A stretch of DNA of 42,769 nt, taken from assembly GCA_023511855.1 (NCBI GenBank), contig JAIMAR010000007.1:1-42769 (forward strand). Reading direction: 5' to 3'. The position numbers were made by a program, and so were the translations under genes. Shown piece after piece: positions 1-42,769 of the stretch (positions are counted from its first letter, which is position 1; the number at the start of each line of letters is the position of its first letter). Below the pieces are notes generated by a model that was given only the letters and a program-made list of their open reading frames with translations, was not told the DNA's origin and ran no database searches. The DNA is from Bryobacteraceae bacterium. GTDB taxonomy: Bacteria; Acidobacteriota; Terriglobia; Bryobacterales; Bryobacteraceae.

Positions 1-25
1 CAGCCGCCACCCCGGGCTTTCCCTG

Positions 26-460
26 ATGCTCTTCGCCCGCCGAATCGTCTTTCCGCACCCTTCGGACGGCCGGCTGGGCGTGCTGGACAGCGTCGAGCTG
101 GTGCCCACCTTCTCCTGGCCGCGTGAGCGGGCCGTCGCGGTGCTGGCCGTGGTCCTCTTTCATGCGGGCGTACCCGGAATCGGCGGAGGGTTCGTCGGCG
201 TCGACATCTTCTTCGTCGTCTCGGGGTTTCTCATCACGGGGCTGCTGTGGCGGAACGTCGCGACCACCGGCCGCGTGCGGTTGGCCGAGTTCTATGGTGC
301 GCGGGCCCGCAGGCTGCTGCCCGCCGGGTGCATCGTGCTGGTGGCCACTGCGATCGGTGCGGCCCTGCTCCTGCCCCCTCTGCAGGCCCGCGCGGTCCTC
401 GGTGACGGGATCGCCGGTGCGCTGTACGTCGGCAACTACCGGTTCGCCCTGCTCGGCGGC
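26..460 (+). pseudogene. Acyltransferase-3 (OafA/YrhL type) fragment, probably foreign or chimeric sequence
   Basis: The frame reads through RAVAVLAVVLFHAG, then a GGFVGVDIFFVVSGFLIT block and RARRLLPAG, which is the classic N-terminal part of membrane acyltransferase-3 proteins that O-acylate cell-surface glycans. Only about 110 residues are recognisable, from roughly base 120. The family normally starts with a motif like GLRA, but here the residues before RAVAV (FSWPRE) do not fit, so bases 1-120 may come from yet another source. After FALLG near base 458 the frame loses all family similarity, and the opposite strand becomes transketolase. The wording of the fragment resembles actinobacterial members. 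I see no intact gene; this looks like a chimeric contig end or contaminant read. The 26 start is only the first ATG of the open frame. Confidence 0.6.
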
Positions 461-2209
461 GTGGAACAGCATCTCGACGGTTTCGTTGGCATCCATGGGC
501 TTGTAGACCTTGATGCCGGGGTAGGCCGTGAACAGCGACATCCAGAAGAGCCCGTGGTGGGTGGGGCCGTCCTCGCCCGTCTCCGGCCCGTCGTGGGCGG
601 CCAGCACGATGAAGAAGGCCTTGGCCTCGGGGTTTACGTCGTTGTTGATCAGCGTCATGCGCACCGAGTTGGCCATCATCGGGGTGAACACCCCGTAGCT
701 GGCGAAGGCGGTCATGGGACGGAAGCCGCCTGGCAGAATGTCCTGCGCGATCGCCGTCGACATCATGGCCATGTTCTGCTCGGCGATGCCGAACCGGAAG
801 CCCCGCCCCAGCGGATTGCTCTTGCTCACCACCCCGTAGACGCTTTCCGCCTTGCCCGTCAGGATGGATTTCATCAGGTCGCCCGCGCCGACGTAGAAAA
901 ACGCCGTGTGCTGCATCGCCCAATGGAACCAGGCTTCGCTGGCCTTCCGGGTAGGCACCGCCGTACCCTCTTCGAAGACGAGGTCAGGGGGTAGGGTTTC
1001 CGGGCGGCGGAAGCTCCGGTAGTCGGCCATGGGCCTTCCGGGCAGGGAGACCTCGATGCGGCGCCGCAGCTCCGGCTCGGGCTGAAGCTTGGCGGCCGCG
1101 GCCCGGAGCCGCTCGGCCAGGTAATTTACCTCCGGCTCGGCCAGCGCTGAAATCACAACCTGGATATCCGCGCCGGGATCCCCATCCCGTCCGGGGATGT
1201 CGAACCCGAGCTTCTTCATGGCCTCCACGTACTCGGCGTGGGGCAACGGCGTTCCATGAGAGTCGGAAGTGTTCTCCAGACGCCCGTAATGCTTGCCCTT
1301 GATGCAATGGGCAATGACCACCGTCGGGCCGCCCGCGCCGAAGCCGCGTTCCGCTAAGCGATAGGCGTAGGCGAGCTCGCGCGGGTTGTGCCCGTCGGCC
1401 TCGATGACGTTCCAGCCCAGAGCGAACCAGTGGTTTACGTAAGGCGGCGGCATGGCTTCGAAGATCGGCCCGTCGATGCCGTGCTGGTTGTAGTCCAGGG
1501 TCACGATCAGGTTGTCAATCCCGAGGGTCGACGCGACGTTTCGGGCTTCGTAGGTCATTCCTTCCTCGGTTTCCGCGTCCCCGGCGATGACGAAGGCCTT
1601 GGTCGGAAGTCCGCAGGAGCGATGCAGGACGGCAAATCCAAGACCGGCCGAGATGCCGTGCCCGGAGGAGCCGGTCGAAGTGTCGGCCAAAGCATAATGC
1701 GACTCGACGTGTCCGCTTGGGCCGTCAAAGGTCCGGAAGATCGCCAGGTCCTCCGGGTAGACCACATATCGGCGTGCAGCCTCCGGCAGGGCCACGCCCT
1801 TCAACCGCAGCGTCTGGTAGACGAGTGCCACCAGCGAGTGGAACAGAGGCGAGCAATGCCCTGCCGACCAAATGACGCGGTCCCGGCCTGGGTGCTTTGG
1901 TTGGAGCGGATCGAAGCCCAGCGCCCCGCTGGCCAGCAGCGTGACCACCTGCTCCGCTTTGGAGGAAGATCCGCCCGGATGTCCGGACTTGGCGCCATCC
2001 ACCGCCGCGAACGACAGGCCGCGAATGATGCGGCAAAGCTCGCCGATCTTGCCTTCGTCGATTTCCGCCAGCGGGGCCAGCGGCGCGCCCTTGAGGTTGA
2101 GATACGCCGCGCCTTCGGCGCGATACTGGAAACGCTCCGGCTCTTGCACACGAAGCGCCTCCAGCTCCTCTTGGTTGAGAATGTTGAATTGCGTGATGAG
2201 AGTGCCCAT
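461..2209 (-). CDS. tkt: Transketolase, C-terminus cut off at a sequence junction
   Basis: Transketolase moves two-carbon ketol units between sugar phosphates in the pentose phosphate pathway, using thiamine diphosphate. The minus-strand frame is open from the ATG at 2209 through about 583 codons. Visible marks are the N-terminal SGHPGGSSSK block, the ThDP/Mg motif GDAETEEG followed by ARNVAS and LDYNQHG, and the pyrimidine-domain FGIAEQNMA. The last recognisable piece is the start of the C-terminal domain (YPGIKVYKPMDANETVE) at about 461-540. Roughly the last 60-100 residues expected for the family are missing, because at about 450-470 the sequence switches to an unrelated acyltransferase. 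A TATACT -10-like hexamer lies at 2255-2260 on the minus strand. The identification is firm; the missing end is probably an assembly problem rather than a biological truncation. Confidence 0.9.
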
Positions 2210-2468
2210 AGGAATTACCCGCCAATCAGACCTGAAAATACACAGCCTCCGGGAAGTATACATCAATCCCGCGCCGCGCCCGGAATTCGGGGCGAGGGCA
2301 AATCACTATGGGGGACAAACGGCCGTGCGTAAGCCGTGCGATTGCGTCGGGCAGTTCCGCGTTAACCGCCGACGTTGGCTGAGTGAAGAGGCGGAAGCGC
2401 CGCGGCGGAGGCCGGCCGTGAGCCGATCCGACTCTGGATGCAAGGAAGCAAACCCGCCGCCGTGCGGT

Positions 2469-2861
2469 TCACTTCACCCGCTTAGCGGTGTATTCCACCG
2501 GCGGGAAACCTTCGCCGCCTCCCGGACCGCCCTCAAACGTTTGGGTGATGTGTATCTGGTCTCCGGCCACTTTCCCTTTGTAGGTGATCTTGAATTTGTT
2601 CTCGCCGCCGGGCGGTTCAAAGATCAGCACGAACGAAATGTTCTCCCCGCTGATTTTCCCTTCGGTGAATTCGCGCTCCCCCATCGGCGAGCCGATCGTG
2701 CCGGTCAGCTTCTCTCCGTCAGCCTTGAAGTTGAAGGTGATCTCCATCGTGTCGCCCTGAAAACCGGGCACCTGCGCCACCCATTTGCCGTTGATGTCCG
2801 CCGCTGCCGCCGCCACGCATCCCAGCGCCATCAACCCTGCCAGCAACCACGCTCTCATCAT
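2469..2861 (-). CDS. Small secreted protein of unknown function
   Basis: A 130-residue protein with a clear Sec signal peptide (MMRAWLLAGLMALGCVAAAAA, cleavage expected around residue 20), followed by DINGKWVAQVPG and a beta-rich domain. The ING(K/T)W opening and alternating charged/hydrophobic strands resemble small lipocalin-like or META-like exported proteins often annotated as hypothetical in acidobacteria; that is an impression only. The open frame extends to 2927, but 2861 is preferred because GGAGG sits five bases upstream (2866-2870 on the minus strand) and the signal peptide then starts at residue 1. A glycine-rich turn (EGGPGGGEGFPP) lies near the C-terminus. It stands alone, divergent from the downstream PyrDK gene. 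No enzymatic motif is visible. Confidence 0.8.
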   Translation of the reverse strand: MMRAWLLAGLMALGCVAAAAADINGKWVAQVPGFQGDTMEITFNFKADGEKLTGTIGSPMGEREFTEGKISGENISFVLIFEPPGGENKFKITYKGKVAGDQIHITQTFEGGPGGGEGFPPVEYTAKRVK

Positions 2862-3057
2862 GAATTCCTCCGGTTGTCCTCTCTCCGGGGGATCGCCCGT
2901 GGCCGCACGCCACCGCCGGATCGACATAAGTCTATCCTCTTTTGTTGCAATTCACAACAATCGGTGGAGCCGCGGTAGGGGTTGCCAGGAAGCCGCTGGA
3001 GCTGGGGGCGGTGGGCGCCAGCCTCTTCCTGTTATCATCAGGGTTCCATCCAGGGAA

Positions 3058-4746
3058 ATGCGCCAGATCCGATTCGATGAACCCTACCGTCTCGGCCCCA
3101 AAACAATTCATGGCCGCTTTGTCATTCCTTCCGGCATTCGCGCCACCCACGCGTCGAATATTCACAAGTGTTTCCGGGAGATCCCATCCGTCGGCGTGGT
3201 CACCACCAAGAGCATCAGCGCCGCTGCCCGCGCGGGATACCGCGAGCCGATTTACGCCCGTTACGCCCCCGGATGTTACATCAATGCGGTGGGCTTGGCC
3301 AACCCAGGCGCGGAAGCGTTTCTCAAGGAGTTCGAGGGCCTGACCACTCCGCCGGACAAGTTCCTGTTGGTCTCCTTGATGGGCTCCGATGTGGACAGCT
3401 TCGTCCAGGCGGCACAAACCTTGCTCCCGATGGCGGACGGGTTCGAGCTGAACATGTCCTGCCCCCACGCCAAAGGATACGGCGTCGAAGTAGGCCAGGA
3501 CGAGGAACTGCTGTTCGAGATTACACAGGCGATCGTTCGCCTGTCCGGCAAGCCGGTTTTCGTGAAGATGTCCCCGATGTTGCCCACTCTGGGCGAGAGT
3601 TGCCGCGCGGCCGTCGCTGCGGGCGCCACGGGTCTCACGCTCATCAACACCGCCGGGCCTGCAATGGCGGCGCACGGCTGCGACCCCATTCTTTCCAACC
3701 GGTATGGCGGCCTCAGCGGCGATGGCATCCGCCCCCTGGGTCTGCGAGCGGTCGAGCAGGCGCGCCAAGCGGTGGGGGACGAGCCTTGGATTATCGGCAT
3801 GGGAGGGATCGCTTCTCCCGAGCATGTCCGCCAGTACGCCGCCGCCGGGGCCGACCTGTTTGGCGTTGGGAGCGCTCTGACCGGGCTCGATAGCGCCCAG
3901 ATGCGCGATTACTTCGAGCGCTTGCAATCCGACCTGTGCGCGGACCGCGGCGAGCGCTACGAGCGATCTTGCGAGACCACCCTCCCGATGGATTACACCC
4001 GGGTCCGCATCGCCGCGCGCGTGGACTACGACGAGACGCTGTTCAAACTGATCCTCGACCGGCTGCCGGGCGATCCCGCCGAAGGAGATCTCGCCGGGAA
4101 GTTCTACTTCCTTTGGGCGCCCGGGGCGGGGGAAAAACCGTTCGCCATCTTCTCCGCGGCCGAGAAGAGCATCGTGGTTCGCAGCGTGGGGTGTTTCACG
4201 CGTTACCTGGCCGGCCTTTCGGCGGGCGCCGAGCTGTATTTGCGCGGACCCTACGGGGCCGGGTTTCCAAACATTACCGGATGCACCGCCGTGCTTGTGG
4301 GCGGCGGCACCGGCATCGCGTCGATCCTGGAGATTGCCTGCCGGCTTCGCGGCTCGAACCGCCTGGCGTTTCTGCTGGGCGCAAGAACGGCGAAGCATCT
4401 GTTCGATGTCGAGCGATTCGGCGAGCTCGGTCCCGTCTACCTGGCCACCGACGACGGGACGCTTGGCCGTCGCGATTTGGTCCCCAGCCTGCTGCCGGAA
4501 GCGGTGGAGAGCTTGCCTCGAGATCAGCGCCGAGATCTGGTTTTCATCAACTGCGGTCCGGAGCCGATGGTGCGGAAATGTTTCGAACTCCAGCGGGCCT
4601 GGGCTCCGCCCGAGCGCATCTACGGCTCGATCGAGTACATGACCAGTTGCGGGGTGGGCATCTGCGGCAAGTGCGCCAGCCCCTCGGGCGCGCTCACCTG
4701 CATCGACGGCCCGTTCCTGCCCCTGCGCGAATTCGAGCGGCCTTGA
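3058..4746 (+). CDS. Dihydroorotate dehydrogenase fused to a PyrK-like FAD/[2Fe-2S] electron-transfer domain
   Basis: A single 562-residue chain combines two proteins that are normally separate. Residues 1 to about 310 form a class-1B-like DHOD/PreA barrel: VTTKSISAAAR, the active-site block LNMSCPH with the catalytic-type Cys135, KMSPMLP, INTAGPA and the FMN-phosphate motifs IGMGGI and GADLFGVGSAL. Residues from about 320 form a ferredoxin-reductase-like module ending in a cysteine cluster (Cys531, 536, 539, 548; C-x4-C-x2-C-x8-C) typical of the PyrK [2Fe-2S] site. Known family biology: PyrD oxidises dihydroorotate to orotate in pyrimidine synthesis and PyrK passes electrons to NAD. The start at 3058 begins at the family N-terminus; the ribosome site is weak, but TATCAT at 3033-3038 could be the -10. 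A short GC hairpin (4792-4805) follows the gene. PreA-like pyrimidine reduction is an alternative role. Confidence 0.85.
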   Translation: MRQIRFDEPYRLGPKTIHGRFVIPSGIRATHASNIHKCFREIPSVGVVTTKSISAAARAGYREPIYARYAPGCYINAVGLANPGAEAFLKEFEGLTTPPDKFLLVSLMGSDVDSFVQAAQTLLPMADGFELNMSCPHAKGYGVEVGQDEELLFEITQAIVRLSGKPVFVKMSPMLPTLGESCRAAVAAGATGLTLINTAGPAMAAHGCDPILSNRYGGLSGDGIRPLGLRAVEQARQAVGDEPWIIGMGGIASPEHVRQYAAAGADLFGVGSALTGLDSAQMRDYFERLQSDLCADRGERYERSCETTLPMDYTRVRIAARVDYDETLFKLILDRLPGDPAEGDLAGKFYFLWAPGAGEKPFAIFSAAEKSIVVRSVGCFTRYLAGLSAGAELYLRGPYGAGFPNITGCTAVLVGGGTGIASILEIACRLRGSNRLAFLLGARTAKHLFDVERFGELGPVYLATDDGTLGRRDLVPSLLPEAVESLPRDQRRDLVFINCGPEPMVRKCFELQRAWAPPERIYGSIEYMTSCGVGICGKCASPSGALTCIDGPFLPLREFERP

Positions 4747-4892
4747 ATACACCGCTTCGGCGCGCATTCTAACCACAGGTTCGAGCAGCTTAGGCCTTCC
4801 GGCCTGCGTCTGCCGCACGCTCCAACTTCGCCCCTTGTCTTGCTTTACCCTCCCGCCCTGCGTACAGTTGTGGGATAGGAAGGCGAACGCCC

Positions 4893-7472
4893 ATGAAGCC
4901 AATCCACCGCTACCTCGTTATCCCCTCGCTGCCGCCGGCGCTGGAGCCTTTGCGGAAGATCGCCTACAATTTGCGCTGGAGCTGGGATCACGACACCATT
5001 GAACTGTTCCGGCGGCTGGACCGCGAGCTTTGGGAATCGAGCGGCCATAACCCGGTCCGCATGCTCGGCGAGGTCAGCCAGGCCACACTGCAACAGGCGG
5101 CGCACAACCAAGCCTTCCTGGCGCACATGCACCGGATCGCCGCCGAACTGGATCAGTACCTCAACGATCCTTCCAGTTGGTACCGGCGCACCCTACCGCA
5201 ATTCACGGACTGCACGGTGGCGTACTTCTCGGCGGAGTTCGGCCTGACTGAGTGCCTGTCGATCTTCGCCGGCGGGCTTGGAATCCTGGCCGGCGACCAC
5301 TTGAAATCCGCCAGCGACCTTGGGCTCAACCTAACCGGCGTGGGCCTTCTGTACCAGCAGGGCTATTTCCGGCAGTATCTCAACGAAGCGGGCTGGCAAC
5401 AGGAGCGCTACGTCGACAACGATTTTCAGAACTTGCCGCTGATCCCCGTGCGGCGGCCCGATGGGGCACGGCTGCGAGTGACGGTGGAAGTGGCGGGCCG
5501 TGCGGCCCACGCTCAGATCTGGCGCGTCGACGTGGGGCGGGTTCAGCTATACCTTTTGGACACGAACATTGCGGAAAACGAGCGCCCTGAAGAGCGCGAC
5601 ATCACAGATCAGCTCTATGGCGGCGATCAGGAGATGCGGCTCAAGCAGGAAATCCTTCTGGGCATCGGCGGCTACCGCGCTCTGGAAGCACTGGGACTGA
5701 AGCCCATCGTCTACCACATGAACGAGGGCCACTCGGCGTTCCTTTCACTGGAACACATCCGGCGCCTGATGGAGAATTACGGGCTGAGTTTCGAGGAAGC
5801 ACGGCTGCTGGCGCAAAGCAGCCTGGTGTTCACCGGGCACACGCCGGTCATGGCCGGCCATGACTTCTTCCCGCCGGAGCTTATGGACCGATACTTCGCG
5901 TCTTACTATCCTTTGCTAGGCCTCAGCCGACCCGAGTTCCTGGCCCTCGGACGGCAGAATCCCGCCGATGAGCGGGAGCCGTTCTGCATGACGGTGTTGG
6001 CGCTGCGCATGTCGGCCTTCCGCAACGGCGTCAGCAAGCTGCACGGGGAGGTGAGCCGGCGCATGTGGCAGGGCCTTTGGCCCAAGGTTCCCCTGAATGA
6101 GATCCCGATCGGGCACGTCACCAACGGAGTGCACTTCCGGAGCTGGATCTCGTACGAGATGAACCAGCTCTATGATCGCTATCTTGGACCGGAGTGGCGC
6201 GAAGAGCCCTTTCACGAAGGGCTGTGGGCCAGAGCTGAATCCATTCCCCCCGAGGAGCTTTGGCGGACGCACGAGCGTCGGCGCGAGCGCCTGGTGGCTT
6301 TTGCGCGCCGGCGCCTGGCTGAGCAGCTCAAGGCGCGCGGGGCCGGCCCGGCCGAAATCGCCGCGGCGGCCGAAGCCCTCGACCCGGACGCCCTCACCAT
6401 CGGCTTCGCCCGCCGCTTCGCCACCTACAAACGCGCCACCCTTTTGCTGCGCGATCCGGCGCGCCTGGGGCGCCTGCTCAATCAGCCCGGACGCCCCGTG
6501 CAGGTCATTTTTGCCGGCAAGGCGCATCCCCGCGACGAGCTGGGCAAAGAGCTGATCCGCCAGATTGTAGCTTTGGCGCGCACCAGCGAATTCCGCAGGA
6601 GGATCGTCTTCCTCGAGGAATACGACCTGGCTGTGGCGCGCTATCTGGTTCAAGGTTGCGACGTCTGGCTCAATAACCCGCGCCGCCCCATGGAAGCCAG
6701 CGGGACCAGCGGCATGAAAGCCGCCGCCAACGGGGCGCTCAATCTCAGCACTCTGGACGGCTGGTGGGACGAAGCCTGGAGCGACTGCCGGACGGCCCAA
6801 GCGGGCTGGGCCATCGGCCGCGGGGAGGTTTACGCCAGCGCCGAGGAGCAGGATGCCGTGGAAGCCGAGGCGCTCTACGATTTGCTAGAGCGGGAGGTCG
6901 TGCCCGCATTCTATGACCGCGGGCCGGACCGGCTCCCGCGCCGCTGGATCGCCCGGATGACTGCTTCCTTGTCGTGCCTGTGCCCCCAGTACAACACGCA
7001 TCGCATGGTGCGCCAGTACACCGAGGACTTCTACGTGATCGCCTACGATCGGTTTCTTGCCTTGGGCGCCGACAACGCGGCCCGAGCTAGAAGTTTGGCG
7101 GCTTGGGTCGCCCGCCTTCGCCGGGCATGGGGCGAAGTGCGCGTGGAGAGCATCGAGAATCACACTCCGGATACGATCACCGTGGGCCAAGCGGCCAAGG
7201 CCCGGATCCGCGTACGTTTAGGTCAACTCGATCCGCAAGACGTCATCGTAGAGTTGTACGAAGGCCGTGTGGACTCCGAGGGGGAAATTCTGGATGCCGT
7301 GCCCGTCGCCATGGAGGCGGTGGAACCAGCGGGCCCCGGCGTTTATATCTATGAAGCGGTCTCGCGGCCCGCGGCCGCCAGCGGATTACGCGGCTTCACC
7401 GTGCGGGTGCTGCCCTTCCACCCGGATCTGCCGGACCCCTTGCTTCCCAGCCTGATTGCTTGGGCGGAGTAA
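4893..7472 (+). CDS. glgP: Alpha-glucan (glycogen) phosphorylase, DUF3417-containing type
   Basis: This 859-residue enzyme releases glucose-1-phosphate from glycogen or maltodextrin. It is the short bacterial/archaeal type: residues 1 to about 110 are the DUF3417 region (LRKIAYNLRWSWDHD), followed by the phosphorylase core with EFGLTECLSIFAGGLGILAGDHLKSA, MNEGHSAF and GHTPVMAGHD. The pyridoxal-phosphate site is EASGTSGMKAAANGALN with the lysine at about residue 609. The C-terminal ~130 residues form a beta-rich extension usual in this subgroup. Length is full. The start follows AGGAAGGCG at about 4880, an adequate ribosome site; TACAGT at 4863-4868 could be the -10. It is monocistronic and convergent with acs. 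No glycogen synthase or branching enzyme gene is nearby, so its pathway partners lie elsewhere. Confidence 0.93.
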   Translation: MKPIHRYLVIPSLPPALEPLRKIAYNLRWSWDHDTIELFRRLDRELWESSGHNPVRMLGEVSQATLQQAAHNQAFLAHMHRIAAELDQYLNDPSSWYRRTLPQFTDCTVAYFSAEFGLTECLSIFAGGLGILAGDHLKSASDLGLNLTGVGLLYQQGYFRQYLNEAGWQQERYVDNDFQNLPLIPVRRPDGARLRVTVEVAGRAAHAQIWRVDVGRVQLYLLDTNIAENERPEERDITDQLYGGDQEMRLKQEILLGIGGYRALEALGLKPIVYHMNEGHSAFLSLEHIRRLMENYGLSFEEARLLAQSSLVFTGHTPVMAGHDFFPPELMDRYFASYYPLLGLSRPEFLALGRQNPADEREPFCMTVLALRMSAFRNGVSKLHGEVSRRMWQGLWPKVPLNEIPIGHVTNGVHFRSWISYEMNQLYDRYLGPEWREEPFHEGLWARAESIPPEELWRTHERRRERLVAFARRRLAEQLKARGAGPAEIAAAAEALDPDALTIGFARRFATYKRATLLLRDPARLGRLLNQPGRPVQVIFAGKAHPRDELGKELIRQIVALARTSEFRRRIVFLEEYDLAVARYLVQGCDVWLNNPRRPMEASGTSGMKAAANGALNLSTLDGWWDEAWSDCRTAQAGWAIGRGEVYASAEEQDAVEAEALYDLLEREVVPAFYDRGPDRLPRRWIARMTASLSCLCPQYNTHRMVRQYTEDFYVIAYDRFLALGADNAARARSLAAWVARLRRAWGEVRVESIENHTPDTITVGQAAKARIRVRLGQLDPQDVIVELYEGRVDSEGEILDAVPVAMEAVEPAGPGVYIYEAVSRPAAASGLRGFTVRVLPFHPDLPDPLLPSLIAWAE

Positions 7473-7503
7473 ACCGCCGCATACAGCGGGCGGCCTCTGG
7501 GTG

Positions 7504-9432
7504 CTACTCCTCGTCGTGCTGCGCCGCCAGGCGGTTCACCACCGAAAGGTCCTCGAGCGTGGTGACGTCCCCCGTCACCGCGTGCGAGGTCACGATTTCG
7601 CGCAGCAGGCGGCGCATGATTTTGCCGCTGCGGGTCTTGGGCAGCGCCTCGGTGAAACGGATTTCGGCCGGCTTGGCGAAACTCCCGATCTCATGGGCCA
7701 CCCACTGCCGGAGTTCCGCCGCCAGCCCGTCATGGTCCGCTCGTCCCGCTTTCAACGTCACGAAGGCGCAGACGGCCTGGCCGGTGATCTCATCCGGCTT
7801 GCCGACCACCGCCGCTTCCGCCACTGCCGGGTGGCGAACTAAGGCGGATTCCACCTCCATCGTGCTCAGCCGGTGGCCGCTCACGTTGATCACGTCGTCG
7901 ACGCGCCCCAGGATCCAGAAGTAGCCATCCTCGTCCTGCCGCGCCGCATCTCCGGTGAAGTAACTGTCGCGCACCCGGCTCCAGTACTGTTCTTCGTAGC
8001 GGCGGGGATCGTTGAGGATGGTGCGCAGCATGCTGGGCCAAGGGCGCCGGATCACCAGGAAACCCTTCTCGCCGCGCGGCACCGGATTCCCGTTGAGATC
8101 CACGACTTCGGCTTCGACGCCGGGAAGCGGCAGCGTCGCCGAGCCCGGCTTCAGAGGCACGGCGCCGGGCATGGCCGAGATGAGGATGGCCCCGGTCTCG
8201 GTCTGCCACCAGGTATCCACAATGGGGCAGCGGCCTTTGCCGATCACTCGGTAGTACCACTCCCAGGCCGCCGGATTGATCGGCTCGCCCACCGACCCGA
8301 GCAGCCGCAGACTGGAAAGATCATGCGCCTCCGGCCAGCGGTCGCCTTGCTTGAGCAGCGCCCGGATGGCCGTGGGCGAGGTGTAGAAGATGCTGACCCG
8401 GCGGCGCTCCACAATGCTCCACCAGCGGTCGAATTGCGGGAAGTCCGGCGCGCCTTCGTACATTACGACGGTCGCACCCGCCGAGAGGGGGCCGTAGACC
8501 ACATAGCTGTGGCCGGTGACCCAACCGATGTCGGCGGTGCACCAAAAAACGTCCTCGTCGCGGAGATCAAAGACCCACTTCATGGTCAGCGTGGTCTGAA
8601 GCAGGTAGCCGGCGGTGGCGTGCACAATGCCCTTGGGCTTCCCCGTCGTTCCGGAGGTGTAGAGCACAAACAGCGGATGCTCACTATCGAGAGGTTCGGC
8701 GGGGCAGCCGTCATCCACCGACTGTTCCAATTCGTGCCACCAATAATCCCGCCCGGCCTGCATCGGCACAGGATGGCCGGTGCGCCGGAGCACAATGACG
8801 TCCCGGACCTCAAGCTCCGTCAAAGCCTCATCGACGGCAGCCTTGAGTTCCACAATCTTGCCCCGGCGCCAGCCGCCATCGGCGGTGATGACCGTCTTGG
8901 CCCCCATGTCCTCGATCCGGGCCTTGAGGGCTTCGGCGGAGAAGCCGCCGAAGACGACGCTGTGGGTGACGCCCAGCCGTGCGCAGGCCAGCATCGCCGC
9001 CGCTGCTTCCGGGACCATGGGCATGTAGATCACCGCCCGGTCTCCGGCCTTCAGGCCCCGGCCCTTTAGAACATTCGCGAAGCGGCACACCATGCGGTGC
9101 AGTTCGGCGTAGGAGATGATGCGTTCCTCGCCCGGCTCTCCCTCCCAGACGATGGCCGGTTTGTCTTTGCGCGGTCCGCTCAGGTGGCGGTCCAGACAGT
9201 TGTAGCTTGCGTTGAGCTTCCCGCCCGTGAACCACTGGGCGAAGGGCGGGTTCCACTCGAAAACTTTTGTCCAGCGTTCAAACCAGTGAAGTTCCCGCTC
9301 CGCCAGCTCCTGCCAGAACTCCTCAGGCTGCTGCCGCGCTTTGTCGCAGAGGCGGCGGTGTTCGTCCAAACTCTGAATATGCGCGCGGGAGGCAAACTCC
9401 CGGCTCGGCGGATAGAGGTTCTGCTCAGCCAT
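7504..9432 (-). CDS. acsA: Acetyl-CoA synthetase (AMP-forming)
   Basis: A full-length 642-residue Acs that activates acetate to acetyl-CoA through acetyl-AMP in the cytosol. The order of motifs is canonical: [17 protein letters not shown] near residue 70, the P-loop-like [21 protein letters not shown], the WWQTETG A5 motif, [14 protein letters not shown], the hinge [13 protein letters not shown] and the C-terminal [11 protein letters not shown], whose Lys604 is the residue acetylated by Pat-type enzymes in other bacteria. The ATG at 9432 is preceded by GAGGG (about eight bases away), and a TAGAAT -10-like hexamer lies at 9472-9477 on the minus strand. The gene is convergent with glgP and divergent from nadB. 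No pat or sirtuin gene is adjacent. Confidence 0.96.
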
Positions 9433-9471
9433 TCCCGGTTCCCTCTGAGAATTTCAACTTCGAATGATTGG

Positions 9472-9477
9472 ATTCTA
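9472..9477 (-). promoter_or_regulatory. Candidate -10 element of acsA
   Basis: TAGAAT on the minus strand, 34 bases before the acsA start. The same hexamer precedes nadB, hslV and the CARF regulator gene in this window. No good -35 box is visible, so this is inference from position and recurrence. Confidence 0.4.
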
Positions 9478-9668
9478 GCAGATGCGCGCCGGTCTCATGC
9501 GCTGCCGCTGTGGCCGTTTGCCCCTAAGGCCCACCGGCGGGACCCAAAGAGGCCGATTTCCAGCCTGCGGCTGCCAGGCGAAGTGCGCCAACGATCGGAA
9601 CAACGCAGTCCGCACCCCGTTTGTTTGGGCCGGCGCTCCGGGAAGAGGTGCGGCTGGCGGGAGAGTGC

Positions 9669-9674
9669 TAGAAT
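9669..9674 (+). promoter_or_regulatory. Candidate -10 element of nadB (leaderless)
   Basis: TAGAAT ends nine bases before the nadB ATG at 9684. Transcription starting about seven bases downstream would begin almost at the start codon, and there is no Shine-Dalgarno sequence in between. Both facts fit a leaderless mRNA. Confidence 0.4.
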
Positions 9675-9683
9675 CGCAGTTTG

Positions 9684-11216
9684 ATGACTCCCGATTTTGT
9701 GGTGGTCGGTGCGGGGGTCGCGGGGCTTCGAGCTGCCATTGAACTGGCTGAGGCCGGTGAGGTCCTGGTTCTCGCCAAGGACAGTCTCCGGGAATCTTCC
9801 TCTGAATACGCCCAGGGTGGGGTTGCCGTAGCCCTAAGCGACGATGATGAGGTGGAACTGCACGAACAGGACACCCTGGCTGCGGGCGACGGGCTTTGCA
9901 ACCCCGAGGCCGTGCGGGTCCTGGTCGAAGAAGGCCTGGGGGTCGTTCAGCAACTGATCGAATGGGGGGCCGAGTTTGACCGCGAGGGCAGCAAGCTGGC
10001 CTTCGGGCGGGAAGGCGCCCACAGCCGCAGCCGGATCCTGCACGCCCAGGGTGATTCGACCGGCCACGAGATCTCCAAGACCCTCTACCACAAGGCGGCT
10101 TCGCTCAACAGCATCCGTTTCCGAAGCTTCACGGCAGTCACTGACCTGCTTTTGGACGGCGGAGAGGTGGCCGGGGTGGTGGCCTGCGATTCTTCCACGC
10201 GCAGCTTGATTCCGATCCACGCCCGCGCCGTGTTGTTGGCCACGGGCGGCCTGGGGCGAGTCTATTGGAAGACGACAAACCCGGATGTGGCCACCGGAGA
10301 CGGAGTCGCAGCCGCTTACCGCGCCGGGGCCGTGATCAGCGACATTGAGTTCGTGCAGTTTCATCCCACGGCGCTGCATGCCGAGGGGGCGCCGAGTTTC
10401 CTGCTCTCGGAGGCGCTGCGCGGCGAAGGGGGCTATCTGAGGAACGGTAAGGGCGAGCGCTTCATGAAGCGCTACCATCCGTTGGAGGAGCTGGCCCCGC
10501 GCGATGTGGTTTCCCGCTCCATCGCCGCCGAAATGCAGAAGACCGGGGATCCTCATGTTTATCTGGATCTCACCCACCTGCCGCCCGGCTTCGTGCGGGA
10601 GCGGTTCCCGAGGATCTATCAAACCTGCTGGAAATACGGGGTGGATCTTACGCGGGATCCAGCCCCGGTGGTGCCCGCCGCGCACTACGCCATGGGCGGG
10701 GTGTGGACGGACCTGGAGGGAAGGACCAGCCTGCCGCGGTTGTTTGCCGCCGGGGAAGTGGCCGCCACGGGCGTCCATGGCGCCAACCGGTTAGCCAGCA
10801 ATTCGCTTTTGGAAGCGCTGGTATTTGGCGCCCGGGCCGGCCGCACCATGCGCCAGTGGGCGGGAGCTCAAATTCTGAAGGGCGGGCCGCTTCCCCAGCC
10901 GGAGTTTCCCCAGATTCGCGAGGAGGAGCTGCGGCGGCTGGCATGGGACAGCTGCGGCATCACGCGTTGCGGCGAGGGTCTGGAGGCGGCGCTGCGGACC
11001 CTGGCGGCCCATCCGAACGCTCCATGCCCGTATCCGAACCGCGCGTTGTTCGAACTGCGCGCCATGAAAGATGTTCTTTGGTTGATCGCCACCTGCGCGC
11101 TGGCGAGGAAAGAGAGCCGCGGCGCCCACTACCGGACCGACTATCCCTCTAAGAGACCCGAGTTTCAGAAACACTCTCGCATTTCTATCGCCACCAATGA
11201 AGTCTCCTTTTTCTGA
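9684..11216 (+). CDS. nadB: L-aspartate oxidase
   Basis: This 510-residue flavoprotein oxidises L-aspartate to iminoaspartate, the first step of de novo NAD synthesis. The N-terminus is the FAD Rossmann motif VVGAGVAGLRAA. Further family marks are SSEYAQGGVAVA, EGAHSRSRILHAQGDSTG, the substrate loop HPTALHAEG, ELAPRDVVSRSI, HYAMGGVWTD and GANRLASNSLLEALVFG. An upstream in-frame TTG at 9681 is ignored because the ATG at 9684 gives the usual short N-terminus. No Shine-Dalgarno site is present; the TAGAAT at 9669-9674 suggests a leaderless transcript. nadA and nadC are not in the window. The gene ends in the region where the exchanger gene could begin. Succinate dehydrogenase flavoprotein is excluded by length and the NadB-type substrate motifs. 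Confidence 0.95.
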   Translation: MTPDFVVVGAGVAGLRAAIELAEAGEVLVLAKDSLRESSSEYAQGGVAVALSDDDEVELHEQDTLAAGDGLCNPEAVRVLVEEGLGVVQQLIEWGAEFDREGSKLAFGREGAHSRSRILHAQGDSTGHEISKTLYHKAASLNSIRFRSFTAVTDLLLDGGEVAGVVACDSSTRSLIPIHARAVLLATGGLGRVYWKTTNPDVATGDGVAAAYRAGAVISDIEFVQFHPTALHAEGAPSFLLSEALRGEGGYLRNGKGERFMKRYHPLEELAPRDVVSRSIAAEMQKTGDPHVYLDLTHLPPGFVRERFPRIYQTCWKYGVDLTRDPAPVVPAAHYAMGGVWTDLEGRTSLPRLFAAGEVAATGVHGANRLASNSLLEALVFGARAGRTMRQWAGAQILKGGPLPQPEFPQIREEELRRLAWDSCGITRCGEGLEAALRTLAAHPNAPCPYPNRALFELRAMKDVLWLIATCALARKESRGAHYRTDYPSKRPEFQKHSRISIATNEVSFF

Positions 11217-11262
11217 GCCGCTGCGAACCAATTCCACCGCGTCGAATCGCCGGGGGATTTTC

Positions 11263-12495
11263 ATGGGGTCCCTGGTTCTGGTGGCGGCCGTGCCTGTTGT
11301 GAAGGATGTCCCTCCCTCGACCGCCTTATGGGCTGCTCCGGCGATCCTGCTGGCAGCCATGCTGATCGCCTGGGCGGCGGAGTCGGCACAGTTCTTTATT
11401 GCTCAAGGCTTCGCGCTGGCGATCTTGGCCTGGCTTCAGACCCTTCCCGAATTCGCCGTGGAGTTCGTGTACGCCTGGCGGCAACAGGTGCCTTTGCTTC
11501 TCGCCAACCTGACCGGGGCGCTGCGGCTTCTGACCGGGCTGGCTTGGCCGATGATCTACTTTGTGGCGGCGGTCTTCCACCGGCGCAAGTTCCATAAGCC
11601 GTTGCGGGAGATTCAGCTTCAAGAGGGCCACTCTGTGGAAGTGGTTGGGCTGCTTGCGCCGGTCGCTTACATGACCTTGGTGTGGGCCAAGGGGTCGCTC
11701 AACGTCTTTGACGCGGTCGTGCTGACGTTGATCTACGCCGGTTACCTGTTTGTATTGCGAAAAATGCCGCCGGAGGCGGCGGAAGGCATCGAGGAGCTGG
11801 AGCTGGTTCCGCGCACGATCGTCAAGAGCCGCCGCCCGGTGCGGGTCTCGATCATCCTTCTGTTTTTCCTTGCCGGCGGGGGGATGATCTATTTCGCCGC
11901 CGAACCCTTTGCGGGCAGTCTGCTGGCGGTTTCGGCCATGCTGGGGATCCCGGCTTTCGTATTTGTGCAGTGGGTGGCGCCCTTCGTGAGCGAGTTTCCG
12001 GAGAAGGTCTCGGCTTTCTACTGGGCGCGGACCATCGACCGGGCGTCGATCGCCCTGATGAACATGGTGTCGAGCAACATCAACCAGTGGACGTTGCTGG
12101 CGGCCATGCTTCCCGTGGTTTACTCCATCAGCCGGGGGAGCCTGTCTTCCATTACGTTCGACCAGCAGCAAAGCCTGGAAATCCTGATGACGCTGGGGCA
12201 GTCCCTGGTCGGCATGTTGTTCCTGATGAACATGCGGCTCGCCTGGTTGGAGGCGGCGTCGCTGTTCACGTTGTGGTTCATCCAGTTCGTTTTCTCTCCC
12301 TTCCAGCCCGGTGCCGGCCTGGTGGGATTCTTGGCCACGCACATCCACCGGTATGTGACTGCGGCTTATTGGATTTGGTTCGCATTGGGGACCCTGAGTT
12401 ATCTCGTAGGACGAAGAGAGATGGCGGCCTTTCGGCTGTTCGCCGGCTTGTGGCAGCGTCACGTGCGGCCGCGTCCGCAGGCGGCGGATGATTAG
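11263..12495 (+). CDS. Sodium/calcium exchanger superfamily (CaCA) membrane protein
   Basis: A 410-residue integral membrane protein with about ten to eleven hydrophobic segments. Two related acidic motifs lie in membrane segments, TLPEFAVEFVYAW near residue 70 and APFVSEFPEKVSAF near residue 250. These match the two alpha repeats that bind the cation in Ca2+/cation antiporters (CaCA). A charged cytosolic loop separates the halves (EGIEELELVPRTIVKSRRPVR). The substrate cannot be told from sequence. A longer start at 11197 would overlap nadB by 20 bases but lacks a ribosome site; 11263 has GGGGGA six bases upstream and begins directly with the first membrane segment, so it is chosen. The gene is probably cotranscribed with nadB. 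Confidence 0.75.
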   Translation: MGSLVLVAAVPVVKDVPPSTALWAAPAILLAAMLIAWAAESAQFFIAQGFALAILAWLQTLPEFAVEFVYAWRQQVPLLLANLTGALRLLTGLAWPMIYFVAAVFHRRKFHKPLREIQLQEGHSVEVVGLLAPVAYMTLVWAKGSLNVFDAVVLTLIYAGYLFVLRKMPPEAAEGIEELELVPRTIVKSRRPVRVSIILLFFLAGGGMIYFAAEPFAGSLLAVSAMLGIPAFVFVQWVAPFVSEFPEKVSAFYWARTIDRASIALMNMVSSNINQWTLLAAMLPVVYSISRGSLSSITFDQQQSLEILMTLGQSLVGMLFLMNMRLAWLEAASLFTLWFIQFVFSPFQPGAGLVGFLATHIHRYVTAAYWIWFALGTLSYLVGRREMAAFRLFAGLWQRHVRPRPQAADD

Positions 12496-12564
12496 GCGGA
12501 TTCCGCTCCGGGGTTTGGGGCCGCGCTATGCTCGATACCGGAAGCGAACGCGGAGGTGAAGACG

Positions 12565-13716
12565 ATGAACCCGTGGGTGAAACTTGTCCTTTGCGCCCTT
12601 GCGCTGTGCAGCAAGTTAACCGCTGCCATGCCGCCCTGTACTGCCACCTCGGCGGAGTGCACGCAGTGGATTACCGTGGGGAGCGGCCCGTCCCGAATCC
12701 TCGTGTACCGGACCTTCCCGCTGGATGTCCGCAACGAGGCGGTGCGGCGGGCTGTGGTCATGGTGCATGGAGCGGGCCGTGATGCCGACAACTACTTCCG
12801 GCACGTGCTGGCGGCGGCGTTCCTGGCCGGGGCCCTGGAAAATACGGTCCTGTTGGCGCCGCGTTTTGCTTCCAACGACGGGCGCGAGTGCCGGGATACG
12901 TTAGGAGAGGAGGAGTTGAACTGGCCCTGCGAGGGCGCCCACACCTGGCGGAGCGGAGCTTTCGCAAGGGGAAGCCAGACGGTGACTTCCTACGACGCGG
13001 CCGATGCGATTCTACTTCAGCTCGCCAACAAGGAGGTCTTCCCCCAGCTTCGGGAGATCGTGCTGGCGGGGCACTCGGCCGGGGGCCAGTACGTCACGCG
13101 CTATCAGATGTCCAACTCGATTCACGAGCGGTTGGGCGTGCCGGTCCGATATGTGGTTTCTAACCCATCCTCGTATGCCTACTTGGATCCAGTGAGGCCG
13201 ACGCCCGCCGCGCTTCCGGCGAACGTCGCGGCGGCGCCGCCCGGCTACCAGCCGCCGCCCTCCAAAGCGCTGCTGCCGTTCGCCGAATATGCCGATGCGC
13301 GCAACTGCGCGACGTACGACGACTGGCCTTACGGCCTGAACAATCGCGAAGGCTACAGCGCGCGCAGAACGCTCGACGAATTGAAGAAGCAACTGGCCGC
13401 GCGGCCTGCCACCTACCTGCTCGGCGAGCTGGACATCCTGCCTCTTTACGGGTTCGACACCAGTTGTCCGGCCATGGCCCAAGGCGCGACAAGACTGGCT
13501 CGCGGGCTGGCCTATGCCAAGTACGTGAACGAGAACTACAAGGCGAAGCACGAGACGGTGATTGTGCCCGCCTGCGGCCATAGCGCGCGCTGCATGTTCA
13601 CCTCGGAGACGGCGCTGCCGGTGTTGTTCCCGAAGGAGGAGGCGCCGCCGGAAGTTTTGGCGCCGGCCCGCCGCGCCGGGACGCGGCAAACCGGGACGCG
13701 GCCGGCGCTGCGCTAG
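12565..13716 (+). CDS. Secreted alpha/beta hydrolase
   Basis: A 383-residue exported esterase-like protein. Residues 1-21 are a signal peptide (VKLVLCALALCSKLTAA). The body has the oxyanion region VVMVHGAGRDADNY and the nucleophile elbow GHSAGG with Ser171. Plausible triad partners are Asp290 in LLGELDILPL and His339 in PACGHSARC. Several cysteines (CTATSAEC, ECRDT, WPCEG, SCPAM, ACGHSARC) suggest disulfides, in keeping with export. The C-terminal ~40 residues are low-complexity and rich in Ala, Pro, Arg and Thr. The start is fixed by GGAGG eight bases before the ATG at 12565; the GTG at 12556 would use the ribosome site itself. A TATGCT -10-like hexamer lies at 12527-12532. The natural substrate is unknown. 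hslV starts 18 bases after the stop. Confidence 0.8.
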   Translation: MNPWVKLVLCALALCSKLTAAMPPCTATSAECTQWITVGSGPSRILVYRTFPLDVRNEAVRRAVVMVHGAGRDADNYFRHVLAAAFLAGALENTVLLAPRFASNDGRECRDTLGEEELNWPCEGAHTWRSGAFARGSQTVTSYDAADAILLQLANKEVFPQLREIVLAGHSAGGQYVTRYQMSNSIHERLGVPVRYVVSNPSSYAYLDPVRPTPAALPANVAAAPPGYQPPPSKALLPFAEYADARNCATYDDWPYGLNNREGYSARRTLDELKKQLAARPATYLLGELDILPLYGFDTSCPAMAQGATRLARGLAYAKYVNENYKAKHETVIVPACGHSARCMFTSETALPVLFPKEEAPPEVLAPARRAGTRQTGTRPALR

Positions 13717-13734
13717 AATAAAGGTGCCATTCCC

Positions 13735-14274
13735 ATGAAATCGCAAGTTCGTTCCACGACCGTGCTCTGCGTGCGCCGCAACCAGCAGGTCGTCATGGCC
13801 GGCGACGGCCAGGTGACTATGGGCCAGGAAGTGCTCAAGTCCACCGCCCGCAAACTGCGCCGCTTGTACAACGACAAGATCCTGGCGGGGTTCGCCGGCT
13901 CCACGGCCGACGCCGTCGCGCTGTTGAGCCGTTTCGAAAGCAAGCTCGAGCAGCACAGCGGCAATTTGGCCCGCAGCGTGGTGGAACTGGCCAAGGACTG
14001 GCGCACGGACCGGGCGCTGCGGCACCTGGAGGCGCTGCTGATCGTCGCCGACAAGGACTCCACTTACATCGTCAGCGGCAGCGGGGACGTCATCGAGCCG
14101 GACGGCGACGTGGCGGCCATCGGTTCGGGAGGCGGCTACGCCAAGGCGGCTGCCAAGGCGCTGCTGGAGAACACCAATCTCAGCGCGCGCCAGATCGCCG
14201 AGAAGGCCATGGCTATCGCCGGCGAGATCTGCATTTACACCAACGAGTCGGTGAGCTACGAGGAGCTGAGCTAA
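13735..14274 (+). CDS. hslV: ATP-dependent protease subunit HslV (ClpQ)
   Basis: HslV is the proteasome-like threonine peptidase of the cytosolic HslVU complex. The 179-residue sequence has the family core: [37 protein letters not shown], and [17 protein letters not shown]. Alignment with E. coli HslV (TTIVSVRR at the mature N-terminus) places the catalytic threonine at Thr8 of [10 protein letters not shown], so a seven-residue propeptide MKSQVRS has to be removed. In E. coli only the initiator Met is removed. AAGGTG lies about ten bases before the ATG. The gene follows the hydrolase by 18 bases and ends 2 bases before hslU, with which it must be coordinately expressed. Confidence 0.96.
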
Positions 14275-14276
14275 GC

Positions 14277-15635
14277 ATGGTGATCTATCTGCCGAGCCAG
14301 GCGGACGAGGAGACGCCGCTGCTCGATGAGCTGACGCCGCGCGAAATCGTGCGCGAGCTGGACAAGTACGTGATCGGCCAGGCCGAGGCGAAACGCGCCG
14401 TGGCCATCGCGCTGCGGAACCGGATCCGGCGCCAGAAGCTGGATCCCGAAATGGCCGACGAAGTGATCCCCAAGAACATTCTGATGATGGGGCCAACCGG
14501 CGTCGGCAAGACCGAGATCGCCCGGCGTTTGGCCAAGCTCGCCAATTCGCCGTTCCTGAAGGTGGAGGCCAGCAAGTTCACCGAGGTGGGCTACGTGGGC
14601 CGCGACGTCGAGTCGATGATCCGGGACCTTGTGGATATCGCCATTGACATGGTCCGGGAGGAGCGGCTGGAGGAGGTCGCCGACCGGGCCGAGCGCAACG
14701 CCGAGGACCGCTTGTTGGAGCTGCTGATGCCGGACCAGCCGGAGCCGAGCGAAAGCATCGAGCGCACGCGCGAGAAGCTGCGGGAGAAGCTGCGGGCGGG
14801 CAAGCTGGACGACCGGTTGGTGGAGATCGATGTCCGCGAGCGCGGTCCGACGTTCGAAATCGCCACCAACATGGGTATCGAGGAGATGGACATCAATCTG
14901 AAAGATGTCCTGCCGGGACTGTTCGGAGGCCGCACGCGCAAGCGCAAGATGCGGGTGAGCGAGGCGCTCGAGTACCTGATTCAAGAGGAAGAGCAGAAGC
15001 TGATCGACATGGACCAGGTGACGCGCGTCGCGCTGGAGCGGGTCGAGCGCAGCGGCATCATCTTCCTGGATGAGATTGACAAGATCGCCGGGCGCGAGTC
15101 GGGACATGGCCCGGACGTCAGCCGCGAAGGCGTGCAGCGCGACATTTTGCCCATCGTCGAAGGCACCACGGTCAACACCCGCCACGGTTTCGTGCGGACG
15201 GATCACATCCTGTTCATCGCCGCGGGCGCCTTTCACGTCTCCAAGCCGAGCGACCTGATCCCCGAGCTCCAGGGCCGTTTCCCGATCCGGGTGGAGCTGA
15301 AGCCCCTGACCGAGGAAGATTTCGTCCGCATCCTCAAGGAACCGAAGAACGCGCTGGTGAAACAGTACCAGGCGCTGCTCGAAACCGAGGGCATTAAGCT
15401 GACCTTCACGCCGGACGCGCTGACCGAGATCGCACGCTTCGCCGCCCGGGTGAACGAGAACGCCGAGAACATCGGCGCGCGGCGGCTGCATACGATCATG
15501 GAGAAGTTGCTTGAGGAGATCTCCTTCGAGGGACCCGATCTGCGGAAAAAGACGGTCAGGATCGACGCCGCCTACGTGCGCAAGCAACTGGCCGATATCG
15601 TTAAGGATCAGGACCTGAGCCGTTACATTCTCTAG
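14277..15635 (+). CDS. hslU: HslU (ClpY) AAA+ unfoldase
   Basis: HslU is the hexameric ATPase that unfolds substrates and feeds them to HslV. The 452-residue protein starts with [21 protein letters not shown]. It has Walker A GPTGVGKT, the pore loop region GYVGRDVES, an I-domain insertion of about 130 residues (about 110-240), Walker [11 protein letters not shown] and the C-terminal DLSRYIL tail that docks into HslV. Length is normal. The start lies two bases after the hslV stop, so translation is probably coupled. The following lipoprotein gene begins two bases after its stop. Confidence 0.97.
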
Positions 15636-15637
15636 CG

Positions 15638-16630
15638 ATGCGCCTCCGGTGGACAGGATTGCTCATCACGGCGGCGCTGCTCGCTTCCTGCGGATACGTG
15701 GGGGATCCTCAGCCGCCGGCCCTGAAGATCCCCGCCCGGGTCACCGACCTGGCCGCCACCCAGGTGGAGGACCGGATCCGGATCCGCTTCACCGTGCCGG
15801 AACTGACGCTGGACGGTGTGATGCTGCGGCGCGGCAAAGTGGATCTGCGTGCTGGTCCCTACGCGGCATCCCCCTTTGACGCCGAGGCCTGGGCCGCGCA
15901 GGCGAAGGCGCTGGATGCGGGCGAGTTCAAGACGGGCCCGTACGAACTGGACGTTCCCGCGGCGGGCTGGGCCGGCCAGGAGGTTCTGTTCCGCGTGCGG
16001 TTGCTCAACGAACGCCTCCGCGCCGGCGAGTGGTCGGATTTCGTCACGCTCCACGTGGTGGCCCCGCTGGAGCGGCCCTTTGGGGTGAAAGCGGAGGCCG
16101 TGCCGGAGGGAGTCCGGGTGTCCTGGGAGGGGCCGCGCAAGCCCGAGGGGCTCATGTTCCGCGTTCTGCGCCGCGCGGGCCAGCAGCCGGAAGCATCTCC
16201 GGCCGCCACGGTGAACGGCCTGGAATGGAACGACACCAACACGCGCTATGGGGAGACGTACTCCTACGCGGTCGTCGCGGCGCTGGAGGCCGGCAACGCG
16301 CGGGCTCAGAGTGCGGCGTCTGAGTCCGTGACCATCGTTCCCGTGGACCGGTTTGCTCCAACCGTTCCGAAAGGGCTGACGGCTCTGGCCGCTCCGGCCA
16401 GCATCGAGCTGAGCTGGGATCCCAATAGCGAGCCGGACTTGGCCGGTTATTTCGTCTACCGCGCGGCCGGAGAGGGCGAATTCGCGCGCCTGGTCGGTCC
16501 TTTGCCGGCGCCGCATTACAGCGACAAGGAAGTCCAGACCGGCGTGCGGTACCGCTATGCGGTGAGCGCCGTGGACCAGGCGGGGAACGAAAGCGCGCGT
16601 TCGCGGTCCGCTGAGGCGTCGCTTCCGTAG
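15638..16630 (+). CDS. Lipoprotein with a C-terminal fibronectin type III domain
   Basis: A 330-residue predicted lipoprotein. The N-terminus MRLRWTGLLITAALLASC is a type II signal peptide with lipobox LASC and lipidated Cys18. The remainder is beta-rich. Residues ~225-320 (PKGLTALAAPASIELSWDPN ... LAGYFVYRA ... YRYAVSAVDQAGNES) have the typical pattern of a fibronectin type III domain, and two weaker FN3-like stretches occur at about 30-125 and 130-220. It probably sits in the outer membrane or periplasm and acts in binding or scaffolding. The gene begins two bases after hslU, so it belongs to the hslVU operon by position, although no functional tie to the protease is evident. No catalytic motif is seen. 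Confidence 0.8.
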   Translation: MRLRWTGLLITAALLASCGYVGDPQPPALKIPARVTDLAATQVEDRIRIRFTVPELTLDGVMLRRGKVDLRAGPYAASPFDAEAWAAQAKALDAGEFKTGPYELDVPAAGWAGQEVLFRVRLLNERLRAGEWSDFVTLHVVAPLERPFGVKAEAVPEGVRVSWEGPRKPEGLMFRVLRRAGQQPEASPAATVNGLEWNDTNTRYGETYSYAVVAALEAGNARAQSAASESVTIVPVDRFAPTVPKGLTALAAPASIELSWDPNSEPDLAGYFVYRAAGEGEFARLVGPLPAPHYSDKEVQTGVRYRYAVSAVDQAGNESARSRSAEASLP

Positions 16631-17027
16631 CATCCCGGCCTCCCTGGATTCGCCAAGCAGTCACGTATGCCTTCAGGCTTGCGCAGCCGGCTGCGGTATC
16701 AGGATGGTGGGTGCAGGCCGGTGGTCCACGCTATTGAGGTAGGGAGGGCGTTCTAGCCGGGACCATCTTTGGCCGGGGAGCCCCGGAGCGCGGTTTCACC
16801 CACCCCGTTCCGAGTGGTGCTGAGGTGGTGGGGGATGTTGCCCAATCGGAGGCAGGGCTGGCCGGAATTAAGCTTCCATCGATCCAGGCGATGGAACAAT
16901 AAGATCCGGCCAGTCAAACACTTGATTGGAAAGGCAGCATATTTGATCTGATATGGGACGTTCACGCTCCGGATGGTCCCTAAAATGCGGTGATCGTAGA
17001 TATCCTCAACGGATCGAATCAAACAAG
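16631..17027. other. 397-base noncoding interval with several inverted repeats
   Basis: No convincing gene was found on either strand between the lipoprotein gene and nifJ. The interval holds a 14-base perfect palindrome at 16682-16695, a CCGGGG/CCCCGG hairpin at 16773-16786 and a long nested stem at 16858-16913 (separate entry). The base composition turns AT-richer from about 16890 to the nifJ start, as expected for a promoter. TTGATT at 16922-16927 and TGATAT at 16949-16954 are promoter-like but badly spaced. nifJ itself has no clear ribosome site. Confidence 0.6.
16858..16913 (+). promoter_or_regulatory. Long nested stem-loop upstream of nifJ
   Basis: CTGGCCGGA (16858-16866) pairs perfectly with TCCGGCCAG (16905-16913). 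Inside it, TTCCATCG (16874-16881) pairs perfectly with CGATGGAA (16889-16896) around a 7-base loop. The two helices are separated by an A-rich internal loop, ATTAAGC on one side and CAATAAGA on the other. The structure ends 114 bases before the nifJ start. It could be a leader-RNA regulatory element, part of a small RNA, or the terminator of the upstream operon (no U tract follows). The same pairing is possible in either strand. Confidence 0.55.
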
Positions 17028-20000
17028 ATGAACAGACCCAAAGTCACCATCGATGGCAATGAAGCCACGGCCTATGTGGCCCATCAGATCAATGAAGTAA
17101 TCGCGATATACCCGATCACCCCCTCCTCAAACATGGGAGAGTGGGCGGATGAATGGTCGGCCAAAGGCAAGCCCAACATTTGGGGCAGCGTGCCGACCGT
17201 AGTGGAGATGCAGAGCGAGGGCGGCGCCTCGGCGGCGCTGCACGGCGCGCTGCAAGGCGGAGCGCTGGGGACGACCTTTACGGCGGCGCAGGGCTTGCTG
17301 CTGATGATCCCCAGCATGTTCAAGATCGCGGGCGAGCTGACGCCGGCGACGATTCACGTTTCGGCGCGGACGGTGGCGACGCACGCGTTGTCGATTTTCG
17401 GGGATCACAGCGACGTGATGGCGGTGCGGAGCACGGGCTGGGGCATGATCGCTTCCGGCAGCGTGCAGGAGGCGATGGACAACGCGCTGATCGCGCAGGC
17501 GGCGTCGTTGGAGTCGCGGATCCCGTTCCTGCACTTTTTTGACGGATTCCGCACCTCGCACGAGGTGGCCAAGGTGGAGCAGCTCACCGTGGACGATCTG
17601 CGGGCGATGATCGACGACGAGCTGGTCCGCCAGCACCGCGCGCGGGCCATGACCCCCGAGAAGCCCGTGCTGCGCGGGACCTCACAGAATCCCGACGTCT
17701 TCTTCCAGGCGCGCGAAGCCTGCAACCCCTTCTATCTGGCCTGTCCGTCGATCGTGCAGAAGGTCATGGACAAGTTCGCCGCCCTGGTGGGCCGCCAGTA
17801 CAAGCTGTTCGACTACGTGGGCGCGCCGGACGCCGAGCGGGTGATCGTGCTGATGGGCTCGGGCGCGGAAGTGGCGCACGAGACGGCGGAATATCTGAAC
17901 GAGCGCGGCGAGAAGGTCGGCATCATCAAGGTGCGGTTGTACCGGCCGTTTTCGATGGAGCATTTCGTGGCGGCGCTGCCGGCCACGGTGAAGACCTTGA
18001 CTGTGCTGGACCGGACCAAGGAGCCGGGTGCGCTGGGCGACCCGCTGTACCTGGACGTCGTGACCGCTGTGCATGAAGCCATGGCGGCGGGCAAAGCGCC
18101 GTTCCAGCAGGCGCCGCGAATTCTGGCGGGCCGCTACGGGCTGTCGTCGAAGGACTTCACGCCGGCCATGGTGAAGGCGGTCTTCGACAACGCCGCCTCA
18201 TCGACGCCGAAGAATCACTTTACGGTGGGCATTAACGACGATGTGACGCACACCAGCCTGGATTACGATCCGGAGTTCTCGACCGAGGATCCCCAGACGG
18301 TTCGGGCCCTGTTCTACGGGCTGGGTTCGGACGGCACGGTCGGAGCCAACAAGAACTCGATCAAGATCATCGGCGAGGACACCGACAACTACGCCCAGGG
18401 CTATTTCGTGTACGACTCCAAGAAAGCCGGAGCGGTCACGATTTCGCACCTGCGCTTCGGGCCGAAGCCGATCCGTTCGAGCTATCTGATCAGCAAGGCC
18501 AGCTTCGTCGCCTGCCACCAGTTCTCGTTCCTGGAGCGGTTCGACATGCTGAAGGCGGCCACCCCGGGCGCCACCTTCCTGCTGAACAGCATCTACGGCC
18601 CGGACGAGGTATGGGACCACCTGCCGCGGCGGGTGCAGCAGCAGATCATCGACAAGAAGCTGAAGTTCTACGTGATCGACGCCTACGACGTGGCCAAGAA
18701 GACGGGCATGGGGGTGCGCATCAACACCATCATGCAGACCTGCTTCTTCGCCATCAGCGGCGTGCTCCCCAAAGATGAAGCGATCGCCGCCATTAAGAAC
18801 GCTATCGAAAAGACCTACGGCAAGCGCGGCAAGGCGATCGTCGAGAAGAACTTCGCGGCGGTGGACGCGGCCCTGGATCATCTTCACGAGGTCAAAGTTC
18901 CATCCCAGGTCACGAGCACGTTCGACATCCGCCGCCCGGTGCCCGAAGCAGCGCCGGAGTTCGTGCAGAAGACTTTGGCGCCGATCATCGCCGGCGAGGG
19001 CGACAACGTGCCGGTGAGCTTGATGCCCAAAGACGGCACCTTCCCAACCGCCACCGCGCAATGGGAGAAGCGCAACATTGCGCTTGAGATTCCGGTGTGG
19101 GACGAGCAATTGTGCATCCAGTGCGGGAAGTGCATCCTGGTGTGCCCGCACGCGGTAATCCGCGCCAAGGTGTACGACCCGGCGCTGCTGGCTGACGCCC
19201 CGCCCACTTTCAAGTCGGCGCCCGCCCGCTGGAAGGAGTTCAAGGACAAGAAATACACCTTGCAGGTTGCGCCGGAGGACTGCACGGGCTGCGCCTTGTG
19301 CGTCGAAGTTTGCCCGGTCAAGAGCAAGACCGAGGTGAAGCGCAAGGCGATCAACATGGCGCCTCAGCCGCCCCCCCGCGAGCAGGAGCGCGTCAACTGG
19401 GAGTTCTTCCTGAAGATTCCGGACAACGACCGCACGACGCTGAACTTGAGCCAGGTGAAAGACAACCAGTTGCTGCGGCCGCTGTTCGAGTTCTCGGGCG
19501 CTTGCGCCGGCTGCGGCGAGACCCCGTACATCGAGCTGATGACCCGCCTGTTCGGCGACCGGGCGGTGATCGGCAACGCCACGGGCTGCTCGTCGATTTA
19601 CGGCGGCAACCTGCCGACCACGCCTTACTGCGTAGACCACAACGGGCGGGGCCCGGCCTGGAACAACTCGCTGTTTGAAGACTGCGCGGAGTTCGCCATG
19701 GGCATCCGCCTGGCGATCGACGCGCAGAACAAGCTGGCCAAGGACCTGCTGCGGAAGCTCGCTGCGCAAGTCGGCGATGAGCTGGTGTCGGCTCTGATTC
19801 ACGCCGACCAGTCCACCGAGACCGGCATTGCGGCGCAGCGCGAGCGGGTGAGGCTGCTTTTGCAGAAGCTCAACGGCCTGAACTCGCCGGAAGCCCGCAC
19901 ACTGGCCGCGGTGGCCGACATGCTGGTCAAGAAGAGCGTGTGGGGCTTCGGCGGAGACGGATGGGCCTACGACATCGGCTACGGCGGACTGGACCATGTG

Positions 20001-20624
20001 CTGGCTTCCGGGGCCAACGTCAACCTGCTGGTAATGGACACCGAGGTGTACTCGAACACCGGCGGGCAGATGTCCAAGGCGACCCCCATCGGGGCCGTAG
20101 CCAAGTTCGCCTTCGGCGGCAAGGCCAAGCCCAAGAAGGACCTGGGCATGATGGCCATGGCCTATGGCAATGTGTACGTGGCCCGGGTGGCTTTCGGGGC
20201 CAACGACATGCAGACGGTCAAGGCATTCCTGGAGGCGGAGGCTTACGACGGCCCGTCCCTGTTGATCTGCTACTCGCATTGCATCGCGCACGGCTACGAC
20301 CTGATCCACGGCTTGGATCAACAGAAGGCGGCGGTGGCCTCTGGTTACTGGCCGCTGTACCGGTACAATCCGGAGCTGGCCAAGCAGGGCAAGAACCCGC
20401 TGCAACTGGACTCCCGGGCTCCGACGCTGAGCTTGGACAAATACATCTATAACGAAACCCGCTACACCATGCTGGTCCACAGCCAGCCAGAGGCGGCCCG
20501 CCAGCTGTTGGCGCTGGCGCAGGAGGAAGTCAACAAGCGCTGGAAACTGTACGAATACCTGGCGGCCATGCCGGGCAACGGAAAGGTTCAGGAGGCGATT
20601 GCGCAGGAGGTAAAGAATGCTTGA
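17028..20624 (+). CDS. nifJ: Pyruvate:ferredoxin (flavodoxin) oxidoreductase, single-chain
   Basis: This 1198-residue homodimer-type PFOR interconverts pyruvate + CoA and acetyl-CoA + CO2, reducing ferredoxin or flavodoxin. Domain order is canonical: the pyrimidine-binding domain with [16 protein letters not shown] near residue 25; the CoA-binding and gamma domains ([20 protein letters not shown], near 420); a dicluster ferredoxin domain with [12 protein letters not shown] (Cys696, 699, 702, 706) and [12 protein letters not shown] (Cys752, 755, 758, 762); and the ThDP domain with CAGCGE (Cys826, 829), [23 protein letters not shown] and [12 protein letters not shown]. All cluster ligands are present. 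The start at 17028 matches the family N-terminus ([13 protein letters not shown]); a longer frame to 16953 is not conserved-looking. No Shine-Dalgarno site is evident. It overlaps the next gene by eight bases. Confidence 0.97.
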
Positions 20625-21627
20625 TCTATCGACGACGTATTTGGGGCTGAAGCTGAAGAACCCGGTGGTGGTCTCTCCGAGCCCGCTCACCGAGCAGATC
20701 GGAAACATCCTGCGCATGGAGGACGCGGGCGCCTCGGCGGTGGTGCTGCACTCGCTGTTCGAGGAGCAGATCGCCATCGAGAGCCAGACGCTGGATCAGG
20801 CACTCTCGGCGGGGACGGAGAGCTTCGCCGAGTCGCTCTCCTACTTCCCGGATATGTCCCAGTACAACCTGGGCCCGGACGGCTACCTGGAGTTGATCCG
20901 GAAGGCCAAGCAGGCGGTGAACATCCCGATCATCGCCAGCCTGAACGGGGTCTCCACCGGGGGCTGGATCAAGTACGCCATGGAGATGGAGCAGGCCGGG
21001 GCGGACGCTCTCGAGCTGAACATCTTTTATTTGGCCAACGATCCCAATCTCTCCTCCGAACAGGTGGAGGAGATGTACGTCAGTCTGGTGTCGCATGTGA
21101 AGGCCAGCGTGCGGATTCCGGTGGCTGTGAAGCTGGCCCCGTACTTCAGCGCGATGGACAACATGGCGCGGCGGCTGGATCATGCGGGCGCCGACGGGCT
21201 GGTGATGTTTAACCGCTTCTACCAGCCGGATTTCGACTTGGAGGCGCTGGACGTGCGGCCCAGCCTGCACTTGAGCACCTCGGCCGAACTGTTGCTGCGG
21301 TTACACTGGGTGGCTACTCTGTTCGGCGAGATCAAGGCTGACATGGCGATCACGGGCGGCGTTCACACGGCCCACGACGTGCTGAAGTCCATGATGGCCG
21401 GGGCGAAAGTGGCCATGATGACTTCCGCCATCCTGAAGAACGGGATCGAGTATCTGGAGACCGTGCTGGCGGATGTGAAGGAATGGATGGAAGAGCACGA
21501 GTACGAGTCCATCCACCAGATGCAAGGCAGCATGAGCCGCCAGGCGGTGGCCGACCCCACGGCCTTCAGCCGCGCCAACTACCTGAAGGTGCTCAGCTCC
21601 TACGCCAGCCGGATGGCGATGCAGTAA
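20617..21627 (+). CDS. DHOD-like flavoprotein coupled to nifJ, lacking the usual catalytic cysteine block
   Basis: A 336-residue TIM-barrel protein of the dihydroorotate dehydrogenase superfamily: [22 protein letters not shown] at the N-terminus, [16 protein letters not shown], and the FMN-phosphate region [23 protein letters not shown]. At the position of the class-1 active-site block (LNxSCPN) it has [12 protein letters not shown] (about residues 133-144), so the cysteine or serine base is absent. A conventional dihydroorotate oxidation role is therefore unlikely. It starts inside the last codons of nifJ (8-base overlap, GGAGG upstream at about 20607), implying translational coupling. Such DHOD-like genes recur next to nifJ in other bacteria as far as I recall. 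A role in pyruvate or ferredoxin redox chemistry is inference from context. Confidence 0.85.
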
Positions 21628-21681
21628 CCACAGGAGGGTGGCTGCGCCAGGGCCACCTTCGCTGGTCCCTTCATCCACCCC

Positions 21682-21737
21682 AGGCCCGGGAGGCCGCTGA
21701 TCCAGCCGTACGGGAGCCTTCCGGGCCTAACTTTTTT
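21682..21737 (+). terminator. Strong intrinsic terminator of the nifJ operon
   Basis: AGGCCCGGGAGGC (21682-21694) pairs with GCCTTCCGGGCCT (21716-21728) as a 13-base stem with one G-U pair. A run of six T follows at 21732-21737. A weaker hairpin (21634-21642 with 21652-21660) precedes it. It separates the nifJ operon from the sigma-factor gene that begins about 20 bases later. Confidence 0.85.
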
Positions 21738-21758
21738 GAGCCCGCTGCGTCCATACTG

Positions 21759-22382
21759 GTGTTGGCGGTCCAAAGCACAGCCGTACTGGAGGACAGGATT
21801 ACCCCGGCACTGTCAGAGGAGGCGTCCCTCATCCGGGCTGCACAGCGGGGCGACCAGGACGCTTTCGAGCGGCTGGTCCGGAGGTATGACCAAGGTGTGC
21901 TCCGGATCGCCCTCAATATCTTGGGAAGGCCGGAGGATGCCCGCGACATCTACCAGGAAGCTTTCCTCCGAGCTTACAAGAACTTGCACACGTTCCGCTT
22001 CGATTGCAGTTTCCAGACCTGGATTTACCGCATCACGACCAACCTTTGCCTGGACCAGCTCCGCCGCCGCAAGGTCCGCCGGGAGGAACCCGCGGTCCTA
22101 GAGACGGGCGAGGGGGCGGTGGACCGCACGCAGGAGATCGTAGAGCCGGGTGCGGCGGGCAACCCGATGCGGGCGCTGTTCGGCCGCGAGCTGCGGGAAC
22201 GGTTGCAAAAGGTGCTGGCCGGGCTGACGGACCGCGAGCGGACCGTCTTCGAGCTGCGGCACTTTGAAGGGATGAAGCTGAAGGAAATCGGCGAAGTCCT
22301 GGGGACCAGTGAGGAGGCAGCCAAAAACTGCCTGTTTCGCGTGACGCAGAAGATGCGGGCCGCGTTGGGGGATTTCGTATGA
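21759..22382 (+). CDS. ECF-type RNA polymerase sigma factor
   Basis: A 207-residue group-4 (ECF) sigma factor. Sigma-2 region: AAQRGDQDAFERLVRRYDQ, DARDIYQEAFLRAYKNL and FQTWIYRITTNLCLDQLRRRK (about residues 25-110). Sigma-4 region: LTDRERTVFELRHFEGMKLKEIGEVLGTSEEAAKNCLFRVTQKMR (about 150-205). It lacks regions 1 and 3, as expected. No ATG is available at the N-terminus. GTG 21759 (or TTG 21762) is the best start that keeps the usual ~20 residues before sigma-2; a longer frame back to 21483 runs through the terminator and the DHOD-like gene and is rejected. The stop overlaps the anti-sigma start (ATGA), so the two are coupled and the neighbour is the likely regulator. Confidence 0.85.
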   Translation: MLAVQSTAVLEDRITPALSEEASLIRAAQRGDQDAFERLVRRYDQGVLRIALNILGRPEDARDIYQEAFLRAYKNLHTFRFDCSFQTWIYRITTNLCLDQLRRRKVRREEPAVLETGEGAVDRTQEIVEPGAAGNPMRALFGRELRERLQKVLAGLTDRERTVFELRHFEGMKLKEIGEVLGTSEEAAKNCLFRVTQKMRAALGDFV

Positions 22383-23278
22383 ACTGCGAATCGGTGGTGA
22401 AGGCGCTGCCGTTGTTTCTTTACGGCGAATTGAGTTTCGAAGAAGAAGAGGCCGTGCACGAGCACCTGTCCGCGTGTGAAGGATGCCGCAAGGCGCTCGA
22501 ACGGGAGCGACTGCTCCACGCGGAGCTTACCTCAATGGCGATTCACCCCTCGCCGGAGCTGCTAGCCGAGTGCCGGGCGTCGCTTTCGGCGCGGCTGGGC
22601 GAGGTGGGGACCGCAAGGCCGAGCTGGATCAAGAGGCTCTGGGATTGGACGGCCCGGCCGCTGCCTTCCGCCGTGCTCAAGCCGGCAGGGGCGCTGGCCT
22701 TGCTTGTGGTGGGATTCCTGGCTGGGCGGATGATGGAGGCGCCGCAGCCCAGATCGCCCGAAGCCCCTTCCACAGCTCAGGTGCGCGCCCTGGAGCCGCA
22801 GGCTTCGGAGGACCTGCGGATCGCGCCGGACGAGACCGGGCGGCGGGTGCTCACGGGGAGGTTGGACGACGCCGCCACCAGGAACCTGCTGCTCCAGGCG
22901 GCTCAAGCCGCCAGCGATCCGCTTCTGCGGATGGACTCGGTGGTGATTCTGGCCCGAAGCGGAGATTCCCCGGAGGTGCGCCAGGTCTTGCTCCACGCCT
23001 TGCGCAACGATCCCAATCCGGCGGTCCGGCTGAAGGCGGTGGGCGCTCTGGCTAGTTTGGCCCACCGGCCGGAGGTGCGCCAAGGGCTGGCCGAGGCGCT
23101 GCTCCGAGATGACAACCTTGGCGTTCGCACGGAGGCGGTGAACGTTCTGAGGCAGAATTTGGACCTGGGGATGGAGGGCATCCTGCGACAGGTCGCGGCG
23201 CGCGAATCGAATGACTATATCCGCACCCAGGCGAGGCTGATGGTGGAGGCGATTGACTCCGCGTTCGAGACGTTCTAG
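22379..23278 (+). CDS. Zinc anti-sigma factor with C-terminal HEAT repeats
   Basis: A 299-residue protein. Residues 1-40 carry the zinc-binding anti-sigma (ZAS) pattern: Cys3, then His29-x3-Cys33-x2-Cys36 in EHLSACEGC. One membrane segment follows at about 102-117 (AGALALLVVGFLAGRMM). After a Pro/Ala linker, residues ~165-295 form three to four alpha-helical HEAT-like repeats (DPLLRMDSVVILARSGDSPEVRQVLLHAL, DPNPAVRLKAVGALASL, DNLGVRTEAVNVLRQN). With the ZAS domain inside the cell, the HEAT part would be periplasmic and could sense a partner protein. The start overlaps the sigma stop by four bases. HEAT domains are uncommon in anti-sigma factors. Binding to the upstream ECF factor is inferred from motif and operon. 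Confidence 0.85.
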   Translation: MNCESVVKALPLFLYGELSFEEEEAVHEHLSACEGCRKALERERLLHAELTSMAIHPSPELLAECRASLSARLGEVGTARPSWIKRLWDWTARPLPSAVLKPAGALALLVVGFLAGRMMEAPQPRSPEAPSTAQVRALEPQASEDLRIAPDETGRRVLTGRLDDAATRNLLLQAAQAASDPLLRMDSVVILARSGDSPEVRQVLLHALRNDPNPAVRLKAVGALASLAHRPEVRQGLAEALLRDDNLGVRTEAVNVLRQNLDLGMEGILRQVAARESNDYIRTQARLMVEAIDSAFETF

Positions 23279-23333
23279 CGGGGCGGGTGACTTTCTGGTT
23301 CGTGCTTCGTCTATCGAGGTGGAGGGCATCAAC

Positions 23334-24230
23334 ATGAAACATGGCTGGCTGATCATAGCGGCGGCAGGGCTGATGGTTGCGGGGACGCTCGGAGCGCAAC
23401 CGGTTCCACCGCCTCCTCCGGCGCCGCCGGCCCCCCCGGTGGTTCTGGCGCAGATGGAAGTTTTTTCCGGTGGGGGGTACTTGGGCGTGGCGGTGGCCGA
23501 GATTAACGCCGAGCGGATGAAGGCGCTGAAGCTCAAAGAGGAGCGCGGCGCGGAGATCACCCGCGTGGAGCCCGACAGCCCGGCGGCGAAAGCGGGCCTG
23601 AAGGTGGGCGACGTAGTCCTGGACTACAACGGGCAGCGGGTTGAGAGCGCACAGCAATTCTCGCGGATGGTGCGGGAGACGCCCGAGGGGCGGCAAGTCC
23701 GCCTGCTCATCAGCCGGGATGGAAACACGCAGACCGTGACCGCTACCCTCGGCGCGCGGAAGATGATGGGAATGTCGCGGGCGGATCAGGAGCGCTTGCA
23801 GGAGCAGATGAAGAAGTTGCAGGAGCGGCTCGGTGATCTGCGAGTTCAGATCCCGGATGTGCCGCAGGTCTTCATGGCGATCCGCAGCGGCGGATTGGGC
23901 ATCGAGGCCGAATCCCTCACGGACCAGCTCGCTCAGTACTTCGGAGTGAAGGAAGGCGTTCTGGTGCGGCGGGTCCTGAAAGACACGCCCGCGGAGAAGG
24001 CAGGGCTCAAGGCGGGAGACGTGATCGTCAAGGTCGATGGGACCTCGGTGAATGAGCCGCAGGACATCACCCGGCAGTTGAGGACCCTGCGGGAGAAGAA
24101 GACCTTCCCGTTGACCGTGGTGCGGGACCGCAAAGAGATGACCGTGCAGGTGACCATTGAGCCCGCGCCGAGGCCTTCGGCCGTCCGCCCGTCCGGGCCC
24201 AGGCTTGTGGCTGGAGAGGAGCGGCTCTGA
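23334..24230 (+). CDS. Secreted protein with two PDZ domains
   Basis: A 298-residue exported protein. Residues 1-21 are a signal peptide, followed by a proline-rich segment (VPPPPPAPPAPP). PDZ1 covers about 48-138 (YLGVAVAEI, SPAAKAGLKVGDVVLDYNG). A charged coiled-coil-like linker follows at about 148-170 (RADQERLQEQMKKLQERLGDL). PDZ2 covers about 187-276 (GLGIEAESL, TPAEKAGLKAGDVIVKVDG). No protease domain is present, so this is a PDZ-only protein, unlike HtrA/DegP. The start has GGAGGG seven bases upstream. As third gene after the ECF and anti-sigma genes it may work with the anti-sigma HEAT domain in envelope sensing; that is inference from context. Confidence 0.85.
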   Translation: MKHGWLIIAAAGLMVAGTLGAQPVPPPPPAPPAPPVVLAQMEVFSGGGYLGVAVAEINAERMKALKLKEERGAEITRVEPDSPAAKAGLKVGDVVLDYNGQRVESAQQFSRMVRETPEGRQVRLLISRDGNTQTVTATLGARKMMGMSRADQERLQEQMKKLQERLGDLRVQIPDVPQVFMAIRSGGLGIEAESLTDQLAQYFGVKEGVLVRRVLKDTPAEKAGLKAGDVIVKVDGTSVNEPQDITRQLRTLREKKTFPLTVVRDRKEMTVQVTIEPAPRPSAVRPSGPRLVAGEERL

Positions 24231-24259
24231 GCCGCCTGGCGTAAGCGCCGAGTTGCCTG

Positions 24260-24293
24260 GGAGGCGGCCTTCCTACCGGAACCGGCCGCCTCC
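24260..24293. terminator. GC-rich hairpin between convergent genes
   Basis: GGAGGCGGCC (24260-24269) pairs perfectly with GGCCGCCTCC (24284-24293), with an inner TTCC/GGAA extension. It lies between the PDZ gene and the convergent enolase-superfamily gene. There is no T run on either side, so a bidirectional terminator role is only likely, not shown. Confidence 0.55.
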
Positions 24294-24344
24294 ACCCGCA
24301 GCCCTTTCTTCTGCGCTGCTTTACGTCCCTCCTTCGGGAGCGGT

Positions 24345-25589
24345 TCAGATGAAATCCGGAGCACCGTCGGCCGCATACGCGAAACCACGATGCCAAGGCT
24401 TTCCGGGCATTCGCTTGAACGCTTCCTCATCCATTTCGTATCCCCAGCCCGGTTTGTCGGGAACGGGCAGGTAGCCATCCTTGACTAGAATTGGGTCTCC
24501 CTTGATCAGGTCGCGGCGGGGGGAGCGGTCGTCGGGGTGGTATTCGAGGATGAGGAAGTTGGGCGTGGACGCCGCAAAGTGGACGTTCACCAGCGTGGCA
24601 AGCGGTCCCAGCGGGTTGTGTGGGGCGACCTTGACGTAATGAGCCTCGGCAATAGCTGCGATCTTCTTCTGCTCAAGCACGCCACCCGCCAGGCAGATAT
24701 CGGGCTGAACGATGTCGGCTGCTTCCTTCGCCAAGAGGCGGCGAAACTCGTACTTGGTATAGAGGCACTCTCCTGTCGCAATGGGCACCTGGGCCTTGTG
24801 CCGAAGGCTCGCGAGCGCGTCCATGTTCTCCATGCGGATGGGTTCCTCGAGGAAAAGCGGGCGGACGGGCTTCAGCACTTCGGCCATCTCCAGCGCGCGG
24901 TAAGGTTCCCAAATGGTGGCGTGGGCGTCGAAGCAAAGATCGATGTCCGGCCCGAGGGCCTTTCGCAGAGCTTCGGAGCGCTGACGCGCTGCGCGCAGCA
25001 CGGCGCTATAGGGCATCGACTGTGAGTTGGAAGGATGCGGAGCCGTCTTAATGGCCGTATAGCCGTACTTGGCGACCAGTTGCCGGGCGTTTTCGGCGAG
25101 CTGTTGCGGCGTGGCGCCGCCTGCGCTCTGATAAACGCGGATCTTGTCTCTGCATTTTCCGCCGAGCAGCATGTAAACGGGCAAGCCCGCCGCCTTGCCC
25201 GCGATATCCCACAGGGCTTGCTCGATGCCGCTGATGGCGGCATGGACCACCGGGCCTCCGGGGAAGCGGGTGAAGTTGTACATGGTCGCCCACAGATACT
25301 CGATGTTGCGGGGATCTTTGCCGACCAGCCAGCTTTCGAAGTCGCGGATGACGGCCGCCGTGGCTTCATCGGGACCCGCCGAATAGGCCTCGCCCCAGCC
25401 GTGAATGCCTTGATCGGTGGTGACTTTGACGTAGACATACGTTCGACCGGCGTAGACCAGGAAGGGCTTGACACCGGTGATTTTCAAGGCCGGCGAGCCG
25501 GTGTAGCGAGGGCCGGCCGGATCGCTAAGAGAGTCCTGAAATAACGGGGTGGGCAGAGCGCTTGCGGCGAGGAAGTCTCTTCGGTTCAT
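24345..25589 (-). CDS. Mandelate racemase/muconate lactonizing (enolase superfamily) enzyme, galactonate-dehydratase-like, with Tat-like leader
   Basis: A 414-residue enolase-superfamily enzyme. The N-terminus MNRRDFLAASAL has a twin-arginine pattern (RRDF), suggesting export in folded form. The capping domain (VYVKVTTDQGIHGWGEAYS, WDIAGKAAGLPVYMLLGG) precedes the barrel. Candidate metal ligands are Asp221 (DAHATIWEP), Glu248 (LFLEEP) and Glu273 (TGECLYTKYEFRRLL). His223 and His324 (APHNPLGP) match the acid/base pair of D-galactonate dehydratase. So dehydration of a sugar acid is the best guess; the exact substrate is unknown. Length is typical. Its start is 78 bases from the divergent CARF regulator, with TATGCT at 25601-25606 as a likely -10. 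Regulation by that neighbour is possible but unproven. Confidence 0.85.
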   Translation of the reverse strand: MNRRDFLAASALPTPLFQDSLSDPAGPRYTGSPALKITGVKPFLVYAGRTYVYVKVTTDQGIHGWGEAYSAGPDEATAAVIRDFESWLVGKDPRNIEYLWATMYNFTRFPGGPVVHAAISGIEQALWDIAGKAAGLPVYMLLGGKCRDKIRVYQSAGGATPQQLAENARQLVAKYGYTAIKTAPHPSNSQSMPYSAVLRAARQRSEALRKALGPDIDLCFDAHATIWEPYRALEMAEVLKPVRPLFLEEPIRMENMDALASLRHKAQVPIATGECLYTKYEFRRLLAKEAADIVQPDICLAGGVLEQKKIAAIAEAHYVKVAPHNPLGPLATLVNVHFAASTPNFLILEYHPDDRSPRRDLIKGDPILVKDGYLPVPDKPGWGYEMDEEAFKRMPGKPWHRGFAYAADGAPDFI

Positions 25590-25600
25590 AGGACACTTCT

Positions 25601-25606
25601 AGCATA
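25601..25606 (-). promoter_or_regulatory. Candidate -10 of the enolase-superfamily gene
   Basis: TATGCT on the minus strand, 11 bases before the ATG at 25589, in the 78-base divergent spacer. It implies a leader of only a few bases. Confidence 0.35.
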
Positions 25607-25652
25607 GGGCGGGACTCGCCGGAGAAGGCTCGAATCCTTGGGTCAAAAAGCC

Positions 25653-25658
25653 TAGAAT
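25653..25658 (+). promoter_or_regulatory. Candidate -10 of the CARF regulator gene (leaderless)
   Basis: TAGAAT ends nine bases before the ATG at 25668. There is no Shine-Dalgarno sequence between, so a leaderless transcript is likely. Confidence 0.4.
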
Positions 25659-25667
25659 AAGCCCTAT

Positions 25668-27305
25668 ATGACCCGGCCGCACCGCCAACTGTTTGCCTTC
25701 ATCGACCTCAAAGATCCTTTTGTGCCGACCGGCATCGAAGGGGAGCAACGGCCCGGGCCGGTGCTTTCGATTTTCGGCGCCTTTTCCTTTGACCGCGCGT
25801 TCCTGTTTCACACTCCGCACACGCGGCGTGAAGTCGAGGAGACCACAGCCGCCGTGCAAAGCCGTTACCCGCAATGCAAGGTCATGCAATTTGAGCTGCC
25901 GGTGGCGGATCCGAAAAACTACTCGCAGCTTCTGGGCGCACTGGCGCGGATCGTCCGGGAGATTCGCCGCCAGTTCTCTTGGGCGGACAACTACATCTGC
26001 GTCTCCAGCGGGACGGCGGAAATGCGGGCGGCCTGGTTTCTGTTGAACGCCACGGGGGTGCTTCCCGGCAAACTGCTCCAGGTGGGAACTCCGGCCGCCC
26101 CGTTATTCGGGGCGCAACACGTCACCGAGATCCAGCTTGACCGGGCCGGTTGGGACGCGCTGCGGGACCTGATTATGCCCATGGAGTATTTCTCGCAGGG
26201 GAGAACAAGGTACGCACGCCCCGACGTCTCGATGGGTCTGGCTCGGCACGCATGGACAGAAACCTGGGAGGATGCATTCCCGGCCCCGAAGCCGTCGTTC
26301 TTGCCCACGCCCCCTTCCGAGGCATACCCGGAACTGGACGAGGCCCTTGCCGAACTGGAGATCTTCATTGCAAGCGCGGTAATGCGGCGGGCTGCGGAAA
26401 AGGCGGCGGTCATTGCCCCCACTCATTTCCCCGTGCTGCTGCTCGGGGAGACGGGCACGGGCAAGGAGCTTTTCGCCCGGTTGGTCCACCGGCTCAGCGA
26501 CCGCCGGACTTGCGGTTTCACCAGCGTCAACTGCGCCGCTCTGCCGCGGGAGCTTGCCGAGAGTCTCTTGTTTGGATATTCCAAGGGCGCGTTTACGGGC
26601 GCCTTCGCCGACCGCAAAGGCAAGTTCGAGGCTGCCGAGGGCGGGACCTTGTTCCTGGATGAAATCGGCGAGCTGGCGCCCGAGGTGCAAGCCAAGCTGT
26701 TAAGGGCTTTGGAAACGGGAGAAATTGAGCGGCTGGGATCCGCGCAGACCCGGAAGGTGAATGTGCGGGTCATTGCGGCCACCAACCGGAAGCTGGATGT
26801 GGAGATCCAGGAAGGCCGGTTCCGCCAGGATCTGTATTACCGTTTGGAAACCGGGCGGATCGACCTGCCGCCTCTGCGCGAGAGGACTTCGGAGATCGTC
26901 CCTCTGGCCCTCCGCCTGCTCGAACGCATCAACAGCTCTCTCAACCGTCAAAGACAGCTCTCACGTGCGGCTCTGGCCAGGCTGGAACAGCACATCTGGC
27001 CCGGCAATGTACGCGAGCTGAAGAACGTTCTGGAGCGCTCGGTGCTCTACTGTGCGCGCGAGGTGCTCGAGCCGCACGATATATTGATCCATGAGCTGGC
27101 CCCTAAGCCGGACCAGTTTTCCGCCCTGCCCGAGCCGGCGCCCGGGTTCATCCTGGAGGAATTTCTGGCGAAGGCTCGCGAGCACCTGATTCTGCGCGCG
27201 CTCGACAAGTGCAACGGGAATCAGAGCGCGGCTGCCGCGCTGCTCGGCGTGTCCAAGCAGGCGGTGCAGAAGTTCGTCAGTTCCAGGATCGGCAACGCGC
27301 GTTGA
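25668..27305 (+). CDS. RtcR-like sigma-54 activator: CARF-type sensor, AAA+, Fis HTH
   Basis: A 545-residue enhancer-binding protein. Residues ~30-205 look like the CARF-type sensor of RtcR: an N-terminal strand and helix ([30 protein letters not shown]), then [18 protein letters not shown] (109-126) and [11 protein letters not shown]. These correspond to the SGT ligand-loop and LLQ segments of RtcR. Residues ~235-465 are a sigma-54 AAA+ domain: Walker A GETGTGKE (260-267), GAFTGA (307-312), Walker B TLFLDE (327-332), sensor ATN (371-373) and WPGNVREL (444-451). Residues ~505-545 are a Fis-type HTH. The GAFTGA loop is intact, so it should activate sigma-54 holoenzyme when its sensor binds a nucleotide or RNA-end ligand. 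The usual RtcR targets rtcA and rtcB are not in the window; the ARPP-1 gene lies 118 bases downstream. I judge the CARF assignment likely but unproven. Confidence 0.88.
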
Positions 27306-27310
27306 CCGCC

Positions 27311-27328
27311 GGACAACCGGGGTTGTCC
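27311..27328. repeat. Inverted repeat after the CARF regulator gene
   Basis: GGACAAC (27311-27317) and GTTGTCC (27322-27328) flank four bases, in the 118-base gap before the ARPP-1 gene. It may be a terminator hairpin without a T tract, or a regulator-binding dyad; sequence alone does not decide. Confidence 0.45.
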
Positions 27329-27423
27329 CCAGAGCCCCAGTCCGCTTCGTAACTGACTGTTTCTAAAGGCCATTAGTTTTTGCCCTCCACGTGCGTATAA
27401 GGGTCGGCAGGAGGATTCACGCT

Positions 27424-28413
27424 ATGACCAATTTGCAGCAGGAGTTCGCAACCTTAACCACGGCGCCGCCGCTCCATTTCGGCAACCTGACGGTGCTGCC
27501 GCTGCTCAGAACCAAACCATCTTTCGCGGAGCCCGGCTATTTGCTCCTGGAGGAGGCGATGCGGCGCGGCGCCGCCCGCGTGGTGGAGCTCGATGGCGGA
27601 TCGGTGCCCGAGATCCGCTTCGAGAACATGGCCGACGAGCCCGTGCTGATTCTGGATGGGGAAGAGCTGATCGGGGCCAAGCAGAACCGCGCTTTGAATC
27701 TCACCATCCTGGCGCCGCCCAAGCAGACCATCACCATCCCGGTTTCCTGCGTGGAGGCAGGGCGCTGGAGCAACCGCTACGATCCATTCATGCCCGGACT
27801 GCGCTTCTTATACTCGAAGGCGCGGCGGGACCGCTCCGCTCATGTGACCGAATCGCTATGGCAGACCGGAGCGCCCCGTTCGGACCAGGGCGCCCTGTGG
27901 GCAGACATTGAGGAAAAGGCGGCACGCCTGGGCGCGCACTCGCCGACCCAAGCCATGGGCGCAATCTATGAGCGCCACTCGCTTACGTTGGAAGAATACG
28001 CCCGTGCTTTTCCGTGGCAGGAGCGCCAGGCCGGCGTGGCGTTCGCGATCGGCGGAACGCCATTCGGCTTGGACTTGCTGGATCATCCGAAGACCATGCA
28101 GGCGGTGTTGCCCAGGCTCATCCGCAGCTATGCGCTCGACGCCTTGGAGTTGCCGCAGAGGCAGACCGACCCCTGTCCCGCCGAGCAGTTTCAGGAGTTC
28201 ATGAGAAAGGCCTCTGAGGCGCCGGCGTTCACGCGCCCGGCGGTGGGGCTGGGTAAGGACGTTCGCTTTCAGGCAGACGGCGTGACCGGCGCGGCGTTGT
28301 GGGCAGAGGAGCGCTACGTCCATGTGTGCGCCTTCCGGTCGGACGAGAATGGGCAGCAGTATCCCAGATGGGGCGCCCGGTTCAGCCGGCCGTCTCGGCG
28401 GCGGAGTGCGTAA
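27424..28413 (+). CDS. ARPP-1 (DUF6569-like) domain protein of unknown function
   Basis: A 329-residue cytosolic protein with no signal peptide. It shows features I associate with the ARPP-1 family (ARG and rhodanese-phosphatase-superfamily-associated protein): HFGNLTVLPLL at the N-terminus, YLLLEEAMRRG, then PVLILDGEELIGAKQNRALNLT, IPVSCVEAGRW and AHSPTQAMGAIYERH. The family name records association with ADP-ribosylglycohydrolase and phosphatase families; the biochemical activity is not known to me. The start at 27424 has GGAGG nine bases upstream; a frame back to 27391 would swallow that site. TATAAG at 27396-27401 could be a -10. It follows the CARF-sigma-54 activator in the same direction, so they may act together (inference). 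The C-terminal ~20 residues are Arg/Ser-rich. Confidence 0.75.
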   Translation: MTNLQQEFATLTTAPPLHFGNLTVLPLLRTKPSFAEPGYLLLEEAMRRGAARVVELDGGSVPEIRFENMADEPVLILDGEELIGAKQNRALNLTILAPPKQTITIPVSCVEAGRWSNRYDPFMPGLRFLYSKARRDRSAHVTESLWQTGAPRSDQGALWADIEEKAARLGAHSPTQAMGAIYERHSLTLEEYARAFPWQERQAGVAFAIGGTPFGLDLLDHPKTMQAVLPRLIRSYALDALELPQRQTDPCPAEQFQEFMRKASEAPAFTRPAVGLGKDVRFQADGVTGAALWAEERYVHVCAFRSDENGQQYPRWGARFSRPSRRRSA

Positions 28414-28473
28414 CAGCGCGGCCCAAATGGCGCAGGGAGATGCGCTGCTGGAGCCCGTGTTAAACTCGGAATC

Positions 28474-28502
28474 GGCGGCCACGACAGCGACCCGTGGCCG
28501 CC
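28474..28502. terminator. GC-rich hairpin between the ARPP-1 gene and the tRNA
   Basis: GGCGGCCAC (28474-28482) pairs perfectly with GTGGCCGCC (28494-28502) around an 11-base loop, ending 18 bases before the tRNA. No T run follows. It may terminate the ARPP-1 transcript or form part of the tRNA leader. Confidence 0.5.
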
Positions 28503-28520
28503 TCCCGCGAGAGAATCGAA

Positions 28521-28596
<76 letters not shown>

Positions 28597-28663
28597 ATAG
28601 GGTGGTTCGACGAATCCGTGCCGGCGCGTGGAGCCAGCATGGGGGGCGGAGTGACTGTCAGTT

Positions 28664-28885
28664 ATGGCCCCAAAGGCGAGCGTTATCATTGAACGAGACG
28701 CGCACGGCTATTACGCCTGGAGCCCGGAGCTGAAGGGCTGCCAGTCCCAGGGATCAAGCCTCGAGGAAGCCCTGGCCAATATCCGGGAGGCCATCGAACT
28801 CTACTTGGAGACGCTGCCGCCCGGCGAGCGTGATGTGCTGTTGAGTCAGGAGATCTTGACCACAGCTATTGAGGTCAATGCCTGA
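28664..28885 (+). CDS. HicB-family antitoxin-like protein, apparently orphan
   Basis: A 73-residue protein with the partial RNase H-like fold of HicB: ASVIIERDAHGYYAWSPELKGCQSQG, then SLEEALANIREAIELYLE. This matches the short HicB antitoxins that pair with the HicA RNase; the separate C-terminal DNA-binding domain of longer HicB proteins is absent. It lies 67 bases after the tRNA. An ATG overlapping its stop by eight bases starts a peptide with HicA-like first residues (MPELPR), but that frame is cut short, so no functional toxin is visible. It may be a leftover or a free-standing antitoxin. The ribosome site is weak (GGAG 13 bases upstream). Confidence 0.8.
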   Translation: MAPKASVIIERDAHGYYAWSPELKGCQSQGSSLEEALANIREAIELYLETLPPGERDVLLSQEILTTAIEVNA

Positions 28886-28985
28886 GCTGCCCCGATGGAC
28901 GACCGCCGAGGCCGACTTCCCAGGAGCGCACCGCCGAAGCGGACATGCTCCTCGTTCAGGCCGTTGGGATCGGGCAGGAAGATGA
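28878..28985 (+). pseudogene. Vestigial start of a hicA toxin gene
   Basis: This frame begins in an eight-base overlap with hicB, exactly where hicA starts in hicB-hicA operons. Its first residues MPELPR resemble typical HicA N-termini. It then loses all similarity (no RQRGSH motif) and stops after 35 codons. It is probably a decayed or replaced hicA; chance resemblance over six residues cannot be excluded. Confidence 0.35.
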
Positions 28986-29022
28986 CGAAACCGCCGGCGT
29001 TGCCGCGCCGGTTCGGGCGAGA

Positions 29023-29028
29023 TACTAT
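29023..29028 (+). promoter_or_regulatory. Candidate -10 of the lipoprotein gene (leaderless)
   Basis: TACTAT ends six bases before the ATG at 29035, placing the expected transcription start on the start codon itself. Confidence 0.35.
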
Positions 29029-29034
29029 TTGTGC

Positions 29035-29661
29035 ATGACTCCACGTCGAACCGGCTTTTGGATCTGCCTGTTTGTCCTGCTGCTCGCGTCCGGGTGCTCG
29101 GAGAAGCCGCCCGCCGTCAAGAAAGAAGCGGAACCCGCCAAGCCTCCGGAGTCGGTCACGGGCCAGTACGCGTTCTATCAGATGTACGGAATGGCCCGCG
29201 CCTGGGCGCCGGATGCGGAGGCGCTCCAGCTTCGAAGCTTGCATCTAAGCGAGGTGCCTCAGGTCCCGGGGAAAGCCGGCGCATGGGAGGCGACGTTCGT
29301 CTCCCCCAGCAAGCTACGCGCCCGGACGTATACGTATTCGGTCGTGGAAGCCCCCGGGAACCTGCATAAGGGAGTGTTCGCCGGCTTGGAAGAATCTTGG
29401 GGCGGACCGAGGCCGCAAGCCAGGCCGTTTCCGCCGAGCGCCGTAAAGATCGACACCGACAAAGCCTATGAGATCGCGCTAAAACACGGCGCCGCTTACG
29501 CCAAGAAGAACCCCAATATGCCCATCTCCTTCACCTTGCAGTGGACCAATCGGCACCCGGTCCCGGCGTGGCGGGTGATCTGGGGCGAGTCGGCCAGCAC
29601 AAGCGCGTTTTCTGTGTTCGTCGATTGCGGCGCGGGAACTTATCTGGAGACGATGAGGTAG
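29035..29661 (+). CDS. Lipoprotein of unknown function
   Basis: A 208-residue predicted lipoprotein with signal peptide MTPRRTGFWICLFVLLLASGC, lipobox ASGC and lipidated Cys21. A short Lys/Pro/Glu-rich linker follows (EKPPAVKKEAEPAKPPE). The remaining ~170 residues contain YAFYQMYGMARAWAPDAEALQLRS near the start of the domain and an A-Y-EIALKHGAAYAKKNP helix later. The last part (FTLQWTNRHPVPAWRVIWG ... FSVFVDCGAGTYLE) resembles a PepSY-like beta-sheet ending, a loose impression. The frame is open back to 28945, but the signal peptide and the TACTAT at 29023-29028 place the start at 29035. No enzymatic motif is visible. It is convergent with hspR. Confidence 0.8.
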   Translation: MTPRRTGFWICLFVLLLASGCSEKPPAVKKEAEPAKPPESVTGQYAFYQMYGMARAWAPDAEALQLRSLHLSEVPQVPGKAGAWEATFVSPSKLRARTYTYSVVEAPGNLHKGVFAGLEESWGGPRPQARPFPPSAVKIDTDKAYEIALKHGAAYAKKNPNMPISFTLQWTNRHPVPAWRVIWGESASTSAFSVFVDCGAGTYLETMR

Positions 29662-29687
29662 CGGTGTCTACCTCGCTGCGGCCGGTT

Positions 29688-30113
29688 TCAGCTTTGCCGC
29701 AGGGCGGCTTTCTCGGACTTCTTGCGGGTCGGCTTTTGAGGCGCAACCGCCGCCCGCACCACCGGGATCAGCGAGGTCTGCGCCGTTTGCTCCGGCTGGC
29801 GCAGACGGGTGGCCATCTCGGTGTTAAGCGTTTTGACGAATTCCTCAATCTGCTTCTGCATGGCCGCCATCTTCTCCCGCATGTTGAGAATGATCTCGAC
29901 GCCGGCCAGGTTCACCCCCATCTCCCGGGTCAGCTCCAGAATCACCTCCAGGCGCTCCAGATCCTCGTCGGTGTAAAGCCGCGTATTGCCCTCGCTGCGG
30001 GACGGCTTGAGCAACCCTTCGCGCTCGTACAACCGCAGCGTCTGGGGGTGAATCTTGTATTGCTCGGCGACGGCTGAGATCATGTAAGCGGCTTTCGAAC
30101 GAGTCTTCGCCAT
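29688..30113 (-). CDS. hspR: MerR-family heat-shock repressor HspR
   Basis: A 141-residue MerR-like regulator. The N-terminal winged HTH reads YMISAVAEQYKIHPQTLRLYEREGLLKPSRSEGNTRLYTDEDLERL. A coiled-coil dimerisation helix follows (VEIILNMREKMAAMQKQIEEFVKTL), then a basic tail. In actinobacteria HspR represses dnaK operons by binding HAIR (CTTGAGT-N7-ACTCAAG) with DnaK as corepressor. Here it is the last gene of dnaK-dnaJ-hspR (two bases after dnaJ), and a HAIR-like site overlaps the dnaK promoter at 33330-33350. Autoregulation is therefore likely. GlnR-type MerR regulators are excluded by gene context. Confidence 0.9.
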   Translation of the reverse strand: MAKTRSKAAYMISAVAEQYKIHPQTLRLYEREGLLKPSRSEGNTRLYTDEDLERLEVILELTREMGVNLAGVEIILNMREKMAAMQKQIEEFVKTLNTEMATRLRQPEQTAQTSLIPVVRAAVAPQKPTRKKSEKAALRQS

Positions 30114-30115
30114 AG

Positions 30116-31264
30116 CTACACCTTGGACCAGATCTCCGCTCGGGGATCCTCCGGGTTCAATGCGGCCAGCTCGCGCAGGAGCTCCTTGGTGCGCTCATCG
30201 CGAACCCTGGGCGCCTGAACCACGACCTCGACGATCTGATCCCCGCGGACCCCCTTGCGGGAATTGAAGACGCCCTTTTCACGGAGCCGGAACTTTTGGC
30301 CGTTTTGAGTGCCCATGGGGACCTTGAGCAAGGCGCGCCCGTCGATGGTCGGCACTTCGATCTTGGCGCCGAGCGCCGCCTCCGAGACGGTCACCGGAAC
30401 CTGGATGACGATGTTGTCCCCTTCGCGGCGGAAGAAGGGATGCGGCTGGACGCGCACGGTGATATAGAGATCGCCAGGCGGGGCTCCGCCGGTGCCCGAG
30501 TTGCCTTTGCCCGCGACGCGCAGCCGGTCGCCCGTCTGCACGCCCGGCGGAATCCGCACTTCGACCGTTTCCGTCCGGGAATACCGGCCGTCGCCGTGGC
30601 ACTGGCCGCACGAGTTCTTCAAGCGGCCCTGCCCGCCGCAGCGCGGGCAGGTGAGGCTGAAACGCATGGCCCCCGCCATTTGGGTGACCTGTCCGGAACC
30701 TTTACACTCCGGGCACACCGCAGTCGCGCCGCCGGCGCGCCCGGTCCCCCCGCACGCCGCGCACTGCTCCAAGCGCGTGACGTTCAGTTTCACCTGTGTG
30801 CCGCGAATGGCCTGCCAGAAGTCGATATCCAGCGCGTACTCGAGGTCCGTGCCGGGCTCGGGGGCCTCTTCTTGACGCGCCGCGCGGCCGAAGAATTGGT
30901 TGAAGATGTCGCGGAACGAACTGGATGCGCCGGTTGAAGCGCGGCCTCCGGTGGCCTGGGTGAAGAAATCGCTGAAATCGAAGCCTCCGAAGTCCATGGT
31001 GGGGCCTTGCCTGGGCCCCTCGCCTGCGCCGGGGGAGACGTTCGGCGAGTAGAAGCCGAACTGGTCGTACATCTGCTTCTTCTTGGGATCGCTTAGAATG
31101 TCATACGCCTCTTGGATCTGCTTGAAGCGTTCTTCGGCCGCCTTGTCGCCGGGATTGAGGTCCGGATGGTACTTGCGCGCCAAACGCCGGTAGGCCTTCC
31201 GAATCTCCTCTGGCTTGGCGTTCCGGTTTACACCGAGCGTGGCGTAGTAATCCGGCCCGGCCAT
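30116..31264 (-). CDS. dnaJ: Chaperone protein DnaJ
   Basis: A 382-residue class-I Hsp40 co-chaperone. The J-domain (residues ~5-70) has YHPDLNPGD with the HPD triad that stimulates DnaK. A Gly/Phe-rich region follows (~75-125: [21 protein letters not shown]). The zinc domain has four CxxCxGxG repeats ([32 protein letters not shown]), and two substrate-binding beta domains end the chain. It acts with DnaK in protein folding in the cytosol. It lies 83 bases after dnaK, with hspR following after two bases. No grpE lies in the operon, unlike the actinobacterial dnaK-grpE-dnaJ-hspR order. Confidence 0.95.
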
Positions 31265-31347
31265 AGTTTGTCACCTCATCGATAGTCCACTCTCGGCCCC
31301 CGGCGGGCGCCTCTCTACAGCCAGTGCGGCGGCGAGAGGCGCTCGCC

Positions 31348-33261
<1,914 letters not shown>

Positions 33262-33288
33262 ACGTCGTTACATCCTCCCTTGGAAGTG

Positions 33289-33306
33289 GGCCTCGGCTCC
33301 GAGGCC
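33289..33306 (-). promoter_or_regulatory. Perfect hairpin in the dnaK 5' leader
   Basis: GGCCTCGG and CCGAGGCC flank two bases, forming an 8-base self-complementary stem in the expected ~53-base leader, about 10 bases before the GGAGG at 33274-33278. It could influence mRNA stability or ribosome access; it does not sequester the ribosome site directly. Confidence 0.5.
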
Positions 33307-33320
33307 ATTAGCACACTTTT

Positions 33321-33349
33321 ATTATGAAGCTTTAGTGTGTTGTTGTCAA
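33321..33349 (-). promoter_or_regulatory. dnaK operon promoter, sigma-70 type
   Basis: On the minus strand TTGACA (33344-33349) is followed after exactly 17 bases by CATAAT (33321-33326). The -35 is perfect and the -10 has five of six consensus bases. It lies just after the xerC stop codon and points to dnaK. Expected start of transcription is near 33314. Confidence 0.85.
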
Positions 33350-33350
33350 G
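33330..33350 (-). promoter_or_regulatory. HAIR-like operator for HspR
   Basis: The minus strand reads CTTGACA, seven bases, ACTAAAG. The HAIR consensus is CTTGAGT-N7-ACTCAAG: 11 of 14 positions match with the correct spacing. It covers the -35 box and most of the promoter spacer, an ideal position for repression. hspR is encoded at the end of the same operon. Confidence 0.65.
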
Positions 33351-33355
33351 TCTCA

Positions 33356-34267
33356 TTATGCCTTCGGATGAGATTTATCGTACACCGCCATCAATTCTTC
33401 CAGGGTAATCTTGGTGTACTTCTGCGTGGTCGACAGCCGGGCATGTCCCAGAAGTTCTTGAATTGAGCGGAGATCCGCACCATCGCTCAGAAGATGTGTG
33501 GCGAAGGCATGGCGAAAACTGTGGGGGTGGACGGAGGAGTCGCCGGCTAGGGCTGTAGCGTAAAATTTGACGATATTCCGGATGGCGCGGTCGGTCAATC
33601 GCCTCCCAAAGCGGTTCAAAAAGACTGCCTTTTCGCTAGGAACTGCTTTGCGTTCAGAAAGATAGCGCTGAATGGCGGACACGGCTTTGGAGGTGCAGGG
33701 TACCTGCCGTTCCTTCCTGCCCTTTCCCCTGACTCTCACCCACCCGTCGGCCAGGTCCAAGTCATCCAGATTCAAGGCGGCGAGCTCGCTCACGCGCAGT
33801 CCGCAGCCGTAGAGAGTTTCCAAAATGGCGACATCTCGGGCCCACTGAGGACGCTCGGATTGGCGGCCCGCCTCGTCCAGGAGGCGGTTGGTCTGCTCGG
33901 CGGTCATGACCCGGGGGAGCGTCTTGGGAGTCTTCGGAGAGGCCAACAGACGGGCAGTGTTCACCGGGACCAGCCCTTCCCGGACCAGGAACTTGAAGAA
34001 GGACCGCACCGCCGCCAGTTTCCGCCTCATCGAAACGGGCTTCAAGCCCTGCTCGTAGAGCCGGGACAGCCACACGCGCATAGCGGCGAGGTCAACTTTT
34101 TCGAGCTCGTGCGGCACGCAGGCAGCGAACTGCTTCAAATCGGCTTCGTAGGCGCGGAGCGTGTGTTGGGAAACGTTTTCCCGCTGCCGCGCCTCCAGGT
34201 ACCGCGCAATCTGGATCCGGAGCGGAGACGGCGCGGACTCGCCCTGACTATCGCCGGACTTGGACAT
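33356..34267 (-). CDS. xerC: Tyrosine recombinase XerC
   Basis: A 303-residue tyrosine recombinase that, with XerD, resolves chromosome dimers at dif. The N-terminal SAM-like core-binding domain (~15-105) is followed by the catalytic domain. The catalytic residues are all present: Arg158 (CGLRVSEL), Lys182 (RGKGRKER), His249 and Arg252 (HPHSFRHAFATHLL), His275 (LLGHARL) and nucleophile Tyr284 (TTQKYTKI). The frame is open to 34387, but GGAGG four bases before the ATG at 34267 fixes the start. It overlaps the end of trmFO by 20 bases, so translation is coupled. The trmFO-xerC pair is known from other phyla, where hslVU often follows; here hslVU is ~18 kb away. XerC rather than XerD is inferred from the trmFO context. 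Confidence 0.9.
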   Translation of the reverse strand: MSKSGDSQGESAPSPLRIQIARYLEARQRENVSQHTLRAYEADLKQFAACVPHELEKVDLAAMRVWLSRLYEQGLKPVSMRRKLAAVRSFFKFLVREGLVPVNTARLLASPKTPKTLPRVMTAEQTNRLLDEAGRQSERPQWARDVAILETLYGCGLRVSELAALNLDDLDLADGWVRVRGKGRKERQVPCTSKAVSAIQRYLSERKAVPSEKAVFLNRFGRRLTDRAIRNIVKFYATALAGDSSVHPHSFRHAFATHLLSDGADLRSIQELLGHARLSTTQKYTKITLEELMAVYDKSHPKA

Positions 34268-35603
34268 TTTCCTCCAAGTATTCTTCCAAAGACCGCAAGG
34301 CGCGGCGGCAGACTTCAGCGTGGCGCGCGCGCTTGTCGTGCCGCAAGGCGTGGCGCACGGACTCCTCCAGCGGCGGCAGTAGGTCAAATGTTATGTTGGC
34401 CGGCTGGAATCCGGCGGCCTCGGCGCCGCTTACATAGGCGCACAGCGACCCCAGCGCAGTCTGGCGAGGAAAGGGACGGGGCGCCTGGCCGCGCAGCAGA
34501 GCGGCTGCATGGCGTCCTGCCGCCAGTCCGGTGGCCGCAGACTCCACGTATCCTTCGACGCCGCAGATCTGTCCGGCGAGAAAGATGCGGGGCTCGCCAC
34601 GAAGCTGGAGCGTGGGGGTGAGCAAGGCCGGCGCACAGATGTACGTGTTGCGGTGGATCTGCCCGTAGCGCAGGAACTCCGCGTTCTCCAAGCCGGGGAT
34701 CAAGCGGAACACGCGCGCCTGCTCCGAGAAGCGCAGGTAATTCTGGAATCCGACCAGATTGTAGCTGGAGGCCCGCAGGTCCTCCTGGCGCAACTGCACC
34801 ACGGCATAAGGCGTCCGGCCCGTGCGGGGATCGATCAATCCCACGGGCTTCATGGGCCCAAACCGCAGCGTGTCCCGCCCGCGCCGCGCCAGCTCCTCGA
34901 TCGGGAGGCACGCTTCGAAAAACGGGATGTCGTCCGGGATGTGCGGCTCGTGCCGCTCGGCCTTGAGCAACTCGTCCACGAAGCGGTCGTACTCTTCACG
35001 GGTGAGTGGACAGTTGAGGTAGTCCCCGTCCGGACTCTGAGACCTTCCGTAGCGGGAGGCCCGGAAGACGACTTCCATGTTGATGGTGTCGGCGTCCACG
35101 ATGGGGCTGATGCTGTCGTAGAAGAACAGCCGGCCGGAGCCTGTCCGCATCGCGATTTGCTCCGCCAGCGGGCCACTGGTCAGTGGTCCCGTAGCGATAA
35201 TGACAATTCCTTCGTCCGGGATATGGTCCGCTTCTTGGCGGAGCAGTTCGATGCGGGGATGTTCTTCGATGGCGGCGCTGGTGAACCGACTGAATTCTTC
35301 GCGGTCCACCACCAGAGCCTGACCGCCTGGAATCCGCGCCTGTTCGGCCGCCCGAAGCAACAGGGACCCCAGCCGCCGCAACTCCTGCTTCAACAGCCAG
35401 GGGGCGCTGTGGGGCAATTCGCTCTTCAGCGAATTGCTGCACACCAGCTCCGCCAGCAGACCGGTGCGGTGGGCGGCAGTCATAACGGCAGGCCTCATCT
35501 CGTAGAGCCGGACGCGGAAGCCTGCCTCGGCGAGCTGCCAGGCAGCCTCGCAACCGGCGAGTCCGCCTCCGAGGATGGTCACCGGATCGTTTCGCATAGC
35601 CAT
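34248..35603 (-). CDS. trmFO: Folate-dependent tRNA (m5U54) methyltransferase TrmFO
   Basis: TrmFO makes ribothymidine at position 54 of tRNA using methylenetetrahydrofolate and reduced FAD. The 451-residue protein starts with the FAD motif VTILGGGLAGCEAAWQLAEAG. It contains CSNSLKS, the GPLTSGPLAEQI block, FYDSISPIVDADTI, YLNCPLTREEYDRF, FEACLPIEELARRG, the GPMKPVGL block, and IFLAGQICGVEGYVESAATGL. These are specific to TrmFO rather than MnmG. ATG 35603 (or 35597) gives the normal N-terminus; the frame upstream to 35672 is not family-like. The gene follows a small membrane-protein gene by 22 bases and runs into xerC. Confidence 0.95.
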   Translation of the reverse strand: MAMRNDPVTILGGGLAGCEAAWQLAEAGFRVRLYEMRPAVMTAAHRTGLLAELVCSNSLKSELPHSAPWLLKQELRRLGSLLLRAAEQARIPGGQALVVDREEFSRFTSAAIEEHPRIELLRQEADHIPDEGIVIIATGPLTSGPLAEQIAMRTGSGRLFFYDSISPIVDADTINMEVVFRASRYGRSQSPDGDYLNCPLTREEYDRFVDELLKAERHEPHIPDDIPFFEACLPIEELARRGRDTLRFGPMKPVGLIDPRTGRTPYAVVQLRQEDLRASSYNLVGFQNYLRFSEQARVFRLIPGLENAEFLRYGQIHRNTYICAPALLTPTLQLRGEPRIFLAGQICGVEGYVESAATGLAAGRHAAALLRGQAPRPFPRQTALGSLCAYVSGAEAAGFQPANITFDLLPPLEESVRHALRHDKRARHAEVCRRALRSLEEYLEENVQVRR

Positions 35604-35625
35604 GGGCTGCCGCCGCCCAAAACGG

Positions 35626-35907
35626 CTACGAACGGGAGATCTTCCGCGCCCGCATAAAAGAATGAATCCCAAAGAAGGCCATCATCACGATGAAGAACAA
35701 CGAGAGAACGATCCGGAACAGGCCGGTGCCCGTCTCTTGGTAGGTCTGCCAATCCCGGATCAGCCGGGGCACAGGGGATATCGCGAAAACCAGAAACAAA
35801 AATCCGATCAGCTCGTTCCACAAAGCCCGCAGCGGCTTGAGAATCTGCGGGAGTACGTGTTGGATAAACTGGCGGACAACGCCGAGCATGGCCTTTCGAA
35901 TACCCAT
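35626..35907 (-). CDS. Small membrane protein of unknown function
   Basis: A protein of about 93 residues with two hydrophobic segments: ELIGFLFLVFAISPV (about 32-46) and RIVLSLFFIVMMAFFGIH (about 65-82), separated by a polar loop (RLIRDWQTYQETGTG) and ending in a basic tail. An alternative start at 35889 would remove six residues. The longer frame to 36153 is antisense to the next gene and has no membrane-protein character, so it is rejected. It lies 22 bases upstream of trmFO on the same strand and is probably the first gene of trmFO-xerC. I do not recognise a family. Confidence 0.6.
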   Translation of the reverse strand: MGIRKAMLGVVRQFIQHVLPQILKPLRALWNELIGFLFLVFAISPVPRLIRDWQTYQETGTGLFRIVLSLFFIVMMAFFGIHSFMRARKISRS

Positions 35908-36030
35908 CCTAACAGATGCCCGTTCGCGGATCCGGACCTCTACAGGATGGGAAAGATTCAGCCGATCCAGTGGTTGGGACGCGAGGCTGTTCCGTCTCCC
36001 CAAACGAAAGCCGGCCGCCAGAGACGGTGT

Positions 36031-36036
36031 TATGCT
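36031..36036 (+). promoter_or_regulatory. Candidate -10 before the 36053 gene
   Basis: TATGCT, followed by GGAGG at 36040-36044 and GTG at 36053. The spacing makes the ATG inside this hexamer (36032) unlikely as a start. Confidence 0.4.
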
Positions 36037-36052
36037 GAAGGAGGGGCGCAGC

Positions 36053-36364
36053 GTGGACGACCAACTAAAGGACCTAATGCGGGAGTTAGGCAACGCCATC
36101 AACGAGTCGCTGTCCGAGTCGGAGCGGATTTCGGCGGTGATTGAAGAGATCAAAGAGGCCGGCTACGACGTGTTTCTTGTGCTCGAGGCGACCATCGGCT
36201 TTAACAAATGCGAGCCTTCCCGCGCGGCGGAATCCGCAGTGGAGGAAGAGGAGGCGGATCCGGACGAGCTGGAACGTCCAAAGGCCGGAAAGATCCGCTG
36301 GACCTCGCACGACCAAAAGTTCCTGCGCGCCCTAAAGATCGCCGTGGACGACGAGCGCGCATAG
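36053..36364 (+). CDS. Small acidic cytosolic protein of unknown function
   Basis: A 103-residue protein with no signal peptide or membrane segment. The N-terminal half is helical (LKDLMRELGNAINESLSESERISAVIEEIKEAGYDVFLVLEATIGF). The middle is strongly acidic (ESAVEEEEADPDELERP). The C-terminus reads IRWTSHDQKFLRALKIAVDDE, a pattern like a short regulatory helix. The GTG start is chosen because GGAGG lies eight bases upstream; the ATG at 36032 overlaps the presumed -10. It is convergent with the glycosyltransferase gene. I do not recognise a family. Confidence 0.7.
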   Translation: MDDQLKDLMRELGNAINESLSESERISAVIEEIKEAGYDVFLVLEATIGFNKCEPSRAAESAVEEEEADPDELERPKAGKIRWTSHDQKFLRALKIAVDDERA

Positions 36365-36374
36365 CCGCGGCAGC

Positions 36375-37412
36375 CTACCGCAGCAGTTCCTGGTAGACAG
36401 ACCAAGTTTGGTCCACCGCTTTTTCCCAGCGGAAGGCCGAGGCGCGGCGCCGGCCCCGCAGCGCCAGCTCTTCGCGCAGCCTGGCATCCTCGCTGAGCCT
36501 CTGCAATCCCGCGGCAATGCTCTCCGTATCTTCGGGATCCACCAGGAACACGGCATCGCCTCCGACCTCGGCGGTCGCCGAGCGGTTCGAAGTCAGCACC
36601 GCGATTCCCGAGGCCATCGCGTCGAGAACCGGCATCCCGAAGCCTTCGTCGAGAGACGGGAAGGCGAATAGGGAAGCGCGCTGATAAAGCCAGTTTAAGC
36701 GCCGCTCGGAAACATAGCCGTGCACCTCGATTTCGCGGCGGCGCGGACTGGACCCAATCCGCTCGAGGATCTGCTCGGCGCCAAATCCATAAGAGCCGGC
36801 CAGCGCCAGCCTCCACCCGGGGGCGCTCCTTTCGAAGGCTTCCACCAGGCGCAACGTGTTCTTACGCTTCTGGAGCGCGCCTACCATCAAGATTAGGTCC
36901 TCTTTCAGCAAAGGGGGATCCTGCCCGGAGGGCACGCGGCAGGTGGCCCCGTGGTAGATCACCCGAACCCGGTCCGGCGAAACCCCCAGCAGATCCTGCA
37001 CTTGCCGGGCGGTGAATTCGGAAACGGCGATGATTAGGTCGGCCCGCTCGGCTGCCTGCCGCGCCTGCAACGCAAAGCGCTGACGGAATTCCGGAGTGGA
37101 ATAATCGCCGGTGAGGACGAACAGATCATGAAACGTCGCCACCGCACGCTTCAGGCGCGCCGCGGGCAGCCGCTGATTGAGGCCATGAAAGACGTCGGCC
37201 TTGGGCGGCCAGCGCTCCAACAGCGGCCATCGCCGGCAATTGGGATAGAGCGTTTCGCGGAAAGAGGTCAACCAGCGGTGGGGCCGGTAGCAGTAGAAGA
37301 AGAAAGCCTCTGGATGGGATTGTGCTAATCCGAACAGAATCCGCCTCGAATAGACTCCGACACCGGACAGGTTTCGGTCCAGGCTATAGGTGGCGTCGAG
37401 GGCCGCTCTCAA
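36375..37412 (-). CDS. Glycosyltransferase family 4 (GT-B fold)
   Basis: A 345-residue retaining-type glycosyltransferase. The N-terminal domain begins MRAALDATYSLDRNLSGVGVYSRRI with the glycine-rich GVGVY loop and contains FHGLNQRLP and ATFHDLFVLTGDYS. The C-terminal nucleotide-sugar domain has VGALQKRKNTLRLVEAF, LALAGSYGFGAEQI, the FAFPSLDEGFGMPVLDAMASG block equivalent to the E-x7-E motif, and TSNRSATAEVGGDAVFLVDP. It probably transfers a sugar to a cell-surface polysaccharide or lipid; donor and acceptor are unknown. The start overlaps the stop of the sigma-54 activator gene by four bases (ATGA), so the two are translationally coupled and may share a pathway. Confidence 0.9.
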   Translation of the reverse strand: MRAALDATYSLDRNLSGVGVYSRRILFGLAQSHPEAFFFYCYRPHRWLTSFRETLYPNCRRWPLLERWPPKADVFHGLNQRLPAARLKRAVATFHDLFVLTGDYSTPEFRQRFALQARQAAERADLIIAVSEFTARQVQDLLGVSPDRVRVIYHGATCRVPSGQDPPLLKEDLILMVGALQKRKNTLRLVEAFERSAPGWRLALAGSYGFGAEQILERIGSSPRRREIEVHGYVSERRLNWLYQRASLFAFPSLDEGFGMPVLDAMASGIAVLTSNRSATAEVGGDAVFLVDPEDTESIAAGLQRLSEDARLREELALRGRRRASAFRWEKAVDQTWSVYQELLR

Positions 37413-38425
37413 TCGCTTATCCGGTACTCCTTCAACTTTCGGTATAGCGTTGTCCTGCCGATGCCCAACAGGTGCGCCGCCATCACTCTATCACCTTTGG
37501 TGAACTCCAGGGCGCGCCGGATCGCCTCCTTTTCCATTTCGGTCAGGGACGGCACCGGGCGCAGGCTTGGATGCTCCTGGAGGCTGCTGCGTTGGGGCCC
37601 AACGAGCGAGCCGCCTGCGGCGACGGCGGTCATGGTCGCTTGTCCAGCCCGCCGGGCGGCAAGGTGATTCTGGAGACCGGTGGGAAGGTCAGCAGCGTGG
37701 AGCAGCGGCCCGGAGTTGAGCGCCACCATCCGCTCGATGGCGTTTTCCAATTCGCGGACGTTTCCGGGCCAATCGTAGGACAGCATGGCGTCGAGGCACT
37801 CCCGGGTCAGACTGTGCCGTCCTCCGCCGTACTTCGCCAGAAAATGAGCGGCTAACTCCGGGATGTCCTCCTTGCGCTCCCGCAACGGCGGCAGACGCAG
37901 GGTCACTACATTCAGACGAAAGTAGAGGTCGGCGCGGAAGCGTCCTCGCTCCACTTCCTTTGCCAGGTCGCGGTTGGTGGCCGCGATGAGGCGGAAGTCG
38001 GCTCTCTTTAACTCGAGCGAACCCACCGGGCGGTACTCTTTCTGCTGAATCAGCCGCAAGAGCTTGGCTTGAAGCTCCAGCGGCAGCTCGCCGATCTCGT
38101 CAAAGAAAGCGGTCCCGCCGGAGGCGGCCTCCACCAAGCCGCGCTTGGCGGCTACGGCGCCGGTGAACGCGCCGCGCGCGTGTCCGAACAGTTCGCTTTC
38201 CAGAAGAGGGCCTGCCAGCGCGGAGCAATCGATCGGTACAAATGGACCCCGGTTGCGGACCGAATGGATGAGCCGTGCCGCAACTTCTTTTCCCGTTCCC
38301 GTCTCGCCGAGGATGAGCACCGGCGATTGGGTCTTGCCCGCTTTCTGAATGAGCTGCTGGACCTGGCGGATCCGGGGGGACCGGCCCACGAGGACGGGTG
38401 GGGGGTCCACTCCGAGTGGATGCAT
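37409..38425 (-). CDS. Stand-alone sigma-54 activator (AAA+ plus Fis HTH, no sensor domain)
   Basis: A 338-residue enhancer-binding protein made of an AAA+ domain from residue ~10 and a Fis HTH, with no N-terminal receiver, GAF or PAS domain. Visible motifs: Walker A GETGTGKE (40-47), GAFTGA (85-90), Walker B TAFFDE (105-110), [36 protein letters not shown], and the C-terminal HTH EMEKEAIRRALEFTKGDRVMAAHLLGIGRTTLYRKLKEY. Members without a sensor, such as PspF, are usually controlled by a partner protein. It follows rlpA by 12 bases and overlaps the glycosyltransferase gene by four, so an envelope or surface-polysaccharide role is inferred. The ATG has only a close CAGGA upstream. Confidence 0.9.
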   Translation of the reverse strand: MHPLGVDPPPVLVGRSPRIRQVQQLIQKAGKTQSPVLILGETGTGKEVAARLIHSVRNRGPFVPIDCSALAGPLLESELFGHARGAFTGAVAAKRGLVEAASGGTAFFDEIGELPLELQAKLLRLIQQKEYRPVGSLELKRADFRLIAATNRDLAKEVERGRFRADLYFRLNVVTLRLPPLRERKEDIPELAAHFLAKYGGGRHSLTRECLDAMLSYDWPGNVRELENAIERMVALNSGPLLHAADLPTGLQNHLAARRAGQATMTAVAAGGSLVGPQRSSLQEHPSLRPVPSLTEMEKEAIRRALEFTKGDRVMAAHLLGIGRTTLYRKLKEYRISD

Positions 38426-38437
38426 TCCTGTACCGGA

Positions 38438-39127
38438 TTATAGTTCATCCCCGGAGGGTTCATCGAGGCGCACCACGAACACCGCGCCGAACTCCGGCCG
38501 CAATTGCGCCGCCAGGATCCGGGCCTGCTCCTCGCTTGTCTCCTCTCCGATCAACACTCGCCAGAGCACCGTGGGGCCGTCGCGCTTCACCAGACGGCAG
38601 TGCCGGTATTGCGCTTGCAGCCTGCGGCGCATGCGCTCGGCGTTGTCCCGGTTCAGATAGGCGCCGACCTGAACCGCGAACCGTCCGCCCGCGGCGGCTG
38701 GACCGGAGACGACCTGCACGCGCACCTTCACGATTCCCGCCCGCACCATGTCGATCTCCCGCGCTGCCGCCAGCGAAAGGTCGATGATCCTTCCGTCGAC
38801 GAACGGCCCGCGGTCGGTGATGCGCACGCGCACGCGCTTGCGGTTGTCGAGGTTGGTCACTTCCACCCAGGTGCCGAAGGGAAGCGTCCGGTGCGCGGCG
38901 GTGAGCTTCTCCATGTCATAGATCTCACCGCTGGCGGTGCGCCGCCCGTGATAGGGATGGCCGTACCAACTGGCGATGCCGGTCTCCACGGCGCCGGGAC
39001 GCGCGGCCGCCGGCGCCGGCAGTCTTCGCTTCTTGCGACAACCCGCGGCCGCCGCGCAGCCGATCAGCAGCCAGAGCGCGCGGCGGCGGTCCAGCTCGGA
39101 AGCATTCATTGCGGGCGCCGGAGCCAT
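38438..39127 (-). CDS. rlpA: RlpA-like septal-ring lipoprotein with SPOR domain
   Basis: A 229-residue protein. After a short N-terminus comes ALWLLIGC with a lipobox-like LIGC, so it is probably a lipoprotein. The double-psi beta-barrel (about 48-135) has [37 protein letters not shown] and [20 protein letters not shown], typical of RlpA. The C-terminal SPOR domain (about 148-228, [18 protein letters not shown]) binds glycan strands lacking peptide stems at the division septum. In Pseudomonas RlpA is a lytic transglycosylase for such glycans. Start choice is uncertain: 39127 fits a TTTAAT -10-like hexamer at 39135-39140; 39136 and 39109 are alternatives. It heads the run with the sigma-54 activator and glycosyltransferase genes. 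Confidence 0.9.
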
Positions 39128-39218
39128 CTCCTCCATTAAAACAATTTCTGCGCAGCTCGTTTTTGCCGGATCCACTCCCCTCCGGAAAAGATTTTTTCGG
39201 CCTCCATGCATTTTTCTC

Positions 39219-39247
39219 TTGACTTTCGGCAAGAATGACTTTATATA
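39219..39247 (+). promoter_or_regulatory. Consensus promoter of the lysine-rich mini-gene
   Basis: TTGACT (39219-39224) and TATATA (39242-39247) are separated by exactly 17 bases, one of the two best promoters in the window. Transcription would start near 39254, giving a 53-base leader and a transcript of about 200 bases ending at the terminator at 39425. Confidence 0.85.
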
Positions 39248-39258
39248 TGAATCACGCT

Positions 39259-39277
39259 GCGATCTTTTCTGGATCGC
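39259..39277 (+). promoter_or_regulatory. Hairpin at the 5' end of the mini-gene transcript
   Basis: GCGATC (39259-39264) pairs with GATCGC (39272-39277) around a 7-base loop. It would form directly after the expected transcription start, a place where it could protect the mRNA. Confidence 0.45.
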
Positions 39278-39306
39278 GCAAATCTGATGTTTGGGAGAAT
39301 CAATCG

Positions 39307-39381
39307 ATGAAGAACGCAACGAAGAAGGCTGCAAAGCCGGCCAAGAAGAAGGCTGCAAAGCCCGCCAAGAAGAAGAAGTAA
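39307..39381 (+). CDS. 24-residue lysine/alanine-rich basic peptide
   Basis: A complete short gene: ATG at 39307, stop TAA at 39379-39381. The product is almost only Lys, Ala and Pro: MKNATKK, then two copies of AAKPAKK, then a KK tail. Thirteen of 24 residues are lysine. It resembles the tails of histone H1-like and HU-like nucleoid proteins, so nucleic-acid binding is a reasonable inference. GGGAGAA lies about nine bases upstream as ribosome site. A near-consensus promoter precedes it and an intrinsic terminator follows, so it is an independent transcription unit probably expressed strongly. The repeat is also visible in DNA. Alternatively the transcript could act as a small RNA. A second small GC hairpin lies at 39389-39402. 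Confidence 0.75.
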
Positions 39382-39424
39382 GCGAGGCGCCCCGCACGGG
39401 GCAGCAGCAACAGAAGGATCAACC

Positions 39425-39457
39425 GAGGCCCCCGGCAACGGGGGCCTCTTTTAGTTT
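39425..39457 (+). terminator. Intrinsic terminator of the mini-gene
   Basis: GAGGCCCCC (39425-39433), six-base loop, GGGGGCCTC (39440-39448), then TTTTAGTTT. A perfect 9-base GC stem with T tract. The tract overlaps the stop codon of the convergent midA gene. Confidence 0.92.
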
Positions 39458-40443
39458 CTTGGGGGCTTGTACTGGAGCAGCGCGCGGAATGTCTCGCCGA
39501 ATCCGAACAGCAGCGTCTTGAGCTGGAGCCTGCGCCGCAGCCTTTCCGCTTCCGTGGGGGCGCTCAGAGCGGTCGCGAATCCATCGGCCTCGCCCGCCGC
39601 CGCCAGCGCCGCCGCCAAGGACTCGAACCGGACCGTTTGCAAGCCGAGCCGTTCGCCGTGCAGTTGGAGAGCGGTGAACGCCACGTGCGCAGTGATGTCC
39701 TGCTCTCCAGGATCCGCCCAAACGTCCTCGAGGGCCGTGTGCCTCCGGTAGCTCATCAGCGTCCCCTGGGGGAAGCGGAGAAGCTCGCGCGAGGTGTAGC
39801 CGTAATCGATGGTGAACACGTAGCCCGACTCCAGCCGTTCGGCGATCCGATCCATCCAGCGCAGGGCCTCCAGACCGATCTCAACCCAAGCCTCATCGGC
39901 GGCTTGCATGAGGTACCGCTCGGCGTAGGCGGCGTGTTCGCCGCTCAGCGGGGGGCCTTCGGTCCAGCGGAAGCGGCCGTCCCGCCAGTCCACAAGCATC
40001 TCGACAAACTCAGCGCCCCGGCGCACAGCGACGTCCACCGGCAGCGCATCGAAGAACTCGTTGCTGAAAACGACTCCGCGAAAACGCTTCGGCCAATCCG
40101 ATGAGCCGAGTTCCACCGGGCAATAGCGGAACTCGCGCAGCGCGTCGGCCATCTCCATCCGGCCTGCCCCCAGCTCCACGACGGTGAAGTCCTCGGGTTC
40201 GCCCATCTCGCTTCGCAGCCGTCGGAGGATGGCGGCCACCAGGATCCCGAATACCGGCTGGAGTTGCTCGGCGGTGAAGTAGTCGCCCCGCTTGCCGAAA
40301 GGATCCCGGCCGCGGCGGTAGTAGCCAACTTCCGGGTGATACAACGCGATCTCCATGAACCGGCTGAAGCGCAGCGGCCCGCTGCGGGCGATCTCTTCCC
40401 GGAGCAGGGAAGCGGCGGAAGCGGTGGGACCGGGGCGGTTCAT
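39451..40443 (-). CDS. MidA/NDUFAF7-family SAM-dependent methyltransferase
   Basis: A 330-residue class-I methyltransferase of the COG1565 (MidA) family. In mitochondria the relative NDUFAF7 methylates an arginine in a complex I subunit; the bacterial substrate is less clear. The family N-terminus is clear: LLREEIARSGPLRFSRFMEIALYHPEVGYYRRG, then GKRGDYFTAEQLQPVFG. The SAM motif is VVELGAGRMEMA, followed by VVFSNEFFDALPVDV, FTIDYGYTSREL, GTLMSYRRHT and DITAHVAFTAL. Length is typical. The start at 40443 (MNRPG) is preferred over 40458 because a TAGTAT -10-like hexamer (40457-40462 on the minus strand) overlaps the earlier ATG. It is divergent from the 40474 gene. Confidence 0.88.
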   Translation of the reverse strand: MNRPGPTASAASLLREEIARSGPLRFSRFMEIALYHPEVGYYRRGRDPFGKRGDYFTAEQLQPVFGILVAAILRRLRSEMGEPEDFTVVELGAGRMEMADALREFRYCPVELGSSDWPKRFRGVVFSNEFFDALPVDVAVRRGAEFVEMLVDWRDGRFRWTEGPPLSGEHAAYAERYLMQAADEAWVEIGLEALRWMDRIAERLESGYVFTIDYGYTSRELLRFPQGTLMSYRRHTALEDVWADPGEQDITAHVAFTALQLHGERLGLQTVRFESLAAALAAAGEADGFATALSAPTEAERLRRRLQLKTLLFGFGETFRALLQYKPPRN

Positions 40444-40455
40444 CGTCGCATTTGC

Positions 40456-40462
40456 CATACTA
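40456..40462. promoter_or_regulatory. Overlapping divergent -10 elements
   Basis: The same seven bases read CATACT on the plus strand (40456-40461, towards 40474) and TAGTAT on the minus strand (40457-40462, towards midA). The starts are only 30 bases apart, so both leaders would be very short and the promoters mutually exclusive. Confidence 0.4.
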
Positions 40463-40473
40463 GCAGCGTAGGG

Positions 40474-41076
40474 ATGCGGTTGCCGGAAACGATCCGAGTC
40501 AAGCTGAGCAGCGAGGAAGCCGGCGCGATTTCCATGACTCCGGTTCTGAGCCGCGAGATGCCGCTGCGCGAGCTGGTGGAGTTGATGCTGGACTTCACCG
40601 GCAAAGACCCCGCCAGGGTGCACGAACTCCTGTTGCGGGGGACTCTCGTGATTGGCGCCTCCCGTTACCGCTGGTCCGGTTGGGATGCCGATCTGGAGGA
40701 GCTGACGGAGATGCTCGGCCTGCTGCCGGCTCCGCAGCCCGAGCGGCTCTTTGATCCGGATCATTGCGTACGTCTCATCCTCCTCGGCCCAGCCTTGCGC
40801 GTGGAGATCGGCAAACAGTCGGTCTGTGAGCGGCGGTTTCTTCGGCCACGCAGTTTCTGGGATGCGCTCATGGAGATCGCCGGCGAATGTGGGCTGGCTT
40901 ACGCCGGCTACAGCTACCGCGAACGCGCCGACCGCTACCGGTTGGAGATCAGCGCATCCCTGGCCGCCCGCCTCGCTTCCAGCGCCACCCTGCTCCGCTA
41001 CACCCGCCTCGGCGAGCACTTTCGCAACGGCTCGGTCGAGCGGATCGAGTTCCTGGTGGAACGAACCAACGCCTGA
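40474..41076 (+). CDS. Conserved-looking protein of unknown function
   Basis: A 200-residue soluble protein with no signal peptide or membrane segment. It begins RLPETIRVKLSSEEAGAISMTPVLSREMPLRELVELMLDFTGKDPARV, an N-terminal domain with a regulator-like helix. It continues LLRGTLVIGASRYRWSGWDADLEELTEMLGLLP and a C-terminal part rich in Arg and aromatic residues (EIAGECGLAYAGYSYRERADRYRLEISASL). No catalytic pattern is evident. The frame is open upstream, but that part is antisense to midA. GTAGGG lies directly before the ATG and CATACT at 40456-40461 suggests a nearly leaderless start. Another unknown gene follows after 40 bases. I do not recognise a family. Confidence 0.7.
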   Translation: MRLPETIRVKLSSEEAGAISMTPVLSREMPLRELVELMLDFTGKDPARVHELLLRGTLVIGASRYRWSGWDADLEELTEMLGLLPAPQPERLFDPDHCVRLILLGPALRVEIGKQSVCERRFLRPRSFWDALMEIAGECGLAYAGYSYRERADRYRLEISASLAARLASSATLLRYTRLGEHFRNGSVERIEFLVERTNA

Positions 41077-41088
41077 GCGCGGTTCTGT

Positions 41089-41094
41089 TATGAT
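41089..41094 (+). promoter_or_regulatory. Candidate -10 before the 41117 gene
   Basis: TATGAT lies 22 bases before the chosen ATG. It contains the alternative ATG at 41090, which is therefore less likely to be the start. Confidence 0.35.
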
Positions 41095-41116
41095 CTTGGC
41101 GGGGTGTAGCGCCGTC

Positions 41117-41659
41117 ATGCTCCGTGTGGATTCCAATCAAAGCTTGGCCGCCATCGAGGCTGCGCTGGTCCACGCTGCGCAGCGGAGGGGGATCAATGTT
41201 CTTTCCATCGCGCACCTGAACCGCCTGTTCCAACTGGCGGTGACTGCGCTTTCCAAAGACGCCATCTCCTTCACGGTTTGCCGTCCGGATCTGAGCGCCG
41301 CTCTGCTCGAAGCCGACATCCGCTTCGCCAACTTCATCCCTAGCCGGGTGACGGCGATCCAGGAGGATGGCGGTGTGATTCTGGAGTCGCTCACCGCCGC
41401 CGAAATCTGCCGGCTCATCGGCCGCCCCGAGCTGGAAGCGGCCGCCCTTCCCCTGGAGAACATGTTGCGAGAGTTGCTGGAGGAAGCGGCTCGAACGGGC
41501 CGTCCGGCCCGTGCGGATGCGCCCGCATCCGCCTACGAGCCCGGCGCCACTGAGGGCATGGTGAGTCCCCGCGCTACCATCCCCCAGCGCATTGATTGCT
41601 TTGGAAGCAAGGTGGAAGACATCGCCGGAACCGGCCAGCATGATTCGCCGGGAGGCTGA
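41117..41659 (+). CDS. DUF302-like domain protein
   Basis: A 180-residue soluble protein. Residues ~1-110 read DSNQSLAAIEAALVHAAQRRGINVLSIAHLN, then CRPDLSAALLEADIRFANFIPSRVTAIQEDGG. This strand-helix pattern with a NP/RP-type hinge and final EDGG turn resembles DUF302 proteins, whose function is unknown to me; the assignment is tentative. A helical segment follows (LPLENMLRELLEEAA), then a low-complexity tail rich in Ala, Pro and Arg. The start at 41117 is preferred over 41090 because the latter lies inside the presumed -10. It ends 10 bases before the convergent der stop. Confidence 0.65.
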   Translation: MLRVDSNQSLAAIEAALVHAAQRRGINVLSIAHLNRLFQLAVTALSKDAISFTVCRPDLSAALLEADIRFANFIPSRVTAIQEDGGVILESLTAAEICRLIGRPELEAAALPLENMLRELLEEAARTGRPARADAPASAYEPGATEGMVSPRATIPQRIDCFGSKVEDIAGTGQHDSPGG

Positions 41660-41669
41660 GACCGGCGCG

Positions 41670-42769
41670 CTACCCGCGTTTCTGACGGGTCTTGATCACG
41701 ATCGGCGTGCCCGTGAACCCGAAGCGTTCGCGCAAACGGTTGATCAAGTACCGTTCGGCGGAAAAATGAAGCTTGCCCGTTCGATCCGTGAATAGCACGA
41801 ACGCCGGCGGACGCACCGAAGGCTGAGTCACGTAATAGATTTTGATCTCCGGCTCGAAATGCAGCCCACCAATAAACCGGTTGAGCTCCGCGGTGGGGAT
41901 CCGTTGCGATGCGGCCTCGTAAACCCGCCGGATTAAGGGAAACAACTGGCCGGTCCCGGCGCCACTGAGCGCCGATACGAAGGCCACCGGCGCATACTCT
42001 AGGAATTTCATGGCCGTCCGCACCTTCTCCACGAACGCCTTCTTGTCCTTATTCGGTGCTAGATCCCACTTGTTGACGCAGAGGATGATGGCGCGGCCGT
42101 CTTCGTGGGCGTAGCCGCCAATGGTGGCGTCCAGGCCGACTACGCCTTCAACAGCATCCAGCACCACCAGCGCCACGTCGCATTGTCGTATGTGCTTGCG
42201 GGCCATGACCACGCTCAGCTTTTCCGCCATCAGCTTGGTCTTGCCCTTGCGCCGGATGCCCGCCGTATCCACGAAAGTGTACTGCCGTCCGTCGACGGTC
42301 ACGGTCTCATCGACGGCGTCCCTCGTAGTGCCGGCGATCTCACTGACAATCGCGCGATCTTGGCCCACCAGACGGTTCAGCAAGGTGGACTTGCCCACAT
42401 TCGGGCGGCCGATGATGGCCACGCGGATCGCCGCCGGGCTCTGTTCGCCCGCATCCTGCTCGGTGACGGGAAAGCCGGAGGTCACGTGGTCCAACAGCTC
42501 ATCGAGCCCGAGGCGGTGCTCGGCGGAAACGGGAAACAAGTGAGGGATGCCGAGAGAATGGAACTCGTGCGCCAGCGCTTCGCGCACGGGGCTGTCGATC
42601 TTGTTGACGGCTAAGGCGATGGGGCGCGCCAGGCGGCGCAGCAAGCGCGCCAGTTCCAGGTCGGCGGATGTCAATTCGCTCCGGCCATCGACCAGAAACA
42701 CAATGTGGTCCGCTCGCTCCAATGCGAACCGGGCCTGCCGGAAGATCTCGCTGGGAATCAGACCCGGGT
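41670..42769 (-). CDS. der: Ribosome-assembly GTPase Der (EngA), N-terminus beyond the window
   Basis: Der has two consecutive GTPase domains and a C-terminal KH-like domain and is needed for 50S ribosome maturation. The window holds about 366 codons. The end of the first G domain is visible: GLIPSEIFRQARFALERADHIVFLVDGRSELT and the G4 motif NKID. The complete second domain has GRPNVGKSTLLNRLV, GTTRDAVDE, DTAGIRRKGK and NKWD. The KH-like domain (IPTAELNRF, GLHFEPEIKIYYVTQPSVRPPAFVLFTD) and a basic tail follow. The G1 P-loop of the first domain lies outside the right edge, so the start cannot be placed. The ATG at 42722 is internal. Confidence 0.95.
   Translation of the reverse strand, partial: PGLIPSEIFRQARFALERADHIVFLVDGRSELTSADLELARLLRRLARPIALAVNKIDSPVREALAHEFHSLGIPHLFPVSAEHRLGLDELLDHVTSGFPVTEQDAGEQSPAAIRVAIIGRPNVGKSTLLNRLVGQDRAIVSEIAGTTRDAVDETVTVDGRQYTFVDTAGIRRKGKTKLMAEKLSVVMARKHIRQCDVALVVLDAVEGVVGLDATIGGYAHEDGRAIILCVNKWDLAPNKDKKAFVEKVRTAMKFLEYAPVAFVSALSGAGTGQLFPLIRRVYEAASQRIPTAELNRFIGGLHFEPEIKIYYVTQPSVRPPAFVLFTDRTGKLHFSAERYLINRLRERFGFTGTPIVIKTRQKRG

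Follow-up and report, generated by a model that had tools for sequence, protein, structure and literature searches.

A small transcription unit in the window (the whole 42,769-nt stretch of DNA analysed here) encodes a lysine-rich peptide of 24 residues, and comparison of its sequences across relatives is best explained by a single-copy, family-specific core small-protein gene of the Bryobacteraceae. We lean towards the view that this locus produces a small mRNA by strong, constitutive transcription, and that this mRNA yields an abundant peptide that resembles a histone H1 tail and would bind nucleic acid.

A self-contained transcription unit

The original prediction described a promoter, a leader hairpin, a ribosome site, a 24-aa frame with two AAKPAKK units and a terminator, and direct reading located every one of these elements where it had been claimed. 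The unit and its neighbours are laid out as follows.

39207-39218, + strand: T-rich, UP-element-like stretch TGCATTTTTCTC, directly 5' of the -35 box (cat-TTTT-.-tC before TTGAC across 35 aligned units)
39219-39247, + strand: promoter TTGACT-17 nt-TATATA, read directly (TTGACT 39219-39224, TATATA 39242-39247)
39258-39278, + strand: leader hairpin with a 7-nt loop (stem GCGATC 39259-39264 / GATCGC 39272-39277)
39293-39297, + strand: ribosome-binding site GGGAG, with 9 nt between its GGAG and the ATG at 39307
39307-39381, + strand: ORF of 24 aa plus TAA, with two AAKPAKK units, open in all 121 distinct units
39389-39402, + strand: post-stop hairpin GCCCC-GCAC-GGGGC, with a comparable stem at the same position in relatives
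39425-39453, + strand: Rho-independent terminator, stem 39425-39448 (10 pairs including 9 G-C) plus T tract
38438-39109, - strand: divergent neighbour, RlpA-like lytic transglycosylase with SPOR domain (Pfam DPBB_1 and SPOR)
39451-40620, - strand: convergent neighbour, MidA-like methyltransferase (Pfam Methyltransf_28)

The T-rich stretch at 39207-39218 may serve as an UP element. The 4.1-Mb genome contains just two matches to TTGACW-N17-TATAWA, one being the promoter of the peptide gene and the other a site that appears to be intragenic, within a coding stretch. A generic promoter scan left the peptide-gene promoter out of its output because that scan accepts only T as the final base of the -10 box. 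The predicted 209-nt transcript folds 2.7 standard deviations better than shuffled sequences (z -2.7). The post-stop hairpin at 39389-39402 had been absent from the earlier description of the unit.

The same architecture recurs in relatives. Across 121 distinct units, the set over which all coding and unit statistics were computed, a matching promoter is present in 120, with a 17-nt spacer in 115, and GGAG lies 8-11 nt from the ATG in every unit (9 nt in 101). Consensus folding of 35 sequences with RNAalifold gave a leader stem of 7 pairs, 5 of them with compensatory changes, and the score of this stem exceeds its own shuffle mean in 114/121 units. A post-stop stem, ~7-23 nt past the stop codon, is found in 86% of units vs 25% of shuffles, and a terminator follows in 115 units at a median of 40 nt past the stop. 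No Rfam covariance model matched the unit above its gathering score.

Within the window, the codons ATG TTT GGG AGA ATC AAT CGA TGA at 39287-39310 form a short upstream ORF that overlaps the peptide start codon as ATGA. This start overlap recurs in 62/95 units, the upstream ORF is in frame with the main ORF in 31/95, neither arrangement holds in 2/95, and the upstream ATG is missing from 26 of the 121 units; the upstream ORF (ATG TTA GGG AGA ATC AAT CGA TGA) is therefore not conserved as a frame and was rejected as such.

Genomic neighbourhood

In 77 of the 121 units the gene for the RlpA-SPOR protein lies upstream and divergent, on the same side and strand, and in 58 the gene for the MidA-like methyltransferase lies downstream and convergent; several loci end too early or have diverged too far for these neighbours to be recognised. 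Wherever found, both flanking genes are on the strand opposite to the unit. These divergent and convergent neighbours make the unit monocistronic and leave no place for an attenuator leader. A short lysine-rich ORF followed by a terminator is what would be expected of a leader peptide whose Lys codons control a downstream gene, but in none of the 58 units in which a midA-like gene was found does that gene share the strand of the peptide ORF, and no antiterminator structure was seen. We accordingly rejected the attenuator reading, which is extremely improbable, on the ground that the downstream gene is convergent.

Distribution across genomes

A covariance model of the leader (R1) matched 216 of 237 Bryobacteraceae genomes, including 142 of the 148 of good quality, with 74 of 76 genera positive and a single match per genome in every listed genome of the family except one. 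The claim of a self-contained unit with strong signals is thus borne out by comparison, its layout being kept in these 216 genomes. A DNA search of relatives delimited the conserved stretch: running from ~12 nt before the -35 box to the stop codon, it is present in almost every Bryobacteraceae genome. Beyond the family, all 65 genomes positive for the leader model in an even draw of the class are Bryobacteraceae, and no unit was found with this model in the other families of the draw. An order-wide DNA search was positive in 194/257 genomes, and all among those listed are Bryobacteraceae. The DNA search also found a unit with an 18-aa peptide in one genome of family f2 of the same order (G037, L034). 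In a phylum-wide pattern search the unit was confined to Bryobacteraceae, and two further matches were unrelated coding stretches. A pattern built from the ribosome site and the first codons matched records titled Bryobacterales, Bryobacteraceae, Solibacteraceae, Terriglobia or Acidobacteria MAGs, together with some off-target matches that lack the promoter.

Two public contigs with other titles carry the unit, CALQCC020000009.1 (titled Bordetella parapertussis; L094) and VFZE01000011.1 (titled Acidimicrobiia; L092). Both are apparently mislabelled MAG records, corresponding to the family genomes G024:C9 and G031:C11. A search of phages and plasmids gave no match to the unit, and a mobile-element origin was rejected on this basis.

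Selection on the encoded peptide

The ORF is open in 121/121 distinct units, and all length differences are whole codons, with 18-27 aa the commonest range. Codon 4 specifies Ala in every unit (GCA, GCG or GCT), codon 7 Lys in 120 (AAA 61, AAG 59) and codon 5 Thr in 114, with all four Thr codons used. Pairwise differences over codons 2-7 number 2950, 3889 and 12255 at codon positions 1, 2 and 3, respectively, and this excess at third positions indicates selection on the peptide. The frame is thus conserved among relatives, the very point whose absence had been named beforehand as grounds for abandoning the prediction. That a frame of 24 codons, short as it is, arose by chance in an intergenic gap is hardly credible, and we rejected this explanation, given the conservation of the unit over 74 genera and the codon-position bias within the ORF.

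The ends of the peptide are conserved, with the start MK[N/S/Y]A[T/A]KK and the C-terminus KKK(K). Over the 121 peptides the composition is 48% Lys, 30% Ala, 6.6% Pro and 5% Thr; Asp, Glu, His, Ile and Trp do not occur, and the net charge ranges from +9 to +37. Most units encode 16-32 aa, and several lineages have lengthened peptides of 38, 46, 52, 66, 76, 79 or 87 aa built from the same K/A/P units. In genus g8, a related, weakly matching leader precedes H1-like proteins that measure 77 aa and, counting from a MATKK start, ~114 aa. We define the Bryobacteraceae 'MKNATKK' family by a covarying leader hairpin, GGAG, an ORF start MK-x-A-[TA]-KK, a Lys-rich end and a terminator, and the unit in the window has all of these features.

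Common gene callers usually apply a lower limit of 90 nt, and the peptide gene of most species is shorter. The suggestion that this is a real small gene easily missed by callers is in line with the comparative evidence: the gene is real and probably uncalled.

Relation to known proteins

Neither Pfam nor NCBIfam matched the peptide, even in its 79- and 87-aa forms, a test weakened by low complexity. The peptide family is described in none of the libraries searched (Pfam, NCBIfam, Rfam, PDB), and a literature search returned no paper on the sequence or on acidobacterial lysine-rich small proteins. The closest resemblance in character is to H1-like proteins with Lys/Ala/Pro repeats, such as the C-terminal domain of Pseudomonas AlgP, the PhaF tail, chlamydial Hc2 and the eukaryotic H1 tail, with which the peptide shares its composition, AAKPAKK-type repeats, a lack of acidic residues, a variable repeat number, and presumed disorder and polyanion binding. 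Unlike these proteins, it is in most species a complete free-standing product of 16-32 aa with no other domain, a fixed MKNATKK start and its own conserved leader RNA.

AlgP, whose tail is a Lys/Ala/Pro repeat, localises to polyphosphate granules and sets their spacing (PMC9239181). By analogy, the peptide could be an AlgP- or PhaF-like counter-ion or organiser of polyphosphate or storage granules. We regard this as quite unlikely, since AlgP has an extra N-terminal domain beside its tail whereas the peptide has none, and granule genes were not recognised adjoining the unit.

The peptide also invites comparison with the tiny ribosomal proteins bL37, of ~24 aa in Actinobacteria, and bS22, which are likewise confined to particular lineages, are readily overlooked in annotation and mostly go unannotated (PMC5876184, PMC10618245). 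Because a 24-aa bL37 exists, we weighed a lineage-specific ribosomal protein as an explanation; size and basic character are alike, and a single copy under a strong promoter would fit. In bL37, a helix occupies an rRNA pocket close to the peptidyl transferase centre (PMC5876184). In contrast, the peptide is low-complexity and variable in length, its K/A/P sequence shows no Arg, Gly or aromatic pattern, and its indels and repeat expansions of up to ~fourfold (16-87 aa) are ill-suited to a fixed rRNA pocket. A phmmer search gave no PDB sequence match to E 10, a weak test with a low-complexity query. We therefore consider a ribosomal protein unlikely; the variable length and repeat-like build suit a disordered polycation, or polyelectrolyte, and would argue against a fixed ribosomal pocket.

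Longer proteins with Lys/Ala repeats were encountered in the course of the analysis. The same genome encodes a 144-aa protein (L180; G000:C79, ~5029-5106, minus strand) whose N-terminal half is acidic and whose C-terminal half carries Lys/Ala repeats (MLVYRSMAFDDEDD...KKAVKKSAKKK), and a similar 104-aa protein is found in G057 of another family (L036). Sister family f3 has H1-like MAKKATKKAAP proteins of 54-116 aa. All share Lys/Ala repeat blocks with the peptide but are much longer and have a different leader, and no rlpA/midA synteny was found around any of them. In G053 of family f3 (L218, 15964-18006), a divergent gene for a 108-aa H1-like MAKKATKK protein starts ~320 nt upstream of trmFO, the only neighbour of shared type for the f3 H1-like protein (L039/L218); the window also has trmFO, at a distance of ~4 kb from the peptide gene. 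Distant synteny between the f3 gene at L218 and the peptide gene of the window is possible.

Loss of the peptide in genus g51

Genus g51 retains the peptide in 10 of its 19 species. An intact copy was not found in the other nine, eight of which are at least 94% complete, so the gene is not indispensable. In G078 (L211) and G080 (L212) the start codon is ACG and the frame is gone, and in G083 (L213) a deletion has removed the Lys codons as far as the terminator. Assembly errors could account for the single-base start changes taken by themselves, but not for the degraded coding bodies. In all three genomes the -35 box, the -10/initiation region and GGGAGAATC are at 100% of the genus consensus, the spacer varies as it does in intact g51 species, and in one of the three the hairpin has decayed. 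Six further g51 species have no unit at all. A search for a relocated peptide copy in the species that lost it found none.

Since three species keep the promoter, leader and SD without the peptide, a role for the RNA is conceivable. The RNA could be functional itself, either dual-function, as the original prediction also allowed, or mainly regulatory, with the hairpins and the GAUGUUAGGGAGAAUC stretch as an RNA element and the peptide as a partner or secondary product. Covariation of the leader hairpin and positional conservation of the post-stop hairpin are consistent with this, as is the breakage of the ORF in three ways in genomes that hold the promoter/initiation region and GGGAGAATC at consensus and have no copy elsewhere. 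However, codon-level selection is plain in nearly all other species, one decayed hairpin and six unit-less species are what ordinary stepwise loss would leave, and the retained elements are merely promoter and SD, which slow decay could explain. We consider a functional RNA doubtful, and for the g51 pattern we favour stepwise gene loss over retained RNA use. A related and equally tentative proposal is a dual-function locus that combines a conserved structured RNA with a polycationic micro-peptide, which would be the smallest stand-alone H1-like protein to condense chromatin or RNA; one genus would have dropped the peptide and kept the RNA signals.

Proposed role

Building on the unit, its conservation, the coding selection, the composition and the synteny observed here, we propose that the near-consensus sigma-70 promoter drives a monocistronic mRNA of ~200 nt. 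This transcript would begin with a stabilising hairpin at its 5' end and, beyond an open ribosome site and the ORF, would form a second hairpin after the stop codon before reaching its intrinsic terminator. Its signals suggest strong constitutive expression. The product would be disordered and polycationic, built from Lys, Ala, Pro and Thr, and comparable to a free-standing tail of the histone H1 or AlgP type. Such a peptide would bind polyanions, with nucleoid DNA, RNA or both as the likeliest targets, and may help to condense or screen them, although we infer the target, be it DNA, RNA or another polyanion, from sequence. Peptides of KPAA, a similar repeat, reportedly bind DNA in vitro (PMC9239181). 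Of the original idea of a histone-tail-like nucleic-acid-binding peptide, the fit of the sequence stood, the peptide being Lys/Ala/Pro-rich and free of acidic residues, and binding is the part that we infer. The g51 species in which promoter, leader and SD outlast the peptide would not be expected under a purely peptide-based role and count against this preferred explanation.

The Bryobacteraceae, an abundant family of soil bacteria within the Acidobacteriota, thus have a near-universal single-copy gene that matches no family searched. Expression at the level implied by its promoter would give these bacteria an abundant histone-tail-like peptide of minimal size. The minimal sequence for condensation of the nucleoid or of RNA would then be testable, with the length variants of 16-87 aa and the natural losses as controls.
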